Source of the DNA: Acidimicrobiia bacterium
Lineage (GTDB): Bacteria; Actinomycetota; Acidimicrobiia; Spongiisociales; Spongiisociaceae
Assembly (NCBI GenBank): GCA_021296345.1
Contig: JAGWAN010000026.1
Span: forward strand, 1-64,000
Direction: 5' to 3'
Length of the DNA: 64,000 nt
The notes beneath the pieces were generated by a model. The model ran no database searches. It was given only the letters and a program-made list of their open reading frames with translations, and was not told the DNA's origin. Positions 1 to 64,000 of this stretch are shown here, in pieces (within the stretch, counting starts at the first letter, position 1; each line of letters begins with the position of its first letter). The position numbers and the translations under genes are program-made.

Positions 1-1
1 G

Positions 2-814
2 GGGGGCGGCGTGGTCGGATTCTGGATGAGCACCCAGCACGCGTCTCTGCCCCTGGCCATGGCGGTGGGGGCGGGGGTGGGCGCCCTGTTCGCACTGATC
101 CCCGCCTACCTGGCCGTGACGCTGCGCGTCAACCTGATCGTGTCCGGTCTGGCGCTGGTGGTGACCGGCACCGGGTTTGCCAGCTTCGTCGGGAGCCTCA
201 ACGACTCGGCCCTGATCTACTCCCGTCCCGTCTCCAAGTTCGAGCCGGTCTTCGGGGAGGCGCTACGTGACCTGCCGCTGGTGGGTCCCCTGGTTCTGGG
301 TCACGACTGGTTGGTGTACATGTCGTGGGTGCTGGTGGCGCTGGCCGCCTTCTGGTTGTTCCGTACCCGGGCCGGCCTGGCTCTGCGAGCGGTGGGAGAG
401 GATCCCGCCACCGCCGACACGGTGGGTATCCCGGTGGGGGTCACCCGCTACGTTTACACGATGATCGGCGGCGCCGGCGCCGGGATGGGCGGCACCTACC
501 TGATGGCCGGCATCTTCTCGACCTACCAGCACGGGATATCGGCGGGCCTGGGCTGGATAGCGGTCGCCCTGGTCATCTTCGCCGGCTGGCGGCCCTGGCG
601 GGCCCTGGTCGCGGCCTACGTCTTCGGTGCCCTCCGCAACCTGGGCTTCACGCTGCAGATCCTCGGTGTGGACATTCCGCCAGACGTCCTGAACGTGTTG
701 CCGTTCTTCCTGACCATCGTGGCGCTCATGGTCATATCCGCCCGGCCCGCCGCCGCCCGCAGGTTCAGCGCTCCGTCAGCCCTGACCGTGCCGTACGCAC
801 GCGAGAGCCGCTGA
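2..814 (+). CDS. ABC transporter permease, BmpA-associated nucleoside/simple-sugar type (5'-truncated)
   Basis: Inner-membrane permease of the BPD_transp_2 family (RbsC/YufQ type), which moves nucleosides or simple sugars with a BMP-type lipoprotein. The protein is very hydrophobic, with about seven membrane segments visible. It contains the family hallmark RAVGEDPATADTVGI, the cytoplasmic loop that contacts the ATPase. A GTG sits at position 11, but the frame is open to the window edge. Family members have further N-terminal helices before the VSGLAL segment, so the true start lies outside. No partner gene of the system is inside the window. Family assignment is firm; the substrate is inferred from family only. 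Confidence 0.85.
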   Translation, partial: GGGVVGFWMSTQHASLPLAMAVGAGVGALFALIPAYLAVTLRVNLIVSGLALVVTGTGFASFVGSLNDSALIYSRPVSKFEPVFGEALRDLPLVGPLVLGHDWLVYMSWVLVALAAFWLFRTRAGLALRAVGEDPATADTVGIPVGVTRYVYTMIGGAGAGMGGTYLMAGIFSTYQHGISAGLGWIAVALVIFAGWRPWRALVAAYVFGALRNLGFTLQILGVDIPPDVLNVLPFFLTIVALMVISARPAAARRFSAPSALTVPYARESR

Positions 815-959
815 GGTGCCCACCCGTCCCGAAACAGACCGGCGACACCCTCTCGGGTCGATGATCGGAGGTCCTCAGGATGTCCAGCGGAGCCACATGA
901 CCGTTGCGGTCCACCGGATAAGGAAGATCGACTCACCACGATGGGACAGGAAGGGTGGA

Positions 960-1195
960 ACTTGTCACACCGCCGCTATATGTTGCCTATCGCCAAGCAC
1001 CTACACCGACCGATGACGCGAACCCGATCGGATCGGCCGGCCCGCAGGGAACATACAAGGCTTCGTGGAGCGACCGCCGACACCCGTCCTCGACCCGGGT
1101 ATGGCCGAACACGCTCCGAACCAACGGTGGTGGTGGCGAGGGAGGGCCCGGCGGGCGAAGCCCTGGCCGCGATTTTCGCGTTCCACGGGTAGCGG
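960..1195 (-). repeat. Dispersed intergenic repeat, copy C (inverted relative to copies A and B)
   Basis: The 815-1395 spacer holds no convincing gene. Much of it (about 960-1195) matches the reverse complement of 7395-7612. Shared blocks in order are TATCGCCAAGCACC, CCGATGACGCGAA, TCGGCCGGCCCG, GGGAACATACA and GCTTCGTGGAGCG, followed by a looser match through CATGGCCGA and GGGCCCGG. The copies differ by many substitutions and small indels, so the duplication is old. The rest of the spacer shows nothing I can name, apart from a short palindrome GGTTGGGGCCAACC beyond the isocitrate lyase stop. Confidence 0.75.
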
Positions 1196-1395
1196 GATCC
1201 CTATCGGGCGCCGGTCACTCGTCAAACGGCGAAGCCCGTAGCATCAACTTTCTCAGTCCGGGCAGGTCGCGGGCTGGACGCCGGTTGATCTCCTCCCAGG
1301 CGTTCGGGCCGTGTCAAACCCCACCCGTGAATGGTTGGGGCCAACCGGAGACAGTCAATGCGTGATCGGCTGTCAGCGCAGAACACCTATGGGGG

Positions 1396-2688
1396 TCAGT
1401 CGAACTGCTTGGACTCGGTCGACCCGACCATTGCCAGGGTGGAGGCTCGGCCACCTGTCGTTACCTGCATCACCTCGTCGAAGTAACCGGCGCCCACCTC
1501 GGCCTGGTGCTTGGTCGCGGTGTACCCGAATGACTCCGAGGCGATCTCGGTCTGCTGCAGCCGGCTGTAGGCCGTCATACCCGACAGGTCGTAGGACCTC
1601 GCCAGGTCGAAGGTGTGGTAGTTGAGCACATGCCACCCTGCCAGGGTGATGAACTGGAACTTGTAGCCCAGCGCGGCGATCCGATCCTGGAACGTGGCGA
1701 TCTGCTCGTCACTCAGGTGGTGCCTCCAGTTGAAGGACGGGGAGCAGTTGTAGGCCAGCGGCTTGCCCGGGAACCGAGCGTGGATCGCCTCCGCGAAGTC
1801 TGCAGCTTCCTCGATGTCCGGCCTCGAGGTCTCGAACCACAGTAGATCCGCCAGAGGAGCGTATGCCAGGGCCCTTTCCGTGGCGGCCTCCATCCCTCCC
1901 CGCACTCCGTGGTAACCCTCCGGAGTGCGCTCTCCGGTCAGGAACCTGCGGTCCCGTTCGTCCGCGTCGCTCATCAGGAGCCCGGCGTCGCGGGCATCGG
2001 TCCTCGCCATGATGATGGTGGGCACGTCCATCACGTCGGCTGCCAACCGCGCCGCGGTCAGGGTGCGGATGAACTGCGAGGTCGGGACCAGGACCTTCCC
2101 GCCCATATGCCCGCACTTCTTCTCGGAGGAGAGTTGATCCTCGAAGTGGACGCCGGCGGCTCCCGCCTCGATCAGCGCCTTCATCAGCTCGAAGGCGTGA
2201 ACGGGACCGCCGAATCCGGCTTCCGCATCGGCCACCACGGGGGCGAACCAGTCGATGCCGGTCTCGCCATTGATGGACGCGATCTGGTCGGCGCGGGTCA
2301 GGGCGTTGTTGATGCGCTTGACCGCGCTCGGCACGCTGCTGGACGGGTAGAGGCTCTGGTCCGGGTAGGTCTGCCCCGACAGGTTGGCGTCGGCCGCGAC
2401 CTGCCAGCCGCTCAAGTAGAGAGCCCTGAGCCCCGCACGGACCATCTGGACGGCCTGTGCCCCGGTCAGGGCGCCGAAGGTGCGGATGATGGGCTCGGTT
2501 TCCAGGAGTTCCCACAGCCGGCCCGCTCCGGCCCTGGCGATGCTGTGCTCGATCCTGAGGTTGCCCCGCAAGCGGAGTACGTCAAGAGCGGTGTACGGGC
2601 GCTCTATGCCCTCCCACCTTGCCTCCTGGTCCCAACGGGCTTGGAGAGCAGCTGCTCTCCCGAACCTGTTCCGGCCATTCGTAGACAT
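1396..2688 (-). CDS. aceA: Isocitrate lyase
   Basis: Cleaves isocitrate to glyoxylate and succinate, the first step of the glyoxylate shunt, in the cytoplasm. The 430-residue product carries the catalytic signature KKCGHMGGK at residues 190-198 (Cys192), the substrate loop GWQVAADAN at 94-102, TYPDQSLYP at 108-115 and a DAEAGFGG metal loop near 154. Length fits the short actinobacterial/enterobacterial class. I chose the ATG at 2688: GGACGGAG lies just upstream, and the 20 residues of upstream open frame do not resemble the family. It is transcribed divergently from a LysR regulator. No malate synthase is in the window, so the shunt is not complete here. Confidence 0.97.
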
Positions 2689-2814
2689 GGCTCCGTCCCT
2701 CCCGGGGTACCTATCTTGGACTGAAATGCGTTCCCGCCACCTGCGCATAGCGCTGCGATGGGATCGCTGCGGGTAAGCATGGTGGAGACAGGTGGAGTAT
2801 GCGGTGATTTCAGC

Positions 2815-2863
2815 GATAAAGCTAGCCTGTTTCTTCTGATCAAACTGATAGGCTATAGCTATC
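2815..2863 (-). promoter_or_regulatory. Candidate aceA promoter with an adjoining LysR-type palindrome
   Basis: In the aceA-LysR spacer the minus strand has TTGATC (2838-2843) and TTTATC (2815-2820) separated by 17 bases, a plausible -35/-10 pair for aceA. Immediately upstream of it, 2847-2863 reads GATAGGCTATAGCTATC, with perfect GATAG/CTATC arms. This suits a LysR-type dimer site controlling both divergent genes. The boxes are seen; the regulatory role is inferred. Confidence 0.35.
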
Positions 2864-2882
2864 GGCTCTCCCGGCGGTGTGA

Positions 2883-3800
2883 ATGGAGCTCAGAGAACTG
2901 GAGTCCTTCCTGGCGGCGGCTCGGATCGGCAGCTTCCGGGGAGCGGCCCGCGCCTCGTTCGTGAGCCAGCCATCGCTCAGCGCCCGTATCAGGTCGCTGG
3001 AACGTGATCTGCGTACCCCGCTCTTCCACCGCATGGGTAGAGGTGTTCGCCTGACCGAGGCCGGGGAGGCGTTCCTACCCTTCGCCGAGCGGGTTATCGA
3101 GTTCCTGGACAAAGGGCAGGAGGCAGTCCGCCAGACTCTGGACGAGCAGCAGGGAACCATCACCATCGGTTCGGCCCGCACCATCGGGACATACATGCTC
3201 CCGCCCACACTCGACCGCTTCCAGCGCCGCCACCCGCGGGTCTCGGCGAGGATACGGACCGGACGGTCGACCGATGTTCTCGCCATGATCGTCGACGGCG
3301 TGGTGGATGTCGGCCTGGCAAGGGGTCTGGTGCATCCGGATGTGCACTCGATCTACCTGTACGACGAGGAGATCGTCCTCGTGGCCTATCCCGACCACCC
3401 TTTCACGGAGAGAGGGTACGCCCGGATCTCGGAGGTGGCGCGCCAGCCCCTTATCCTCTACGACCCCAGCTCTACGTACTTTCTGCTCATCAACCAGGCC
3501 TGCCACGAGGCGGGCATCGTCCCGCAGATCGAGACCACCCTCGACAGCATCGAAGCCACCAAGCGCATGGTGGCGTTGGGACTCGGTATTTCCTTCCTGC
3601 CGCGCAGCGCCATCCGTGGCGAGGTCGAGATGGGAAGGCTATTCCCCATCGGGATGGCCGAGCAGCACCGCGTCTACCTGCCCACTCATGTTCTGGTACG
3701 GCGTGCCCAGCACTACAGCCCGCCGACGCTCGCCTTCCTAGAGCTGTTGCATGAACTCCACGGATGCGACCTGTCCGGCGTGGTCGGCAAGACGGGTTGA
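2883..3800 (+). CDS. LysR-family transcriptional regulator
   Basis: A 305-residue LysR-type regulator. An N-terminal winged helix-turn-helix (about residues 1-60, [19 protein letters not shown] then [16 protein letters not shown]) is followed by a linker helix. The C-terminal half is an effector-binding domain of the periplasmic-binding-protein fold ([15 protein letters not shown] onward). The ATG at 2883 gives the standard [10 protein letters not shown] start. It lies head-to-head with isocitrate lyase, 194 bases apart, the usual layout when the regulator controls its divergent neighbour. The effector cannot be read from sequence; an acyl-CoA or glyoxylate-linked signal would fit the neighbour. 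Confidence 0.93.
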
Positions 3801-3887
3801 GGAGTTCGCAGCTTTGGAGTAGGTCGGTGTGCCATGCCGTCCGACATACCCTCCATCATGCTGTGACCGGTTGCCTCCGGGGGAGGG

Positions 3888-4955
3888 TCACGCTGTGTCG
3901 GTGCTGTAGGCGAGCTCCTTCAGCCAGCGCCGGTACTCGACCGCCACCCGGTCGGAGCCCTTGATCTGGACCTCCGCCGACAGGTCCATCGGAAGCTCCT
4001 CCGGCCGCTGCGACTGCACGATGGGAAGGTCCTGGCCGATGACCAGCGCGTTGAAGTCGAGCATGTCGCGGTCGGTCTGCTCGTCCATCGAGTAGTCCCG
4101 GCCCATGAATGTGAAGCACCGGCAGGTCTTGCGGCCGGTGGGGCACACCGTGAAGAACAGCAGGTATCTCTGCTCGAGCTCGGGAATCCATTGATCGAGG
4201 AGTATCGTGTTCGGCATGAACAGGCGGTAGTCGATCTGGACTTCCACCGGCGCGCCGCCCGACTCGAGACCCTTGTTCTTCCCGGAGTCGGCAGGCTCGG
4301 CCATGTGGGGGTGTTCGAAGCGGAGTTCGTGACCCGCCCGGCCGATCCGGTGGTCCGGAACCTCCGGCTGGTCTCGGTCACCCAGCACTCCATCATGAAC
4401 CCAGGCGAAGTGGGCGAAGTCGACGTAGTTCTCGATCCGCCGCGGCATGGAGCATTTCCAGTCGTACGAAGGCACCTCGATGACCTTGAAGCCCGGATCG
4501 TCCCGGTAGGGGAACTCGGGGAGCGGGAATCGGGGCTTTCCTGACATGCATACCCAGATCAGGCCGGCCGCCTCGGCCGCCGCGTACCGGGCCAGCCGGG
4601 CCCGCTTGGGGATCCGGGTGCCGAAGCGGGATGGGATCTCCGTGCACATACCATCCGGTCCGTACTTCCAGCCGTGGTAGGCGCAGCGAAGGGAGTCGTC
4701 CTCCACCCAGCCGAGCGACAGGGCCGTACCCCTATGCACGCACAGGTCGCGAAAGGCGCGGACCTCGCCGTCCAGCCGGACCAGCACGATCTGCTCGTCG
4801 AGCAGCTTGGCCGAGATCGGCTTGTCCTCGCCCAGCTGCGAGGCGTATGCCACCGGATGCCAGTAGTCGGACAGCGCCTGGTAGAGACGCTCCTCGGCGG
4901 AGTGATCGAACCGTATCTCGTCCTCGGTCACGCTGTAATGGTCGGCAACGGTCAT
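3888..4955 (-). CDS. Rieske non-heme iron oxygenase, alpha subunit type
   Basis: Ring-hydroxylating or O-demethylating oxygenase component of the vanillate demethylase/phthalate oxygenase type. The Rieske [2Fe-2S] ligands are visible as C72-x-H74 and C91-x2-H94 (CVHRGT ... CAYHGWKYGPDG). The mononuclear iron site is NYVDFAHFAWVH (D179, H182, H187). Start ATG 4955 is preceded by GGAAGGAC; the longer upstream frame is unsupported. Length (355 aa) fits the group. No reductase or ferredoxin gene is adjacent, so electrons must come from elsewhere. It is divergent from an amidohydrolase across a spacer with an inverted repeat, so the two may serve one N-heterocycle or aromatic pathway. Confidence 0.93.
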   Translation of the reverse strand: MTVADHYSVTEDEIRFDHSAEERLYQALSDYWHPVAYASQLGEDKPISAKLLDEQIVLVRLDGEVRAFRDLCVHRGTALSLGWVEDDSLRCAYHGWKYGPDGMCTEIPSRFGTRIPKRARLARYAAAEAAGLIWVCMSGKPRFPLPEFPYRDDPGFKVIEVPSYDWKCSMPRRIENYVDFAHFAWVHDGVLGDRDQPEVPDHRIGRAGHELRFEHPHMAEPADSGKNKGLESGGAPVEVQIDYRLFMPNTILLDQWIPELEQRYLLFFTVCPTGRKTCRCFTFMGRDYSMDEQTDRDMLDFNALVIGQDLPIVQSQRPEELPMDLSAEVQIKGSDRVAVEYRRWLKELAYSTDTA

Positions 4956-5005
4956 ATCGTCCTTCCCTTCCCGCACGCGGATGCCAGGCCCGGCGCCGAG
5001 TCTAC

Positions 5006-5053
5006 GAACCTTAGGCTCAGGCCACCATCTGGGGCGTTCTGAACCTAAGGTCC
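5006..5053. promoter_or_regulatory. Inverted repeat between the divergent Rieske and amidohydrolase genes
   Basis: GAACCTTAGGCTCAG (5006-5020) and CTGAACCTAAGGTCC (5039-5053) are inverted copies matching at 13 of 15 positions around an 18-base spacer. The position in a divergent promoter region suggests a regulator site. However, the same core (GAACCTNAGGTTCAG) recurs at 6541, 6647 and 7331 inside the dispersed repeats, so it may instead be a piece of that repeat family. Confidence 0.45.
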
Positions 5054-5121
5054 GCCCGACACGACGAACCGCGCCGGACCGGGCAGAGCCCGACGGTGAT
5101 CGGAGGGCTGCTGAGAGGAAC

Positions 5122-6507
5122 ATGGCACCGTTAGAACGAGCCCCGCGTTGTGACCTGTTACTCGATGGCGGAACCTTGGTGACCCTCGATCCGGCTCGGC
5201 CAGTGGTCGAAAACGGGTTCGTGGCGATCTCGGGCGAGCGGATCGTGGGAGTCGGGGAATCGAGCGCATCCCCGGAGTACCGGGCCGACCGTGTGATCTC
5301 GTGCCGCGGCCGGCTGCTGATGCCAGGCCTGGTCGACTGCCACAACCACCTCTTCCAGTCGCTGGGGCGATCCCTGGGCGAGGGTCTTCCCGGCTGGGAA
5401 TGGCTGAGCAGGTTCATGTGGCCCTACGCCGGCGCGATCACGCCGGAGGAGACCATTGCGGCGGTGTACCTGGCAGCGGTGGAGGCCGCCCTGGCCGGTA
5501 CCACCAGCCTGCTGGATCATCACTACGGCCGCACCGATCAAGAGACCACCCTGGCGGTGGCGGCCGCCTTGGAGGACGTCGGTCTCAGGGGGGTGGTGGC
5601 GCGCGGCGTCACGGGTGGCTACACCGCGCTGGCCGAGCACCAGGGCCTGCCCCGGGAGGCATTCACGGGCAGCGACCGAGAGGAACTCGACATCACCGAG
5701 GCGTGTATCGAGGCCCGGCCTCCCGGATCCCGGGTGGCAGTTTGGCCCGGCCCCATCAACACCGTCTACACCGGCCAGGACCTGCTGGTCGCAGCGGTCG
5801 AGACGGCCCGCCGGTATGGGACTGGCTGGCACACCCATCTCAGTGCCCCCAGGAGCGATCCCGATGTCTACCGGGAGGCGTACGGGGTTCGTCCGGCCAT
5901 CTGGCTCGAAAGCCAGGGCCTGCTCGGCCCCGATGCCGTGCTGGCCCACGCCACCTGGCTCGATGAGGCAGAAATCGAGGCCATCGGTTCGACCAGGTCC
6001 GCGGTGGTGCACTGCCCGATGTCCAACCAGTACGTCCCCTACGGAGTGATGCCCATGAGGCAACTCCTGGACGCCGGCGCCACCGTCGGGATGGGTACCG
6101 ACGGCTCCACCTGCGGCCATCGCCAGGACCTCTTCGAGAACATGAAGATGCTGGTGCTCATGCACCGGTTGGCGGAGCTCGAACCCACAGCTTCGTCAGC
6201 AGCCGAGTCCTTGCGTATCGCCACCGTCGGCGGGGCCACGGCCCTGGGCATCGACGCAGGGCGCTTGGTCCCCGGGGCGCTAGGGGATGTGATCGTGATC
6301 GACGCCACCCGACCCCACCTCACCCCGGCTCACGACCCGCGGGCCGCCTTGGTCTACGCCGCCCGGGGCAGCGACGTGACCATGAGCATCGTGGGCGGAG
6401 AGGTCATTGTGGAGGACGGACGCTGCACTCGAGTGGACCAGGATGAGCTGATCGCAGAAGCCCGAGCAAGGTCGGTGGAGCTGATCGGCCGGATCGGCCT
6501 GGTATAG
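5122..6507 (+). CDS. Metal-dependent amidohydrolase, deaminase/chlorohydrolase (SsnA/AtzA/8-oxoguanine deaminase) group
   Basis: A 461-residue COG0402-type amidohydrolase expected to hydrolyse an amino or other leaving group on an N-heterocycle. Metal ligands are visible: DCHNH (H74, H76), HTHLS (H237, H239), HATWL (H276) and GMGTDGSTC (D327). The C-terminal beta-sandwich ends ...ELIGRIGLV. The ATG at 5122 follows GAGAGGAAC; the 47 upstream codons lack family similarity. It is divergent from the Rieske oxygenase. The last codons and the 3' flank belong to a repeat, a second copy of which lies at 7261. Substrate is not resolvable; guanine-like bases or an s-triazine-like ring are family precedents. 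Confidence 0.9.
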   Translation: MAPLERAPRCDLLLDGGTLVTLDPARPVVENGFVAISGERIVGVGESSASPEYRADRVISCRGRLLMPGLVDCHNHLFQSLGRSLGEGLPGWEWLSRFMWPYAGAITPEETIAAVYLAAVEAALAGTTSLLDHHYGRTDQETTLAVAAALEDVGLRGVVARGVTGGYTALAEHQGLPREAFTGSDREELDITEACIEARPPGSRVAVWPGPINTVYTGQDLLVAAVETARRYGTGWHTHLSAPRSDPDVYREAYGVRPAIWLESQGLLGPDAVLAHATWLDEAEIEAIGSTRSAVVHCPMSNQYVPYGVMPMRQLLDAGATVGMGTDGSTCGHRQDLFENMKMLVLMHRLAELEPTASSAAESLRIATVGGATALGIDAGRLVPGALGDVIVIDATRPHLTPAHDPRAALVYAARGSDVTMSIVGGEVIVEDGRCTRVDQDELIAEARARSVELIGRIGLV

Positions 6508-6840
6508 CCCCTTCGACCGCGGCCACACCGGCTACCGGGCGAACCTAAGGTTCAGGGCGTCATTGGTGGTGCGGTGTTCCTGAGGTTTAGGACGTCATAC
6601 ATGACGCTCTCTGCCTCAAGAACCCGACGGGTCGGCAGCAGCGGCGAACCTGAGGTTCAGGGCGTCATTGGTGGTGCGGTGTTCCTGAGGTTTAGGACGT
6701 CATATAGGACGCTCTCTGCCTCAAGAACCGCTAGACGCCGCGGGTCGCCAAAACCGGTGCTCCGCAGGAGGGCATCCCGCCACCACCTGTCCGGGGTCCT
6801 TGGGGCCTGGATCGGCCATGCCCGGCCGGGTGGAGAGAAC
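6490..6840 (+). repeat. Dispersed intergenic repeat, copy A, with an internal 105-bp tandem duplication
   Basis: The 6508-6940 spacer is mostly repeat. Two nearly identical units begin at 6539 and 6644 (period 105). Each runs GCGAACCTNAGGTTCAGGG, TGGTGGTGCGGTGTTCC, TGAGGTTTAGGACGTCATA and ends CTCTGCCTCAAGAACC. After them come TAGACGCCG, AAACCGGTGCTCCGCA and GGATCGGCCATGCCCGGCC, which also occur in the same order in copy B (7261-7612). The start overlaps the final codons of the amidohydrolase gene. Nothing in it looks coding. Confidence 0.85.
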
Positions 6841-6940
6841 CTTACAGCTGTGAAAGTGAAGATAACATCTTCTGACAACGACTGTCATCAGAGCATGGTA
6901 GAGTAGGATCAGAAGTCAGTAAGCAGGAGGAACGGCCACG

Positions 6941-7123
6941 ATGTCCTCTCCAGCCACCGAGAGTTATGCAGAAGCTGTTGCGGCACGAGCCGAAGCAGCG
7001 AGCGAGGCCAAGATCGAGAAGGCAATCAGCAACCAGACGAAGTGGATCATCACCACCCTGGCCGCAGCCTCGATCGGGATCGTGAGCATCGTCATCACCG
7101 TGGTAATTGCTCTGGCCGACTAG
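6941..7123 (+). CDS. Small single-span membrane protein, unknown function
   Basis: A 60-residue product with a charged, Ala/Glu-rich amphipathic N-terminal half (about residues 8-30, likely helical or coiled coil) and one C-terminal membrane segment (WIITTLAAASIGIVSIVITVVIALAD). A strong AGGAGG lies 10 bases before the ATG. Upstream, 6873-6887 is an inverted repeat TGACA-N5-TGTCA that could be an operator. It sits between two copies of the dispersed repeat, with no co-directional partner closer than 2 kb. I do not recognise the family. The ribosome site and clean topology argue that it is real. Confidence 0.65.
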   Translation: MSSPATESYAEAVAARAEAASEAKIEKAISNQTKWIITTLAAASIGIVSIVITVVIALAD

Positions 7124-7260
7124 AAGATCACGGATGGCCGGCGAGCATCACTGCCTTCCCGGCTCGTAACCTCCCCGCACGAGACAGCACCCCGCCACCC
7201 GGACACAGTCGATCCCGTATGGCGTGTTGTCCAACTCCGACCCGACCGCTACACCCGTCT

Positions 7261-7612
7261 GAGGCGGATCTGATCGGCCGGATCGGCCTGGCATAGCCCC
7301 TTCGACCGCGGCCACACCGGCTGCCGGGCGAACCTCAGGTTCAGGACGTCATATATGACGTCCTCTGCCTCAAGAACCGTTAGACGCCGAAGGTCGCGAA
7401 AAACCGGTGCTCCGCACCGGGCCCACCCCCGCCTCCACCTGTCCGATTTGGCAGCGTGGATCGGCCATGCCCGGCCTGGTGCCGGGCAATCGGCGTGCGC
7501 TCCACGAAGCTCTGTATGTTCCCTCGGGCCGGCCGAACCGATCGGTTTCGCGTCATCGGCCGGCATCCGGTGCTTGGCGATAGTCAACGTATATCGGAGC
7601 TGTGACGTTTTC
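7261..7612 (+). repeat. Dispersed intergenic repeat, copy B, including a pseudo-copy of the amidohydrolase 3' end
   Basis: The 7124-7659 spacer contains no convincing gene. From 7261 the sequence CTGATCGGCCGGATCGGCCT, TAGCCCCTTCGACCGCGG, CCACACCGGCT repeats the last codons, stop and 3' flank of the amidohydrolase at 6480-6535. It continues as copy A does. At 7343-7364 it has a perfect 22-base palindrome centred on CATATATG. Its distal part (7395-7612) is the inverted partner of copy C at 960-1195. The three copies have diverged and lost different pieces. Confidence 0.82.
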
Positions 7613-7659
7613 AACCCTTGCCGAAGAGAACGCCAAAAAAATCCGGGGCGGCGTTGGGG

Positions 7660-8610
7660 CTAGGTGGACCACACCCTCTTGAAGAGGTTTATCCAGTTGT
7701 GGCCCATGATGCCGGCGATGGCGCCGGACGGATAGCCCCGCCGGACCATCTCTTGGCGTATGCGCGGAATCTGGTTGGGAGAGGTCAGGTCGACGAGTCG
7801 GGGGTCGGCATCCATCGGGTAGTCCTCGACGGTCCACGCTCCGGACGCGATCATGCGCTCGACCATCTCCATACCCGACTCGCAGAAGTCCAGCCCCAGG
7901 CCCACCTGATCGGGTCCGATCATGTCCACCAGGTAGTCGATGTGATCTACCAGGTCCGACACCGTGGCGCCCTTGCCACCCGGCTTCACGAAGGCCGGGA
8001 AGGTGACGACCCCGACCAGACCGCCCAGGTCGGCAACCGCCCTTATCTGCTCATCATCGATGTTGCGGCGGTGGGGGGTGAGCGCGGCGGGATTGGAGTG
8101 GGAGAACACCGGCGGCGCCGAAGTGACCCGCATGGCGTCCATCGTGGTGCGGCGCCCGGTGTGGGAGAGGTCCACCACGATCCCGAGCCGGTTCATCTCC
8201 CGTATCGCCCACCGCCCGAACGCGGTGAGCGGACCATCCTCGCCGCTCAGGCATCCGTCGCCCAGCGGGTTGGCGAAGTTGTAGCAGAGCTGCACCATCC
8301 GGAGTCCCAGGCGGTGGAAGATCTCGTAATTGGACAGATCCTCGCCGAGGGGGCTGCCGTTCTGGAAGTGGATGATCACTCCCAGCTTGCCGGGACTGGG
8401 GAACCGGTCGAAGTCGGAGGGTTCGGTGACCGCCACCAACCGGTCGTCCCGGTCGATCCAGCGGGTCCATTGCTCAAGCAGCTGCTGCGTCTCGGAAGGG
8501 GTCTCCCAGTTGGCCACGGTCGGCGCCCCAATGTCGACCCCCCCGTCGATGTAGAGGGCCCACGCTTCAGGATCAGTCATCAGCGGACAGACCGCGTCCA
8601 CAACCGTCAT
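7660..8610 (-). CDS. Membrane dipeptidase family protein (renal dipeptidase-like, peptidase M19)
   Basis: Zinc-dependent dipeptidase fold (TIM barrel) that cleaves dipeptides, including those with a D-residue, and some cyclic amides. Family landmarks are RMVQLCYNFANPLGDGC, VDLSHTG and FSHSNP (two zinc-ligand histidine regions), GLGLDFCES near the C terminus, and the terminal GHNW loop. Start ATG 8610 has AGGTGG eight bases upstream; the longer frame reads into IS relic sequence. The product (316 aa) lacks a signal peptide, so it is probably cytoplasmic. It faces away from the peptide transporter operon beginning at 9179, but a role in peptide use fits the neighbourhood. Confidence 0.9.
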   Translation of the reverse strand: MTVVDAVCPLMTDPEAWALYIDGGVDIGAPTVANWETPSETQQLLEQWTRWIDRDDRLVAVTEPSDFDRFPSPGKLGVIIHFQNGSPLGEDLSNYEIFHRLGLRMVQLCYNFANPLGDGCLSGEDGPLTAFGRWAIREMNRLGIVVDLSHTGRRTTMDAMRVTSAPPVFSHSNPAALTPHRRNIDDEQIRAVADLGGLVGVVTFPAFVKPGGKGATVSDLVDHIDYLVDMIGPDQVGLGLDFCESGMEMVERMIASGAWTVEDYPMDADPRLVDLTSPNQIPRIRQEMVRRGYPSGAIAGIMGHNWINLFKRVWST

Positions 8611-8718
8611 ATCGATCCACCTGTAGAGATTCCTCGGTACCGGGCCTGACGATAGGCCCTTCCGGTCGCCGGATTGTACAGAAATGGGCATGCGGCTGTG
8701 TGGCTCTCGTGGTCATCC

Positions 8719-8930
8719 GCCCGTTCGTTCGGTGGCTGATATCCGATCGTGGAGTGGACCGGGCGGGGTTGTAGCAGACGTTGATCCACCATCGAATCAG
8801 AGGGGGAAGTTGGTGCCGCTTCTTGCAGTCGGTCCGGTTGAGGAATTCCGTTTGAGGGTCCTATAAAAACGACTCGGTAGCGGCGTCGGTCCCAGCACAC
8901 ATTCGTTGCGCCCTCCCATTGATTGGCGGA
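8719..8930 (-). pseudogene. Relic of an IS3-type transposase (integrase catalytic domain C-terminus)
   Basis: Reading the minus strand of the 8611-9178 spacer in successive frames gives CAGTDAATESF, then TEFLNRTDCKKR, then WWINVCYNPARS, and after a frameshift VHSTIGYQPPNER. These match in order the end of IS3/IS150-type OrfB (GxxxDNAxxESF, LKTEFxxR, WIxxYNxxRxHSxxGYxxPxE), including the final catalytic Glu. An in-frame stop follows ESF and at least one frameshift is present. No terminal repeats or 5' part remain. The rest of the spacer (8931-9130) shows nothing I can assign. Confidence 0.7.
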
Positions 8931-9132
8931 TGCCTCAAGCTCGGCAAAGTCGGGCTGTAGCTCTGGAGGTAGGCGGCCGGTCGCACACCCGGGGAGCACC
9001 ACAGGACTATCGGCCAAATAATCCCCGGTTTCCCCGACGTTTTCGAGAGCCCCGAAGTAGCCTCAAAAGTGTTCGCCCATTGCGAGTTTGGGTGAAATAA
9101 TGAGACGCGGAAGCCTCTTCAGTTCTCCGAAT

Positions 9133-9149
9133 CCTCAGGCGGCCTGAGG
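9133..9149. promoter_or_regulatory. Palindrome upstream of the first peptide ABC operon
   Basis: CCTCAGG CGG CCTGAGG has perfect 7-base arms and lies 30 bases before the start codon of the binding protein, just ahead of its AAGGAGG ribosome site. It could be an operator or a hairpin in the leader. No regulator gene is adjacent. Confidence 0.35.
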
Positions 9150-9178
9150 AGACTCACCGCGTAAGGAGGGCCGGCCCG

Positions 9179-10954
9179 ATGCGGACTGGAGAATATTCAA
9201 ATCGTAGGTACTGCTACCGGAGGAAACTCGCAATCTGGCTTGGAGTTCTCGCGCTCGTCGCGGCGGCGTGTGGAGGCGCCGATGACCCGGCTCCGACAAC
9301 TGCGGCTCCGACAACTGCGGCTCCAACGACTGCGGCTCCAACGACTGCAGCTCCAGCCACTGATGGAGCCACGGAAACTACACAAGCTGTGGCCACGACG
9401 GCAGCAGCAGTAGCGGTCGCCGCCGAATCCTGTCTCCAACCCGGATCCGAAGTCACCATTATCAACCAGACGAACGTCCGTAATACGGTCAATCCCCTGC
9501 TCTCTATCGATACCACCGGGTACTGGAGGACCGATCTGATCTTCGATCTCCTGGTCGATGTGGATCCGAATACCGCGGAGATCGTTCCCGAGTTGGCTCG
9601 TTCGTGGGACATCTCGGATGACAACTTGACTTACACCTTCCACCTTCAGGAAGGGGTCGTATTCCATGACGGCGCGCCGGTGACCGCCGCTGACGTGGAG
9701 TTCACGATCGAGAGCATCCTGGCGCCTGGCTTCCTGGGCCAATGGCGACCGAGGCTCGCCAATATCGTCGGAGCCGACGCGTACACGGACGGATCAGCCG
9801 ACAAGGTCGCGGGCGTAGAGGTCCATGACGACTACACGATTTCGATCACGCTGGCTAAGCCTGACGCCTCGTTCATGGCAATCTCGGTCAGAGAGGTACT
9901 GAAGGTCCTCCCGAAGCACCTGCTGGAAGGGGAAGGTCCTATCGGAGCGGATCACCCGTTCTCGCTGCATCCGATAGGAAGTGGTCCCTACGAGTTCGTC
10001 CAGTGGACGGAGGAGAAGACCACTTTCAAGGCATTCGATGGCTACTGGCAACCGAATCGTGGTTGTATAGAAACAGTGCACCACGGGGGAATCCAGGATG
10101 TCAACACCATGCTGGTGGCGATAGAGACGGAGCAGGCTCATGCCATGGACCGGACTCCGCCTGGTGACATCGATCGGATGGTCGCCTTGCCACACATCGA
10201 CGTCGCTACCTATGACAAGGCACAGCTCGACGGGCTCGTGTTCAACATCCAGAGCCATGAGGCTCTCGCCAATCCGGACGTTCGGCGGGCCATTGCGATG
10301 GCCATCGACAAGGAATCCTTCGTCACGAACTTCTTGGGCCAGTATGCGACCGTACGGAACAGCTTCCTGATCAGCAACTCCTGGGCATTCGACGCGGGCG
10401 TTGAGATGCCGCCTTACGATCCCGATGCGGCGGCGGCGTTGCTTGCCCAAGCGGGCTATCCAGGCGGGGACGGCATAGAGTTGACGTTCTTCTACAACGA
10501 TGGGAACAGCAATCGTGAAGGGCTGGCGATCTATGCGCAGGCCGAACTCGCCAAGCTCGGCATCGATGTCACCATCGAAACGGCTAAGTGGCCGGTGTTC
10601 ATTGAAACAGTGCGAAATGGCGAGTTCGATGTCGCCGTGATGTCTCTCCATTCCGGTTTCCCTGATCCGGCGATCATTGGACAGACGTATGGCACGGGCG
10701 AACCCGAGAACCATATGAATTATTCCAATAGCGCTGTGGACGAGGCCCTGACGGCTGCCCTGCTCACGACTGACGTCGAGGAACGGAAGGCGCACTACTC
10801 GATTATCCAGGAGAACCTGGCAGCGGATACGCCGTTCGTGCCGGTGTTCAGCCCACCCGGTACCGTCCTGTACAACTCGGATCTGCTCACCGACGTCTTC
10901 CCATCCAACAACCGGATGTACTGGGATGTTCGTGAGTGGAAGGTAAACGAGTAG
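9179..10954 (+). CDS. ABC transporter substrate-binding lipoprotein, peptide/nickel family 5 (operon 1)
   Basis: Extracytoplasmic binding protein for peptides or related solutes, membrane-anchored by lipid. A basic N terminus and hydrophobic stretch lead to the lipobox LVAAAC. A Thr/Pro/Ala repeat linker follows, then an SBP_bac_5 domain (about residues 90-585) with the family pattern PELARSWDIS...LTYTFHLQEGVVFHDGAPVTAADVEFT. The ATG has AAGGAGG nine bases upstream. It heads an operon with two ATPases and two permeases (SBP-D-F-B-C order). The clustering with dipeptidase-like and amidohydrolase genes suggests a peptide or cyclic-amide substrate; this part is inference. Confidence 0.93.
   Translation: MRTGEYSNRRYCYRRKLAIWLGVLALVAAACGGADDPAPTTAAPTTAAPTTAAPTTAAPATDGATETTQAVATTAAAVAVAAESCLQPGSEVTIINQTNVRNTVNPLLSIDTTGYWRTDLIFDLLVDVDPNTAEIVPELARSWDISDDNLTYTFHLQEGVVFHDGAPVTAADVEFTIESILAPGFLGQWRPRLANIVGADAYTDGSADKVAGVEVHDDYTISITLAKPDASFMAISVREVLKVLPKHLLEGEGPIGADHPFSLHPIGSGPYEFVQWTEEKTTFKAFDGYWQPNRGCIETVHHGGIQDVNTMLVAIETEQAHAMDRTPPGDIDRMVALPHIDVATYDKAQLDGLVFNIQSHEALANPDVRRAIAMAIDKESFVTNFLGQYATVRNSFLISNSWAFDAGVEMPPYDPDAAAALLAQAGYPGGDGIELTFFYNDGNSNREGLAIYAQAELAKLGIDVTIETAKWPVFIETVRNGEFDVAVMSLHSGFPDPAIIGQTYGTGEPENHMNYSNSAVDEALTAALLTTDVEERKAHYSIIQENLAADTPFVPVFSPPGTVLYNSDLLTDVFPSNNRMYWDVREWKVNE
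9291..9350 (+). repeat. Four 15-bp coding repeats (Pro-Thr-Thr-Ala-Ala linker)
   Basis: Four in-frame units of CTCCRACRACTGCRG start at 9291, 9306, 9321 and 9336. They encode the flexible linker between the lipid anchor and the binding domain. The unit number may vary between strains. Confidence 0.85.
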
Positions 10955-11009
10955 AGGTCTAGTAGAACTCGTAGAGATCGGGGCAGCCTGAGAAGGTGCT
11001 TTCCGTCAC

Positions 11010-12026
11010 ATGAAGGAGCACGCTGTAAGCCCCTCACCGACAGCAGAGCAGACTCTGCTGTCGGTGAGGGATCTGGCAGTTGACTTCGAACTTGAAGGTG
11101 GAGTCCTGCGAGCAGTGGACCGTATCTCGTACGATGTCCGGCCAGGTGAGATAGTCGGTATTGTCGGAGAGTCTGGGTCTGGCAAGAGTGTTTCGGTCTT
11201 GGCAGTTCTGCGCTTGCTCAATGTCTACACGACGGGAGCGAGCGTGACCGGCGAGGTACGGTTCGAAGGTCGAGATCTCTTTGCGCTCACTGCCAAGCAG
11301 ATGAGAGAGATTCGTGGCAAGGACATCACCTTGATCTTCCAGGATCCCTCGTCATCATGGCACCCGGTGTTACGCATCGGCCGTCAAGTGGCTGAAGTGA
11401 GTGTGGCACACGATACGATGCGACCAAACCGTGTAAGGGAACACGTGGAAGGCCTGTTCGAGTCTGTCGGCATCCCTAACCCTCGAGTCAGGTACGAGCA
11501 GTACCCGCACGAGTACTCAGGTGGGATGAAACAGCGAGCCATGATCGCCATGGCAATAGCGAACAAGCCGAAGCTCGTGATTGCAGACGAGCCGACCACT
11601 GCTCTCGATGTCACGATACAGTCACAGGTGCTCGAATTGCTGAGAAACGTGACCGCAGACACGGGAGCTGCCCTCATTCTGATTTCACACGATATAGGTG
11701 TGATAGCGGAGATGGCAGACCGTGTGATCGTGATGTATGGAGGACGGGTCATGGAGGAAGGCCCGGTGGAGCAGGTATTGGTATCGTCGCGGCATCCATA
11801 CACGAAGGGACTCCTGGCGAGCCTACCCCAGATCGACAAAACGATGTCACGGCTACCCACAATTCCCGGTGCTCCGCCTCAGATGTTCCAAGCATCAGCG
11901 GGCTGTCCGTTTGAACCGCGGTGCGGACTCGCCAATGACCGTGAGCGTTGTCGGGAAGAACGGCCGTCTCTTCGGCAGTGTGGCGAGGATCAGTTCTCGG
12001 CGTGTCATTTCTTTGAGGAGCTCTAG
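11010..12026 (+). CDS. Peptide ABC transporter ATP-binding protein, DppD/OppD type (operon 1)
   Basis: Cytoplasmic ATPase subunit of the importer headed by the 9179 binding protein. Walker A GESGSGKS, signature YSGGMKQRAMIAMAI, Walker B LVIADEPTTALD and switch His (LISHDIG) are all present. The C-terminal oligopeptide/dipeptide extension has the Cys-rich segment CPFEPRCGLANDRERC, typical of the 4Fe-4S-like tail in this family. Its 338-residue length is standard. The ATG at 11010 starts 55 bases after the binding protein stop. It precedes the DppF-type ATPase with 13 bases between them. Confidence 0.95.
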   Translation: MKEHAVSPSPTAEQTLLSVRDLAVDFELEGGVLRAVDRISYDVRPGEIVGIVGESGSGKSVSVLAVLRLLNVYTTGASVTGEVRFEGRDLFALTAKQMREIRGKDITLIFQDPSSSWHPVLRIGRQVAEVSVAHDTMRPNRVREHVEGLFESVGIPNPRVRYEQYPHEYSGGMKQRAMIAMAIANKPKLVIADEPTTALDVTIQSQVLELLRNVTADTGAALILISHDIGVIAEMADRVIVMYGGRVMEEGPVEQVLVSSRHPYTKGLLASLPQIDKTMSRLPTIPGAPPQMFQASAGCPFEPRCGLANDRERCREERPSLRQCGEDQFSACHFFEEL

Positions 12027-12039
12027 GAAGAACCCGCCG

Positions 12040-13101
12040 ATGGAACGCTCCTCATATCGCGCCGAACCAGTCAGCCGGGATTCTCGCCCATCTTCGAGTT
12101 CTCCGCTCTTGACTGTAAAGGACCTGACGAAGACGTTTCCAGTGCGCAAGGGCGTCCTCGGGCGCGCAGCGGCGGTGATTCAGGCAGTAACCGATGTGAG
12201 CTTTTCGATATTTCCCGGACAGACGCTCGGGCTGGTCGGCGAGTCCGGTAGTGGTAAGTCCACAACGGCGCTGTGCGTCACTCGGCTACTGGATGTTACG
12301 GCTGGCAGCATCGTGTTCGACGGCCAGGAATTGGCCGATCTGTCTCGGCGCAATATGCGGCCCATTCGCCGGAACATGCAGATGGTCTTTCAGGATCCGT
12401 ACTCGTCCCTGGATCCCAGGATGACGGTGAAGGAGATTATTGCTGAGCCTCTGCGAGTGTATGGTGCTTATGGTGGTGGGGGCCAGGGTGAGAGAAAGGT
12501 ACATGAATTACTGGAGAAGGTGGGGATGAATGCTAGCGACGCAGATAGGTTCCCCCACGAGTTCTCTGGAGGGCAGAGGCAGCGCATCAGTATTGCCCGG
12601 GCATTGGCACTCGAGCCGAGGCTTCTAGTTCTTGATGAACCCGTCAGCGCTCTGGACGTCTCGGTTCAGGCACAGGTTACCAACCTGCTCCGGGATCTCC
12701 AGGACGCCATGGGATTGGCCTATCTGTTTATCGGACATGACCTCGCGGTCGTGCATCACGTTTCCGATTGGATTGCGGTGATGTACCTGGGCAGGATCGT
12801 CGAGTACGGCTCCGCGGACCAGATCTTCAGCGAGCCAACACATCCCTACACCCAGGCCTTGTTAAGCGCGATACCAAATGCGGATCCGACCAAGGCCGGC
12901 GACCTGGACGAGAAGATCATCCTTACCGGCGAAGTGCCCGATCCTGCCGACCCGCCCTCGGGATGTCGCTTCCGCACGCGCTGTTGGAAGGCGGAGCCGA
13001 TCTGTGCTGAGGTTTCTCCAGAACTGGTAGACAACCTCGGTATTGGCCACCCAAGCGCCTGCCACTTCCCGGAGCTGCGGGCGAGCGGAGCTCACCAATG
13101 A
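12040..13101 (+). CDS. Peptide ABC transporter ATP-binding protein, DppF/OppF type (operon 1)
   Basis: Second ATPase of the heteromeric importer. It has Walker A GESGSGKST, the FQDPYSSLDPRM Q-loop, signature FSGGQRQRISIARALAL, Walker B LLVLDEPVSALD and the C-terminal Cys motif CRFRTRCWKAEPIC. I chose the ATG at 12040, just after the DppD stop, with AGGAAG upstream; the longer open frame only reads through DppD out of frame. It overlaps the permease gene by 4 bases (ATGA), so translation is probably coupled. Confidence 0.95.
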   Translation: MERSSYRAEPVSRDSRPSSSSPLLTVKDLTKTFPVRKGVLGRAAAVIQAVTDVSFSIFPGQTLGLVGESGSGKSTTALCVTRLLDVTAGSIVFDGQELADLSRRNMRPIRRNMQMVFQDPYSSLDPRMTVKEIIAEPLRVYGAYGGGGQGERKVHELLEKVGMNASDADRFPHEFSGGQRQRISIARALALEPRLLVLDEPVSALDVSVQAQVTNLLRDLQDAMGLAYLFIGHDLAVVHHVSDWIAVMYLGRIVEYGSADQIFSEPTHPYTQALLSAIPNADPTKAGDLDEKIILTGEVPDPADPPSGCRFRTRCWKAEPICAEVSPELVDNLGIGHPSACHFPELRASGAHQ

Positions 13102-14036
13102 CGCGCTTTATCGTGCATCGCATAGCGCAGATCATTCCGCTACTCATCCTGTTGAGCGTCTTCATCTTCACAATGATGCATCTGGCACCTGGTAGTCCTG
13201 AGAGCTTCTATCTCACCGACCACTACACCGACGAACAGGCCGAAGCAGTTCGGGAGCAGCTCGGACTGAACGAACCTCCGGTTAGACAGTACCTCACTTG
13301 GTTGGGGGCCGCGCTACGTGGTGATTTCGGACAGACGTTTACATACGGAGCCACTGTCACAGATGTGATTCTCGCTCGACTGTGGCCCACCGTGCAATTG
13401 CAGCTGCTCGCCTTGGCAGTTTCAATAGTGATCGCCGTGCCGGCCGGTGTGGTCTCTGCCCTCAGACGAAACTCACGACTCGATCATTCAATAACAACCG
13501 CAACTCTGTTCGGTTTGTCGATGCCTGACTTTTGGTTCGCGCTATTGCTCATGCTGACGTTCTCTGTACACCTGGGGTGGTTACCCGCTTTCGGGACCGG
13601 AAGCGACGGCCTTTTCGCGGCACCCGTTAACCTTGTCATGCCAGTGGCCGTTCTAGGGCTTTCGGCAGTGCCCTGGTATGCCCGTGTTGTGCGATCGTCC
13701 ATGCTGGATGCCCTGTCTGAAGACTACATTCTTACGGCCGCGGCCAAGGGCTTGAAGCCAAGTAGAATCACTATCCAGCATGCTCTGCGCATTGCCATTC
13801 TCCCCTTGGTTACCGTGATCGGTTTGTCTATGGCTCGAGTGCTCTCGGGTGTGATCGTGGTGGAAACGATCTTCGTGTGGCCGGGGTTGGGCCAACTGGC
13901 ATGGGAGGGTGTAATCCGGCAAGACTACCCCGTTATTCTGGGCTTGACGATTTTCACGGCAGCGTTCGTAATGATCTTCAGTCTGATCGTTGATATCTTA
14001 TACACATACATCGATCCAAGGATCCGTTATGTCTAG
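13098..14036 (+). CDS. Peptide ABC transporter permease, DppB type (operon 1)
   Basis: Inner-membrane channel subunit of 312 residues with about six membrane segments. The DppB-type N terminus (HRIAQIIPLLILLSVFIF, then MHLAPGSPE) and the ERLGLNEP-like EQLGLNEPPVRQY segment are recognisable. So is the EAA loop AAAKGLKPSRITIQHALRIAILP, which docks the ATPases, and a C-terminal IDPRIRYV. The start overlaps the DppF stop by 4 bases and the end overlaps the DppC start by 8, giving a tightly coupled operon. Confidence 0.95.
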   Translation: MTRFIVHRIAQIIPLLILLSVFIFTMMHLAPGSPESFYLTDHYTDEQAEAVREQLGLNEPPVRQYLTWLGAALRGDFGQTFTYGATVTDVILARLWPTVQLQLLALAVSIVIAVPAGVVSALRRNSRLDHSITTATLFGLSMPDFWFALLLMLTFSVHLGWLPAFGTGSDGLFAAPVNLVMPVAVLGLSAVPWYARVVRSSMLDALSEDYILTAAAKGLKPSRITIQHALRIAILPLVTVIGLSMARVLSGVIVVETIFVWPGLGQLAWEGVIRQDYPVILGLTIFTAAFVMIFSLIVDILYTYIDPRIRYV

Positions 14037-14928
14037 TGAGCGCTTGGCGAGTCCAGCAACTCCCATACATAATCAAGTACGGTCAAGAAGCCGGTTCAAG
14101 AGGATTGCTTGGCGCTATGGCAGGAATCGTCCAGCTGTCGTGGCGATGGCCTTCCTCACCCTCTTGATCGTCGTTGCGATATTCGCACCGTTGGTAGCAC
14201 CGTACGATCCTGTAGGTCAGGACTTACCGAGGCGCCTGGAGCCTCCGAGTAGAGAGTTCTTGTTGGGGACTGACGCATTCGGGCGAGACAGTTTCAGCCG
14301 GGTCATCTTTGGCGCACGCGTGTCGCTGCTCGTCGCCTTTGCTACGGTGGCGCTCATCATCCTCATAGGTACGACGGTTGGTATCCTCGCGGCCTACTAC
14401 CGCTGGCTCGATGGTCCGTTGATGCGCATTGTCGATCTCCTGATGGCGATGCCTCCTCTGTTCCTCCTGATCATGCTCGTGGCTCTGTTCGGTGCTAGTA
14501 CAGGGCATACGGTGCTGTTTATAGCTCTAAGCTATTGGCGTACCACTGCCCGATATGTAAGAGGCCAGGTCTTATCCCTTAAACATAGGGACTATGTGAA
14601 AGCCGCTCTCGCGTCTGGTGCGTCCGATGTCCGAATATTCGTGCGGCACATAATTCCAAACATCTCGGATGGGCTAATCGTCATCGCTACACTTTCGATC
14701 TCCTTTGTCATCTTGCTCGAGACAGCTCTGAGCTACTTGGGTCTCGGAGCACAACCGCCGACCCCGAGCTGGGGCGGCATGCTTGCTGACGGGAGGCAAT
14801 ACCTGCAGATATCGTGGTGGTTGACAGCCTTTCCGGGTTTAGCGATCTTCCTCACGGTGATGGCCTTCAACTTCGTAGGTGATGGCCTGCGCGATGCTTT
14901 CGATAGCAGATCAGCCAAGGCGGTATGA
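14029..14928 (+). CDS. Peptide ABC transporter permease, DppC type (operon 1)
   Basis: Second channel subunit, 299 residues. It has a cytoplasmic N-terminal stretch followed by a first membrane helix and APLVAPYDPVGQDL. The DppC hallmark FLLGTDAFGRDSFSRVIFGAR is present, as is an EAA loop (ALASGASDVRIFVRHIIPN) and the closing GDGLRDAFD. I take the ATG at 14029 (MSSERLASP), which overlaps the DppB stop by 8 bases; an earlier in-frame start at 13990 would intrude deep into DppB. It ends the transporter operon. Confidence 0.93.
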   Translation: MSSERLASPATPIHNQVRSRSRFKRIAWRYGRNRPAVVAMAFLTLLIVVAIFAPLVAPYDPVGQDLPRRLEPPSREFLLGTDAFGRDSFSRVIFGARVSLLVAFATVALIILIGTTVGILAAYYRWLDGPLMRIVDLLMAMPPLFLLIMLVALFGASTGHTVLFIALSYWRTTARYVRGQVLSLKHRDYVKAALASGASDVRIFVRHIIPNISDGLIVIATLSISFVILLETALSYLGLGAQPPTPSWGGMLADGRQYLQISWWLTAFPGLAIFLTVMAFNFVGDGLRDAFDSRSAKAV

Positions 14929-14991
14929 GCATGGAGTGCGAGGTAAGGCTGTCGCCGGAAGGCGATCGTCGTCGAGCTAGAGACAACTCCG

Positions 14992-15366
14992 ATGCTTAGC
15001 AAGAAAGCAAGGGAGTTCGCAGAGGGTCCGAATTTCGCGGTCCTTACAACCCTGCTACCAGGGGGCCATCCGGCTGGTCAGGTCATGTGGGTCGATTGTG
15101 ATGATGAAACGTTACTTCTCAACACGGAGAAACACCGCCAGAAGTTCAAGAACATACAAAGAGACCCGCGGGTGACGGTGACCATATGGAAGAGCGACGA
15201 TCCGTACGAGTATGTCGAGGTCAGGGGACGAGTAGTCGAGACGGTAGGGGGAAGCCGGGCGCGGCAACACATCGACCAACTCGCCCTCAAGTACTTTGGG
15301 CGACTGTACGACAACAGCATCATCGAGAGCGAGCGCGTCATCCTCCGGATCCGCCCCTTGTCATAG
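14992..15366 (+). CDS. PPOX-class F420-dependent oxidoreductase family protein
   Basis: A 124-residue split-barrel protein of the pyridoxamine-phosphate-oxidase superfamily, in the actinobacterial Rv1155-like group that uses deazaflavin F420. Features are the N-terminal FAVLTTLLPGGHPAGQVMWV, a LLLNTEKHRQKFKNIQRDPRVTVTI core (the RKxxNLRRDPRV-like cofactor segment) and VRGRVVETVGG. No strong ribosome site is visible before ATG 14992. It sits between the peptide transporter and a run of amidohydrolases, so a reductive step on the imported compound is possible. F420 use is family-based inference. Confidence 0.85.
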   Translation: MLSKKAREFAEGPNFAVLTTLLPGGHPAGQVMWVDCDDETLLLNTEKHRQKFKNIQRDPRVTVTIWKSDDPYEYVEVRGRVVETVGGSRARQHIDQLALKYFGRLYDNSIIESERVILRIRPLS

Positions 15367-15435
15367 TCCATTCTTAAAAGGCTCCGCAGGCGACACCGGG
15401 ATTGGCCGGCTTCACAAGGAAGGGATGTTGGCGAA

Positions 15436-16656
15436 ATGGGGATAAGGTCGGTAAGCATTCGAGGGGTTAGCTGGCTGGACACTTCATCGGGGGAACATGC
15501 GAAGAGGGATATCGTTGTCCATGGTGGTGTGATAGCGGAGCAGTCAGGCGAATCGGCAGACCTGACAATTGACGCGTCAGGGTTGACGGGCATGTACGGC
15601 TTGTGGGACTGTCATGCCCACGTCGGTGGGCTGATGTACGACCCGGACGCCCAAGGGTACTTCGAGGCGCCTGCCGCCCGCACCATCCGGGCGGGTGTAA
15701 ACCTCGCGCAAGCGGCGCGGATGGGGATCACGGGTGTGCGATCGGTCGGAGAGTGCGACGACATCGATCTGGCGCTGAGCCGGGCTCACGAGGCGGGTGT
15801 CCCTCCGGGACTCCGGCTCCGCGGCTCGGGTTGCGCCCTCAAGACCACCGGCGGCCACGGGGTGGCGTATCCCCGTGAGTATGTTCGCATGAGGGGAGCG
15901 ATGACGGTGGACGGCCCGATCGAGGTGGCACGCGCTGTCCGCCATCAGGTCTCTCGTGGCGCCCACTGGATCAAGGCGGCATTGACAGGGGGTCTCTACA
16001 GCGAGCATGAGACCATGGATGGGGGACAGTTCTCCGATGAGGAGATCGAGGCGTTGATGACCACGGCGAACCAGCGCGGTATTCCTGTGGCCGCTCATTG
16101 CGGTGGGAGTGATGAAGCAATGCGGTTTTCCAGATTGGGAGGCCGTTCGGTTGAACACGGTTACGCGTTGGATGAGCAGGCAGCCGCGGTGATGGCGAAG
16201 GCGTCAACCTGGCTTGTGCCCACAATCGGGGTGACTCACGACTCCTCCTTCATATCCGAAGACGGGTGGCCTTCCCACGCTGCAAATCGGGCAGCAGCTT
16301 CCATTCAACGTCACCGGGAGGGTCTCCAAGCCTGCTTGGAGGCCGGGGTGCGGATTGCCGTCGGGGCAGACCTGAACCCGATTGGGCCTCGCCTCCACCG
16401 GGAGATGGAACTCTTGGAGGAAGTGGGCGTTGACAGGCTGACCGTGCTCCACGCTGCCACGATCGGAGGTCGTGAACTCAATGGTCTCGGGCCAGAAAGC
16501 CTGCCGGAGCCCGGCGCCGCTGCCGACCTCGTCCTTACCGAAGGCTCCCCTCTCGATGATCCGAAGGTACTGCGTGATCCGGCTCTGGTCATGGCGTTCG
16601 GCCGCGTCCTCAAAGGAGAAGGCACGGAGCACTGGGCACCGGATTGGAAGCGTTGA
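15436..16656 (+). CDS. Amidohydrolase, imidazolonepropionase/prolidase-like (COG1228)
   Basis: A 406-residue metal-dependent hydrolase of the group that splits cyclic amides or Xaa-Pro-type dipeptides. Active-site elements seen are DCHAH (first HxH pair), the carboxylated-lysine candidate WIKAALTGG, AAHCGG, VEHGYAL and GADLNP (metal-binding Asp). GGAAGGG lies upstream of the ATG at 15436. It follows the PPOX gene by 69 bases in the same direction and probably acts on material brought in by the upstream transporter. The exact substrate is unknown. Confidence 0.87.
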   Translation: MGIRSVSIRGVSWLDTSSGEHAKRDIVVHGGVIAEQSGESADLTIDASGLTGMYGLWDCHAHVGGLMYDPDAQGYFEAPAARTIRAGVNLAQAARMGITGVRSVGECDDIDLALSRAHEAGVPPGLRLRGSGCALKTTGGHGVAYPREYVRMRGAMTVDGPIEVARAVRHQVSRGAHWIKAALTGGLYSEHETMDGGQFSDEEIEALMTTANQRGIPVAAHCGGSDEAMRFSRLGGRSVEHGYALDEQAAAVMAKASTWLVPTIGVTHDSSFISEDGWPSHAANRAAASIQRHREGLQACLEAGVRIAVGADLNPIGPRLHREMELLEEVGVDRLTVLHAATIGGRELNGLGPESLPEPGAAADLVLTEGSPLDDPKVLRDPALVMAFGRVLKGEGTEHWAPDWKR

Positions 16657-16835
16657 GGCTCTCTTGTCTGGCGCCTAGCACGACAGACGACGACGCTTCA
16701 TCAAGGATCGTCATGGCAAAGAATGGACTCAGCACAGGGCCTCACCGGCCTTCACCTGGTAGACTCGCCACATAGAATCTTCGGGGCTGTGGCACTAGAT
16801 TCGCATGGCCTTGCCGGTACAGGAAGGATATCTAA

Positions 16836-17693
16836 ATGATCGTAGACTTTAGGATACGACCGCCCTACAGAGGCTTCACGGACTTGCACATCTTCCGCCC
16901 TCGAGGTCCCAAACCTGATCCTGTCAAAGCACACGGCCTTTCGCTCGACTTGCCCGAATACAAGTCGCGCTCTGAGCTGTCCATGACCCATCTCATTGCG
17001 GAAATGGACGAGGCAGGAATCGACGTAGGTGTGGTCCATGGCCGGCAGTCCCCACCACCCTTTGGTGCCGTCAGCAGTGACACCGTTGCCGCGATAGTCG
17101 AGGAGTTTCCCGGGCGATTCGTGGGCTTCGGCGGCGTGGATGGCACTCGCGGAAAAGAAGCTCTGGAGGAGATCGAGAAGTCCCATAGCTTGGGTCTCCG
17201 AGGTATTTCCTTTGACAACGGATTCTCTGATCCACCGCTGCATAACGACGATCCCCAGTTGATGCCGCTGTACCAGTTATGCAGTGACCTCGGGCTCATT
17301 GTGTCCCTCACCAGCAGTATCTTCCTGGGGCCGGACCTCTCGTACTGCCATCCCATTCACATCCAGAGGATGGCTCTCGCCTTCCCAGACCTGACAATCG
17401 TCGTGCCGCACGCTGCCTGGCCCTGGACGACACTTGCCTGCAGCGTGGTCTTCCAGACCAATAACGTCCACCTGATACCGGACTTCTACCTGAACATGCC
17501 CAACACTCCCGGCTCTCACGAGTACGTGAGATCAGCGAATTACTTCATGAGCTACAACTTGCTGTTTGGGAGTAGTTACCCGGTGAGGCCGTTCGGACAG
17601 AGTGTGGAGCAGTTTCGAGCGCTGCCATTCGACTCCGATGAGATACTCAATCGGGCCTTGGGCGAGAATGCCGCACGGATTCTGGGCCTCTAA
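16836..17693 (+). CDS. Amidohydrolase-2 (ACMSD-like) family protein with altered metal site
   Basis: A 285-residue TIM-barrel protein of the Amidohydro_2 family. The fold is recognisable from the N-terminal strand MIVDFRIRPP, the middle VGFGGVDGTRG, GLRGISFDNGF, VVPHAAWPW and the terminal ENAARILGL. The start ATG has AGGAAGGA. The usual DxHxH metal motif at the N terminus reads DFRIRPP here, and the late FGSDYP motif reads FGSSYP. A classic zinc site is therefore doubtful, and the protein may bind metal differently or be non-catalytic. Co-directional neighbours place it in the catabolic run. Confidence 0.8.
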   Translation: MIVDFRIRPPYRGFTDLHIFRPRGPKPDPVKAHGLSLDLPEYKSRSELSMTHLIAEMDEAGIDVGVVHGRQSPPPFGAVSSDTVAAIVEEFPGRFVGFGGVDGTRGKEALEEIEKSHSLGLRGISFDNGFSDPPLHNDDPQLMPLYQLCSDLGLIVSLTSSIFLGPDLSYCHPIHIQRMALAFPDLTIVVPHAAWPWTTLACSVVFQTNNVHLIPDFYLNMPNTPGSHEYVRSANYFMSYNLLFGSSYPVRPFGQSVEQFRALPFDSDEILNRALGENAARILGL

Positions 17694-17765
17694 CCGGGTA
17701 CGACGATCCCGCCGCGGCTCGCGGTCTCCGACCGTAGCCTGACGTGTCGATCGCGAGGATCTAGG

Positions 17766-19412
17766 TTGACGGAGCGGCTGGATCAGGTCGTGCTCCGAGC
17801 CGATCCCGTGGCTGCCACACAGGTGGGAGTACACACGTGGGACCAGGAGCTCGGCAGGTTCGGATCCGACGTCGCCGACGATTATCTAAGGGATCTCCAT
17901 AGGTTCGTGGTTCGTCTGGAGAGTATCGACTCCTCGTCGCTGCCATTCTCGAGTCAATTGGATGCGACAGTCGCCATTGCCGATGCCAAGGTGAAGGCAC
18001 GTCAGCTGGTAGAGACACGATTCTGGGAGCGAGCGCCATACTGGCATCTGGAACGGCTCGGTACCGGGGCATCGCAGCTCATGGAGCGCCCGTTCGCCGC
18101 CGTCCAAGAGCGGGCCGAATCCCTTCTCTCAAGGCTCGAAGCAGTCCCTGCGTACCTGGCATCGGTACAGCGCCTTATCGTGCCATCGGACCTTCCGGAG
18201 CCATACGTCGACATGACCATCAGGGTGGCGGACGGTCTCCAGACGTTCTTCGGGACATCGGTCCCGGTGTTCGCGAGTCAACTGGAAGGTCGGATCACGT
18301 CTCGGCTTTCGGCTGCTGCCCGGAGAGCGGCGGCCGCCGTGGCAGAGTTCTCCGGATCACTGCATGAGATCCGCGGCACAGCCGGCGGGAGCTTTCGGGC
18401 AGGTGCGGCGTACTTCGATTTCCTCCTTCGTACATATCACGGCGTCCCGCTGAACCACTCCGAGTTGTTCGAGTGGGGGCGCGAACAGGTGGAGGCGGAT
18501 CGTGCCCGATTGGAGGACTACGCGAAGGCCTTGGAACCGGATCTTCACTGGACCGAACAGGTGAGCCGGATAAAGCAGAATCATCCCCGACCGGAAGGGT
18601 TCGCTGATGCCTACGCGCGTGAGATGGAGCGAGCCCGTGATCACTGTGTCGAAAAGGACCTGATCTCGATACCGGATGGTGAGGTGTGTCACGTCCGATG
18701 GCTGCCGGAGTACTTGCGGGTCGGCTTGCCGATAGCAGTCATGTCACCAAGCCCTAGCTTCGAACCTGGTCTGGTAAGCGAGTGGCTGATCACGCCCATC
18801 GATCCGGACGCTCCTACCGACCGCCGGTCTCAGCACATGCGCGATAACTGCTACGCGTTCTGTGAATCGATCGCAGGCCATGAGACCTATCCCGGACACC
18901 ATCTTCAGCGTGTTCATCACAAGTTGGCGACGAAGGCGTCGCCGATCCGGCGCTATTTCGTGTCTCCCCTGTTCTCCGAGGGCTGGGGCCTCTACACCGA
19001 GGATCTGTTGAACGAGACCGGCCTGTTCGACGACCCGGCCGTCAAGCTCTTCAAGCTGCGTAATGCCCTCTGGCGCTCCGTTCGCGTGGTCATCGATACC
19101 GGCCTCCATATGAGGAGTATGAGTCTGGCTGAAGCGACCAGGCTCTTGGAGGAAGAGGTCGCGCTCGACCTGCACATGGCTGAGGGCGAAATCACCAGAT
19201 ACATAAGGCAGGGGAATCCGACGGACCCCTCGTCCTACCTCATGGGGCGGACCGCCATCCACGATCTGCGAGCACGGTGCGGTACCGGCGTTACGTTAAG
19301 GAGTTTCCATGATCGATTGCTGTCGTATGGCTCTGTTCCGCTTTCCTTCCTGGACAAAGAGTTGACAGGAGACAGCCATGCGAGAGATCTAGAGCATGGC
19401 CGTGGTGCGTGA
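17766..19412 (+). CDS. DUF885 family putative metallopeptidase
   Basis: A 548-residue DUF885 protein, a family annotated as putative zinc carboxypeptidase-like enzymes. The zinc-site motif HETYPGHH is at about residues 372-379, with FSEGWGLYTEDLL downstream supplying the distal acidic residue. The N-terminal LRADPVAATQVGVH (the PxxATxxG signature) and VDTGLHM-like IDTGLHMRSMSL are typical. No signal peptide is present. The start is TTG at 17766 with GAGG nine bases upstream; no upstream alternative is better. It fits peptide hydrolysis downstream of the importer. Confidence 0.88.
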   Translation: MTERLDQVVLRADPVAATQVGVHTWDQELGRFGSDVADDYLRDLHRFVVRLESIDSSSLPFSSQLDATVAIADAKVKARQLVETRFWERAPYWHLERLGTGASQLMERPFAAVQERAESLLSRLEAVPAYLASVQRLIVPSDLPEPYVDMTIRVADGLQTFFGTSVPVFASQLEGRITSRLSAAARRAAAAVAEFSGSLHEIRGTAGGSFRAGAAYFDFLLRTYHGVPLNHSELFEWGREQVEADRARLEDYAKALEPDLHWTEQVSRIKQNHPRPEGFADAYAREMERARDHCVEKDLISIPDGEVCHVRWLPEYLRVGLPIAVMSPSPSFEPGLVSEWLITPIDPDAPTDRRSQHMRDNCYAFCESIAGHETYPGHHLQRVHHKLATKASPIRRYFVSPLFSEGWGLYTEDLLNETGLFDDPAVKLFKLRNALWRSVRVVIDTGLHMRSMSLAEATRLLEEEVALDLHMAEGEITRYIRQGNPTDPSSYLMGRTAIHDLRARCGTGVTLRSFHDRLLSYGSVPLSFLDKELTGDSHARDLEHGRGA

Positions 19413-19469
19413 GCAAGTACCTTCACCTGGGCAAAGCTGGCAACATCCGGCTGTGCTAGCGTATAGACG

Positions 19470-20336
19470 GTGACATTTTCGATAGTAGCTCGCAGTTCAG
19501 ACGGTGCATGGTGGGGGTCTGCGGTGGCCTCGAGATGTCTAGCAGTCGGACGAGCCGTACCTGCCGCCAAAGTGAACGTTGGAGCGATCGCAACCCAGGC
19601 CAAATGTAATCTCACATACCGAGAACGCGGACTGGCCCTACTTAGTTCCGGGGCCTCAGCAGAGGAAGTTGTGAGGAGTCTTGTGAAAGACGACGACCAG
19701 CAACAGTACCGGCAGCTCGGGGTTGTAGACGCGATTGGGCGAGCCAGCAGCCATACCGGAGAGGACTGCAACGGTTGGGCCGGCCATGTGGTGGGTGATG
19801 GCTATGCCATTCAAGGGAACTTCCTTTCCGGTCCGGGTGTGATCGCCGCGATGGAAAGGGCTTGGCTGGCAACTGATGAATCGGACGAACTCGAGCGCCG
19901 GATGCTTGCGGCGCTGTTAGCCGGCGATCGCGCTGGTGGCGACCGGAGAGGGCGCCAGAGTTCTGCGATCTTGATCGTTACCGAAGAGGGCGCCTACGAA
20001 GAAGGCGGCAGCGACGAATTTACGAACCTCAGGGTCGATGACCACCACGATCCGGTGCTAGAACTCATACGCCTCTCTGATATCAGAGCGGTCCACTTGG
20101 TCCAGAGTGATGGGCCTGGTGCGATTCCACTCGAAGGAGACGTGTTGGGTGAGATCGCGGTGCTGCTAGACCGGATCGGATATCCGCCGGAGACCTCTGC
20201 CGACGATGCGGTGGTTGCGGCCTTGGAAGCGTGGGCCATCGACGAGTACTTGTCCGGACGCTTTCATGGCGACTCGATCGACAGCGAAGTCCTGACCGTC
20301 CTCCGCAATCGCGCCGGCTCGGGCTCCCTAATCTGA
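19470..20336 (+). CDS. DUF1028 family protein (predicted Ntn-hydrolase fold)
   Basis: A 288-residue DUF1028 protein. It begins MTFSIVARSSDGAWWGSAVAS with VGAIATQAKCN, followed by GLALLSSGASAEEVV and RQLGVVDAIGRASSHTGEDC. The segment HVVGDGYAIQGNFLSGPGVI is the family core. DUF1028 proteins often stand beside peptidases and amidases. Thr2 would be the nucleophile if the predicted Ntn-hydrolase mechanism holds. The start is GTG at 19470. The last 60 residues (after GAIPLEG) form a helical extension of the peptidoglycan-binding-like type seen in some members. Co-directional with DUF885. Confidence 0.85.
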   Translation: MTFSIVARSSDGAWWGSAVASRCLAVGRAVPAAKVNVGAIATQAKCNLTYRERGLALLSSGASAEEVVRSLVKDDDQQQYRQLGVVDAIGRASSHTGEDCNGWAGHVVGDGYAIQGNFLSGPGVIAAMERAWLATDESDELERRMLAALLAGDRAGGDRRGRQSSAILIVTEEGAYEEGGSDEFTNLRVDDHHDPVLELIRLSDIRAVHLVQSDGPGAIPLEGDVLGEIAVLLDRIGYPPETSADDAVVAALEAWAIDEYLSGRFHGDSIDSEVLTVLRNRAGSGSLI

Positions 20337-20363
20337 ACGCGGGACTCCGGCCGAGGAGTTGAG

Positions 20364-21062
20364 ATGGTTATGACCCCCGACCTGATCATTGTGTTCGGCG
20401 CGGCAGGCGGCATGGGCAGGGCGGTCACCGATCTGGCCCGGAACCAATCCTTCCCGGTCATCGGCTATGACAAGGTTCCACGGACTGACGAGGAGTTCGA
20501 GGTTCTCGAACTGGACGCATGCGATCCGGTTGCGGTACAGGAGGGACTCGCGGACGCACTCCGGCACGCAAACGGGGGCCGTGTGGCGGTTGTGAATGCC
20601 GTGGGAACGCCAAGCCGGGGAACGATAGCTGACGTAACACTCGAGGAGTTCGAGCGGGCCATCGACATCAATCTACGATCGGCCTACTTCATCACCCGAG
20701 CACTCGTTCGTTCGCTCCAGTCCGGCGCAAGCTCATGGGCCGGGATCATCCATATAGCGTCCGGAGCCGGCGCTCTCGGTTCTGCTGACAGATTCGCTTA
20801 TAGTGTCGCGAAGGCCGGCTTGTTGGGACTGTGCAAGCAGGTGGCTAAGGACTTCAAAGATGACTCCTTCAGGATCGTTGCGATAAGTCCCGGTCTAGTC
20901 GACACCGAATTCGCTACTCCAATGTTGACCGCCGAAGAGCGGGAAGAATACCGGCTGCGTCGGGCAGAGTCCATATCGGCTGAAGGTATCGCTGAATTGG
21001 CTATGTGGGTCATCCGACATGGAATGATTGCCATGCATGGAGGTTCTCTTGACGTCTACTAG
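20364..21062 (+). CDS. Short-chain dehydrogenase/reductase
   Basis: A 232-residue SDR: nucleotide-binding FGAAGGMGRAV near residues 11-21, VNAVGTPSRGT (NAG motif variant), DINLRSAYFITRAL, catalytic Ser in IHIASGAGALGS and YSVAK (Y146, K150), then ISPGLVDTEF. GAGGAG lies five bases before ATG 20364. It lacks the usual TGG..GxxG start, having a GGMG glycine loop instead. The 3' end overlaps the next gene by 14 bases, so the two are probably co-translated. The substrate is unknown; it presumably oxidises or reduces a catabolic intermediate. Confidence 0.9.
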   Translation: MVMTPDLIIVFGAAGGMGRAVTDLARNQSFPVIGYDKVPRTDEEFEVLELDACDPVAVQEGLADALRHANGGRVAVVNAVGTPSRGTIADVTLEEFERAIDINLRSAYFITRALVRSLQSGASSWAGIIHIASGAGALGSADRFAYSVAKAGLLGLCKQVAKDFKDDSFRIVAISPGLVDTEFATPMLTAEEREEYRLRRAESISAEGIAELAMWVIRHGMIAMHGGSLDVY

Positions 21063-22119
21063 CTCTGATGACAACATGATGGTCTCTCGAGCGAGAGCAG
21101 AGCTTAGTCAGCCGCGAGCGTCACAATTGGGCGAGTTCATTACGCCGAATCACCTGTTTTTTGTTAGAGACCACTTCGTGGATCGGCCCGTACTGTCTGA
21201 TGACGAGTGGCGTCTGTATCTGACCGGTGTCGGCGTCGAAGACAGAACCGTCTCGCTCGCCCACCTCAGGAGCCTTCCATCAAAGTCGTTGACCGTGACG
21301 CTGGAGTGTGCGGGTAATGGTGGCTACGGCAGGGGCGCCGACCGGCAGCAACATCATATGAGATCCATGGTGGGGACGGCAGTGTGGCGAGGCGTGCCTG
21401 TCGCGACCTTGTTCAAGAAGGAGATTCCTCCGGAAGTGACGGAGTTCGTCTTTCGAGGCTATGACGGCGGCGAAGACCCTGACGAGCCGGTTTCGATCGA
21501 TTGCTACACAAGGAGCATTCCCAGGGTGAAGGCTCTTGACGACGACACGCTGCTCGTATACGAAATGAACGGTGAACCCCTACCGCAAGAGCATGGGTTC
21601 CCTGTCCGGCTGATGGTGCCGGGCTGGTATGGGATGGATTCAGTGAAGTGGATCAGGTCCATCGAGGCGAGAAGCGAACGGGTGGGCCATTTCTACGACG
21701 ATCATAGGTACAGAGCCCAGTCAACCGATGCGGGCCTGCATGCCGGGCGCCGGGTACGCGAGATGGCAGTGAAATCGTTGGTTCTACACCCTTCGAATGG
21801 CCAGCGGATACTCCTTGGTGATATTCCCATCTCGGGGTTCGCCTGGGCGGGTGAGAACCATGTGACCGGCGTGGATATCAGCTTTGACGGTGGCCAGAGG
21901 TGGCAGCCCACCGAACTCGGCGATGAGGTGCGACCGTATAGCTGGAGACCTTGGAGCCTGACATACCAGGCTGATGAAGTGGGCCCTCTGGATTTCGTGG
22001 TCAGGGCTGTCGACTCGGAGGGTCGTTCGCAGCCCATGGACGCCCTGCCCGCGCGCACATATGAAGCCAACTGGGTGCAGCGTGTGCGCGTGTTCGTGGT
22101 CGCCGGCTTGGAACCGTAA
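21049..22119 (+). CDS. Sulfite-oxidase-family molybdopterin-dependent oxidoreductase
   Basis: A 356-residue enzyme with an oxidoreductase molybdopterin-binding domain followed by a Mo-co dimerisation domain (about residues 255-355, VTGVDISFDGGQRWQP). The molybdenum-coordinating Cys is in LECAGNGG (C87). RLMVPGWYGMDSVKWI is another family landmark. No Tat signal is seen, so it may be cytoplasmic. The best start is TTG 21049, five bases after GGAGG; ATG 21076 is an alternative. It ends the catabolic run that began at 9179. Sulfite or another reduced small molecule may be the electron donor; neither is provable here. Confidence 0.9.
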   Translation: MTSTSSDDNMMVSRARAELSQPRASQLGEFITPNHLFFVRDHFVDRPVLSDDEWRLYLTGVGVEDRTVSLAHLRSLPSKSLTVTLECAGNGGYGRGADRQQHHMRSMVGTAVWRGVPVATLFKKEIPPEVTEFVFRGYDGGEDPDEPVSIDCYTRSIPRVKALDDDTLLVYEMNGEPLPQEHGFPVRLMVPGWYGMDSVKWIRSIEARSERVGHFYDDHRYRAQSTDAGLHAGRRVREMAVKSLVLHPSNGQRILLGDIPISGFAWAGENHVTGVDISFDGGQRWQPTELGDEVRPYSWRPWSLTYQADEVGPLDFVVRAVDSEGRSQPMDALPARTYEANWVQRVRVFVVAGLEP

Positions 22120-22343
22120 GACATCTAGCCGGTAGCCCAGCGGGGCGGGTCAGTCTCAAGCAGACGGCTCACCAACACCAACACTTTCACAGCTCGGGGA
22201 AGCTCGCCTACCTCTTCGCGCGCGCTGAAATGCCGTCGTAGCGGCCCGTTCGCTATGGTTAACGGCGATCTAAGCGCAGGTGATCGATATGTCAACGCGA
22301 CCATCTGCAGGGACTCGAAAGCGGAGAAAACAAGGATGGGAAC

Positions 22344-24200
22344 ATGATCAGATCTCGTGTGTGGATAGCAGCCCTTCTGGCGATGGCGCTCGTCGCTGCC
22401 GCCTGCGGAGGGGATGACCCAGAACCCGCGGCCGCACCTACCACAGCCGCCGCACCTGCCACTACGGCCGCAGCTCCGGCCGAGACGACTACCACGGCCG
22501 CCATGGCGGAGGAAACGACCACCACCGCGGCCGCAGAGGTGACGACCACCACCCAGCTGACCGGAACCGAACTGGCCGGCGGCGAGGGTAGTTGCGCACC
22601 TGAGTCCGAGGCTGCTCCGCCTCGAGGAGTCGCCCCGGTGGACGGTTTGACCATCGTGCGGGCCATCAGCGGTGATATCTCGACTATCGACCCGCGGCGC
22701 AATTTCGAAGCCCGCGCCTCGGAGATGGTCGCCAACATGTACGACCAGCTCACCACCTTCCATCTGGTGCCCAACGCCGACGGCGTGCTGGTGGCCGATT
22801 CCACCCGTCCCCAAGGCCTGCTGGCCGAGGGCTGGGACTTCAACGAGGACTGCACCTCGGTGATCTTCACCCTTCGCCAGGGTGTGAAGTTCCACCACAC
22901 CGGCACCGAGATGACCGCCGATGACGTCCGGTGGAGCTTCCTGCGGGCGGCCTACCTGGACGCGGGCGGCTGGTTCGACCATGCGGTGATCGGTCTGTAC
23001 GACTTCGGTTCGGAGTCCGACATCGAGGCCGCCATCACGGTCATCGACGACTACCACATCCGCTTCGACTTCAACAAGCCCACACCGTTCCCGCTACACG
23101 TGCTTTCCAACGCCGGAGTGACGGTGTACGACTCGGAGGTGTTGATCGCCAACGCCACCGATGACGACCCGTGGGCCCACGAATACCTGAAGACCAACGA
23201 CGTTGGTACCGGCCCCTTCTACCTGGAGTCGCTGGAACCGGGCGTGGAGATCGTGCTGAAGCGCAATGACGACTACTACCTCGGCGCGGCCCAGGCGGAG
23301 CGGATCATCCTGCGGGTGATCCCCGACGCCGCCCAGCAGGCAGCTCTGCTGACCGCCGGCGAGATCGACTTCGCCGAGGCAGTGCCGGTAACCGCCATCC
23401 CCGACCTCCGCGACCAGGGCGTGAAGGTCACCACGGTGGGTGGTAACAACCAGGCCGTCATGTACATGAACCCGACCAGGGCCCCGTTCGACGACCAGAA
23501 CGTCCGCCAGGCCATCTCGTACGCCTACCCGTACGATGACGTGCTGGAAGGCGTCTACTTCGGAGCGGCGAGCCGCGGCGGCGGGCCGATCCCGTCGACC
23601 ACGCCGTCCTACAACCCGGACGCCCCGTTCTACAGCCAGGACCTGGACAAGGCCCGCGAGCTGCTGGCCGCCTCGGCCTACCCGGATGGCTTCAGCGCCG
23701 ATCTCTACATAGACGGCACGCTGGCATTCGCTCCGGAACTGGCCATCGTGGTGCAGGCCTCGCTGTCACAGATCGGGATCGACGTGAACATCGTGAGGTT
23801 GGACTCCGGGCAGTTCCGGGACAACGTCTTCGCCCAGGACGAGGACGGCAACCGGATCAACCCGATGGACTTCTTCCTGTTCTACTTCGGGTCCGGTTCG
23901 TGGGTGAACGAGCCCCAGTACCACATGGAGCTGTTCTGGGAGCCCAACGCCTTCGCGATGCGGAGCAACTACGAGAACGCGGAGGTCACCGAGAAGCTGA
24001 ACGCCGCCAAGTTCCTGAGCCCGGCTGATCCGGCCAGGGCCCAGCTCTACCACGACGTGCAGGCTCTGATGCTGGCCGACGCCCCGGCGGTGTGGCTGGC
24101 CGAGCCGCACCACATCGTGGCGTCCAGCCAGGACGTCCTGGGGTTCATCTGGCGACCCGATCAGATCAACCGTTACTACTACGTGACCAAGTCGGTCTGA
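22344..24200 (+). CDS. ABC transporter substrate-binding lipoprotein, peptide/nickel family 5 (operon 2)
   Basis: A 618-residue lipoprotein. It has signal MIRSRVWIAALLAMALVAAAC with lipobox VAAAC, a Thr/Ala/Pro-rich linker to about residue 80, then an SBP_bac_5 domain (PQGLLAEGWDFN, IFTLRQGVKFHHTGTEMTADDVRWSF). AAGGATGGGAA precedes ATG 22344. It is a paralogue of the 9179 protein but clearly diverged, and it heads a second importer in the order SBP-B-C-D-F. A GC hairpin after its stop may favour high expression of this subunit. The operon runs straight into hydantoinase/oxoprolinase subunit A, suggesting a cyclic amide or its parent peptide as ligand. Confidence 0.94.
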   Translation: MIRSRVWIAALLAMALVAAACGGDDPEPAAAPTTAAAPATTAAAPAETTTTAAMAEETTTTAAAEVTTTTQLTGTELAGGEGSCAPESEAAPPRGVAPVDGLTIVRAISGDISTIDPRRNFEARASEMVANMYDQLTTFHLVPNADGVLVADSTRPQGLLAEGWDFNEDCTSVIFTLRQGVKFHHTGTEMTADDVRWSFLRAAYLDAGGWFDHAVIGLYDFGSESDIEAAITVIDDYHIRFDFNKPTPFPLHVLSNAGVTVYDSEVLIANATDDDPWAHEYLKTNDVGTGPFYLESLEPGVEIVLKRNDDYYLGAAQAERIILRVIPDAAQQAALLTAGEIDFAEAVPVTAIPDLRDQGVKVTTVGGNNQAVMYMNPTRAPFDDQNVRQAISYAYPYDDVLEGVYFGAASRGGGPIPSTTPSYNPDAPFYSQDLDKARELLAASAYPDGFSADLYIDGTLAFAPELAIVVQASLSQIGIDVNIVRLDSGQFRDNVFAQDEDGNRINPMDFFLFYFGSGSWVNEPQYHMELFWEPNAFAMRSNYENAEVTEKLNAAKFLSPADPARAQLYHDVQALMLADAPAVWLAEPHHIVASSQDVLGFIWRPDQINRYYYVTKSV

Positions 24201-24232
24201 TCACCAGGAAGTAACCGAAGAACACCGGACAA

Positions 24233-24265
24233 GCCGCCGGGCCGGTACGCTGGCCCGGCGGCTTT
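24233..24265 (+). terminator. Strong hairpin with short T tract after the operon-2 binding protein
   Basis: GCCGCCGGGCC (24233-24243) pairs perfectly with GGCCCGGCGGC (24252-24262) around an 8-base loop, followed by TTT. It lies between the binding protein stop and the permease start in an otherwise continuous operon, so it probably acts as a partial terminator or RNA stabiliser. Confidence 0.75.
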
Positions 24266-24318
24266 CCCCATTGGGAGGCCGGTGCTGTAACTCGCTGGAA
24301 GGTGCGGGCTAGGAGGAC

Positions 24319-25362
24319 ATGCTCTCTTACGTGACCCGGAGGCTGGCAGCGCTCATCCCGATCCTGATCGGGGTCACCCTGCTCGCCTTCATCGTCTCCC
24401 ACGCCCTTCCCGGCGATCCGGCCCGCCAGTACGCCGGCATCAACGCCTCCGAGGCCCAGGTGGAGGCCATCCGGGAACGTCTGGGACTGAACGAGCCGCT
24501 ACACGTGCAGTACTGCGTCTACATGATCGGCCAGACCTGCCTCGGCGAGTCCGGCGGCGGCGGGCTGGTCCGTGGAGACCTCGGCGAGTCGATCCGCACC
24601 GGGTTCTCGGTCGCCCAGGACGTCGGCGCTCGGCTTCCGGCGACCATCGAGATGGTGGCCTTCGGCATGCTGTTCGCCCTGGTGGTGGCCCTGCCCTTAG
24701 GGGTATGGGCGGCGGTGCGAAAAGGCAAGCTGCTGGACAAGTTCTGCCGTTTCATCTCGACTCTGGGCGTAGCCGTGCCCGACTTCTGGCTGGCCATGAT
24801 CCTCCTGCTGGTCTTCTTCGTGTTCCTGGACTGGCTACCCGGACCGGTGGGACGCTTGCCGATCGGCGCGACGACGCCCGACGGCCCCACCGGCCTGTAC
24901 CTGATCGATTCCCTGGTGGCCGGTGACTGGGCGACGTTCCGGACGGCGGCCAAACACCTGCTCCTGCCCATGGTTGCGATCGGGTTCCCGGCCGTCTCCC
25001 CCATCCTGCGGCTCACCCGCAACGCGACCCTGTCGGTGCTCAACTCCGACTACATCGCCTTCGGCCGTGCTGCCGGCTTGCGGGGGGCGCCGCTCTACCT
25101 GAAGTACGTTCTCCGCAATGCGCTGCCGGGCGCGGTGACGATGACCGGGCTGATCGCCGGATACATGATCGGCGGGGCGGTGCTGGTGGAGAGGGTGTTC
25201 TCCTGGCCTGGAGTGGGTCTGTACGGCTTCAACTCCCTGGTCAACACCGACTACCCCGCCATCCAGGCCTACGTCCTGCTCTCCGCCGTCACCTATACGG
25301 TCGCGTTCCTGATAGTCGACCTGGTGCAGTCGGTGATCGACCCGCGGGTGAGGCTGAAGTGA
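24319..25362 (+). CDS. Peptide ABC transporter permease, DppB type (operon 2)
   Basis: A 347-residue inner-membrane channel subunit. The DppB start (RRLAALIPILIGVTLLAFIVSHALPGDPA), ERLGLNEPLHVQY, the EAA loop (AAGLRGAPLYLKYVLRNALPGA) and the C-terminal VQSVIDPRVRLK are present. GGAGG is six bases before ATG 24319. It is longer than the operon-1 homologue because of inserts after LNEP (with two Cys) and in the loop after WLPG. Its 3' end overlaps DppC by 4 bases (GTGA). Confidence 0.94.
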   Translation: MLSYVTRRLAALIPILIGVTLLAFIVSHALPGDPARQYAGINASEAQVEAIRERLGLNEPLHVQYCVYMIGQTCLGESGGGGLVRGDLGESIRTGFSVAQDVGARLPATIEMVAFGMLFALVVALPLGVWAAVRKGKLLDKFCRFISTLGVAVPDFWLAMILLLVFFVFLDWLPGPVGRLPIGATTPDGPTGLYLIDSLVAGDWATFRTAAKHLLLPMVAIGFPAVSPILRLTRNATLSVLNSDYIAFGRAAGLRGAPLYLKYVLRNALPGAVTMTGLIAGYMIGGAVLVERVFSWPGVGLYGFNSLVNTDYPAIQAYVLLSAVTYTVAFLIVDLVQSVIDPRVRLK

Positions 25363-26189
25363 ACATCCGCAAGTACGACGCGCGGCTGGTCATCGGGCTG
25401 GTCATGTTCGGGTTCATGGTGGCCGTGGCCATCTTCGCCCCGCTGATCGCGCGCAACGATCCGCTGGCGATCGACCTGACCAACCAGTTCGTGTCACCGT
25501 CGGCGGATCACTGGTTCGGAACCGCCAGCCTCGGTTTCGACGTTTTCTCCCGGGTCGTCTACGCCGCCCGCCACGACCTGCTGATCGCGGTTTCCGCCGT
25601 GGCTCTCTCCATCGCCATAGGTCACCCCATCGGGTTGTTGGTCGGATACGTGGGCGGGTGGGGCGACTCGGTGACCATGCGCTTTCTGGATGTGATCCAG
25701 GCCTTCCCGGCTCTCGTGCTGGCGATCGGCGTGCTCGCCGCCCTGGGTCAGGGAGTCCGCAACCTGATCATCGTGATCGGGATCGTGGGCGTGCCCACAT
25801 TCGTCCGCCTGGTGCGGGCCGAGGTCCGTTCCCTCCGGGAGCACGCCTACGTGGAGGCGGGCCGGGCGGTAGGCAACTCCCGCTCCAAGATCCTCGTGCG
25901 TTACATCGCCCCCGGCACGGTCGGCACCGTGGTCACCCAGGCGGCGGTCAGCTGCGGCTGGGCGATCTTGCTGGCCGCCGCCCTCGGCTTCATCGGCCTG
26001 GGCGTGCCGCTGCCCGAGCCCGAGTGGGGGGCGATGATCGCGGAAGGCATACCTGAGATGAGGAGGGGAGGTAGCTGGTGGATCCCGGTCTTCCCCGGTA
26101 TAGCCATCGCCATAACCGTCTTCTCCCTGAGCCTCATCGGCGAATCCATAGCCGACCTCGTGGAGCCTACCCGGAGGAAGTCACGATGA
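25359..26189 (+). CDS. Peptide ABC transporter permease, DppC type (operon 2)
   Basis: Second channel subunit, 276 residues, with about six membrane segments. Features are IFAPLIARNDPLAIDL, HWFGTASLGFDVFSRVVYAAR (the GTDxxGRDxxSR motif is weakened to GTASLGFDVFSR), the EAA loop AGRAVGNSRSKILVRYIAPG and the closing GESIADLVEP. The start is GTG 25359, overlapping the DppB stop by 4 bases; the end overlaps the next ATG by 4 bases. Confidence 0.93.
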   Translation: MNIRKYDARLVIGLVMFGFMVAVAIFAPLIARNDPLAIDLTNQFVSPSADHWFGTASLGFDVFSRVVYAARHDLLIAVSAVALSIAIGHPIGLLVGYVGGWGDSVTMRFLDVIQAFPALVLAIGVLAALGQGVRNLIIVIGIVGVPTFVRLVRAEVRSLREHAYVEAGRAVGNSRSKILVRYIAPGTVGTVVTQAAVSCGWAILLAAALGFIGLGVPLPEPEWGAMIAEGIPEMRRGGSWWIPVFPGIAIAITVFSLSLIGESIADLVEPTRRKSR

Positions 26190-27119
26190 CCGCCCTGCTC
26201 GAAGTCCGGGGTCTCGAGGTGGCGATCGATGGCCTTCCCATCCTCCGCGGAGTCGACATGGAGGTCAAGCCGGGAGAGATCCTTGGCGTGGTGGGCGAGA
26301 CCGGGGCCGGCAAGTCGATGACCGCCCGCTCCGTCCTCGACCTGCTGCCCGCCGCGGCCACGGTCGACTTCGAGTCGTGCACCTTCGACGGGCAGGACTT
26401 CATCCCCCCGAAGGCCCGCCAGGAGGCGCGCGGCCGCCGGATCGGCTTCGTTCCCCAGCGGCCCCGCGGCAGCCTCAACCCGGTGTTCCGGGTCGGTAAC
26501 CAGCTGTCCGGCACTCTCCGCCGCCTCAGAGACATGGGCAGGCGGGAGGCCCGTAACGAGGCCCTCGACCTGCTCCGCTCGGTGCGCATCACCGATCCCG
26601 AGCGGGTGTACCGGTCGTTCCCCCACGAGCTGTCCGGAGGCATGTGCCGCCGGCGAGCCCGAGCTGATCATCGCCGACGAGCCCACCACCGGCCTCGACG
26701 TCACCATCCAGGCCGAGATCCTGCGGCTGCTGGGCGAGGTGATCTCGGAGCGCAACGCGGCCGGGATGCTGATCACCCACGACCTCGGCGTGGTGGCCGA
26801 TGTCTGCGACCGGGTGGCGGTCATGTACGCCGGGCGGGTGGTGAACCTGGGCACCGCCACCGAGATCTACCGCGAGGCGCTGCATCCCTACGCCAACCGG
26901 CTGGTCTCCATCGCCACCTCGCTCGACTCGGGCGGCACCCCCAGGGAGATCCCCGGGCGGGTCCCCAATCCGGGCGACGACCTGGCCGCCTGTGCCTTCG
27001 CCCCCCGCTGCTTCCGGGCCGGGCCCGGCTGCTTCGACCACGAACCACCTTTGGTCGACCGGGCCGGGCAGATCGCCTTCTGCCACCATCCCGTCACCGC
27101 TGGGGTGGTCCCGCGATGA
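26186..27119 (+). pseudogene. Peptide ABC transporter ATPase, DppD type (operon 2), broken by deletion in the ABC signature
   Basis: The first part reads MTALLEVRGLEVAIDG with Walker A GETGAGKS, Q-loop FVPQRPRGS and then HELSGGMC. There the frame is lost. The next frame resumes at once with AGEPELIIADEPTTGLD (Walker B), LITHDLG and a normal C terminus ending at 27119. About nine codons that should follow SGG (QRxxIAxAL) are missing, with a remainder that shifts frame at about 26645. Start ATG 26186 overlaps the DppC stop and the end overlaps the DppF start, so the operon layout is intact. It is either a real loss of function or an assembly error; the deletion removes residues needed for ATP hydrolysis. 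Confidence 0.85.
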
Positions 27120-28084
27120 CCGCCGCCGCCGACACCCTGGCGGTCCGGGACCTGACCAAGGTCTTCCGGATCAGGACCCGCGGCTTCCGCCACGCCGACC
27201 TCAAGGCCGTGGACGACGTCACCCTCTCCATCCCGTCCGGGCGGACCCTGGCGGTGGTGGGCGAGTCCGGATCGGGCAAGACCACCCTGGCCCGCCTCAT
27301 CCTGCGGCTGCTCGAGCCCACCCAAGGCACGGTGCTGCTCGAGGACGTCGACATCACCGGGATGGAGGGCGCCACGCTGGAGGAGATGCGGGCCCGGATG
27401 CAGATCGTCTTCCAGGACCCCTACGACTCGCTCTCGCCGTGGCAGACGGTGGGCCGGACCGTGGCCGAGCCGCTGCTGCTGCACGAGAACCTCACCATGA
27501 GGCAGGCCGCCGGCCGCGTGGCCAACATGCTGGAGCGGGTGGGCCTCAGCCCCGAGCACGCCCGCCGCTACCCCCACGAGCTGTCCGGAGGCCAGGCCCA
27601 GCGGGTAGGTATAGCACGGGCGATGGTCACCGAGCCCGCCCTGGTGGTGCTGGACGAGCCCACCTCATCCCTGGACATGTCGGTCCAGTCCCAGATCCTG
27701 ATCCTGCTCCAGTCGCTCCAGGAGGAGATGGACATCTCCTACCTGTTCATCTCCCACGACCTGTCGGTGGTCCGCTACATCGCCCACGACCTCGCCGTCA
27801 TGTACCTGGGGAAGGTGGTCGAGTCGGGTCCGGCCGCCGAGATCTTCGCCTCGCCGCGCCACCCCTACACGCAGGCGCTGCTACGGGCGGCGCCCCGTCC
27901 CGACCCCTCCCACAAGACGGACCACGTCTACCTGGTGGGCGAGCAACCCTCCGCCCTGGACCGGGCCCCGGGCTGCCCTCTCTACGGGAGGTGCCCGATC
28001 TCCGAGGATGTCTGCGCCGACATGCCCCAGGAACTGGTGGAGATCGAATCCGGTCACCGCGTAGCCTGCTGGAAGCGGACTTGA
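27116..28084 (+). CDS. Peptide ABC transporter ATP-binding protein, DppF type (operon 2)
   Basis: A 322-residue ATPase with Walker A GESGSGKTT, FQDPYDSLSPWQT, signature LSGGQAQRVGIARAM, Walker B LVVLDEPTSSLD and the Cys motif CPLYGRCPISEDVC. ATG 27116 overlaps the preceding stop by 4 bases. It happens to be in the same frame as the 5' part of the broken DppD gene, which creates a spurious long open frame. The stop overlaps the TTG start of the hydantoinase A gene (TTGA). Confidence 0.95.
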   Translation: MTAAADTLAVRDLTKVFRIRTRGFRHADLKAVDDVTLSIPSGRTLAVVGESGSGKTTLARLILRLLEPTQGTVLLEDVDITGMEGATLEEMRARMQIVFQDPYDSLSPWQTVGRTVAEPLLLHENLTMRQAAGRVANMLERVGLSPEHARRYPHELSGGQAQRVGIARAMVTEPALVVLDEPTSSLDMSVQSQILILLQSLQEEMDISYLFISHDLSVVRYIAHDLAVMYLGKVVESGPAAEIFASPRHPYTQALLRAAPRPDPSHKTDHVYLVGEQPSALDRAPGCPLYGRCPISEDVCADMPQELVEIESGHRVACWKRT

Positions 28085-30120
28085 AGCTCCGGGTAGCAAC
28101 CGACATCGGAGGCACCTTCACCGACGTGGTGGCCTACGACCCGGACCTCGGCCGGTACGCCACCGCCAAGGCGCCCAGCCGCAGCGACGACCTGGCCGGA
28201 GGGGTCATGGACGCCCTCTCCCTCGTCATCGACGACCCGTCCGGGGTCGAGTCCTTCGTCCACGGCTCCACGGTGGGCCTCAACGCCTTCCTGCAACGGC
28301 GTGGCGAGCGGGTCATCCTCCTGGCCACGAGAGGCGCCAGCGACGTCTACCACATCGCCAGAGGCAACCGCCTGGACATGTTCAACATCCGCTACCGCAA
28401 ACCCATCCCGCTCATCCCGCGCCGCGACATCATCCCCGTCGGGGGACGACTCGACTGCGAAGGCGACGAACTCGCCCCCCTCGACCACGACGACCTCCGC
28501 CGAGCCTCCGAGCGCATCCGGTCGGAGAAGGTCCGTTCGGTGGCCATCGCCTTCCTCTTCTCCTACGTCGATCCCTCCCACGAACTCGCAGCGGCCGGAG
28601 TGCTGGCAGAGCTGCTACCCGAGGTGTCGGTCTCCCTCTCCCACCAGGTGGCGACCGAGTGGCGGGAGTACGAGCGGACCGCCTCCACCGTGATGGACGC
28701 CTACATCGCCCCCTCCGTATCCCGATACATGGCCGACCTCTCCACCCGCCTCAATGACCGAGGCATGGAGGCCCCCCTTCGGGTGATGCAGTCGAACGGG
28801 GGAGTCATCTCCGCCCACTCCGCTTCCGAGCGCCCCCTCCAGACCCTCCTGTCCGGCCCCGTGGGAGGGGCGGCCGGGGGAGTGGCCCTCTCCGAGGTTC
28901 TCGACCGATCCAACCTGATCTGCATAGACCTGGGCGGGACCAGCTTCGACGTGAGCCTGATCACCAATGGCCACGCCGACAGCTCCCCCTCGGCCCTGCT
29001 CGAGGGCCTGCCGGTGCTGATGCCCGTGGTCGACATCCACACCATCGGGGCGGGAGGCGGGTCCCTCGCCTACCAGGAGGCCGGCGGATTACGGGTGGGA
29101 CCCGAGAGCGCCGGCGCCCATCCCGGTCCCGCCTGCTACGGGAGGGGAGGAACCCGGCCCACCGTCACCGACGCCAACCTGTACCTGGGCAGGATCGACC
29201 CCGGATACTTCCTGGGAGGCAACCTCACCCTCGACGTCCAGGCAGCGCAACAGGCCCTCGAAGACCTCGGGGCCAACCTGGATCTGGACGGCGAACGGCT
29301 CGCCCTCGGGATCATCGAGGTGATCAACGCCAAGATGTCCCAGGCCATCCGCACCCTCACCGTGGAACGCGGCATCGAGCCCCGCGAGTTCAGCCTGGTT
29401 GCCTTCGGAGGCGCCGGCCCCATGCACGCCGTGGCCCTCGCCCAGGAGCTGGGCATCACCGAGGTGATCGTCCCCCCCGACCCGGGCGGCTTCTCCGCCT
29501 GGGGCATGCTCCAGTCCGCGGTGCGCCAGGACTTCAGCGAGGCCTTCTTCCAGGACTTCACCGACCTCGACACCACCGAAGTGGAATCCCGCTTCGCCCG
29601 ACTCGGCGAGACAGCCGTGTCCAGCCTGCTCGATGAAGGCGTGGACCACAATGCCATCTCCCTGATCCGGCGCCTCGACATGCGCTACCAGGGCCAGGAG
29701 CACACCCTCACCGTCACCCTCCCCAACCATGCCTCCCCCTCCGAAGACGGCCACCTCGCCGCCCTGCGCCAACGCTTCGAGGACACCTACAGCGCCCGCT
29801 ACGGCCATTCCAACCCCGAAGCCGCCCTCGAGACCGTCAACCTGAGGCTCACCGCCCTAGGTGATGTGGGACGCCCCCTCCTCCAGCCCAACTACCGCCC
29901 CGACCACCCTTCCGGCTCGCCGTCCAAGACCCCCCCGGTCCTGTTCGCCACCGGCTCCTACCCCACCGCCCGCTTCCACCGGGAATCCCTGATGCCCGGC
30001 TGCTCCATCAACGGCCCCGCCATCGTCGAGGAAGCCACCGCCACCACCGTCATCCCCCCCGAAGCCACAGCCACCATCGACGAGTACGGCTGCCTGATCA
30101 TCAAGGCACCCCCGCTGTAG
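28081..30120 (+). CDS. hyuA: Hydantoinase/5-oxoprolinase subunit A (HyuA family)
   Basis: ATP-dependent ring-opening subunit of the N-methylhydantoinase/5-oxoprolinase/acetone carboxylase family, 679 residues. It opens with the phosphate-binding VATDIGGTFTDVV, has FVHGSTVGLNAFLQRRGE, REYERTASTVMDAYIAP, LICIDLGGTSFDVSLI and IHTIGAGGGSLAY, and ends in the C-terminal MPGCSINGPAIVEEATATT. The start is TTG 28081 with GGAAG six bases upstream, overlapping the DppF stop by 4 bases, so it belongs to the transporter operon. Strongly C-rich third positions match subunit B at 33805. Subunit B is normally immediately downstream; here it is 3.7 kb away. Confidence 0.94.
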   Translation: MKLRVATDIGGTFTDVVAYDPDLGRYATAKAPSRSDDLAGGVMDALSLVIDDPSGVESFVHGSTVGLNAFLQRRGERVILLATRGASDVYHIARGNRLDMFNIRYRKPIPLIPRRDIIPVGGRLDCEGDELAPLDHDDLRRASERIRSEKVRSVAIAFLFSYVDPSHELAAAGVLAELLPEVSVSLSHQVATEWREYERTASTVMDAYIAPSVSRYMADLSTRLNDRGMEAPLRVMQSNGGVISAHSASERPLQTLLSGPVGGAAGGVALSEVLDRSNLICIDLGGTSFDVSLITNGHADSSPSALLEGLPVLMPVVDIHTIGAGGGSLAYQEAGGLRVGPESAGAHPGPACYGRGGTRPTVTDANLYLGRIDPGYFLGGNLTLDVQAAQQALEDLGANLDLDGERLALGIIEVINAKMSQAIRTLTVERGIEPREFSLVAFGGAGPMHAVALAQELGITEVIVPPDPGGFSAWGMLQSAVRQDFSEAFFQDFTDLDTTEVESRFARLGETAVSSLLDEGVDHNAISLIRRLDMRYQGQEHTLTVTLPNHASPSEDGHLAALRQRFEDTYSARYGHSNPEAALETVNLRLTALGDVGRPLLQPNYRPDHPSGSPSKTPPVLFATGSYPTARFHRESLMPGCSINGPAIVEEATATTVIPPEATATIDEYGCLIIKAPPL

Positions 30121-30258
30121 CGGGTTCTACGCCGCCGGCAGCCGGCCACCGCACAGGTTCGGAGACAATCATATGCAGCACGCTCACCGCGACGTCAGGG
30201 TACGTTTTACACCGCTATTCGGTATACTTTAGTGACTAAGGGTAAGAAGGAGCTACAG

Positions 30259-30324
30259 ATGGCTGCGACCGACACTGCTGTCGCAACAACCGCTTCGTAC
30301 CAACCCAGAGCGCAAATCTCATAG
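30259..30324 (+). CDS. Possible leader peptide or antitoxin remnant (21 codons)
   Basis: A short frame MAATDTAVATTASYQPRAQIS starts six bases after GAAGGAGCTACAG and lies downstream of a TATACT box (30223-30228). That box merges with a near-palindrome CTTTAGTGACTAAG. The stop codon falls inside the first of three 23-bp repeats that precede the ATPase gene. It may be a leader controlling the ATPase, the stub of a decayed small gene, or chance. Confidence 0.3.
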   Translation: MAATDTAVATTASYQPRAQIS

Positions 30325-30378
30325 TTTGCATAGCGCACATCCTATAAGTTAGATGGCGCAAATCGTATATTTTCCTTC
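30310..30378 (+). repeat. Three 23-bp direct repeats (iteron-like) upstream of the AAA/DUF4143 gene
   Basis: Units start at 30310, 30333 and 30356 with exactly 23-base spacing. Each begins GCGCAAATC, GCGCACATC, GCGCAAATC respectively, followed by an ATA at the same offset and mostly T/A-rich sequence. The third unit supplies a TATATT box (30366-30371) about 32 bases before the ATG at 30404. The remaining part of the 30121-30403 spacer is AT-richer than its surroundings and carries the small frame noted separately. Confidence 0.7.
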
Positions 30379-30403
30379 GAGAGGCGTTTAGTCTCCTAGC
30401 ACT

Positions 30404-31687
30404 ATGGCGAACCGGTACCCGAGAATCGTAGAGCGTCTGCTCGAAGAGGAACTGCTGTCGATCTTCCCCGCAGTGCTGCTGGTGGGGGCTCGCGGCGCCG
30501 GTAAGTCCACTTCGGCCGGCCGGTTCGCGGACACCACAATCGACCTGTCGATGCCCGGTCCGAGGCTTGCAGCCCGCCAGGATCCTGATGGACTCCTTGC
30601 CGCCTCTCCGGGAACGGTGGTGATCGACGAGTGGCAGGAGGCGCCCGAGATCGTGGGCGCGGTAAAGCGAGTGGTTGACACTGATCACTCTCGCACACCG
30701 GGCCGGTTCATTCTCACAGGTTCGGTACGGGCGGCCCAACAAGCCGCCACCTGGCCAGGCACCGGCCGTCTGATCCGGGTACGGATGTCGGGACTGACCC
30801 AGGGCGAGATCGAACACGACCGGGTGTACAACCCGATCGAGGAGCTGTTCTCCCCGGCCGACGCACCGATCGGAGGCACCTGCGATCTCACCAGATCGGA
30901 CTATCTCAAGCGCCTAGTCGCCGGTCGTTTCCCGGACGTGTTGCGTCTGTCAGGGCGTTACCGGTCCCGCTGGTTCGCCAGCTATGTGGAGCAGTTGACC
31001 GAGTTCGACGCCCGTCAGATCGCAGTCGGGACCCCGAGACCGACCAAGTTGCGATCGGTGCTGGCCTCGTGCGCGGCCCGTACCGGCCAGCTACTCAGCC
31101 AGGTGGCCACGGCGCGGGACGCAGGTGTAGCCGCTCCCACAGCCGAGGCTCATATGCGGCTGCTGGAGGATCTATCGATCATCGCCCGCATACCGGCTTG
31201 GCACTCCAAGCGACTGCACCGCCTCACCAGATCCCCGAAAGTCCACGTGGTCGATCCGGGTCTTGCTGCCCATCTCCTACACGCCGACGAGGACACCTTG
31301 GCCCGGGACGCGACGCTGGTGGGGCAGTTATTCGAGACCTTTGTCGTGAGCGAGCTCCGTCCCCGTCTCGAGGCAGTCTCCGTCGCCACCGAGATGTTCC
31401 ACTTCCGCGATCGTTCCGGACGCGAGGTCGACTGCGTGCTCGAGCGGGGAGGTCGGGTCGTCGGGCTTGAGGTGAAGTCATCGACCAGGGTGGGTCGCCA
31501 CGACGCCAAGAGCCTCATCTGGCTACGCGACCAGTTGGGCGACCGCTTCCATCTCGGCGTGGTCCTCTACGCCGGACAGTTCCCGTTCCGGATCGGCGAC
31601 CGCCTGTGGGCGCTACCCATCGGCTCGCTTTGGCGCCAACCAGATTCACTCGAGAAGGCCGACCAACCACCAGGCGGTGAGGGATGA
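30404..31687 (+). CDS. AAA_14/DUF4143 ATPase
   Basis: A 427-residue protein of the common but uncharacterised AAA_14-DUF4143 family. Walker A GARGAGKST (residues 28-36), a Walker-B-like TVVIDEWQEAPEI and sensor FILTGSV make up the N-terminal ATPase. The C-terminal DUF4143 part has FETFVVSELR and a PD-(D/E)xK-like core (REVDCVLERGG...GLEVKSS). Its 3' end overlaps the ATG of the next gene by 4 bases. It sits with that gene between hyuA and hyuB, in lower-GC sequence, which argues for insertion. Function of the family is unknown; DNA-related or toxin-like roles have been suggested. Confidence 0.9.
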   Translation: MANRYPRIVERLLEEELLSIFPAVLLVGARGAGKSTSAGRFADTTIDLSMPGPRLAARQDPDGLLAASPGTVVIDEWQEAPEIVGAVKRVVDTDHSRTPGRFILTGSVRAAQQAATWPGTGRLIRVRMSGLTQGEIEHDRVYNPIEELFSPADAPIGGTCDLTRSDYLKRLVAGRFPDVLRLSGRYRSRWFASYVEQLTEFDARQIAVGTPRPTKLRSVLASCAARTGQLLSQVATARDAGVAAPTAEAHMRLLEDLSIIARIPAWHSKRLHRLTRSPKVHVVDPGLAAHLLHADEDTLARDATLVGQLFETFVVSELRPRLEAVSVATEMFHFRDRSGREVDCVLERGGRVVGLEVKSSTRVGRHDAKSLIWLRDQLGDRFHLGVVLYAGQFPFRIGDRLWALPIGSLWRQPDSLEKADQPPGGEG

Positions 31688-33621
31688 AGGCAGGTAGGTG
31701 GGTTTGCGTGGTTCTTGTTCTCGCCTCGTTGGTGGCCTCGGCGTGTGGCGATAACGGTCAGGATGTCATTTTCGAGGGTCCTGGTGAGTCGAGTCGTGAC
31801 CAAGCGGCCGTGTCGACCGATGAGAGTGTCTCGAGACTTCTGGAGGCGGATAACGCGTTCGGTGAATTCGCTGCCGGATCTGTTGAGGTGTCTTTGCTCC
31901 GGCTCTTGGCGGTGGACCTTGTTAACGAACGGAGGAGAGAGCTAGGGCGCTCTCCGTTGAGAACCGGGGATAGTGTGGCTGCCCAGCTTGTTGCCGAGGA
32001 GTCTCTTGCGAGCTTTGCCTTGCTCGACTACACGCAGGACGGGCTGCCGATGGGGGCGTTGTACACGGCAACCGGAGGCCGGGGAGCCGTTTTGACGTCG
32101 GGACGCATTAGCGGATACTTGGATGCGGCTTCGGTCGAGCGGTGTAGGTCTGGTGTTGTGGTCTGTCAGAGGACAGATGCAGCAGGTGACTTAGCGGCGT
32201 ATGTCGGCTCCCGCTTGGACGGGGCGTCTGCTCATGGCCGAGACAGTCTGCTGTTCCCGGGCTGGGAAACCCTGCATGTAGGCGTGGCGTACTCAGACTT
32301 CACGCTGGTGGTCATCCTCCAACTGGAACATCAGGAGGTCACATATCTGAGCGAGCCGTCAGTATCGGGCGGGTTCCTGAGCGTCGAACTCGCTCCGTCC
32401 GATGGTGCCGTGATCAAAGGCATCGACATCTATCATTATCCGGCGCCTCCTTCCTCCGAAGCAGCCTTGGCACGGGACAAAGTACTCTCGATCTACCAGC
32501 CACCGAGCAGCGGCGAAGTAGTCACGCTCCCCGACGACCGGGCGATTGCTGCCGACTACTGGTCAGCTGACGGTGGTGCCACTTCGATCGGTGCGTCCAT
32601 AGCAGGAAGATTGCCAGGCCCCGGGCTATACGAAATAGTGGTGTGGGCGGGCTCCGAGGTTCCAGCGAGCCAGTACTTTCTCAACCTGGACGACCCAACG
32701 GTGCTGCAGCTGGACCCGAGTCTCAGGCACGACGCCCGCGACGAGGCTCCCACACCGGAGGAGCTCCGCGCTTTCGCCCTGGATCTGATAAACGCAGATC
32801 GTAGATCCTATGGCGTGCCGCCCGTCCGACTCGGGACAAACGCAGCGGCGCAGGTTCATGCCGAAGACGCGGTACGCAGCGGGTACTTGGCGGGGCATTG
32901 GACCTCCGGGGGAATGAAGCCCTACATGCTCTACACGCAAGCCGGCGGTGTGGGTGTAATGGCCGAGAACGCTGCAGGACAAACTACAGGAGCCGAGGAC
33001 TGCGATCGGCCGACGGTCGTTTGCGGTGAGATCGATGTGCTCGGCGCGATCGAATCTATGCAATGGTCAATGATGTATGACGATGCCCATGCGGATTGGG
33101 GCCATCGCGACACTATCATCAACCCGATCTACGATACTGTCAATATCGGCATAGCCTTTACAGACACCCATGTTGCCTTCTATCAGCACTTTGAATATAC
33201 GACACTCGCTCATGAAGTAGCCCCCTCTCTTGAGGACGGGATACTTGAACTGTTGCTCCAGCCATTAGCCAGCCTTGAGATAGGTCCTATCTTCATCTTC
33301 TACGATCCGCCGCCGACGCCGAAGGAATCTGAGGAGATCTCCCGGCTGACTGCTTACTGTTTGGGTGGTGGCTTCACGGATAACTGTGCGGATATGGAAC
33401 CGATAGCACGAGTCTTGAAGCCGCCATCCGCAGGATCGTATTACGCCGATCTAGAGCAGGATGATGTGGTAGCTCGATCATGGAACGTGTCCGAAGGCGG
33501 GCGGACCAGAGTCGAAGCTGACCTCAGACAACTCATAGCTAGGCCCGGCGTGTACACCATAGTTATATACTCAGACACGGAACAGCTAGAACCATTGTCG
33601 ATATACTCTATCTTTCGATAA
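31684..33621 (+). CDS. Lipoprotein with two tandem CAP (SCP/PR-1) domain modules
   Basis: A 645-residue secreted lipoprotein with signal MKAGRWVCVVLVLASLVASAC. It is an internal duplication of a module consisting of a CAP domain plus a beta-rich domain. Copy 1 (about 65-325) starts LLAVDLVNERRRELGRSPLR; copy 2 (about 360-640) starts FALDLINADRRSYGVPPVRL. Copy 2 keeps CAP landmarks AGHW, AEN and DAHADWGHRDTIINP; copy 1 has lost the matching His residues (LLDYTQDG, AHGRDSLLF). The ATG overlaps the ATPase stop by 4 bases. GC falls markedly towards the 3' end. The role is unknown; CAP proteins are usually secreted binding or hydrolase-like factors. Confidence 0.85.
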   Translation: MKAGRWVCVVLVLASLVASACGDNGQDVIFEGPGESSRDQAAVSTDESVSRLLEADNAFGEFAAGSVEVSLLRLLAVDLVNERRRELGRSPLRTGDSVAAQLVAEESLASFALLDYTQDGLPMGALYTATGGRGAVLTSGRISGYLDAASVERCRSGVVVCQRTDAAGDLAAYVGSRLDGASAHGRDSLLFPGWETLHVGVAYSDFTLVVILQLEHQEVTYLSEPSVSGGFLSVELAPSDGAVIKGIDIYHYPAPPSSEAALARDKVLSIYQPPSSGEVVTLPDDRAIAADYWSADGGATSIGASIAGRLPGPGLYEIVVWAGSEVPASQYFLNLDDPTVLQLDPSLRHDARDEAPTPEELRAFALDLINADRRSYGVPPVRLGTNAAAQVHAEDAVRSGYLAGHWTSGGMKPYMLYTQAGGVGVMAENAAGQTTGAEDCDRPTVVCGEIDVLGAIESMQWSMMYDDAHADWGHRDTIINPIYDTVNIGIAFTDTHVAFYQHFEYTTLAHEVAPSLEDGILELLLQPLASLEIGPIFIFYDPPPTPKESEEISRLTAYCLGGGFTDNCADMEPIARVLKPPSAGSYYADLEQDDVVARSWNVSEGGRTRVEADLRQLIARPGVYTIVIYSDTEQLEPLSIYSIFR

Positions 33622-33804
33622 CTGTGACACATGCTTAAGACGGGCGCCGGCTGATTGGACTTCGGTCCACCTACTGACGCGATCCACCCGTCGGCCTAAC
33701 ATCTGCGGGCCGAGCAAGATCCCTGTGGCATTGACCGCGCAACACTCTGTCAGGCCAAGCCTCAAACGCAGAACACAGACCCGCCAACTGACGAAGACCC
33801 CGCT

Positions 33805-35472
33805 ATGAAACCCGACCCGATCACCATCGAGATCCTCCGCAACGCCTTCATCATGGCCGCCGAGGAGATGAACGCGGCGCTGATCCGCTCCGCCTACACG
33901 CCGGTCATCTACGAGTCCAAGGACTGCGCGGTGGCGCTGATCGACAGCCGGCACCGGGTTCTCGGGCAGTCCTCGGGAGTCCCGCTGTTCCTCGGCAACC
34001 TGGAGGCCTGCACTCTCGCCACCGAGGAGATGTTCGGGCGGTCCGTGTGGGGCCAGGGCGACATCTGGATCATGAACGACGCCTACCTGACCGGCACCCA
34101 CATGCACGACGTCACGGTCTTCGCCCCCATCTTCTACCAAGGCGACCTGGCCGGCTTCGCCGCCTCCCGGGCCCACTGGCTGGACATAGGCGCCAAGGAC
34201 CCGGGTGTGCCGATGGACTCGACCGAGATCTTCCAGGAGGGAGTCCGCCTGCCCCCCACCATGGTGGTGAGAGGCGGCGAGCCCATCGACGACATCTGGT
34301 CCATCATCGAGAGCAACGTCCGGTTCCCCCGATCCGCCATCGGCGACATGCAGGCCCAGTTCGCGGTGGCCTCCATCGGAGAGCACCGCCTGGGTGCCCT
34401 CTTCGACCGCTACGGACGCGACACGGTGGAAGCCGCCGCCGAGGAGATATTCCGCCAGAGCGAGCAGCTCGACCGCGAAGCCATCCGGGCCATCCCCGAC
34501 GGCGAATACACCGCCGAAGGCTTCCTGGACTCCGACGGGGTGGGGGACGACCCGGTCCGCATCAAGGTCAAGATCACGGTGGAGGGCGAGCGCCTGGTCT
34601 TCGACCTCACCGGTACCGACGGACCCGGCCAGGGCCCTATCAACTGCGGGGCCGTGCAGACCCTGTCGGCCTGCCGCCTGGCATTCAAGTACCTGTTCAA
34701 CTCAAGCCAACCCGTCAACGGGGGCACCTTCCGTCCCCTGGAGGTGAAGACCAAGCCGGGTTCGATCCTCGACGCCCGCGTCCCGGCCGCCTGCCAGTTC
34801 TATTTCACCCCCCTCGGCCTGATGATCGACCTGATCTGCTCGGCCCTCTCCCCGGCACTCGTAGACACCGTCCCCGCCGCCCACTACGGCGACGGCATGA
34901 TCTTCCAGTTCACCGGCATCAACCCCCGCACCGACGAATTGTTCCTCGACAACGAACCCCATGTCGGAGGATGGGGCGCCTCCCACGGCCAAGACGGCGA
35001 GGACGGGATGATCTGGACCCTGTCGGGCAACTTCCACGACATGCCCATCGAGGTGTTCGAGTCCAAGTTCCCCGCCCTGATAACCGAGTACGGCTACCGC
35101 CAGGACTCCGCCGGCCCCGGCAAATGGCGAGGAGGCAACGGCATCATCCGCGAGTACCGGATGACCACCGACACCGAGCTGAGCCTCTGGTTCGAACGCT
35201 CCGGCAACCCCGCCTGGGGCCTCATCGACGGCAAGGACGGAGCACCCCCCCAAGTGGTCATCAACCAGGGAACCCCCAGAGAGACCCGCCGCCTCAAGAC
35301 CAACCGCATGCCCCTCCGCAACGGAGACACAGTCCGCTGCTACACCGGAGGAGGCGGCGGCTACGGCAACCCCCTAGAAAGGGACCCCCAAGCCGTCCAA
35401 GCCGACCTGGCCGACGGCCACATCACCCCCGCCTACGCCCACCGCCACCACCGATTGAACCACCGAGACTGA
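33805..35472 (+). CDS. hyuB: Hydantoinase/5-oxoprolinase subunit B (HyuB family)
   Basis: A 555-residue partner of HyuA in ATP-dependent opening of hydantoin or 5-oxoproline rings. Family pattern: DPITIEILRNAFIMAAEEMNAALIRSAYTP, QSSGVPLFLGNLEACTLA, GDIWIMNDAYLTGTHMHDVT, the ASRAHWLDIGAKDPG core, and C-terminal YRQDSAGPGKWRGGNG and YTGGGGGYGNPLERD. ATG 33805 has no clear ribosome site. The same extreme C-ending codon preference as hyuA indicates the two were once contiguous. The product should form a complex with HyuA at 28081 despite the intervening genes. Confidence 0.94.
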   Translation: MKPDPITIEILRNAFIMAAEEMNAALIRSAYTPVIYESKDCAVALIDSRHRVLGQSSGVPLFLGNLEACTLATEEMFGRSVWGQGDIWIMNDAYLTGTHMHDVTVFAPIFYQGDLAGFAASRAHWLDIGAKDPGVPMDSTEIFQEGVRLPPTMVVRGGEPIDDIWSIIESNVRFPRSAIGDMQAQFAVASIGEHRLGALFDRYGRDTVEAAAEEIFRQSEQLDREAIRAIPDGEYTAEGFLDSDGVGDDPVRIKVKITVEGERLVFDLTGTDGPGQGPINCGAVQTLSACRLAFKYLFNSSQPVNGGTFRPLEVKTKPGSILDARVPAACQFYFTPLGLMIDLICSALSPALVDTVPAAHYGDGMIFQFTGINPRTDELFLDNEPHVGGWGASHGQDGEDGMIWTLSGNFHDMPIEVFESKFPALITEYGYRQDSAGPGKWRGGNGIIREYRMTTDTELSLWFERSGNPAWGLIDGKDGAPPQVVINQGTPRETRRLKTNRMPLRNGDTVRCYTGGGGGYGNPLERDPQAVQADLADGHITPAYAHRHHRLNHRD

Positions 35473-35504
35473 AGTCGACCGTACCCACCGACAATACGGA
35501 CGAA

Positions 35505-35519
35505 GGCCCGTCTCGGGCC
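35505..35519. terminator. Short hairpin between convergent hyuB and SIS genes
   Basis: GGCCCG TCT CGGGCC is a perfect 6-bp stem in the 55-base spacer between two convergent genes. It could serve both directions, although no T run follows. Confidence 0.35.
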
Positions 35520-35527
35520 GGACATGC

Positions 35528-36679
35528 TTACAGATCAGCGTCCTGGGTTGTCTTGCCCTGGCCGATCAGGCGCATGTTCACCGCGAAGTACCTGACACGG
35601 TCGGGGTCCTGTCCGCGAGCAAGCGCCAGGTGGAGCGCGTAGAGCTGTAGGGGCATGAGATGGGTCAGCGCGGTTACCTCCTCGACAGGTTCTGCCAGCG
35701 GTGCGACCGGCAGCACTCGATGACCGCCGACGTCCGGAGCCTCGAGTTCCGACACGATGACCGGGTCGCCGTCCAGGTCGGAGACACCATCGGCGATCTC
35801 CACCGCCCTCCGGTGGGATGCACCTCGTGATGTCACCACCAGCACCGGATCCCCTGGTTCGAGCACGAACATCTGCTCGTGTGCGTACTCCTCGAGTTCC
35901 TCGCAGATGGCCGGTACGTAGCCCGTCTCGTATAGTTTCGCAGCCCCTGTGAGAGCGGTTGCGTGATGGGGACCGGCGCCGAGCAGTACCCAGCGATCCT
36001 TGGACCTGTGCCGCGCTGCTACCTGCTGAGCCTCCGGCCCGGCCATCTCCAGCGTGTCACGCATCGCGGCAGGCGCACTCGCGATCGCCAGGTCGATCGA
36101 GGTGGTGTCCCTGGACCGGATCGCGGCGACGCGGGCAGCGAGCCCCAGGGTCGATGCGATCATGGCGGTGTGGCGCGTGGTGTGAGACGCCGCGACCGGT
36201 GCCTCGGGCAGCGTGGTTACCAGGACGTGATCGGCCAGCCGCGCCAGCCGCGACCCTTCATGGCTGGTGACCCCGAGGACCGGGACACCGCGGGTTGCGG
36301 CCGCTTGGGCGCAGTCCACGGTCGTTTGCGACTCTCCGGAGTTGGAATACGCCAGGAGGATCCCTCCGCTCATCTCCTCCAGCAGGTAGGCGAGAGCGTC
36401 GAACGACTGATGGACGGTCGCCGGTATCCCCGCCCACCGCGACATCGCGTAGCGACCCACCATCCCGGTGAACCGCGAATCTCCGCATCCCGCGAAGTGG
36501 AGCCGCCTCGGGTCCTGCTCGGCGATCCACGCCGCCGCCCTCCCCTGGCGCCCACCCTCGTCGCCGAGATTCAGGGCCGCCACCTCGGGTTGGGTGTGGA
36601 TCTCGCGCCACATGTGCAGTTCCGTGTGCTCGGTTTTCGGCGTCCGGTCTGACGTAGCCACTTGCATCCTCTCAATCAT
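35528..36679 (-). CDS. SIS-domain sugar-phosphate isomerase/deaminase-like protein
   Basis: A 383-residue protein with two SIS domains (about residues 45-190 and 220-370), as in the isomerase half of glucosamine-6-phosphate synthase and AgaS/FrlB-type deglycases. Key elements are FAGCGDSRFTG, ILLAYSNSGESQTTVDCAQAA and VLGVTSHEGSRLA in the first domain, then LLGAGPHHATALTGAAKLYET and EEYAHEQMF in the second. The ATG at 36679 overlaps the RidA stop by 8 bases; an in-frame ATG at 36667 is an alternative. It is last in a leftward operon with RidA, two permeases and nucleoside hydrolase, so it probably handles a (amino)sugar phosphate. Confidence 0.88.
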   Translation of the reverse strand: MIERMQVATSDRTPKTEHTELHMWREIHTQPEVAALNLGDEGGRQGRAAAWIAEQDPRRLHFAGCGDSRFTGMVGRYAMSRWAGIPATVHQSFDALAYLLEEMSGGILLAYSNSGESQTTVDCAQAAATRGVPVLGVTSHEGSRLARLADHVLVTTLPEAPVAASHTTRHTAMIASTLGLAARVAAIRSRDTTSIDLAIASAPAAMRDTLEMAGPEAQQVAARHRSKDRWVLLGAGPHHATALTGAAKLYETGYVPAICEELEEYAHEQMFVLEPGDPVLVVTSRGASHRRAVEIADGVSDLDGDPVIVSELEAPDVGGHRVLPVAPLAEPVEEVTALTHLMPLQLYALHLALARGQDPDRVRYFAVNMRLIGQGKTTQDADL

Positions 36680-37079
36680 CTCGGGCGGGTAGGGGCTCCG
36701 GCACGAACGCCACGGCTTCGATGATCACGTCGACCCCTTCCGGCAGGTCCGCCACCGTGATGAACGTCCGTGCCGGGTAAGGATCGTTGAACGCCTCGGC
36801 GTAGGCTCGGCTGACTGCCTGGAAGTCGCTGTAGCGACGGGCGAACACGCAGCAACGTATCACGCAGTCCATGTCCGAACCGCCGGCCACCACGATGCGT
36901 TCGATGTTCTGCAGGCAGGTCCTCACCTGTGCCTCCACCGAGCCGTCCACGAGCCTCCCGGCTTCCGCGTCGAACGGGAGCTGGCCGGAGGTGTACAGGA
37001 TGCCGCCGCCGGCAGCTCCCTGCGAGTACGGGCCTTCGAACCCGGGATAGAGCGGAAGGTCAACGGCTGTCCGGCTCAT
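36672..37079 (-). CDS. RidA family protein (enamine/imine deaminase-like)
   Basis: A 135-residue Rid protein, small cytoplasmic trimers that hydrolyse reactive enamines or imines. Visible landmarks: GPYSQGAAGGGILYTSGQLPFD, VRTCLQNIERIV and the active-site segment YPARTFITVADLPEG (Arg of the RidA type) with IIEAVAF. The start ATG 37079 lies 3 bases from the permease stop. Its presence beside an SIS protein suggests that an amino-sugar or imine intermediate arises in the pathway. Confidence 0.93.
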   Translation of the reverse strand: MSRTAVDLPLYPGFEGPYSQGAAGGGILYTSGQLPFDAEAGRLVDGSVEAQVRTCLQNIERIVVAGGSDMDCVIRCCVFARRYSDFQAVSRAYAEAFNDPYPARTFITVADLPEGVDVIIEAVAFVPEPLPARDD

Positions 37080-37082
37080 CGG

Positions 37083-37985
37083 TCATCCTTTCATGGCGCT
37101 TCCGGCGGATCCCTGGACGATGTATCGTTGGAGGAGGAGGAACAGGATCAGGACCGGGACCGTGGCGATCGTCGCCCCGCCGAGGATCGCCCCCCAGTTC
37201 GGCAGTTCACCGGGGACCACCGTCTGGGCGAGCGCCACCTGGATCAGCTGCAGCTCGGGGCGCTGGATGATCACGAGGGGCCACAGGAAGCCGTTCCAGG
37301 ACCAGAGGAAGGTGATCACGGACAGGGTCGCCAGGGCCGGCTTGATGTTCGGAAGAAGGACATCGAAGAAGACCCGGAAGTGGGACGCTCCGTCGACCAA
37401 CGCCGCATCGTCGAGTTCGCGGGGGACGTCGTCGAAAGCCTGGCGCAGCAGGAACAGGCCGAAGGCGCTCGCGATCTCCGGCAGGAAGACCGCCGGCAGC
37501 ATGTCCCCGAGCCCGAGCCGGCTGGCCATGAGGTACATCGGGATGAGGATCGACTCGAAGGGCACCAGGAGCGTTCCGAGGATAATGACGAACAGCACAC
37601 GCTGCCCCGGGAACCGCAGGCGGGAGAACGCGTAGGCGCCGGTCGAGCAGAGGACCAGCGTCAGGATCACCTGTGACACGGCGACGATGGTGGAGTTGAT
37701 CAGGGCGCGACCCATACCGAGGCGGCCGAACACCTCCCGATAGTTGTCGAGGGTGGCGTCGAACGGGAGGAAGGTGGCCGCCGTGACCGGCGAGGCGTCA
37801 CGGAAGATGGCGAACTGCGGCTTGAACGACGCCGCCACCACCCACCACAGCGGGGCGATGAACACCAGCGCTACGGCGATCCCTAGCGCCACACGGAGGT
37901 ATCCGGGCACCGGAGCGCTCAGCCGCATCGGAGGCTGCTCCGCCTTCCGCCGGCGGATCCGCTTCAGTCCGGCCATCTCAGGCAT
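37083..37985 (-). CDS. Sugar ABC transporter permease, MalG/UgpE type
   Basis: A 300-residue carbohydrate-importer permease of the CUT1 class, with about six membrane segments. N-terminal VFIAPLWWVVAASFKP, YAFSRLRFPGQRV, and the EAA loop VPRELDDAALVDGASHFRVFFDVLLPNIKPAL are present. ATG 37985 overlaps the upstream permease stop by 8 bases; ATG 37976 is also possible, with GGAGGGGG upstream of both. A 21-base exact match to part of this gene, in the same reading frame, is found at 47099-47119. No cognate ATPase gene is nearby, so a shared ATPase such as MsmK may serve the system. Confidence 0.94.
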   Translation of the reverse strand: MPEMAGLKRIRRRKAEQPPMRLSAPVPGYLRVALGIAVALVFIAPLWWVVAASFKPQFAIFRDASPVTAATFLPFDATLDNYREVFGRLGMGRALINSTIVAVSQVILTLVLCSTGAYAFSRLRFPGQRVLFVIILGTLLVPFESILIPMYLMASRLGLGDMLPAVFLPEIASAFGLFLLRQAFDDVPRELDDAALVDGASHFRVFFDVLLPNIKPALATLSVITFLWSWNGFLWPLVIIQRPELQLIQVALAQTVVPGELPNWGAILGGATIATVPVLILFLLLQRYIVQGSAGSAMKG

Positions 37986-38868
37986 CCCCCTCCGACAGCA
38001 CCCGTCGTTGGAGAAGGGAAACCCCCAGCACCGTGGCGAGGAAGACGACGGCTATGGCTGATGCGTAGCCCGGATCCAGGAAGCTGAAGGCCTGCTGGTA
38101 GAGGTAGTACACGACGAACAACGTGCTGTCGCTCGGCCCGCCGCGGGTCATCACGTACGCGGGAGCGAACTGCTGGAAGCTGAAGATCGTGATGATGACG
38201 ACCACGAACACGGTGGTTCTCGACAGGAGCGGGAGCGTCACGAACCGGAACCGCTGCCACGGTCCGGCGCCGTCCACCGCGGCAGCCTCCGAATAGACCG
38301 TGGGTATGGCTTGCAGCCCGGCGACGAACAGGATCATCGTGAACCCCACCTGGTACCAGATGATCATCAACATCAGTGATGGAAGTGCCTGCGACGTACT
38401 GGTGATGAAGTCGAGGCCTTCGAAACCGAGACGTTCCAGCACCCCGTTGAATATGCCGTTGGCCGGGTCTAGCAGCAGCCGCCAGATCGCCGTCACCACC
38501 ACGATCGACATCGTGACCGGAGAGAACACGATCGTGCGGATGCGGCGGATCCCGCGCTGCGAGCCGCGCAGGGCGAGCGCCAGCGCCAGCGCCAGCGGGA
38601 TCTGCAGGACGAGCATGCCGACCACGAAAGTGGCGCTGACCCGCATCGACTTCAGGAACCTGTGATCGGACGCCAGCCTGACGAAGTTGTCCGCACCGAT
38701 GAAGACGCGGTCGTCGGGACGGAGCAGGTTGAACTGCTGCAGGCTCGTCAGGGCAACCTCGGCTATTGGTATGAGACGGAACACGACGAGCAACACCAGG
38801 AAGGGCCCGAGGAAGCCGGCCACGGTGGTGAAGCGGGAGTACCGGGCCTTCGTTCTTGCCTTGGACAT
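37978..38868 (-). CDS. Sugar ABC transporter permease, MalF/UgpA type
   Basis: A 296-residue CUT1 permease partner of the 37083 gene. It has FLGPFLVLLVVFRLIPIAEVALTS, a central EAA loop TVYSEAAAVDGAGPWQRFRFVTLPLL and the family TRGGPSDSTLFVVYYLYQQAF segment. About six membrane helices are visible. It follows nucleoside hydrolase in the leftward operon. The binding protein for the system is encoded divergently at 40402. Confidence 0.94.
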   Translation of the reverse strand: MSKARTKARYSRFTTVAGFLGPFLVLLVVFRLIPIAEVALTSLQQFNLLRPDDRVFIGADNFVRLASDHRFLKSMRVSATFVVGMLVLQIPLALALALALRGSQRGIRRIRTIVFSPVTMSIVVVTAIWRLLLDPANGIFNGVLERLGFEGLDFITSTSQALPSLMLMIIWYQVGFTMILFVAGLQAIPTVYSEAAAVDGAGPWQRFRFVTLPLLSRTTVFVVVIITIFSFQQFAPAYVMTRGGPSDSTLFVVYYLYQQAFSFLDPGYASAIAVVFLATVLGVSLLQRRVLSEGDA

Positions 38869-38912
38869 GTCGGCTCCAGTGGGTGGAGGCGTGGCTGCGT
38901 GCCGCGCCTACC

Positions 38913-39878
38913 TCATTCGTAGTATTCCCCGGGCTCCTGGGAGTGGAAAATCTCGGAGAGGAAGTCGAGGAAACGCTCGCGATCCGCCCAGACCGCCACC
39001 CGGGCGTTCTTCGGTTGCGACGCGAGGAAGGTGTGTGGTCGCAGATCGACGACGGTCCGGCCCCGGGTGAGGGTCCCGTGCAGCTCGATCTCGACGTTCG
39101 CCCGTTCGAATCTCACGAGATCCGGGTCGACCAGTGCGCCCACGGCCAGCGCATCGTGGACGGGAGCGCCGCCCCCCTCGACGGGCATCTTGGACTCGTA
39201 CATGTGGATCCGTTCGGGCAGGAACGCTGCTGCGGTCAGGGCTGCCGGAGTCCCGGCCACGGCCCAGTGGGCCACATCTTCGGAGGTGACGGGCGCCATG
39301 TGGGTGGCGTCCAGCGGGAACAGATCGATCGGCACACGCGCCCGGAACACGACATCGGCGGCTTCGGGATCCCACAAGATGTTGGCCTCGGCGCTGGCCG
39401 AGATGTTGGTGACGCCGATACCGCCCCCCATGATCGCGAGCCGCCTGATCTTCGAGACGATCCGGGGACGCATCCGGAAGGCGAGGGCGAGGTTGGTCAG
39501 CGGGCCGACCGCGGCAAGGGTGATGGGAGTCTCCGCTCTGGTCAACGTCTCGACGAGGAAGTCGACCGCGTGTATAGGCTCGGCCGTCATCGACGGCTCC
39601 GGCAGGTCCAGGGCCTGGGGCCATCCCGGGCTGCGGTCGATGGGCGGACCGACCAGGGGACCCTCGGCTCCCCGGTAGACGGGAACTCCGGAAATAGCGG
39701 CGCTCTCGAGGACCTTAAGGGTGTTGCGGGTGGTGACATCGACGGAACAGTTCCCGGCGACCGTGGTGACCGCCATCAGGTTCAGACCCGGATGGAGGGC
39801 GCCTACGAGCAGCGCGATCGCATCGTCAGAACCCGTATCGCAATCGATGATCAGATCTTCCGACACTCGCCCATCCAC
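38913..39878 (-). CDS. Nucleoside hydrolase (IunH/RihA family)
   Basis: Calcium-dependent N-glycosidase that splits nucleosides into base and ribose. The hallmark DCDTGSDDAIALL is at residues 13-25, followed by VTTVAGNCSVDVTTRNTLKVLE, ITLAAVGPLTNLALAF, RLAIMGGG, AEANILWDPEAADVVF and HDALAVGAL. I chose the GTG at 39878, eight bases after GAGG; the longer frame to 39998 has no family similarity. It leads the leftward operon (hydrolase, two permeases, RidA, SIS), indicating that the imported solute is a nucleoside or another N-glycoside. Confidence 0.93.
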   Translation of the reverse strand: MDGRVSEDLIIDCDTGSDDAIALLVGALHPGLNLMAVTTVAGNCSVDVTTRNTLKVLESAAISGVPVYRGAEGPLVGPPIDRSPGWPQALDLPEPSMTAEPIHAVDFLVETLTRAETPITLAAVGPLTNLALAFRMRPRIVSKIRRLAIMGGGIGVTNISASAEANILWDPEAADVVFRARVPIDLFPLDATHMAPVTSEDVAHWAVAGTPAALTAAAFLPERIHMYESKMPVEGGGAPVHDALAVGALVDPDLVRFERANVEIELHGTLTRGRTVVDLRPHTFLASQPKNARVAVWADRERFLDFLSEIFHSQEPGEYYE

Positions 39879-40401
39879 CCAACGACCTCTTTCCGGGAGG
39901 CTATCACTTCCGGTGCGAGCAAGGGCTGGGAAGCCATGCTCCGCCACCCCGGGTCGAGTCACGTTCGCGACCCCTTCCGCGCAACCCCACCAGGGCACCC
40001 CGGGAATGCCATCCCGAGCACATCGGACTGCCGGGAGGGTGCCGAAGAAGCCCGGACAGAGGGGTTCGCTCGCCGGCCCACAACTCCGGCACCGGGTGGT
40101 CTGCCGGGCGGCGAACCCCGTTAGATTATTTTTTTTGGCATTCTCTAAGGTTCGATTGACGCCGATCTCGGGCCATGGTTAGGGTTGAGCCATTCCTTGA
40201 TCGAGAGATGATGGCAGGCATCCCAGCCGGTCCGACAGGAAGCTGCGTCCCCCGAGTACTCCCGCGCGGGACCGCTCCGGAGGCCGATCGCAACGCTCTC
40301 GTCGGGCTTCTCGATCCGCTATCAAGCTCGACGGGAGGTATTGCCAGGTAGTGCGGTCCGCGTTCAGGTGGACGGGCACGATTCAAGGGAGGCCCAGGGC
40401 C
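39879..40401. other. Divergent promoter region of the nucleoside/sugar locus
   Basis: This 523-base spacer separates the leftward hydrolase operon from the rightward binding protein. It contains an A/T block (ATTATTTTTTTTGG near 40126-40139) and a TTGACG box at 40156. No gene is convincing. Operators for a sugar regulator are expected here, but no clear long palindrome was recognised. Confidence 0.4.
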
Positions 40402-41772
40402 ATGTGGAGCAAGAGGAAATTGAGAGCCGCTACGTTCGCGGCGTTGGCGCTAGCGCTGGTCATGTCAGCGTGCGCGACGGAGGAGGAGGCTGCTCCAGAG
40501 GCACCTGAAGAGCCCGCGGCCACCACCGCGGCCGCTGCGCCCGCCACAGACGCGGACGGGTGTGACGAGATCATCACGCTCCGGCTGCTCCGGTGGCAGG
40601 GAGACACGCTCGACATCGCCATCGCCGACTACATGGAAGCGGAACCCTGCGTCGAGATCGCAGTCGAGGAAGTCCCGTTCGGCCAGCTATATGAGAAGAT
40701 CAGCATCGTGGCGACCTCGGACGATCCGCCCGACATTCTCCTCTACGACGGGCCGTTCACCCAGTCCTACGCGGAGGCAGGGATGCTGCTGCCCCTCGAT
40801 GACTACATCACCGACGAGCACCTCAACGACATCCTCGAGGCAACCCGATCCGAACACAGCTACGAGGGCAGGCTGTACTCGCCCGGGCTGGAGCAGTCGG
40901 CGATGGCCCTCTTCTACAACAAGGATATGACCGACGCCGCAGGCATCAACCCGCCACAGGAGCTCTCGGATGCCTGGACGTGGGAGGAAGCCGTCGCGGC
41001 CTTCCGGAAGGTCCAGGACGAGGGAATCGCGGAGTGGGGCCTGGCCCCGTCAGCCTTCGGCGACGGCACGCCGGGTTTCGCGTACCGCGACCTCATCATG
41101 GCTAGATCGATGGGGGATCCCAATGCTTCCATGGACTCGTCCGCGTACCGGACCTACTGGGCCTTGTCCGGAGACGGATGCACGGTGGACGGATACCTGA
41201 ACACGCCGGAGGCGATCGAGGGGCTGGAGTTCTACGCCCGGATGTTCAACGAGTGGGAGATCACCCCGAAGGTCGGGATCCCGAACGCCCTTCTCGACGG
41301 AACCGCGGCGTTCGGTCTGGAGCCGCCCTTCGTGGCGAGTGTCCTGGAGGCCAACGCCGACTTCGAGTGGGGGATAGCGCCGCTGCCCTACTTCAACACG
41401 CCCTTCACACACACGGGAAGCGTCACGGTCGGCGTCAGCGCGAAGACGAAGTATCCCGACGAGGCTGCTGCGTTCGTGATGTTCGCCACGAATCCGGAGC
41501 AGTCCAAGAAGTACTCCGACAACTACGGGTCCCTGCCGGTCCGCCAGTCCATCCTGGATCAGCAGACCTTCTTCGACGAGTACCCGCAGAGCATCTTCGC
41601 CGACTCGCTCGCCGGCAGCGGGCAGCCACGGCCTCCGACCCCGGCGTTCACCCAGTACGAGCAGATCGTGACCACTGCTCTCGGCGACATCGCCCTCGGT
41701 GCCGACGCGCAGGAGACCATGGACCGGGCCGTGGCCGAACTCGACCCGATCCTGGCGCGCTACTGCGGATAG
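40402..41772 (+). CDS. Sugar ABC transporter substrate-binding lipoprotein (family 1)
   Basis: A 456-residue extracytoplasmic binding protein. Signal MWSKRKLRAATFAALALALVMSAC has lipobox VMSAC, followed by a Glu/Ala/Pro-rich linker and an SBP_bac_1 domain. Typical segments are VATSDDPPDILLYDGPFTQSYAEAG, YSPGLEQSAMALFYNKDMTDAAGI, the WTWEEAVAAF helix and AAAFVMFATNPEQSKKYSD. GGGAGG precedes ATG 40402; the upstream 17 codons are not part of the signal peptide. It is divergent from the permeases at 37083-38868 and is the only candidate binding partner nearby. A GC hairpin follows the stop. Confidence 0.94.
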   Translation: MWSKRKLRAATFAALALALVMSACATEEEAAPEAPEEPAATTAAAAPATDADGCDEIITLRLLRWQGDTLDIAIADYMEAEPCVEIAVEEVPFGQLYEKISIVATSDDPPDILLYDGPFTQSYAEAGMLLPLDDYITDEHLNDILEATRSEHSYEGRLYSPGLEQSAMALFYNKDMTDAAGINPPQELSDAWTWEEAVAAFRKVQDEGIAEWGLAPSAFGDGTPGFAYRDLIMARSMGDPNASMDSSAYRTYWALSGDGCTVDGYLNTPEAIEGLEFYARMFNEWEITPKVGIPNALLDGTAAFGLEPPFVASVLEANADFEWGIAPLPYFNTPFTHTGSVTVGVSAKTKYPDEAAAFVMFATNPEQSKKYSDNYGSLPVRQSILDQQTFFDEYPQSIFADSLAGSGQPRPPTPAFTQYEQIVTTALGDIALGADAQETMDRAVAELDPILARYCG

Positions 41773-41796
41773 GAGGAGCGTCGATAGGCTGAATCT

Positions 41797-41833
41797 CCGC
41801 ATGCCCGGCGGCAGCGGCTGCCGCGGCATGCGG
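41797..41833 (+). terminator. Long GC hairpin after the sugar-binding protein gene
   Basis: CCGCATGCC (41797-41805) pairs with GGCATGCGG (41825-41833), and the interior GGCGGCAG/CTGCCGC extends the stem almost to the loop. No T run follows, so it is a stable intrinsic-type hairpin lacking a U tract, a form common in actinobacteria. Confidence 0.65.
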
Positions 41834-41948
41834 GGTGAGGCGGTGGCGTAGGCAAGGGCGAGCGTGCGCGTACCGGCACCGGTCGGTGGCAGCTACGCCG
41901 GTCACTGTCCCGCGGCGGTAGCGATCTAGCTCGGGGTTCCTGTCTCCC

Positions 41949-42203
41949 TCACTTCGGATGTCGATCGGAAAAGAGCATGCCCTGAGGTTCGGCCACGAAG
42001 AAGACGAACACTGCACTCCCGATTCTGGCGAACCGCCACATAGGAGATCGTTCGGGGAACCGGAAGCCGGGAAGTTCGGTCAACGGACAGTCAGCTACAT
42101 CTATCAGACCCAACAACGAGCGGATGCGGTATTCGTAACTCTTGCCGGCTGACCATGTGTCGAGGACGCGGTCAAGCGCCGCTCCGTCGATCTGCCAAGG
42201 CAT
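41949..42203 (-). CDS. Small hypothetical protein, second of a two-gene minus-strand pair
   Basis: An 84-residue frame with a plausible coding composition. The N-terminal half is helical (DGAALDRVLDTW...YEYRIRSLLGLI) and the C-terminal half looks like beta strands (MWRFARIGSAVFVFFVAEP). It starts 14 bases after the stop of another small minus-strand frame. The small-pair layout and the strand-rich end recall type II toxin-antitoxin operons of the RelE/ParE kind, but I cannot see a decisive motif. Alternatively it is a relic. Confidence 0.4.
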   Translation of the reverse strand: MPWQIDGAALDRVLDTWSAGKSYEYRIRSLLGLIDVADCPLTELPGFRFPERSPMWRFARIGSAVFVFFVAEPQGMLFSDRHPK

Positions 42204-42217
42204 CCGGGCCTATGCCG

Positions 42218-42619
42218 CTACGTCCGGTTTAGGAGCCTCAGCAGTATCGCTTTGATCATGGCGCGCAGGTCGTTAGGCGTTAGCCTGGCAGGCGGGGGAT
42301 CCCCTGCCGCGAGCTGCTGCTTTAGCGTGCGTTCGGCCGACAGGAAGGCGTCGTCATAGACCGAGAAGTCAAAACCCGGATCGACCGGAGCGTCTGACTG
42401 GTCAAGGTGAGTCCAGTCCCCAGAACCCATTCCCGCTTCATCCGTTGGGTTTCCTACATAGAGTAGCGATCCATGGGCTCCGTGGATAGAGGCATCGAGG
42501 CGTTGATGTCGCAACCCGGCAGTGGGTGTTGCATCGAGAGTGGCCGTGTCGCCAGCGGGATCGCCGGTACACGGTTCGTATGCGCCCCATACCAAGCAGA
42601 CAGCGTGTACAAATGACAT
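42218..42619 (-). CDS. Hypothetical protein, first of a two-gene minus-strand pair
   Basis: A frame of up to 133 residues; the convincing part is the last 70 (from MGSGDWTHLDQ at about 42430), ending LTPNDLRAMIKAILLRLLNRT. The longest version would overlap the divergent DUF3830 start by 7 bases, so a later start is more likely. No family recognised. It may be the antitoxin-like partner of the 41949 frame. Confidence 0.3.
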   Translation of the reverse strand: MSFVHAVCLVWGAYEPCTGDPAGDTATLDATPTAGLRHQRLDASIHGAHGSLLYVGNPTDEAGMGSGDWTHLDQSDAPVDPGFDFSVYDDAFLSAERTLKQQLAAGDPPPARLTPNDLRAMIKAILLRLLNRT

Positions 42620-43116
42620 CCGGCAGCGGATTCCGGGTGTTCATCGACGATGAGTTCGTGGCGACGGCCCTGCTGAGATTCGATGTCGCGAGCAGGACCG
42701 CGTCCGCCATCAGGGATGCGCTCCCGCTGGAAGCACCCCTCATGCATGTCACGTGCTCCGGTGAAGGGATCTTCTTCCCCGTCGACCACGAGTTGGCGAT
42801 CGACACGATGCCGGGCAAGGCGGGATCCGACGGGGTGACGGATCAAGGGGTCGTCGTCCACGGCCCCGCGCTCGTCCAACCCGAGAACCTCACCGTGTAC
42901 CTGTCGCAGGGTGACTTCGTCCTGACTCCTGACAAGGCTTGCATCATCGCCTACGGGAGAAGGTGTGTCGTTCGCTCCTATGTCGGCGATCTGCCGAGCA
43001 ACGCCTTCGCATACATACGCGATCCGGACAGCCTCGACCGGCTCGAAATGCTCGCCAAGCGAACCCTCAAGGACGGAGCGAAGACGATCCGGCTCGAATC
43101 GGAGACCACCTTGTGA
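42613..43116 (+). CDS. DUF3830 family protein (cyclophilin-like fold)
   Basis: A 167-residue protein resembling DUF3830: N-terminal RVFIDDEFVATALLRFDVASRTASAIRDALPLEAPLMHVTCSGEGIFFP, then the family block ENLTVYLSQGDFVLTP followed by ACIIAYGRR and SNAFAYIRD. I placed the start at ATG 42613; earlier in-frame ATGs (42580, 42526) read into sequence without similarity. The stop overlaps the GTG of the PfkB kinase by 4 bases, so they are coupled. DUF3830 proteins occur in catabolic clusters with hydantoinase- or nucleoside-related genes; the biochemical role is unknown. Confidence 0.72.
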   Translation: MTSGSGFRVFIDDEFVATALLRFDVASRTASAIRDALPLEAPLMHVTCSGEGIFFPVDHELAIDTMPGKAGSDGVTDQGVVVHGPALVQPENLTVYLSQGDFVLTPDKACIIAYGRRCVVRSYVGDLPSNAFAYIRDPDSLDRLEMLAKRTLKDGAKTIRLESETTL

Positions 43117-43994
43117 GATCCCGGCCGGACGTCTGGTCCGTCGGGCTGGTGATGGTCGACGATCTCTACGTCGAGGGTCAGCCGAGGACCTCGGGACTGC
43201 TCGGCGGGGGAGCCGTCTACGCATGCGTCGGAGCTGCCTTCGCGGGAGCCCGCGCCGGACTCGTCACCCGCGCCGGCGCCGGCATACATACAGAAACTCT
43301 CGCCCACCTGCAGCAGCTCGGCTTGGTGCTGGCCGTGAAGCAGGTGGCTGCCCCGAGCATCCACGAGCGCGTCTACGTGTCGGCATCCCGGGAGACGGTG
43401 TTCGAGCTGGAGCAAGGTTCGGGTACGTACGAGGGCACGTGCCCGAGGCCGAGCGACTTCACATCGGATCTCGCGCCGGACCAGTGCGTGCATATCGCGC
43501 CCATGCCCGTGCCGTACCAGGCCGAATGGGTCGCAGCCGCAGCCGAGGCCGGGTCGATGATCACCCTCGATCCGCACACGGATGACTCCGCCGCCGATCC
43601 GGACGCCTACACCGACCTCATACCCGCCTGCACCGCTTTCCTGCCCAGCGCGCTGGAGAGCGAACGCCTGGCCGGTCCCGACCACGAGCAAGCGGCTCGG
43701 GATTACGTCGCAGCCGGCGCCCGGATGGCCGTGGTGAAGCTCGGCCACGAAGGGTGCGTCGTGGCCACCGGCACCGACGTGACATTCGTTCCAGCTCAGC
43801 CAGTCCGCGGACCGGTGGACACGACCGGTGCCGGCGACGCGTTCTGCGGTGCCTTCGCGGCAGCTGTCGCCCAGGGCCGCAGCGCTGTGGAAGCGGCACG
43901 GGTGGCCGTGCGAGCCGGAGCACACATGGTGCAACACGCCGGCGCCGTCGCAGGTTTCGACGGGCTGCCGTCAAAGCCTGTGCCACGACGTTGA
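43113..43994 (+). CDS. PfkB-family carbohydrate kinase (ribokinase-like)
   Basis: A 293-residue sugar kinase. The N-terminal GGGAVYACVGAAFAGARAGLVTRAG matches the PfkB glycine-rich substrate motif, and the C-terminal signature DTTGAGDAFCGAF holds the catalytic Asp. LDPHTDDSA and MAVVKLGHEGCVV are further landmarks. Start GTG 43113 overlaps the DUF3830 stop (GTGA). With nucleoside hydrolase 4 kb away on the other side of the binding protein gene, a natural role is phosphorylation of ribose or a similar sugar released from the imported compound. Confidence 0.92.
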   Translation: MRSRPDVWSVGLVMVDDLYVEGQPRTSGLLGGGAVYACVGAAFAGARAGLVTRAGAGIHTETLAHLQQLGLVLAVKQVAAPSIHERVYVSASRETVFELEQGSGTYEGTCPRPSDFTSDLAPDQCVHIAPMPVPYQAEWVAAAAEAGSMITLDPHTDDSAADPDAYTDLIPACTAFLPSALESERLAGPDHEQAARDYVAAGARMAVVKLGHEGCVVATGTDVTFVPAQPVRGPVDTTGAGDAFCGAFAAAVAQGRSAVEAARVAVRAGAHMVQHAGAVAGFDGLPSKPVPRR

Positions 43995-44200
43995 GGAGCA
44001 CCTCGAAGGACCGGACCGGCCAGGACGATGGATAGACCAGGGCGGTTCATAGCACCCCTTTTGCGGTTCGGGCGTGTCTAACTAACTACATATGACCCTT
44101 CAGGACCACAAGCACAACTACCTCCCCCTCCCTCTCGGATCGCTCTGCATGCGCAAGGCACCCAGATCGCTACTTTCTCGGCGGACCCAGGAGCAACCCA

Positions 44201-44450
44201 TGTCATGTACACCCTTCAAGTACGACCCATCCCCTGACAACACAACCAGCATGAGCGAGTGGGTGAAATGTGTCAACCGTTCACGGGCCGAACTGAACGA
44301 GCGGCTGGATAGGCTCGAAGGTTCCCAGCGCGAGGCCGTTTCAGCCCTTCGACGGGCGACTGAACGGCGTACAGGAACAGATTGATGAGCATCAAACCTG
44401 GATCACCAAGGTGCTGCACTGGTTCAGGAGGTCCCCCAAGGATCGCTAGG
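44201..44450 (+). pseudogene. Frameshifted small coiled-coil protein
   Basis: ATG 44201 begins a frame with MSEWVKCVNRSRAELNERLDRLEGSQRE, a clear heptad pattern. In the adjacent frame, from about 44342, the pattern continues as FDGRLNGVQEQIDEHQTWITKVLHWFRRSPKDR and stops at 44450. Joined, they would make a short coiled-coil protein with an amphipathic end. The frame change and the overlap with the next gene suggest a degraded gene. The rest of the 43995-44384 spacer shows nothing assignable. Confidence 0.4.
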
Positions 44451-45569
44451 GCTGGCTGCATCACCCACACACACTCCGATAAACCGGTACCTTCCTACGC
44501 TGGCGCCAACCTGGTGAATCTGGCGGCCGAGTTGGAGATCCGCCTCACCGGCCGGTCCCCGACCCGGGGTCTGCGCCCCGGCCTCGCCGAGCTGATCCCC
44601 CAGGCGCGGAACTACCTCCTGCTGATCATCGACGGTGTAGGCGACCGGCAACTCACCCATCCCGCCGCAGCCACCCTCCGCCGGCATCGTCGAGCCGCCC
44701 TGTATGCGCCGTTCCCCACCACCACCACAGTCGGTCTGTCGTCGGTGGCCACTGCACTGGCGCCCATGCAGCACGGCGTGATCGGATACACCCAGTGGAT
44801 GCCCGCCCTCCGCACGGTCGTGAACATGCTCATGTGGGTGGACATGGCAGCGGGACAGCCCATAGACGGCGACCCGGCCGGCTTCCATCCCAGCCCCAAC
44901 CTGGCGGAACGCCTCAACGTCGCGGGTGCGCGAACGGTGATCCTCCAGCCCACCGAGCTCCTGGACACGCCTCTCAGCAACATGGTCTGCCGCGGGGCGG
45001 AACGCCACGGATACTCGTCCCCGTTCGACATCCGGCCGTCGGCCCTCTTCAATGCAGGCAACCGCACCCTGGCTGTCGTGTACCTGGGTGCCGTGGATGC
45101 AGCTGCTCACGCCTCCGGGCAGCGATCGCAGGAGTACGGCACGGCACTTTCCCGAACGGGTCAGGTATTGGAACACCTCAGACGTTCCCTGCCACCCGAC
45201 ACCACCCTCATCGGATCGGCCGACCACGGCCACTGCGACGTCCTTCCGGACGGGAGGATCTACCTGGATGAGAACCTCACCGAAGGCATGCGATTCTGGG
45301 GGGACGGCCGCGTCCTCATGTTCTCCGGACCCCTCGAACGGGTACGCCGGATCGCCCACCGGACCAATGCTCGGTTCGTCAGCGCCGGGCAACTACACCG
45401 ATGGCTCGGCGGAGGACCCCCACACCCAATCCTCAAAGAGTTCCCGGCCGCGGCGCTCCTGGCTCCACCGGGAACGGTCATCCTTCCCCAACACCTCCCC
45501 AGCTCCAACATCGGCCACCACGGCGGGATCACACCCCAAGAGCTACTGATCCCCCTACTAGTCGCCTAG
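44385..45569 (+). CDS. Type I phosphodiesterase/nucleotide pyrophosphatase family protein (alkaline phosphatase superfamily)
   Basis: A 394-residue enzyme of the PF01663/AP superfamily with a two-metal site. Visible elements: LLLIIDGVGDRQL (metal Asp), APFPTTTTVGLSSVATALAPMQHGVIGY (Thr nucleophile region), YLGAVDAAAHASG (metal D/H pair), SADHGHCDV (D-H pair) and GHHGGITPQELLIPLLVA (final metal His). No signal peptide. The only in-frame ATG before the conserved VPSYAGANLVNL start is 44385, and the first 35 codons look atypical, so the true N terminus is uncertain. The substrate may be a nucleotide or phosphonate ester. Confidence 0.86.
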   Translation: MSIKPGSPRCCTGSGGPPRIARAGCITHTHSDKPVPSYAGANLVNLAAELEIRLTGRSPTRGLRPGLAELIPQARNYLLLIIDGVGDRQLTHPAAATLRRHRRAALYAPFPTTTTVGLSSVATALAPMQHGVIGYTQWMPALRTVVNMLMWVDMAAGQPIDGDPAGFHPSPNLAERLNVAGARTVILQPTELLDTPLSNMVCRGAERHGYSSPFDIRPSALFNAGNRTLAVVYLGAVDAAAHASGQRSQEYGTALSRTGQVLEHLRRSLPPDTTLIGSADHGHCDVLPDGRIYLDENLTEGMRFWGDGRVLMFSGPLERVRRIAHRTNARFVSAGQLHRWLGGGPPHPILKEFPAAALLAPPGTVILPQHLPSSNIGHHGGITPQELLIPLLVA

Positions 45570-45600
45570 ACAGCCGGCATCGAGGGCACCAGGAAGCGGC

Positions 45601-46152
45601 CTAGCTGAGCCGGACCAGAGGTATCTCGCGATCGGTGCGCTCCTGGTAATGGGCGTAGCGCGGAGCGCCTGCGATCCGCGCCTCCCACACCGCTTCCCGC
45701 TCAATGCCGGTCAGCGTCTCCGCGGTAGCCGTGAAGACCCGTTCCCTGTTCTGGACGATCACCTCGGGGTTGGCCACGACGTTGTGGTACCAGGCGGGAT
45801 GGTGGTCGGCGCCGCCGAAGGACGCCACGACCACCATCGAGTCGCCGTCAGGCAGGTAGCTAAGGCAGACCGTGTGCCGCCTACCGGAACGACGACCCGT
45901 GGTCCGCAAGAGAATGCAAGGCATCCCGTCGACCCGGCCACCAACCCTGCCTCTGCTCAGCCTGTAGACAGCGACATGCGCCCGCGATATCCAGGGAATG
46001 AGCCACTCCGGAGGCGTCCAAAACCTGACGCGGTCAGAATCGTTCCCGCCTGCTTCGCCCACGCCGCCAGGGTAGGCCCGTAGCCGGTCCAGCGGGTCCA
46101 GCCGGTGACGGCTACGGTCTGGGCTGTGTTGCCTCTTCGTTCGATGTTCCAT
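45601..46152 (-). CDS. Ddn-like deazaflavin (F420)-dependent nitroreductase family protein
   Basis: A split-barrel F420H2-dependent quinone/nitro reductase-type protein of the mycobacterial Ddn/DUF385 family. The core reads ILLRTTGRRSGRRHTVCLSYLPDGDSMVVVAS, then GADHHPAWYHNVVANPEVIVQ, the family fingerprint. The longest frame is 183 residues; the first 35-40 (MEHRTKRQHSP...) are arginine-rich and unlike the family, so translation may begin at an internal GTG near 46060. It is divergent from a methyltransferase. Supports an F420-producing actinobacterial host. Confidence 0.9.
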   Translation of the reverse strand: MEHRTKRQHSPDRSRHRLDPLDRLRAYPGGVGEAGGNDSDRVRFWTPPEWLIPWISRAHVAVYRLSRGRVGGRVDGMPCILLRTTGRRSGRRHTVCLSYLPDGDSMVVVASFGGADHHPAWYHNVVANPEVIVQNRERVFTATAETLTGIEREAVWEARIAGAPRYAHYQERTDREIPLVRLS

Positions 46153-46247
46153 GCGGGCCGGAGGGTTCCGTTCCTTCTCCTGACCTTCTCCGGTGTCTCC
46201 GCTCGGGGTTCGATGCGGTGGCTCGGGTCCGGTCAGGTGGTGGTCGG

Positions 46248-47069
46248 GTGAGTGCGGCGGATCGGTGGCGGGCCGAGTTGGAGGCTTGGGTGATTCCCCA
46301 GCGGCTGCTCGATGCGGCGGAGGAGTCGCCTTACGGCTGGGCGCCGTGGGTGTGGGAACGCCTGTCAGCGGCGGCTCGTTCTGCCCCGCCTCCGGTCACC
46401 TTGGAGATTGCCGGGCGTCTGGCCGGAGAGGACGGTTCGGTGCTCGATGTCGGAGCCGGGAGAGGGCGGGCGTCGCTGCCTCTGGCGGTGTCGGGTCATG
46501 ATCTCACCGCGGTGGAGCCTGATGCCGGGATGGCTGACGGGTTCGAGGAGGATGCGGCCCGGCTCGGTGTTTCGGCCCGGCTGGTGCGGGGCCGATGGCC
46601 GGATGTGGCGGGACAGGTCCCGCAGGCGGATGTTGTGGTGTCGGCCAATGTGGCCTACGACGTGGCGAAAATCGGCCCGTTCGTGGCGGCTCTGGACGCG
46701 GCCGCCCGCCGAGGCGTGGTGATCGAGCTGACAGAGCTCCATCCCCGGGTCACCATGGCCCCGCTGTTCCGCGCCGTCCACGGTGTCGACCGCCCGAACG
46801 GTCCATCGGTCGATGATCTGGCAGAGGTGATCGTCGAGGAACTCGGTGTCCGCCCCAACATGGAGCGCTGGGAACGACCTACCGCGTTGTGGTTCGAGGA
46901 TTGGGACGAGATTCTCGCCTTCTACGGGAGCAGGGTGACCCTGCCGATCACCCGACGCCCCGAGCTGCGACCGATGCTGGAGCCACAGGTCACCGAGCAG
47001 GACGGCCGGCTGCACGTAGGCGACCGGATGGGCCGGTACTGCACCCTCTGGTGGCGCACGAAACGGTGA
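46248..47069 (+). CDS. Class I SAM-dependent methyltransferase
   Basis: A 273-residue methyltransferase. The SAM-binding motif VLDVGAGRGRASLPLA (motif I) is followed by LTAVEPDAGMADGF (acidic end of beta-2), the PQADVVVSANVAYDV motif and RRGVVIELTELHP. The C-terminal part (WERPTALWFEDWDEILAFYGSRV) resembles methyltransferases of unknown target. I prefer GTG 46248, eight bases after AGGTGG, over GTG 46218. Nothing in the context defines the substrate. Confidence 0.85.
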   Translation: MSAADRWRAELEAWVIPQRLLDAAEESPYGWAPWVWERLSAAARSAPPPVTLEIAGRLAGEDGSVLDVGAGRGRASLPLAVSGHDLTAVEPDAGMADGFEEDAARLGVSARLVRGRWPDVAGQVPQADVVVSANVAYDVAKIGPFVAALDAAARRGVVIELTELHPRVTMAPLFRAVHGVDRPNGPSVDDLAEVIVEELGVRPNMERWERPTALWFEDWDEILAFYGSRVTLPITRRPELRPMLEPQVTEQDGRLHVGDRMGRYCTLWWRTKR

Positions 47070-47098
47070 GAGAACCGGCGCCGCGAGAGTCTTGACCA

Positions 47099-47145
47099 GG
47101 AGTTGATCAGGGCGCGACCGAGTCCGAGCCTGCCGGCATCCCGTG
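47099..47145 (-). pseudogene. Fragment of a MalG-type sugar permease gene
   Basis: Bases 47099-47119 are identical to 37692-37712 inside the MalG-type permease. The flanking translation also matches in frame: GRLGLGRALINS here versus GRLGMGRALINS in the permease. Only about 15-20 codons are recognisable, between the methyltransferase and PhyH genes. It is a gene fossil or a captured fragment. Confidence 0.5.
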
Positions 47146-47171
47146 AGAGGGTTTCGCCCACCCTCCTGGAG

Positions 47172-47969
47172 CTATGTCTCTCCGAATCTCTCGAACCGCT
47201 CCGTGGCATCGGCATGGGCCGCAAGCGCCGCCTCATCGAAGTCGGCCTGCGGGCGGGGCTCGAGGTCGAAGTTCCCGTGCTCGTCGATTCCCCTCACGAG
47301 CATGGCCGACTCGCGGATCCCCGCAGTCTGGCGCACATGGGTGGGCAGGTAGCGGAATGCGATTCCGATGCGACGGTCCGATGATCCGTTCGGCCGGGAT
47401 CCGTGGACTGCCAGGACATGGTGGAGTGAGATCTCCCCGGCGGACAGGCTGAGATCGACGCCCTCGCCGTCGGCGACCTCTACCGCCACTTCCTGTCCTC
47501 GAGAAAGCATGTTGTCTTCCCCGAAGGTGTCGTGATGCGTGACCTGGCCCTTCAGGTGGCTGCCCGGCACCACGCGGACGCACCCGTTCTCGGCAGTGCT
47601 GTCGGTGAGTCCCAGCCAAGCCGTGATCACTTCCGGAGGTTCGAGCCCCCAGTAGGTCGAGTCCTGATGCCATGACACGAACCCCGGATCGTGCGGTTCT
47701 TTGATGAAGAAGTCGGTCGACCAGCACAAGATGTTGGGCCCGATGACTTCTTCGACAGCATCCAGGATCCGCGGATGCCGAATCAGCCCATCGAGCCAGG
47801 TCCACACCAAATAGGTCTTGAAGCGGTACTTCTCGGGTAACCCATGATGCTCAGCCTCGAAGGCCTCCAAGCGCCGACGGCACTCCCGGACTTCATCGCC
47901 CGGAAGGACGGGGATCGGGAAGTAGTAGCCATCCCTCCGGTAAGACTCGCTGATGCTGCTGTCGGACAT
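47172..47969 (-). CDS. Phytanoyl-CoA dioxygenase (PhyH) family Fe(II)/2-oxoglutarate oxygenase
   Basis: A 265-residue 2-oxoglutarate-dependent oxygenase. The iron facial triad is seen as WHQDSTYWG (His and Asp) and HGSRPN (distal His); RRIGIAFRYLP supplies the oxoglutarate-binding Arg. The N terminus (YRRDGYYFPIPVLPGDEV) is typical of the group that hydroxylates small polar substrates such as ectoine or phosphonates. ATG 47969 follows GGGAGAG. It stands alone on the minus strand, with no pathway partner evident. Confidence 0.92.
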   Translation of the reverse strand: MSDSSISESYRRDGYYFPIPVLPGDEVRECRRRLEAFEAEHHGLPEKYRFKTYLVWTWLDGLIRHPRILDAVEEVIGPNILCWSTDFFIKEPHDPGFVSWHQDSTYWGLEPPEVITAWLGLTDSTAENGCVRVVPGSHLKGQVTHHDTFGEDNMLSRGQEVAVEVADGEGVDLSLSAGEISLHHVLAVHGSRPNGSSDRRIGIAFRYLPTHVRQTAGIRESAMLVRGIDEHGNFDLEPRPQADFDEAALAAHADATERFERFGET

Positions 47970-48304
47970 GATCGATTCTCTCCCTGGCCGAATCCTAGGC
48001 CGGGAGCAGGCCGCTCCACTCGTCCAACGTTGGTGACAGCCGAGTTCCACGTCCAATCGGCTGTGTCGATCACCCGCTAGCGATTCTCGCACCTGCACGA
48101 ACGCGACAATCTCCGAGAGGTGGACGTGATCACAGAGTTGGCCCGCGGCCAGCGTCGGACGATCCGACGCCCGCCACCTGTCGTGGCTCGGCGAGCATGG
48201 CCTGAGAGGCGGATTGACGACAGTCATGGTGGAAGAGCCGAAGGTCGGCACGCTGGTAGCTTTGGAGGGTAAACACCTACAGGATCGATTGAAAGGAAGA
48301 ACGT
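47970..48304. other. Spacer without recognisable gene
   Basis: These 335 bases precede two divergent genes and must contain their promoters. I see no convincing frame, repeat or hairpin. A GATTGAAAGGAAG segment before 48305 supplies the ribosome site of the next gene. Confidence 0.5.
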
Positions 48305-48667
48305 ATGGCTGAGAACGGCTATGTAGAGGCGATGGTCGCTGAGGCCAATCGCAAAACGGTCCGAGATTGGTTTCTGAGGCTGCTGGGGGTCGTCATCCTG
48401 GTAGGGGTGGGCATGACCGCATTCTATATGTGGCGGGTCACCCACATCCTCGATAAGGGCTTCTCACAGACCATCGCCGCAGTGGAGATCGTCGCGGTGG
48501 TTGTAGAGAACGCCGATACGGTGGCTGAAAAGGAGTCGATCTGCGAACTCGATGGTGGTGAGGTCAGTTGGAATGCTCGCGGGAACAAGGTATGTGATAT
48601 CGAACCGAATGCCCGTGATACGGACTCGAAGTACCAGTTCGACAATGGCGACTGGGTTATCGTGTGA
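48305..48667 (+). CDS. Small single-pass membrane protein with a Cys-containing C-terminal domain
   Basis: A 120-residue protein with a charged N terminus, one membrane segment (LLGVVILVGVGMTAFYMW, about residues 26-43) and a 70-residue C-terminal part. That part has a helical stretch and then a compact acidic end with two cysteines (ESICELDGGEVSW...GNKVCDIEP) that could form a disulfide outside. AAAGGAAG lies upstream of ATG 48305. It is convergent with the hypothetical membrane protein at 48736. No family recognised. Confidence 0.65.
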   Translation: MAENGYVEAMVAEANRKTVRDWFLRLLGVVILVGVGMTAFYMWRVTHILDKGFSQTIAAVEIVAVVVENADTVAEKESICELDGGEVSWNARGNKVCDIEPNARDTDSKYQFDNGDWVIV

Positions 48668-48735
48668 TCGTTGAGTTCGCTTCAGTCTAGGCTTGTGTTC
48701 GAGCACGGGAACGGGTAACTAGCTGTCTATATCAC

Positions 48736-49839
48736 TCATCGATATCTGCTTAGCCACCTGATACACGGATCCCACCACACAAACCGGACCTGCCGCCAGG
48801 AGTCTACATGCCGGATCCTATTGCCCACTGCGAGGGAGCGCCGAGTGGAACCGTGCCACCACGACCGATGATGACGAGTTGTCATCCACATTCCAAACGC
48901 CATGAGCCTCTTGTGCACCGCTGGAGCCACCGTGGCTACCGCCGCAGAACTCATATGCACGAATACGAAGCGATACGTATTATAGATAAACACCACTATC
49001 ACAAGTGCCAAGATCATCTGGAAAGTCACGTGGACACCTGAAGGGACTTGTTTGAGCTCAGCCATCTTGAACACTAGAAACATAAGGCCGAGCTTAATAG
49101 TAACCGTCACAGACAGCGATACTAGACCATGTATCCGGTCTGATCCGTGCGCATAGGACACACGACCAAACCAGCGCCGAGTTGTATCATCATCAGAACC
49201 GCCTTCCTGAGATACCAACCAAAAGCTAGACTTGGGAACGTCGGCAGCCTTGAGTAGGACATCTGGATCACAACCCATACCTGCTGGCCTTATCACCTCC
49301 CATTCCACCACTCTAGATGGAACTCTACCAGGCTTATCTTGTGCTGGCCGGGCACGAGCCCGAACGGTAATACACCTTACGTGTGATACGAACCTTTGTC
49401 CATCTTCTGCCGGAAACAAGATTGCCATGACAAGTTCATTTCCGGTCTTGCAACGTCGGGCAGCTCGGCGAATATGGGGGCTGAAGTCGCCTTCAGACAA
49501 TGTGGCTTGAAGGATCACTCCCGCTTCCAAGGAAGTGTGGCGCGGTTGGCACACCTTCTCTTCATTGAGGAATACAATTCGATCACATAGTGCTACTTGT
49601 TTCTTGGACATCGGGCGGAGCCAGAGTCTACCGTATATGTAGGTGACGACATTGGTGAGCACCGTATCGCCACCTACAAAGCACAATGGGACGGTTTTGT
49701 ATTGGCTGATAATTGACGGTGTAATGCTACCAATGGGAACTAGACGAATAGCATCGCGCATATTCCTTAGTGAGCTAGCTACGACCTGTACCGCCGCGAA
49801 GAGGCCAACAATGGCTAATAGATCCGACAGATCAAACAA
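48736..49839 (-). CDS. Hypothetical membrane protein cotranscribed with a ubiquitin-like gene
   Basis: A 367-residue protein not assignable to a family. The N-terminal helix LLAIVGLFAAVQVVASSL is followed by a soluble middle region (about 85-225) rich in charged residues and Cys. Two more hydrophobic segments follow (VSLSVTVTIKLGLMFLVF and MILALVIVVFIYNTYRFVFV) and then a basic, Trp-rich tail. The start is TTG 49839, nine bases after AGGA, only 11 bases behind the stop of the ubiquitin-like gene, so the two form an operon. The DNA is more AT-rich than the surroundings, suggesting recent transfer. It could be a membrane effector or anchor for its small partner; this is speculation. Confidence 0.7.
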   Translation of the reverse strand: MFDLSDLLAIVGLFAAVQVVASSLRNMRDAIRLVPIGSITPSIISQYKTVPLCFVGGDTVLTNVVTYIYGRLWLRPMSKKQVALCDRIVFLNEEKVCQPRHTSLEAGVILQATLSEGDFSPHIRRAARRCKTGNELVMAILFPAEDGQRFVSHVRCITVRARARPAQDKPGRVPSRVVEWEVIRPAGMGCDPDVLLKAADVPKSSFWLVSQEGGSDDDTTRRWFGRVSYAHGSDRIHGLVSLSVTVTIKLGLMFLVFKMAELKQVPSGVHVTFQMILALVIVVFIYNTYRFVFVHMSSAAVATVAPAVHKRLMAFGMWMTTRHHRSWWHGSTRRSLAVGNRIRHVDSWRQVRFVWWDPCIRWLSRYR

Positions 49840-49850
49840 TGCAATGTTTC

Positions 49851-50117
49851 CTAGACCTGCCGATGAGACCCACAGTGATGAGATCCACAGTGATGCTCAC
49901 AGGAACGGCCGTCCATGACTCGAACCTTCTTACGCGGGAGTAAAACGCCGTCCTCGCCCTTCCAGTTGTTCTGGTAGTCGATACCGGGCGTGCCGATGAT
50001 GTGCTTGTTCTCTGCCTTGTGCAGCTCGTTCCAGATCTTTACGATCTGACTATAAGTCACGATATCATCAACGTTGTACTCGCGACCGCTCACATATATC
50101 TGATTGTGCCCATTCAT
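49851..50117 (-). CDS. Small beta-grasp protein resembling bacterial ubiquitin-like (multiubiquitin-type) domains
   Basis: An 88-residue protein. IYVSGREYNVDDIVTYSQIV near the N terminus and GEDGVLLPRKKVRVMDG near residue 70 follow the layout of bacterial ubiquitin-like domains, which I recall as V-NGR--V---I-Y--IV-L ... VTY--G---G-L-PG-SV-V-DG. The usual final strand after DG is replaced by a His/Cys-rich tail (SCEHHCGSHHCGSH). ATG 50117 has GGAAG eight bases upstream. It heads an operon with the membrane protein at 48736. No E1, E2 or JAB gene is in the window. The resemblance is by eye only; an unrelated small fold is possible. Confidence 0.6.
   Translation of the reverse strand: MNGHNQIYVSGREYNVDDIVTYSQIVKIWNELHKAENKHIIGTPGIDYQNNWKGEDGVLLPRKKVRVMDGRSCEHHCGSHHCGSHRQV
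49862..49891 (-). repeat. 15-bp tandem duplication in the ubiquitin-like gene tail
   Basis: GATGAGAYCCACAGT occurs twice head-to-tail (49862-49876 and 49877-49891), with a weaker third start at 49892. On the coding strand it gives the repeated pentad HHCGS in the His/Cys-rich tail. Slippage here could change tail length. Confidence 0.8.
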
Positions 50118-50556
50118 GGCGTTCTTCCTTTCCTTTGATCCAGTCTCCATTCCGCATCGCTGCGGCGGCACGCATGTCCCCGACTGAGACGCTGGTCGGA
50201 GATCCGCTCTCGGCGCACTCGACTGCGTTACACTTCTGCTGATGAAGGTTCGGCACCGGGGACATGCGGACTTCAACCTGTGGGCTAGGCAGCCCTGGGT
50301 TTTGTCGGATGCTGTGGTAGCGAGTCTCCTTAATTTTGGCTGCCGTGTTTCCGATAGTGCTTAACTGTAGCGTATAAGGTGCCGATGGTGGTGAACTTCG
50401 CTCCTTCCGACGGTCGCCCTCCCTCTCGGGTGCCGGGTCGTCCTTGGCCTCTGCTTGGCGAGCGGCAACTGGTCACCGGTGTCCGATGATGGGCCCGAAG
50501 CTGGCGTCGGCTGCGAGGACAAGCTGACCGTGCGGTCGGAGACGAGGATCGAGGGG
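50118..50556. other. Divergent spacer before the first XRE-ImmA gene
   Basis: The spacer separates the leftward ubiquitin-like operon from a rightward XRE-ImmA gene. TATAAG at 50373-50378 lies six bases before an ATG (50385) that opens a 35-codon frame ending near 50490; it may be a leaderless small gene or a chance frame. Nothing else is assignable. The sequence is mixed in composition, AT-richer around 50320-50390. Confidence 0.35.
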
Positions 50557-51669
50557 GTGGAAGCCGCAGCCCGTCGTGTGGCGCCGGTCTTCTCGGGTCC
50601 CCGTCTGGTGGCCCTGCGCGAGCTGTGCGGAATGACTCAAGCAGCCGTTGCTGGGGAAGCAGGCATCACGGCTTCGGCCTTGAGCCAGGCGGAGCGCGGC
50701 CACACGGCGCTCTCAGCTCGGAACATCGCGAAGGTCGCCCGGTTCTTCCAGGTGACTCCCGATGCCTTGGCCGAGCGGCGTGAGGCAGACCTCGAGATGA
50801 AACCGCAGTTCCGTCACCTGCGGCGCACCTCCGTACGGGAACAGCGCAAGGCAGAACGGTTCGTCCTAGCGACGGCACGCGTCGCGGCCATCCTTCGCGA
50901 CCGGGTCGAGTTTCCAGAGCCGTTTACCTTCACCCACCCGATCAACCCGCTGTTCGGCATCCAAGATGTGGCGGAGGAGGTGGAGCGCGCTGCTGAGCTA
51001 ACGAGGTCGGAGCTCGGTCTCCCCAGGAACGAGCCGATCGGTTCCCGGCTCATCGGCCAGCTCGAGGCAGGAGGAGTCACCGTCGTGCGGGATCCCGAGA
51101 CCGACCGGGACATCGACGCCTACTCTGCAGTCGTTGGCCGACTGCCCGTGATTGTCCTTGATGGAGGCGAGGGATCGGTCTGGGACCGTGACAACTTCAA
51201 CTTGGCTCACGAGCTCGGACATCTCGTGATGCACCGAGGCATTGCCCATACTCCGGGCACGCGTACCGTCGAAGCACAGGCGCATAGATTTGCCGGGGCG
51301 TTTCTCGGACCAGCCGAGGCTTTGCGCAAAGTGTTGCCTCGCCGTCTTGACTGGAACCGCTACCTCGAACTGAAGCGCGAGTGGGGTATGTCGATGGCAG
51401 CGCTTATCCGGCGGGCCAAGGACCTCGGTGTCATCAACGACGCGATGTACACGCGAGCAATGAAGCAGCAGAGCTCCTACGGTTGGAGGAAAGTCGAGCC
51501 TGGCTCGACCGACCGGCTCCTTCCAGTACCCCGCTTTATGCCCCACGCCATGTCCCGAGCCGAAATCTCCACACCCCACCTATCGAAGCGGGCACACCTG
51601 CCCGAAGACGTCGTGCTGCGGATCGTCGGTGAGCGGAAGCCGTCACTCACCGTGGGACTTGCGTCCTAG
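50557..51669 (+). CDS. XRE-type HTH regulator with ImmA/IrrE metallopeptidase domain (first copy)
   Basis: A 370-residue protein joining an N-terminal helix-turn-helix (VALRELCGMTQAAVAGEAGITASALSQAERGHTALSARNIAKVARFF) to a DUF955 zinc protease domain with NLAHELGHLVMH. Such proteins derepress mobile-element or stress genes by cutting repressors, or act with a partner as toxin-antitoxin-like modules. GTG 50557 has GAGG nine bases upstream; starts at 50530 and 50455 are possible but would add sequence before the HTH. The C terminus ends with an FMPHAMSRAEISTPHL-type segment. No partner gene is adjacent. Confidence 0.88.
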   Translation: MEAAARRVAPVFSGPRLVALRELCGMTQAAVAGEAGITASALSQAERGHTALSARNIAKVARFFQVTPDALAERREADLEMKPQFRHLRRTSVREQRKAERFVLATARVAAILRDRVEFPEPFTFTHPINPLFGIQDVAEEVERAAELTRSELGLPRNEPIGSRLIGQLEAGGVTVVRDPETDRDIDAYSAVVGRLPVIVLDGGEGSVWDRDNFNLAHELGHLVMHRGIAHTPGTRTVEAQAHRFAGAFLGPAEALRKVLPRRLDWNRYLELKREWGMSMAALIRRAKDLGVINDAMYTRAMKQQSSYGWRKVEPGSTDRLLPVPRFMPHAMSRAEISTPHLSKRAHLPEDVVLRIVGERKPSLTVGLAS

Positions 51670-51970
51670 CCCAACCGTAGACACACGCAGGTCGGGCGAA
51701 CGGGCTGAAGACGTGTGCCGTGATTCTCGACGGCCATCCTTCGACCATAAAGACATGGGGGAGTGTCGGTGAACATAGTTACTCCGGGCATAGCACCATG
51801 TGGCCCCGCTTGGAGCCGCGTCCTACCGACCTGTTCGCGTCAACGTTGGGACATGCACTGTTCGCTCGCGACTGGGTGGTTCGCTAATAGGCCGCGAAGA
51901 GATCTGGGCGGCGTGCCGGCCCCGTAGATGCGGTTGTGGGGGAAGCGCGGCGATTGGGTAGCGTGGTCCC
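51670..51970. other. Spacer without recognisable gene
   Basis: These 301 bases lie between the XRE-ImmA gene and the UvrA-like gene. I see no coding frame with support, no repeat and no clear terminator. It presumably carries the UvrA paralogue promoter. Confidence 0.5.
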
Positions 51971-54328
51971 ATGCGTGTAGCGGGTGGCCATGATCTGATC
52001 CGGGTGTCGGGGGCTCGGGAGAACAACCTCAAGGATGTGAGTGTCGAGATCCCCAAGCGGCGGTTGACGGTGTTCACGGGGGTGTCGGGGTCGGGGAAGA
52101 GTTCCCTGGTCGTCAACACGATCGCTGCGGAGTCGCAGAGGTTGATCAACGAGACCTACAGCGCCTTCTTGCAGGGGTTCATGCCGGCATTGCCGAGGCC
52201 TGATGTGGATGTGCTCGAGGGGCTGACCACGGCGATCATCGTGGACCAGGAGCGGATGAGCTCCGACACCCGTTCCACTGTGGGGACCGCCACCGACGTC
52301 AACGCCATGCTGCGGATACTGTTCGCCAGGTTGGGGGAGCCGCATATCGGGCCTCCCAATGCGTTCTCGTTCAACGTGCCTTCGGTCCGGGCTGCCGGTT
52401 CGATCACGGTCGAGCGTGGTTCGGGCAAGGGCAAGACGGTGCGCAAGACCTACAGCCGTGCTGGCGGGATGTGCCCGCATTGCGAAGGGCGGGGGACGGT
52501 GTCGGACATCGACCTGACCCAGCTCTATGACGATTCCAAGTCGCTGGCCGAAGGGGCGATCACGATCCCCGGCTACAAGAAGGGCGGCTGGGCGGTCCGG
52601 GCGTTCATGGAGTCGGGGTTCGTGGATCCGGACAAACCGATCCGTGACTACTCGGAGCAGGAGCTGGCGGACTTCCTGCACAAGGAACCGGTCAAGGTCC
52701 AGATGATGGACATGAACGTTACCTACGAGGGCCTGATCCCGAAGGTCAAGAAGTCGTTCTTCTCCAAGGACCGGGGGTCGATGCGGCCCCATATCCGGGC
52801 GTTCGTGGACCGGGCCGCCACCTACATCGCCTGTCCCGACTGCGGCGGCACCCGGCTATCCGATGCGGCCCGCTCGTCCAAGATCGGGGGGATCAGCATC
52901 GCCGATGCCTGCGCTATGCAGATCAGCGACCTGGCCGAGTGGGTGCGTAGCCTCGACGAGCCCGGTGTGGCGCCGTTGCTGGAGGCTTTGGGCGACACAT
53001 TGGAGTCCTTCGTGGAGATCGGGCTGGGCTATCTGTCGCTCGACCGCCCGTCCGGCACGCTCTCGGGAGGCGAGGCGCAGCGCACCAAGATGATCCGCCA
53101 TCTCGGGTCGTCCCTCACCGACGTGACCTACGTGTTCGACGAGCCGACCGCCGGGCTCCACGCCCACGACGTGCAGCGGTTGAACGATCTGCTGCGGCGG
53201 CTGCGGGACAAGTCCAACACCGTGCTGGTCATCGAGCACAAGCCGGAGGTAATCGAGATCGCCGACCACGTTGTCGATCTCGGTCCGGGCGCCGGCGTGG
53301 CCGGCGGGGAAGTCACCTTCGAGGGCACCGTCGAGGGATTGCGGGCCAGCGACACGACCACCGGGCGGTACTTCGGCCATCGGGCCTCGCTGAAACCATT
53401 GGTGCGGGCGCCGTCGGGAGTGTTGGAGGTGCGCGGGGCTAGCACCCACAACCTCAGGGACGTCGACGTGGACATCCCGCTCGGGGTGCTGGTGGTGGTG
53501 ACCGGCGTGGCCGGGGCGGGCAAGAGCTCGCTGATCGGCGGTTCGGTCTCCGGCCGGGACGGGGTGGTGACTGTCGACCAGAGCCGGATCCGGGGGTCGC
53601 GGCGGAGCAACCCGGCCACCTACACCGGCCTGCTGGGTCCGATCCGCAAGGCGTTCGCCAAGGCCAACGGCGTGAAACCCGCTCTGTTCAGCGCCAACTC
53701 CGAAGGCGCCTGCCCCAACTGCAAGGGGGCGGGCGTCATCGACTTCGAGATGGCGATCATGGCCAGCGTCCCCGTCATGTGCGAGGAGTGCGGGGGCAAG
53801 CGGTTCCAGAGCGCGGTCCTCGACTACCGGCTGGGCGGGAGGGACATCAGCGAGGTCCTGGCCATGCCGGTATCCGGAGCCAGGGACTTCTTCGCCGAGG
53901 GCGACTCCAGGGTGCCGGCCGCACATTCGATCCTCGACCGGCTCGCCCGGGTCGGTCTCGGCTACCTCAGCATCGGCCAGCAGATGACCACCCTCTCCGG
54001 TGGCGAGCGCCAGCGCCTCAAGCTGGCGATCCACATGGCTCAAAGCGGCGGGATCTACGTGCTCGACGAGCCGACCAGCGGGCTCCATCTAGCCGACATC
54101 GACCATCTGCTGGCACTCTTGGACCAACTGGTGGACTCGGGCAAGTCGGTCATCGTGATCGAGCACCACCAGGCGGTGATAGCCCACGCCGACTGGATCA
54201 TCGACCTCGGTCCGGGCGCCGGCCAGGACGGAGGTCGGGTGGTCTTCGAGGGCACACCGGCCGACCTGATTGGTGCCCGATCGACCCTGACCGGACGCCA
54301 CCTAGCCCGATACATGACTCCCGGGTAG
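51971..54328 (+). CDS. UvrA-like excinuclease paralogue lacking the UvrB-binding insert (UvrA2/DrrC type)
   Basis: A 785-residue protein with two ABC modules: Walker [10 protein letters not shown] and GVAGAGKSS, signatures [12 protein letters not shown] and [12 protein letters not shown], Walker [11 protein letters not shown] and LDEPTSGLH. Zinc-finger pairs CPHCEGRG...CPDCGGTR and CPNCKGAG...CEECGGKR match UvrA. It is about 150 residues shorter than true UvrA, in keeping with loss of the UvrB-interaction region. Class members are linked to drug tolerance or alternative damage recognition. GTG/ATG choice: ATG 51971 opens directly into the conserved [16 protein letters not shown]. It stands alone. 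Confidence 0.92.
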
Positions 54329-54424
54329 ATCCCAACCCGTTCGCGTCTTGCCATCTGGACACCCTTTGCAGAAATCGGCCCAGTCGGATGCGGGCGGTAA
54401 CTAGAAGGGCCAGACCCAAAAGCG

Positions 54425-54619
54425 ATGACAATGACGAACCCCGCTCGCCCCGACGGCCCGATCCCGGCCGGTATTACCACCGGAGTCGACGAAACCGTCA
54501 TCTACCACGGCGGCGGTGTCAGTTATGTACTCGCAGGCGTCGTCTTCCACGACGCCCAACCGGCCGGCCTGGCCTTCAGGAACTCACCGCCGACCGTAAC
54601 ACTGCGGCCTCTGGGGTGA
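54425..54619 (+). CDS. Short hypothetical frame, possibly a decayed N-terminus
   Basis: A 64-codon frame, [43 protein letters not shown]... . The VDET...[10 protein letters not shown] portion looks like a real strand-turn-strand and faintly recalls the N terminus of DUF3800-type proteins. It then runs into the antisense HigA relic. Probably a remnant; low confidence. Confidence 0.25.
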
Positions 54620-54765
54620 TTGACTTGTGGGCGTTGAGGATCTCCAACACGGCCTGTACGGACCGGCCGATGATCTTGCGAACTCGGTGACGGTCCATCC
54701 GCGCTCCTCCATCTTGTCGCACAGGTACTCGCCTGGGGGAAGATCTCTGCCGGTGTGTGGCAGAA
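54576..54765 (-). pseudogene. Broken HigA-like antitoxin (XRE HTH) gene
   Basis: The minus strand reads HTPAEIFPPGEYLCDKMEERGWTVTEF, then after a one-frame shift [28 protein letters not shown], then stops early at 54576. This is the HigA pattern (HPGEYLxEEMxERGWTxxELAxxLGRxVQxVxEIxNGKRSITPETA). Both the frameshift (near 54685) and the missing C-terminal third show it is dead. No HigB toxin is next to it. The 54329-54818 interval otherwise holds only the doubtful short frame at 54425. Confidence 0.75.
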
Positions 54766-54805
54766 AGGCGGGGTGATTCCGGCGGAACGCCCTTTTGTTT
54801 TGTGG

Positions 54806-54821
54806 TATATTTGCTGGTATG
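54806..54821 (+). promoter_or_regulatory. Leaderless promoter of the 54819-56477 module
   Basis: TATATT (54806-54811) is separated from the ATG at 54819 by 7 bases, leaving no room for a 5' leader or ribosome site. This is the standard spacing for leaderless transcripts in actinobacteria. The same arrangement is present at 61290-61305. Confidence 0.5.
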
Positions 54822-55436
54822 AAATCCTATCCCGAATCCGAGAAGGTGCTTGAGGACCTGGGCGACAAGGTGCTCGAAGCCTTCTCCGAGGCTACCTCGG
54901 AGTCCCGGGCCGACCTCGCCCGATACCGTCGGAATTCGCCCGAGTTCGTAGTCGACGCGTCGCCACGTGGATTGGCCAACTGGATTCACGACCGCCTGAT
55001 GAAACGCCTGATAGATGCAGTCGAGGGGATGGACCACGTGTCGGTCGTCGAGAGCGGCCCGACACGGGAGATCTTCGTCAGCAGTGCAACCTTGCTCTAC
55101 CGGATCCGGGTTAAGCGTCACGACCTTGTGGGCAATGTCAGAACCTACCCAACCCAAGGAGCGCTCGAGTTCTTGGAACAGACCTTCCAGCCAACCCTCG
55201 ACGGTCTGTTCGAGGTGCACCTCATCCTGGGCTATCGATGGGAAGTGGATGCTTACGAGATCGGATCCACGGTACTGTCCTTGCGCGACGGCATGAAGAA
55301 CATCATATGGCTGATCGAGCTCGACCGACCCGGCTCCAGCAGTTCCGGCGCAACCGATCTCCGGCCTCCTTCCCTTCCGGACCCGCCGCGGATCGGGCTA
55401 TCCCTCGACAGTACGGAAGCGGACCGCGGCTCCTAG
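54819..55436 (+). CDS. Hypothetical protein paired with an XRE-ImmA protein
   Basis: A 205-residue protein with an acidic, helical N terminus (SEKVLEDLGDKVLEAFSEATSESRADLARYR) and a mixed alpha/beta core (HVSVVESGPTREIFVSSATLLYRIRVKRHD, FEVHLILGYRWEVDAYEIGSTVLSLRDGMKNIIWLIELD). The tail is proline/serine-rich and disordered. No family recognised. Its stop is directly followed by the ATG of the XRE-ImmA gene, a firm two-gene operon. By analogy with other ImmA pairs it could be the toxin or regulated target of its partner; that is inference. ATG 54819 is preceded by a -10 box only. Confidence 0.75.
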   Translation: MKSYPESEKVLEDLGDKVLEAFSEATSESRADLARYRRNSPEFVVDASPRGLANWIHDRLMKRLIDAVEGMDHVSVVESGPTREIFVSSATLLYRIRVKRHDLVGNVRTYPTQGALEFLEQTFQPTLDGLFEVHLILGYRWEVDAYEIGSTVLSLRDGMKNIIWLIELDRPGSSSSGATDLRPPSLPDPPRIGLSLDSTEADRGS

Positions 55437-56477
55437 ATGGGGCTCGGCGAGGCGATCGCCACAGGACGCCGTGCCCGTGGGTTGACCCAGATCCAGTTCG
55501 CAGAGCAACTCGGCCTGACCCAGGCCGCCGTGTCCCGGTACGAGAACGACCTCCGCGATCCGTCCGGAATCCTCCTCGAAGAGTTGGCCTCGGCGTTAGG
55601 TGTCACGGTCGAGTTACTTCGGAGCGCCGGAAGAATGGAGGGCGCCCTGGCGATCGGTGCTCACATGCGCAGACGCGCCACGGCGCGACCTACGGTATGG
55701 AGACGGCTGGAGGCCCAACTCAATCTGACCCGTCTCCATTGCCAGCAGCTTGCCGACCGTATTGACCTCGATACCGATCTCAACATTCCCTGGTTAGATC
55801 CGTTCGAGTTCGATCCGGCTACGGCGGCTCGCCTCCTGCGTGCCGAATGGCGCATGCCGGCCGGTCCGGTGCGGGGTCTGATCGGATGGATGGAAGCCGC
55901 AGGGTGCTTCGTGTTGGAGAGCGACTTCGGTACCAGGAGGGTGGACGGGCTCTCCCAATGGGCGCGGACATACTCGGTCATCATGACCAACTCCACGGCG
56001 CCGACTGACCGCAAACGGCTGACCCTCGCCCACGAGTTGGGGCATCTGTGCCTTCATAGCCAGGGAGTTCCCGATGATGTCGAATCCGACGCCATGGCAT
56101 TCGCGTCAGAGTTCCTGATGCCCGCGGAGGTCATTCGCCCCCAGCTGCGGAACCTCACTACGGGGCGGCTGCACGACCTGAAGCGGTTCTGGGGCGTTTC
56201 CATGCAGGCCTTGATCGAACGCGCCTACCAACTCGGCACCCTCACGGCCAAAAAACGAACGTACCTCTACAAGCGGTTCAGTGCCCTGGGATGGCGAACC
56301 CACGAGCCGGTGAGCGACGAGTTAGCGCCCGAGCGGCCCCGGCTACTAGCAGACATCGGGCGCGAGTTGCTAGACCGAGGCTTCACCCCGCCGGAAATCG
56401 CCGCCATGTCCGGATATGCAGCAAAAGCCGCCGACAACCCGTTCCTCAGCCAAGGCCCGCATCTGCGGGTCGTCTGA
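55437..56477 (+). CDS. XRE-type HTH regulator with ImmA/IrrE metallopeptidase domain (second copy)
   Basis: A 346-residue protein: N-terminal HTH (GRRARGLTQIQFAEQLGLTQAAVSRYENDLRDPSGILLEELASALGV) and a C-terminal DUF955 protease with LTLAHELGHLCLHSQ followed by ESDAMAFASEFLMP, the second zinc-ligand region. It starts on the base after the stop of the 54819 gene, so the two are co-expressed. It is a distant paralogue of the 50557 protein, with a longer middle region. The usual role is a repressor plus metallopeptidase switch controlling its own operon. Confidence 0.92.
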   Translation: MGLGEAIATGRRARGLTQIQFAEQLGLTQAAVSRYENDLRDPSGILLEELASALGVTVELLRSAGRMEGALAIGAHMRRRATARPTVWRRLEAQLNLTRLHCQQLADRIDLDTDLNIPWLDPFEFDPATAARLLRAEWRMPAGPVRGLIGWMEAAGCFVLESDFGTRRVDGLSQWARTYSVIMTNSTAPTDRKRLTLAHELGHLCLHSQGVPDDVESDAMAFASEFLMPAEVIRPQLRNLTTGRLHDLKRFWGVSMQALIERAYQLGTLTAKKRTYLYKRFSALGWRTHEPVSDELAPERPRLLADIGRELLDRGFTPPEIAAMSGYAAKAADNPFLSQGPHLRVV

Positions 56478-56673
56478 ACGCAGCCAGTTCATGCCTCATG
56501 CCCGGGCACATCGGCCCATCTGGTCAGCGCGTGGTCGACCTCATTGGACGGGGCCTGGCCGGATACGTGACTCTCAGGTAGAGCTCTCCCTCGAACGGTC
56601 TCGCCACCCGGCAACACGGGACCGGCACTCGCCCGACGGCCGGTGCGGGGATCCGGGTCGCTCTGCGTTCGTC

Positions 56674-57648
56674 CTACACGGACTCGGCAGCTCCCAGGCG
56701 GGAGGCTTCGGCGTTCAGTAGTCGGGCCGGGGTGTCGGGATCGTCGATGGTCACTACGAACACCTTTCCGTCGTGGAGGTCGAGGCGGATGCCGGGGCCG
56801 GCGCGCAGGACCACGGCGGCACGGTTCATGAGGGTCAGGTTGCCCCGGTATCCCCATCCGCCCCATTCGGTGGGGTGGACGGTTATGGCCTGGGCGGTTG
56901 CGATACGGCGTCGGGGCACCGACGTGCCGGGCCATCCGAGGAAGCCGTAACGGACCTGCAGTCCCGATCGGTCGGCGGTGACGCGGATGCGGCTGAAGGT
57001 GGTGGTGGCGATCCCGGGGACCACCAGGACCAGCGCGAACCATGGTTCCACCACCTGCGTGAGGCCCAGGGCTACGAGCAGGACGACCGGGCCCAGCAGC
57101 AGTGGCCACCTGGCGGACAGGGTGGCGGTCCAGAACGCCCGCTCGCCGGGAGCGAGGTCCAAGGCCGGTGGGGTGGCGCCGGCGCCGGCATCGCTGCTGG
57201 CCGGGAGGGACGAGGCGATCCGCGCCGCCGCGCTGCCCACGATCAGGCTGCCGGCGATCCAAAAGATCAAGACCCAGAGGGGTAGCGACGCGTCCTGCCA
57301 TCGGTCCAGTCCTCGCTGGCCGACAGCGGTGGTGGCGAGGATTCCCGAGGCGAGCGCCACGAAGAACGCACCGACGAACGAGACGGTCGGCGCGACCATC
57401 GGCTGGAACGGCCGCCGTATGAGGGCGATGGCCGCGCACATCACCCATCCGAGCACCATGAGCGTCCCGACGAAGATGAGGAACTGCCCGGTTGTCATCG
57501 AGCCGTCCGCCCCTCCGACGATGGAGTAGTGACTCGCCACCCGATCCGGGAGGTCGGATCGGTAGGCCAGGTACGGGCCGAGGCCCAGGGCCGCCACCGC
57601 AGCAGGGATGCCGGCACCGAGGACCGCCCTTCGTGTCCGTTCGTTCAT
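56674..57648 (-). CDS. DUF1648-domain membrane protein under GntR control
   Basis: A 324-residue membrane protein. The N-terminal helix and RSDLPDRVASHYSIVGGADGSMT segment is the DUF1648 hallmark (LPxxVPxHxxxxGxxD). Further helices lie around residues 55-75, 85-110, 125-145 and 180-215, and a C-terminal cytoplasmic PH-like part follows (TTFSRIRVTADRSGLQVRYGFLGWP). Similar proteins (SdpI/YhdP-type relatives) are involved in envelope stress or immunity. ATG 57648 overlaps the GntR stop by 4 bases, so expression follows the regulator. Confidence 0.85.
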   Translation of the reverse strand: MNERTRRAVLGAGIPAAVAALGLGPYLAYRSDLPDRVASHYSIVGGADGSMTTGQFLIFVGTLMVLGWVMCAAIALIRRPFQPMVAPTVSFVGAFFVALASGILATTAVGQRGLDRWQDASLPLWVLIFWIAGSLIVGSAAARIASSLPASSDAGAGATPPALDLAPGERAFWTATLSARWPLLLGPVVLLVALGLTQVVEPWFALVLVVPGIATTTFSRIRVTADRSGLQVRYGFLGWPGTSVPRRRIATAQAITVHPTEWGGWGYRGNLTLMNRAAVVLRAGPGIRLDLHDGKVFVVTIDDPDTPARLLNAEASRLGAAESV

Positions 57649-57992
57649 AGTTGCACCTCTACCAGTCGAAGGATCTCGCTGTTGCCCAGGCCGGCGCGGC
57701 GCGCTTCTTTGACCAGCCTGCGGGCGAGTTCGACCTGCCGGGTCGCCGACTTGGCGTCCCTCGCCACCGATGTACCCCGGCCTCTGCGGACCTCCAGCAA
57801 GCCCTCGTCGCGCAACGTCTGGAACGCCCGGAGAACCGTATGCATGTTCACTCCCAGGCCCTGCGCCAGATCACGCGCCGGAGGCAGTTTCTCGCCCTCC
57901 GCCAGCTCCTGGGCGGCGATGCCACGACGTATCTGACCGGCCAACTGTTCATGGAGGGGCTGCGTGGACTGTGCGTCGATCTTCCAGAGCAT
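57645..57992 (-). CDS. GntR-family transcriptional regulator, YtrA subfamily
   Basis: A 115-residue regulator, the short YtrA type: winged HTH with IRRGIAAQELAEGEKLPPARDLAQGLGVNMHTVLRAFQTLRDEGLLEVRRGRGTSVA, then only about 35 residues of a helical tail for dimerisation. The ATG at 57992 fits the family start MLWKIDAQSTQPLHEQLA; the longer frame upstream is unlike the family. It is autoregulated in all likelihood, because a perfect palindrome covers its promoter and start codon. It is cotranscribed with the DUF1648 gene. Confidence 0.93.
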   Translation of the reverse strand: MLWKIDAQSTQPLHEQLAGQIRRGIAAQELAEGEKLPPARDLAQGLGVNMHTVLRAFQTLRDEGLLEVRRGRGTSVARDAKSATRQVELARRLVKEARRAGLGNSEILRLVEVQL

Positions 57993-58015
57993 AGTTCTAT
58001 TATAACTAGAACTAT
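57991..58015 (-). promoter_or_regulatory. GntR/YtrA operator overlapping a leaderless promoter
   Basis: ATAGTTCT (57991-57998) and AGAACTAT (58008-58015) are perfect inverted arms around 9 bases. On the minus strand TATAAT lies inside the palindrome, six bases before the ATG, and TTGCTA lies 16 bases further upstream. A bound dimer would block the promoter and the start codon, a textbook autorepression layout for YtrA-type regulators. Confidence 0.8.
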
Positions 58016-58198
58016 ACCTATAGCAACTGTGCTGGTAGGTCTTCGCACACCCCGGCGGGTTCAGATGGAGCTTGGGCACATTTGCCCGCGGGTCCGGACT
58101 GATAAGGACGTCGGTGGTGACGCTGACCACGCGTCCGTCGAAACACTTCGGCTGTTTCCGACAGTCTCCTTCGTGGCTAGTGGTTCTCGGACGGAGCG

Positions 58199-60298
58199 GT
58201 GTGGTTCCTGTCACAAGACCTCGTTACATTTCCTGAGAAGACGAGCGAGGTTGACCTGCCACAGATAGAACGCACAGCTTTGTCGCTGCTGCGGAAGCTC
58301 ACGGATGACGCTGGTGCGGTATTCCGTCCGCACCAGTGGGAGGCGATCCAGGCTCTGGTACGGGACCGTAGGAGGGTACTGCTCGTGCAGCGGACCGGAT
58401 GGGGGAAGAGCGCCGTCTATTTCATCGCCACCAGGTTGCTGCGCGATGAGGGTGCCGGACCGACGATGCTGGTGTCTCCTCTGCTGGCGCTCATGCGCAA
58501 CCAGATCGAGGCGGCCGAGCGTATGGGAATACGGGCTGCGACCATCAACAGCGCGAATCGAGACGAGTGGGACCAGGTCGAAGAGGACGTCAAGAGCGGC
58601 CGGGTCGATCTTCTTCTCATCTCGCCGGAACGGCTTGCCAACCAAAAGTTCCGCTCTGGACGGCACAGCGGTCTTCTGGTGGTGGATGAAGCCCACTGCA
58701 TCTCCGACTGGGGCCACGACTTCAGACCCGACTACCGCAGGATCGTCCGGGTTCTGGACCTGCTGCCACGCGGAGTGCCGGTGCTGTGTTGTACCGCCAC
58801 CGCTAATGACCGGGTTGTCGAGGATGTGATGGATCAGTTGGGTTCGGAGCTCGTACCGCTAAGGGGCTCGTTGGGGCGTGAAGGACTCAGGCTGCACGTG
58901 CTTGCCATGCCCTCGCAAAGGGAGCGCATGGCCTGGCTTGCCGGCGTCATACCCCGCCTGGAGGGTACCGGCGTCGTCTACTGCCTGACCATCCGCGACA
59001 CCATCCAGTTAGCGGCATGGCTGCAATCGAGAGGAATCGATGCGGTTGCGTATAGCGGGAATACGGATCCGGATGCAAGGCTCGCCATCGAAGGGGAGCT
59101 CCTGGACAACCGGCGGAAGGTGGTGGTGGCCACCTCGGCCCTCGGCATGGGATTCGACAAACCGGACCTTGCCTTCGTGATCCACTACCAGTCGCCCGGA
59201 TCGCCGATCACGTATTACCAGCAGGTCGCACGAGCAGGTCGGAAACTCGACAGGTCATGGGGCATCCTCCTGAACGGATCCGAGGACCGGCAGATACAGG
59301 ACTATTTCATCGCAGCGGCGTTCCCACCCCCCGATCTTGCGACGCGGGTGGCAGCGCTTCTCCGGGACCGAGCCGTGCCGATGTCTTCGACGGAGTTACT
59401 AGGGGAGATCAACGTCCGACCGGGTCAGCTGAGTAAGTTGCTCAAGGTACTGGAGGTTGAAGGGGCCGTCGAGCGGGTCGGTGGTCGCTGGCGGCGCACG
59501 TTGCGGCCGTGGGCGTATGACCGTGATCGGGTGGAGGCGGTGACGGCGCTGCGTAGGGTCGAGCAAAGACAGATGCAGGACTACCTATCCACCGACCGAT
59601 GCCGTATGGCGCTCCTGCGGTCGTACCTCGACGACGCCTCATCGGGACCATGCGGGATCTGCGACGTCTGTAGCGGCGACCGCATCCAGCTCGATCTCGA
59701 TCCCGAAGAAATCGAGCAGGCGGAGAGGCACGTACGCGCAGCGGAACACCCGATCGAGCCCCGCAAGAGGTTCCCGGGCTCGGGGAATATCAAACTCGAC
59801 CGGCGCCTGGAGGTTGGTCGCGCCCTCTCCGCGTGGGGCGGCGGAGGCTGGTCTGATCTGGTCCGCCGTGGGAAGCAGGTGGATGGCTGCTTCGATGATC
59901 GGTTGGTCGCCGCCGCGGCACAACTGATCCGGCAAACCCGGTGGTCCGACGGACCCCCGGAGTGGGTCACCTTCGTTCCTTCGCTACGTAGTCCGGATCT
60001 GGTGGCACACTTCGCTAGGCGCTTGGCGGCATCCCTGGGCCTGGCGTGCGAAGATGTGGTGGCCAAGGTCCGGGAAACCCGCCCGCAGAAGTCGATGCAG
60101 AACAGCGAGCAACAGTACGACAACATCCGCGGTGCCTTTACCGTTCGCTCACAGGTCCATCGGGGACCCATGTTGCTGGTGGATGACATCGTGGATTCAC
60201 GCTGGACGATGACGGCCATCGGCTGGTTGCTACGAGAAGCGGGGTCGGGGCCGGTCTATCCGTTCGCTCTCGCCGACACCGCGGGGAGGTCGGTGTGA
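58199..60298 (+). CDS. RecQ-type DNA helicase fused to a C-terminal phosphoribosyltransferase domain
   Basis: A 699-residue protein. Helicase motifs: QRTGWGKS (K70), LVVDEAHCISDWGHDFRPDYR (DEAH plus the RecQ aromatic loop, about 160-180), CCTATAND (motif III) and YQQVARAGRKLD (motif VI, with the usual GRxGRxG weakened). A RecQ zinc site is present (CRMALL...GPCGICDVC, about 470-493). The HRDC position is replaced by a ComF-like PRTase: VTFVPSLRSPDLVAHFARRLAASLGL, VRETRPQKSMQNSEQQYDNI and the PRPP loop MLLVDDIVDSRWT. GTG 58199 is the annotated start. The stop overlaps the DprA-like gene, so the pair acts together, possibly in defence against incoming DNA. Confidence 0.92.
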   Translation: MWFLSQDLVTFPEKTSEVDLPQIERTALSLLRKLTDDAGAVFRPHQWEAIQALVRDRRRVLLVQRTGWGKSAVYFIATRLLRDEGAGPTMLVSPLLALMRNQIEAAERMGIRAATINSANRDEWDQVEEDVKSGRVDLLLISPERLANQKFRSGRHSGLLVVDEAHCISDWGHDFRPDYRRIVRVLDLLPRGVPVLCCTATANDRVVEDVMDQLGSELVPLRGSLGREGLRLHVLAMPSQRERMAWLAGVIPRLEGTGVVYCLTIRDTIQLAAWLQSRGIDAVAYSGNTDPDARLAIEGELLDNRRKVVVATSALGMGFDKPDLAFVIHYQSPGSPITYYQQVARAGRKLDRSWGILLNGSEDRQIQDYFIAAAFPPPDLATRVAALLRDRAVPMSSTELLGEINVRPGQLSKLLKVLEVEGAVERVGGRWRRTLRPWAYDRDRVEAVTALRRVEQRQMQDYLSTDRCRMALLRSYLDDASSGPCGICDVCSGDRIQLDLDPEEIEQAERHVRAAEHPIEPRKRFPGSGNIKLDRRLEVGRALSAWGGGGWSDLVRRGKQVDGCFDDRLVAAAAQLIRQTRWSDGPPEWVTFVPSLRSPDLVAHFARRLAASLGLACEDVVAKVRETRPQKSMQNSEQQYDNIRGAFTVRSQVHRGPMLLVDDIVDSRWTMTAIGWLLREAGSGPVYPFALADTAGRSV

Positions 60299-61242
60299 TG
60301 CGCAACGACGACTCGCTGGCGACCATCCTCCTGGTGAGCAGGATCGCGCCGGACGGTGTGGCGCCGCTCACAGCTTCACAGTTCTGGCGCCTGGTCGATC
60401 AGTCCGGCGATCCGGGTGATCTGCTCGGACGGACCGAGGGCGATCTGGTCGGCTCCGGGTTGGCCGAGGACATGGCGACCCGGGTGGTCGGGCTGCTCTC
60501 GCGGGCTACTGCCTTGGCTTTCGAGTTGGACCGGCTCGACCAGTCCGGGGTCGTAACGCTGACGCCGTTCGACGAGGGCTACCCGCAGGGGTTGCATGGA
60601 AGGCTCGGATCGAAGAGGCCGGCGATCCTCCATGCTGCCGGCGCCCTCGAACTGCTCGATCAGCCGGGGGTCGGTGTCGTAGGAAGCCGCAACGTGAGCG
60701 CGGAGGGAGCGGAAGTCGCCGGGGCGCTAGGGCGGCAGGCAGCTTCACTCGGGCTTCCCCTCATCTCGGGTGCGGCGCGGGGAGTCGACCAGCTGGCGAT
60801 GAACGCGGCATTTGAGGCCGGAGGAACCGTGGTCGGGCTCCCGGCCCAATCGCTCATCCGGACGCTGAGGTCTCCCGGCGTCCGGCGTGCTGTCCACGAC
60901 GGGCGGACCGTGATGTGCTCCCCCTACGCACCGGACTCCCCCTTCACGGTCGGCAAGGCAATGGGCCGGAACAAGCTCATCTACGCCCTCTCAGATGTGA
61001 CGGTGGCGGTCGCCTCCGACAACGGCTCGGGCGGAACCTGGTCAGGCGCCACCGAGGCCCTCAAAGGCGATTACGGCCGGGTGGCGGTATGGAGAGGACC
61101 CGGGGAGGGACCCGGCAACGAGCCGCTCGAGCACAAGGGCGCCATACCCCTGACCGACGCATCGGATCTCGACAGCATTCTGAGCGGTGCTCGATCCGAG
61201 CATGATCAGGACTCGCCTCCAAGGCAGGCTGCCCTCTTCTGA
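60298..61242 (+). CDS. DprA/Smf-like DNA-processing protein coupled to the RecQ-PRTase gene
   Basis: A 314-residue DprA-family protein with the Rossmann-type ssDNA-binding core: GVVGSRNVSAEGAEVAGALGRQAASLGLPLISGAARGVDQLAMNAAFEAGGTVVGLPA (quoted in part; about residues 120-180) and FTVGKAMGRNKLIYALSDVTVAVASDNGSGGTW. ATG 60298 follows GGAGG by eight bases and overlaps the helicase stop (TGATG). The C-terminal winged helix of housekeeping DprA appears absent. It is an accessory version tied to the helicase rather than the transformation gene. Confidence 0.9.
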   Translation: MRNDDSLATILLVSRIAPDGVAPLTASQFWRLVDQSGDPGDLLGRTEGDLVGSGLAEDMATRVVGLLSRATALAFELDRLDQSGVVTLTPFDEGYPQGLHGRLGSKRPAILHAAGALELLDQPGVGVVGSRNVSAEGAEVAGALGRQAASLGLPLISGAARGVDQLAMNAAFEAGGTVVGLPAQSLIRTLRSPGVRRAVHDGRTVMCSPYAPDSPFTVGKAMGRNKLIYALSDVTVAVASDNGSGGTWSGATEALKGDYGRVAVWRGPGEGPGNEPLEHKGAIPLTDASDLDSILSGARSEHDQDSPPRQAALF

Positions 61243-61289
61243 TTGCCGTTGTCCGCGACGATCTCCGCGTCCAACGGGCCAGCACTTGG

Positions 61290-61305
61290 TATACTCTACG
61301 GTATG
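61290..61305 (+). promoter_or_regulatory. Leaderless promoter of the MazEF-like pair
   Basis: TATACT (61290-61295) ends 7 bases before the ATG at 61303, the same spacing as at 54806-54819. No ribosome site precedes the ATG. Confidence 0.5.
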
Positions 61306-61524
61306 CCTGAATCGACTACCATCAAGGTCTCGGTCCAGACTCGGGATGCCCTCCGTGAACTCGCTCATCGTGAGGGGCTCACCTTCGACGCACAGATCGC
61401 GAAGCTGGTGCGACGGGAGCGTCGTCGTATCATCGGTGCTCAACTCGCAAGCGCTCCACTCGATGCCGACGACAAGGCCGTGCTCGATGCGTCTGCGAGC
61501 GATGTCGCTGATGCGAGCGGGTGA
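61303..61524 (+). CDS. Small antitoxin of a MazEF-like pair
   Basis: A 73-residue protein: MPESTTIKVSVQTRDALRELAHREGLTFDAQIAKLVRRERRRI begins with a beta strand and two helices of the ribbon-helix-helix type, giving DNA binding. An acidic C-terminal tail (DADDKAVLDASASDVADASG) is suited to wrapping the toxin. A -10 box lies directly upstream (leaderless). It overlaps the toxin gene by 14 bases or more, typical for toxin-antitoxin operons. Confidence 0.85.
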   Translation: MPESTTIKVSVQTRDALRELAHREGLTFDAQIAKLVRRERRRIIGAQLASAPLDADDKAVLDASASDVADASG

Positions 61525-61825
61525 TGTCGTCCGCTGCGACTTCGGGACGCCGTCGCGGGGCGAGCCGGGCTTCGTCCGACCGGCCGTTGTCGTCACTTCC
61601 GATGACGTGCTCGAGTTCCGGCAACACGCGATCGTGGTCGTACCCTGCATGACTACGAGGCGAGGATGGTTGAGCGAGGTTGACATCGCCGGCTTCGGCG
61701 TCGCCCAGGCGCACCTACCGACGACTATCGGCGTTGACCGCGTTGTCGACACGACGGGCACGAACATCGGACCCGTCGCGTTGCAACAGATTCGAGAGCT
61801 CGTCGCCGACTTGATCGGACTCTGA
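61511..61825 (+). CDS. MazF-like endoribonuclease toxin
   Basis: A 104-residue PemK/MazF protein: MRAGDVVRCDFGTPSRGEPGFVRPAVVVTSD is the standard opening (RGDVxxVDxxPxxGxExxKxRPxVVV). VVVPCMTTRR and LPTTIGVDRVVDTTGTNIGPVALQQIRELVADLIGL complete the fold. It is expected to cut mRNA at short motifs when the antitoxin is lost. ATG 61511 was chosen for the canonical N terminus; ATG 61502 is possible. It sits just downstream of the RecQ-PRTase/DprA pair. Confidence 0.93.
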   Translation: MRAGDVVRCDFGTPSRGEPGFVRPAVVVTSDDVLEFRQHAIVVVPCMTTRRGWLSEVDIAGFGVAQAHLPTTIGVDRVVDTTGTNIGPVALQQIRELVADLIGL

Positions 61826-61947
61826 ACCGGCTACACGGCGGCCCACATCCCAAGGTGCTACTGGTGGGTGTCAACGGTTGCACGGAGCTGCCGTCTTGAT
61901 CTGGGTCTTAGGCGGGTAGTTCGGAGCGATTGGAGACCGGTCTCGGC

Positions 61948-62036
61948 TGCGGACACCTGCGGTGCCCAGACGGTACCGGTCTCTGTACCCAACCTCTCGG
62001 ATAGGGCGCAGGACCACGGCCTGCTGTTCGGTGGTG
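61948..62036 (+). pseudogene. Fragment duplicated from the cytochrome c lipoprotein gene
   Basis: Translation here gives AADTCGAQTVPVSVPNLSDRAQDHGLLF, matching AADASGSQTVEVSVPDLSDVARQGAELF of the cytochrome c gene at 63722. DNA blocks CCCAGACGGT and CCTCTCGGAT are shared. No heme motif or start is present. It fills most of the spacer between MazF and the VWA gene and is a decayed partial copy. Confidence 0.6.
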
Positions 62037-62039
62037 GGT

Positions 62040-63518
62040 TCAGTTGCCTTGCTGGTCGTCCTCGGATGCGTCGGGAGGTTCGGTGTCCGTGAGACCGTGC
62101 AAGGCGGCCAGTTCCTTGGCGACCAGGCGCACTATCAGGTCGTCCAGGGACAGTTCCTCGTAGTCGCGCTGGCCGATGTCGCTGGCTCCGCCGGTGGCGC
62201 GGCCTCCGGCGCCGTAGGTCAGGAACACGTAGCGGGCGCCGGTGAACTGTGCGAATTGGCGGAACACGAACTCGGCCTGATCGTCGGTGCCGGACGACGA
62301 CACAGGGAAGATCTTGATGCCCCGCCGGGCCGCTTCCCGTATCGAGTCGGTGTAGGGCACCGGCACCTGTCGCAGCACCTGAGGGGGAGCGTCGGCCACC
62401 AGGAAGACCAACTGGACCGTCTCGGAGGCGGGGCGCCACGAAGGTTGGGACAGAGCGTCGGCGAGCGCTTCGTCGAGGGCTTCCGGATAGTCGTCGCCGC
62501 CATAGGCCACGACCTCGGCGAGTGCTCCGGCGAAGGCCTGGATGTCCGGGGTCAGGTCGAACGTCGCGGTCAGGTATTCGTCGAACTCGTCGCGGTACAG
62601 GGTCATGCCCAGGCGGACGTCCACATCACCGGGTAGCTGGTGGATGCGGTGGGCCACCTCGTCGATGGTGATCTTGAGTTGGTATATCTCATCGTCCATC
62701 GAGCCGGTGGAGTCGAGCAGGAAAAGGACGTCGAGGGCAACGGTCTCACCGGCCGCGGTGGGCAGGGAAGTCTCGAGGGCGACGCTCTGGCCTCGCTCGG
62801 CTGTCGTGGTCGCTCCTCCGGCGGACACTGCGAACGGCCCGTCACCCAACTCGTAGGCCTCCGGGTGGAAGCGGATCGTGCCGTCGGCGGTGGTCCTAAG
62901 GCCCACCCCTACCTGGCCGGCGGCCACCAGGACCTCGGCGCCGGCCACCGGAAGGCCGCCTGCGCCGGTCACCGTCACAACGATGCGTCCGGTGGGGTCG
63001 AGGTCGCGGACCTGGATACCGAGGCCGAAGAAAACCGAGCGGTAGGCCAGGTAGTCCTCGAAGCGTTCGTTGTCGTCGATCGACCCGCCGGTGAGCCTCG
63101 TCTGGAGTTGTTCCGATTCGTGGACCACCTCGTCGATCACCTCATCCGATGCTTCGATCGTGGGGGCGGGGGCCTCGGTGGTGGCAGTCCCGGGGTCGGC
63201 GGCTGCGGCGCTACCAGCCTCCTCAGCTGCCATCTCGGCGGCATCTGCCGCCATCTCGCCTTCTGCCATCGCCTCTAGTTCGACGGCGACATCTTCGGAC
63301 ACTTCGTCCCAGTCGGGCTCGCCTTCGATCCATCCGTCATCGGCACTCGGAGTGGTTCCGCCCTCGTCGGATGGTTCGGGTGCGAACTCGACCGACGGTG
63401 CCGCTGTCACCACGGGGGCAACAGTCGTCTCCGGCGGGGCAACGGTCGCCGCAACGGTGTTGTCGGGGCTTTCGGAGCTGCAGGCGGTCGCCAGGAGGGC
63501 GACGACCGCCACCAGCAC
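62040..63518 (-). CDS. VWA-domain lipoprotein (start apparently frameshifted)
   Basis: A 492-residue protein. The lipobox is LLATAC, followed by a long acidic, low-complexity linker (to about residue 130), a beta-sandwich (about 170-255) and a von Willebrand A domain (about 258-440). The VWA domain has an intact MIDAS motif DSTGSM (D268) and later FLVADAPPQV. Such proteins bind ligands at the cell surface through a metal. The only in-frame start is GTG 63518, leaving an unusually short signal peptide without basic residues. One extra C in the run at 63532-63536 would join it to an upstream MMSIHA start, so a frameshift or sequencing error is likely. Confidence 0.85.
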   Translation of the reverse strand: MLVAVVALLATACSSESPDNTVAATVAPPETTVAPVVTAAPSVEFAPEPSDEGGTTPSADDGWIEGEPDWDEVSEDVAVELEAMAEGEMAADAAEMAAEEAGSAAAADPGTATTEAPAPTIEASDEVIDEVVHESEQLQTRLTGGSIDDNERFEDYLAYRSVFFGLGIQVRDLDPTGRIVVTVTGAGGLPVAGAEVLVAAGQVGVGLRTTADGTIRFHPEAYELGDGPFAVSAGGATTTAERGQSVALETSLPTAAGETVALDVLFLLDSTGSMDDEIYQLKITIDEVAHRIHQLPGDVDVRLGMTLYRDEFDEYLTATFDLTPDIQAFAGALAEVVAYGGDDYPEALDEALADALSQPSWRPASETVQLVFLVADAPPQVLRQVPVPYTDSIREAARRGIKIFPVSSSGTDDQAEFVFRQFAQFTGARYVFLTYGAGGRATGGASDIGQRDYEELSLDDLIVRLVAKELAALHGLTDTEPPDASEDDQQGN

Positions 63519-63721
63519 TATCAGGGTTGGGTGGGGGCATGTATGCTCATCATGGTCCTATAACGACGCCGGCCCGCTCCAAGGTTCCCGGACCGTCGGA
63601 TCCCCGCGGATTCCCGGCACGGCGCCCTTCCCCGAGCTACGGACCCTAAGCCGGATCCCCGGGATCTGGGTATTGTCAGGCGGGAGCAGGGAATCCGAGT
63701 GATCGAAGAGTGGGGAAATCG

Positions 63722-64000
63722 ATGACCGTCAACACACGGCCAGTCCGGCGGGGCGGGAGCACTCGATGGACGGTCGGTAAACGATCACTTCCGGGGCGTC
63801 GCTCGGTCTTGGCGGCCGTCCTGGTCGGGGTGTTCCTGGCGGGTTGTTCGGGGGGCGAGGACGGCGAGTACCCGGCTGCTGACGCCTCTGGCTCCCAGAC
63901 GGTCGAGGTTTCCGTTCCCGACCTCTCGGATGTGGCTCGCCAGGGCGCCGAACTGTTCGCATCCAACTGCTCGGAGTGCCATGGTCCCTCCGCGGGCGGG
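63722..64000 (+). CDS. Cytochrome c family lipoprotein (runs off the window)
   Basis: 93 residues are visible: a basic N terminus, hydrophobic segment SVLAAVLVGVFLAGC ending in lipobox LAGC, a Gly/Glu/Asp-rich linker, then the opening of a cytochrome c domain (DVARQGAELFASNCSECHGP) with the heme-binding CSECH. GTGGGGA precedes ATG 63722. It is divergent from the VWA lipoprotein. It is expected outside the membrane as an electron carrier. The 3' end is beyond the window. A fragment of the same gene is found at 61948. Confidence 0.9.
   Translation, partial: MTVNTRPVRRGGSTRWTVGKRSLPGRRSVLAAVLVGVFLAGCSGGEDGEYPAADASGSQTVEVSVPDLSDVARQGAELFASNCSECHGPSAGG

Follow-up and report, generated by a model that had tools for sequence, protein, structure and literature searches.

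A PsyrTA (RqlHI) toxin-antitoxin locus in an uncultured actinobacterial lineage, and retention of psyrA after loss of psyrT

The gene pair at positions 58199-61242 of the window, by which we mean the whole 64,000-nucleotide stretch of DNA analysed, is identified from its sequence as PsyrTA (alias RqlHI), an already described toxin-antitoxin and defence system and not a new module. It extends this known defence family into one more uncultured actinobacterial lineage. What is new here is an allelic series at a single site, in which the toxin gene has been lost and the antitoxin gene retained. The window lies on a 70.7-kb contig of a 2.8-Mb genome in 82 contigs (G000). Those of its relatives that are named in the genome collection are Acidimicrobiia assembled from metagenomes. 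Features of the locus are listed in Table 1.

Table 1. Features of the PsyrTA locus and the edges of its site, in window coordinates
Feature	Coordinates	Strand	Basis
GntR/YtrA-type regulator, conserved left edge of site	57645..57992	-	Pfam GntR
psyrT (rqlH), RecQ-like SF2 helicase with C-terminal PRTase, predicted toxin	58199..60298	+	PADLOC PsyrT, motifs
PRTase domain region, psyrT residues 495-699	59681..60295	+	AlphaFold2 model, Foldseek, PDB profile matches
Likely psyrA ribosome-binding site GGGGAGG, within psyrT 3' end	60283..60289	+	Sequence; junction alignment
psyrA (rqlI), DprA-like predicted antitoxin, 314 aa	60298..61242	+	PADLOC PsyrA, Pfam DprA, purifying selection
mazE-like RHH antitoxin gene	61303..61524	+	Position, coding score, orthologues beside MazF
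mazF/pemK-family toxin gene	61511..61825	+	Pfam PemK_toxin; orthologues intact in G296, G297, G300
VWA-domain lipoprotein-like gene, conserved right edge of site	62040..63518	-	Pfam VWA

The psyrT frame encodes 699 aa from a GTG start that is predicted only, homologues beginning at residues 9-28, and its product matches the PADLOC PsyrT profile over its full length (872 bits, positions 6-686 of 689). Pfam DEAD, Helicase_C and RecQ Zn-binding domains are present, the Walker A (RTGWGKS) and DEAHC motifs are both intact, and the score against the RecQ equivalog TIGR01389 is 277 bits for a cut-off of 640, which places the protein outside canonical RecQ. A sequence-only reading of this DNA had proposed that a ComF-like PRTase stands in place of the HRDC domain, and this is borne out: the HRDC model found no match in PsyrT in a Pfam domain search, and AlphaFold2 models the C-terminal 205 residues as a PRTase fold (pLDDT 93) for which the closest solved structures in Foldseek are APRT, H. 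pylori ComF, PurF and ShosT. PDB profile matches of this domain include PRPP synthetases and HGXPRT. Because the Pfam PRTase model scores 17.2 bits, under its cut-off of 26.3, the assignment rests on the fold and on the PRPP loop LLVDDIVDSRWT, which is intact around residues 660-671 (VDDIVDSRWT). The DIVD motif of the E. coli RqlH PRPP pocket is thus also found in the window PsyrT; E. coli RqlH is genotoxic via its PRTase, and this toxicity requires the pocket (D663, DIVD motif; PMC4670107).

The same reading was also right about the junction to the DprA-like gene, an exact TGATG in which the psyrT stop (60296-60298) and the psyrA ATG (60298-60300) overlap by one base, and in noting that DprA/PRTase combinations had already been catalogued, as the PADLOC search returns PsyrT together with PsyrA. 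The psyrA product scores 262 bits against the PADLOC PsyrA profile (positions 1-311 of 398) and 102 bits against Pfam DNA_processg_A (cut-off 29.6). With 76 bits against the DprA equivalog TIGR00732, for which the cut-off is 191, it falls outside canonical DprA, and a separate canonical DprA is encoded in the same genome, at C49. DprA homologues of shosTA, syrTA and rqlHI have been described as antitoxins (PMC9122126). PsyrA also matches the profile of a solved member of this group, ShosA (9vzo), although the best ShosA model gives 83 bits on it as against the 262 of the PsyrA model.

Gene order, domains, intact catalytic motifs, coupled start and full-length profile matches are those of PsyrTA/RqlHI. 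The window PsyrA differs in that it lacks the HTH found at the C-terminus of E. coli RqlI. RqlI binds and counteracts E. coli RqlH, a form without the HTH (residues 1-320) is sufficient (PMC4670107), and the window PsyrA is close to that form in length. The locus differs further in the MazEF-type pair downstream and in that most of its close relatives retain PsyrA alone. ShosTA likewise combines a PRTase fold (structural match to ShosT, 8zvb/8zvd) with a DprA-like partner, but ShosT lacks the RecQ helicase that the window PsyrT carries. The best plasmid matches to PsyrT have 41-51% identity, and a single, distant relative was found among viral contigs.

Within the genus, these genes occupy a variable interval bracketed by the GntR gene and DUF1648 on one side and by the VWA gene, present in nine of ten genus genomes, on the other. 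The interval is nearly empty in G082, where GntR directly adjoins the VWA gene, and reaches about 8.5 kb elsewhere; other toxin-antitoxin-like genes found in it in relatives are HigA-like, TacA with GNAT (TacAT-like) and AbiEii-like. Since its contents vary and include such genes, we regard it as a cargo site and not a core locus.

Most close relatives have lost psyrT from the orthologous site and retain an intact copy of psyrA. Beside the same GntR gene, eight other genomes (G144, G176, G266, G290, G210, G272, G296 and, from another genus, G298) carry PsyrA at 82-85% identity with only the ends of psyrT. Three deletion structures are present, and in all of them psyrT is gutted and PsyrA spared. 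In window coordinates, type A retains approximately 58186-58251, 58494-58567 and 60274 onward (G144, G176, G266, G296, G298; the middle piece in G144 and G176 is visible only in the junction alignment), type B approximately 58206-58287 and 60226 onward (G210, G272), and type C 58191-58372 and 60253 onward (G290). Every deletion ends before the GGGGAGG upstream of psyrA, and the motif is still recognisable in the junction alignment.

The orphan PsyrA frame is open in seven of the eight, G144 carrying a one-base deletion, and these seven intact genes are under purifying selection. Pairwise dN/dS among them is 0.20-0.39 at dS 0.17-0.33, and 0.21-0.32 when only the four type A carriers with an intact gene are compared; in a neutral simulation of the terminal branches 9.3 PsyrA stops were expected and none is observed, and none of 2000 runs was free of stops. 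Part of this selection predates the losses if the losses are recent. In the orphan-only genomes (MAGs of 84-97% completeness) we found no other PsyrT and no PsyrT-type PRTase, save a PRPP-synthetase-like gene. Pairing of orphan PsyrA with another PRTase encoded elsewhere in the genome was considered and rejected, the sole other match being a frame of about 324-360 aa with weak similarity over the PRPP loop, like that of PRPP synthetases in the PDB search.

Comparable losses occur beyond the site. G082 has no PsyrA there and carries an orphan PsyrA with a PsyrT C-terminal remnant at a second locus; G210 has a complete PsyrTA pair at another locus. In another family of the order the pair is intact in G195, and the congeners G129 and G236 have PsyrA with PsyrT remnants. 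Gutted PsyrT beside PsyrA was further found in scattered lineages (L176, L185, L209, L210, L220), which, having been recovered by searching with PsyrA, are no gauge of antitoxin loss. At the 80 best PsyrA loci in the genome collection, the upstream PsyrT is complete in 64, partial in 6 and absent in 6, and a contig end truncates the other 4. One converse case, a full PsyrT with truncated PsyrA, is present in G156. Toxin loss outnumbers antitoxin loss by nine genomes to one (P = 0.02) in a panel of genomes that lack independence; with each distinct allele counted once, the ratio is 5:1 (P = 0.22), and a formal excess of toxin loss was therefore rejected as not significant. Trees of psyrA, GntR-DUF1648 and VWA disagree, with weak nodes, and neither support nor refute a single origin of toxin deletion.

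Antitoxins without their toxin are already known as a general phenomenon (PMC7192599, PMC7354431). As with type II/IV orphans (e.g. in Klebsiella, PMC7192599), the antitoxin here stays at its original site after toxin loss; the differences are that it is DprA-like, that its toxin is a helicase-PRTase, and that the genus has more orphans than pairs. RqlI-only genomes have been put at 1.2% (PMC4670107), and our search of open-licence papers turned up no lineage dominated by PsyrA/RqlI-only genomes. We see an even chance that in one Acidimicrobiia family PsyrA became a stand-alone selected gene after repeated toxin loss, acting either in anti-addiction, as immunity to PsyrT encoded by incoming elements or by loci of other cells, or in DprA-like repair, released from its toxin. 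It is also possible, if somewhat doubtful, that orphan PsyrA is simply an ordinary recombination protein for DprA-like repair, with toxin loss then uninformative on any antitoxin role. The DprA domain, the strong purifying selection with no toxin in the genome, and the reported DNA binding and probable promotion of recombination by ShosA (review, PMC12593503) would agree with this, but G000 has its own canonical DprA and PsyrA scores far under the DprA equivalog cut-off; moreover, the explanation bears on the orphans and not on the intact pair.

Across the class (296 genomes), PsyrT-like matches at E <= 1e-180 number 59 and are spread over 58 genomes; PsyrA is found at 34 places in 32 genomes. 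Many of the PsyrT/RqlH genes of the class stand alone and are not followed by any clear remnant of PsyrA, so PsyrT is not necessarily toxic in every background. Solo RqlH is likewise common among Gram-positives, and the RqlH of M. smegmatis is an active helicase (PMC4670107), as would be expected if the pair were a repair operon in which PsyrT has a housekeeping role as a RecQ-like repair helicase and its PRTase tail is harmless. We consider this unlikely, since psyrT is patchy, repeatedly deleted and located at a variable site, and PRTase-dependent genotoxicity has been demonstrated for its E. coli relative.

The two small genes downstream, also recognised in the sequence-only reading as a toxin-antitoxin pair within 60 bases, are indeed an RHH-type ORF that begins 60 bases past the end of psyrA and an overlapping PemK/MazF-family ORF. 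This arrangement, a PemK-family toxin frame after and overlapping a small antitoxin frame, is that of MazEF/PemIK; as differences, the toxin is barely above the Pfam cut-off (PemK_toxin, 30.2 bits against 23.1) and the antitoxin is above the cut-off for no family (RHH_4, 16.1 bits against 25). Orthologues of the mazE-like product, 76-97% identical and adjoining MazF, are found in G296, G176, G297 and G300. At the site itself, MazEF is intact in G000 and G296, G176 has a broken MazF beside an intact MazE, a decay like that of psyrT, and only a MazF 3' remnant is left in G266, G290, G210 and G272; G137, of the same genus, has an intact PsyrTA elsewhere, followed by a decayed MazE but by no MazF. 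This distribution makes it probable that MazEF and PsyrTA were linked in the genus ancestor.

Only the window's family shows this adjacency at the site. In the rest of the class, a PemK-type toxin near PsyrTA is limited to a few loci with other arrangements, downstream in G001 (G001b) and upstream in L191 and L194; with 0.24 loci expected among 86 to have PemK within 1.5 kb, the two independent arrangements besides the window's amount to a slight enrichment. PsyrTA is present with no adjoining MazEF in G210 and G297, and in G297, near the VWA gene, and in G300 the MazEF orthologues have no PsyrTA beside them. MazEF is thus a separate pair, freely dissociable from PsyrTA, and clustering of toxin-antitoxin genes accounts for its position, because the same site carries other such pairs in relatives. 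Of the candidate defence module first proposed, the first two genes stand, as the known PsyrTA/RqlHI, and membership of MazEF does not: the linkage is not conserved, almost no other PsyrTA locus of the class having a MazF neighbour. The refuting outcome named at the time, a core locus with MazEF there by chance, was not found either, as PsyrTA is patchy and MazEF ancestral at the site (G296, G176, remnants). A four-gene defence system with MazEF as dedicated second effector of a PsyrTA sensor is very improbable: the ancestral linkage, the MazE remnant in G137 and the MazF neighbours in G001, L191 and L194 are in its favour, but PsyrTA is intact without MazEF in G137, G210 and G297, MazEF lies away from PsyrTA in G297 and G300, the neighbouring MazFs differ among loci and are found on either side, and the surveyed neighbourhoods rule out a conserved PsyrTA-MazEF system.

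We conclude with good confidence that a site collecting toxin-antitoxin genes here carries a PsyrTA (RqlHI) operon and, downstream of it, an independent pair of MazEF type, with PsyrT a toxin restrained by PsyrA. Toxicity, neutralisation, a phage trigger and a nucleotide target are suggested by analogy with relatives. The PRTase of PsyrT, steered by the RecQ-like helicase, would most likely consume PRPP or perturb the nucleotide pool and thereby cause DNA damage; for the related PRTase toxin ShosT, disturbance of purine metabolism or pools has been reported (review, PMC12593503). PsyrA, presumably a DNA-binding protein produced by translational coupling, would restrain PsyrT by binding it and/or by promoting recombinational repair, and infection or DNA stress may upset the balance between the two so that the cell stops. 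In one study, phage protection by PsyrTA could not be detected in its native E. coli strain (PMC12409345). In the window's lineage the toxin half of the system has often been deleted, and PsyrA retained under selection.

Defence annotation based on co-occurrence will miss toxin-less relatives of this kind. The locus provides matched natural alleles, namely the pair, three toxin-deleted forms and an empty site, and these are material for asking whether DprA-like antitoxins neutralise a PRTase toxin directly or repair the damage. The series separates toxin from antitoxin in nature, and suggests that PsyrA is beneficial by itself.

In the window, two proteins join a helix-turn-helix (HTH) to an ImmA/IrrE domain. 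The one encoded at 55437-56477 is directly preceded by a 213-aa ORF, for which no family match was found, and together with this ORF it forms a putative RosmerTA-like pair with an unrecognised partner.

Matches to PADLOC and RmrA-like proteins in the window
Feature	Position	Match
ATPase-like protein	30404-31687	PADLOC candidate family PDC-S01, 392 bits
Second RmrA-like HTH-ImmA/IrrE protein	50479-51669	198 bits
213-aa ORF plus HTH-ImmA/IrrE gene	54795-56477	
HTH + ImmA/IrrE protein	55437-56477	PADLOC RmrA models, <=170 bits

PemK-family toxins lie upstream of PsyrTA at two surveyed loci (L191 and L194); at a third, L186, such a toxin is directly upstream of PsyrA, which is apparently frameshifted, and PsyrT is absent. 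Within Acidimicrobiia, a 188-aa PRTase-like ORF overlaps a DprA-like gene in genome G127 (L167), a predicted ShosTA-like pair.

At a chromosomal locus of Candidatus Mycobacterium methanotrophicum (L209), residues ~249-453 are missing from PsyrT, whose Walker A motif has the sequence RTGWGES; the downstream PsyrA frame is open. One contig of genome G297 (L149) carries an intact PsyrTA and two further degraded copies, of which 3′ fragments of PsyrT and a 5′ fragment of PsyrA are left. Genome G156 (L048) retains a full-length PsyrT beside a PsyrA cut off past residue ~168, which represents the converse decay, with the predicted antitoxin hit rather than the toxin.
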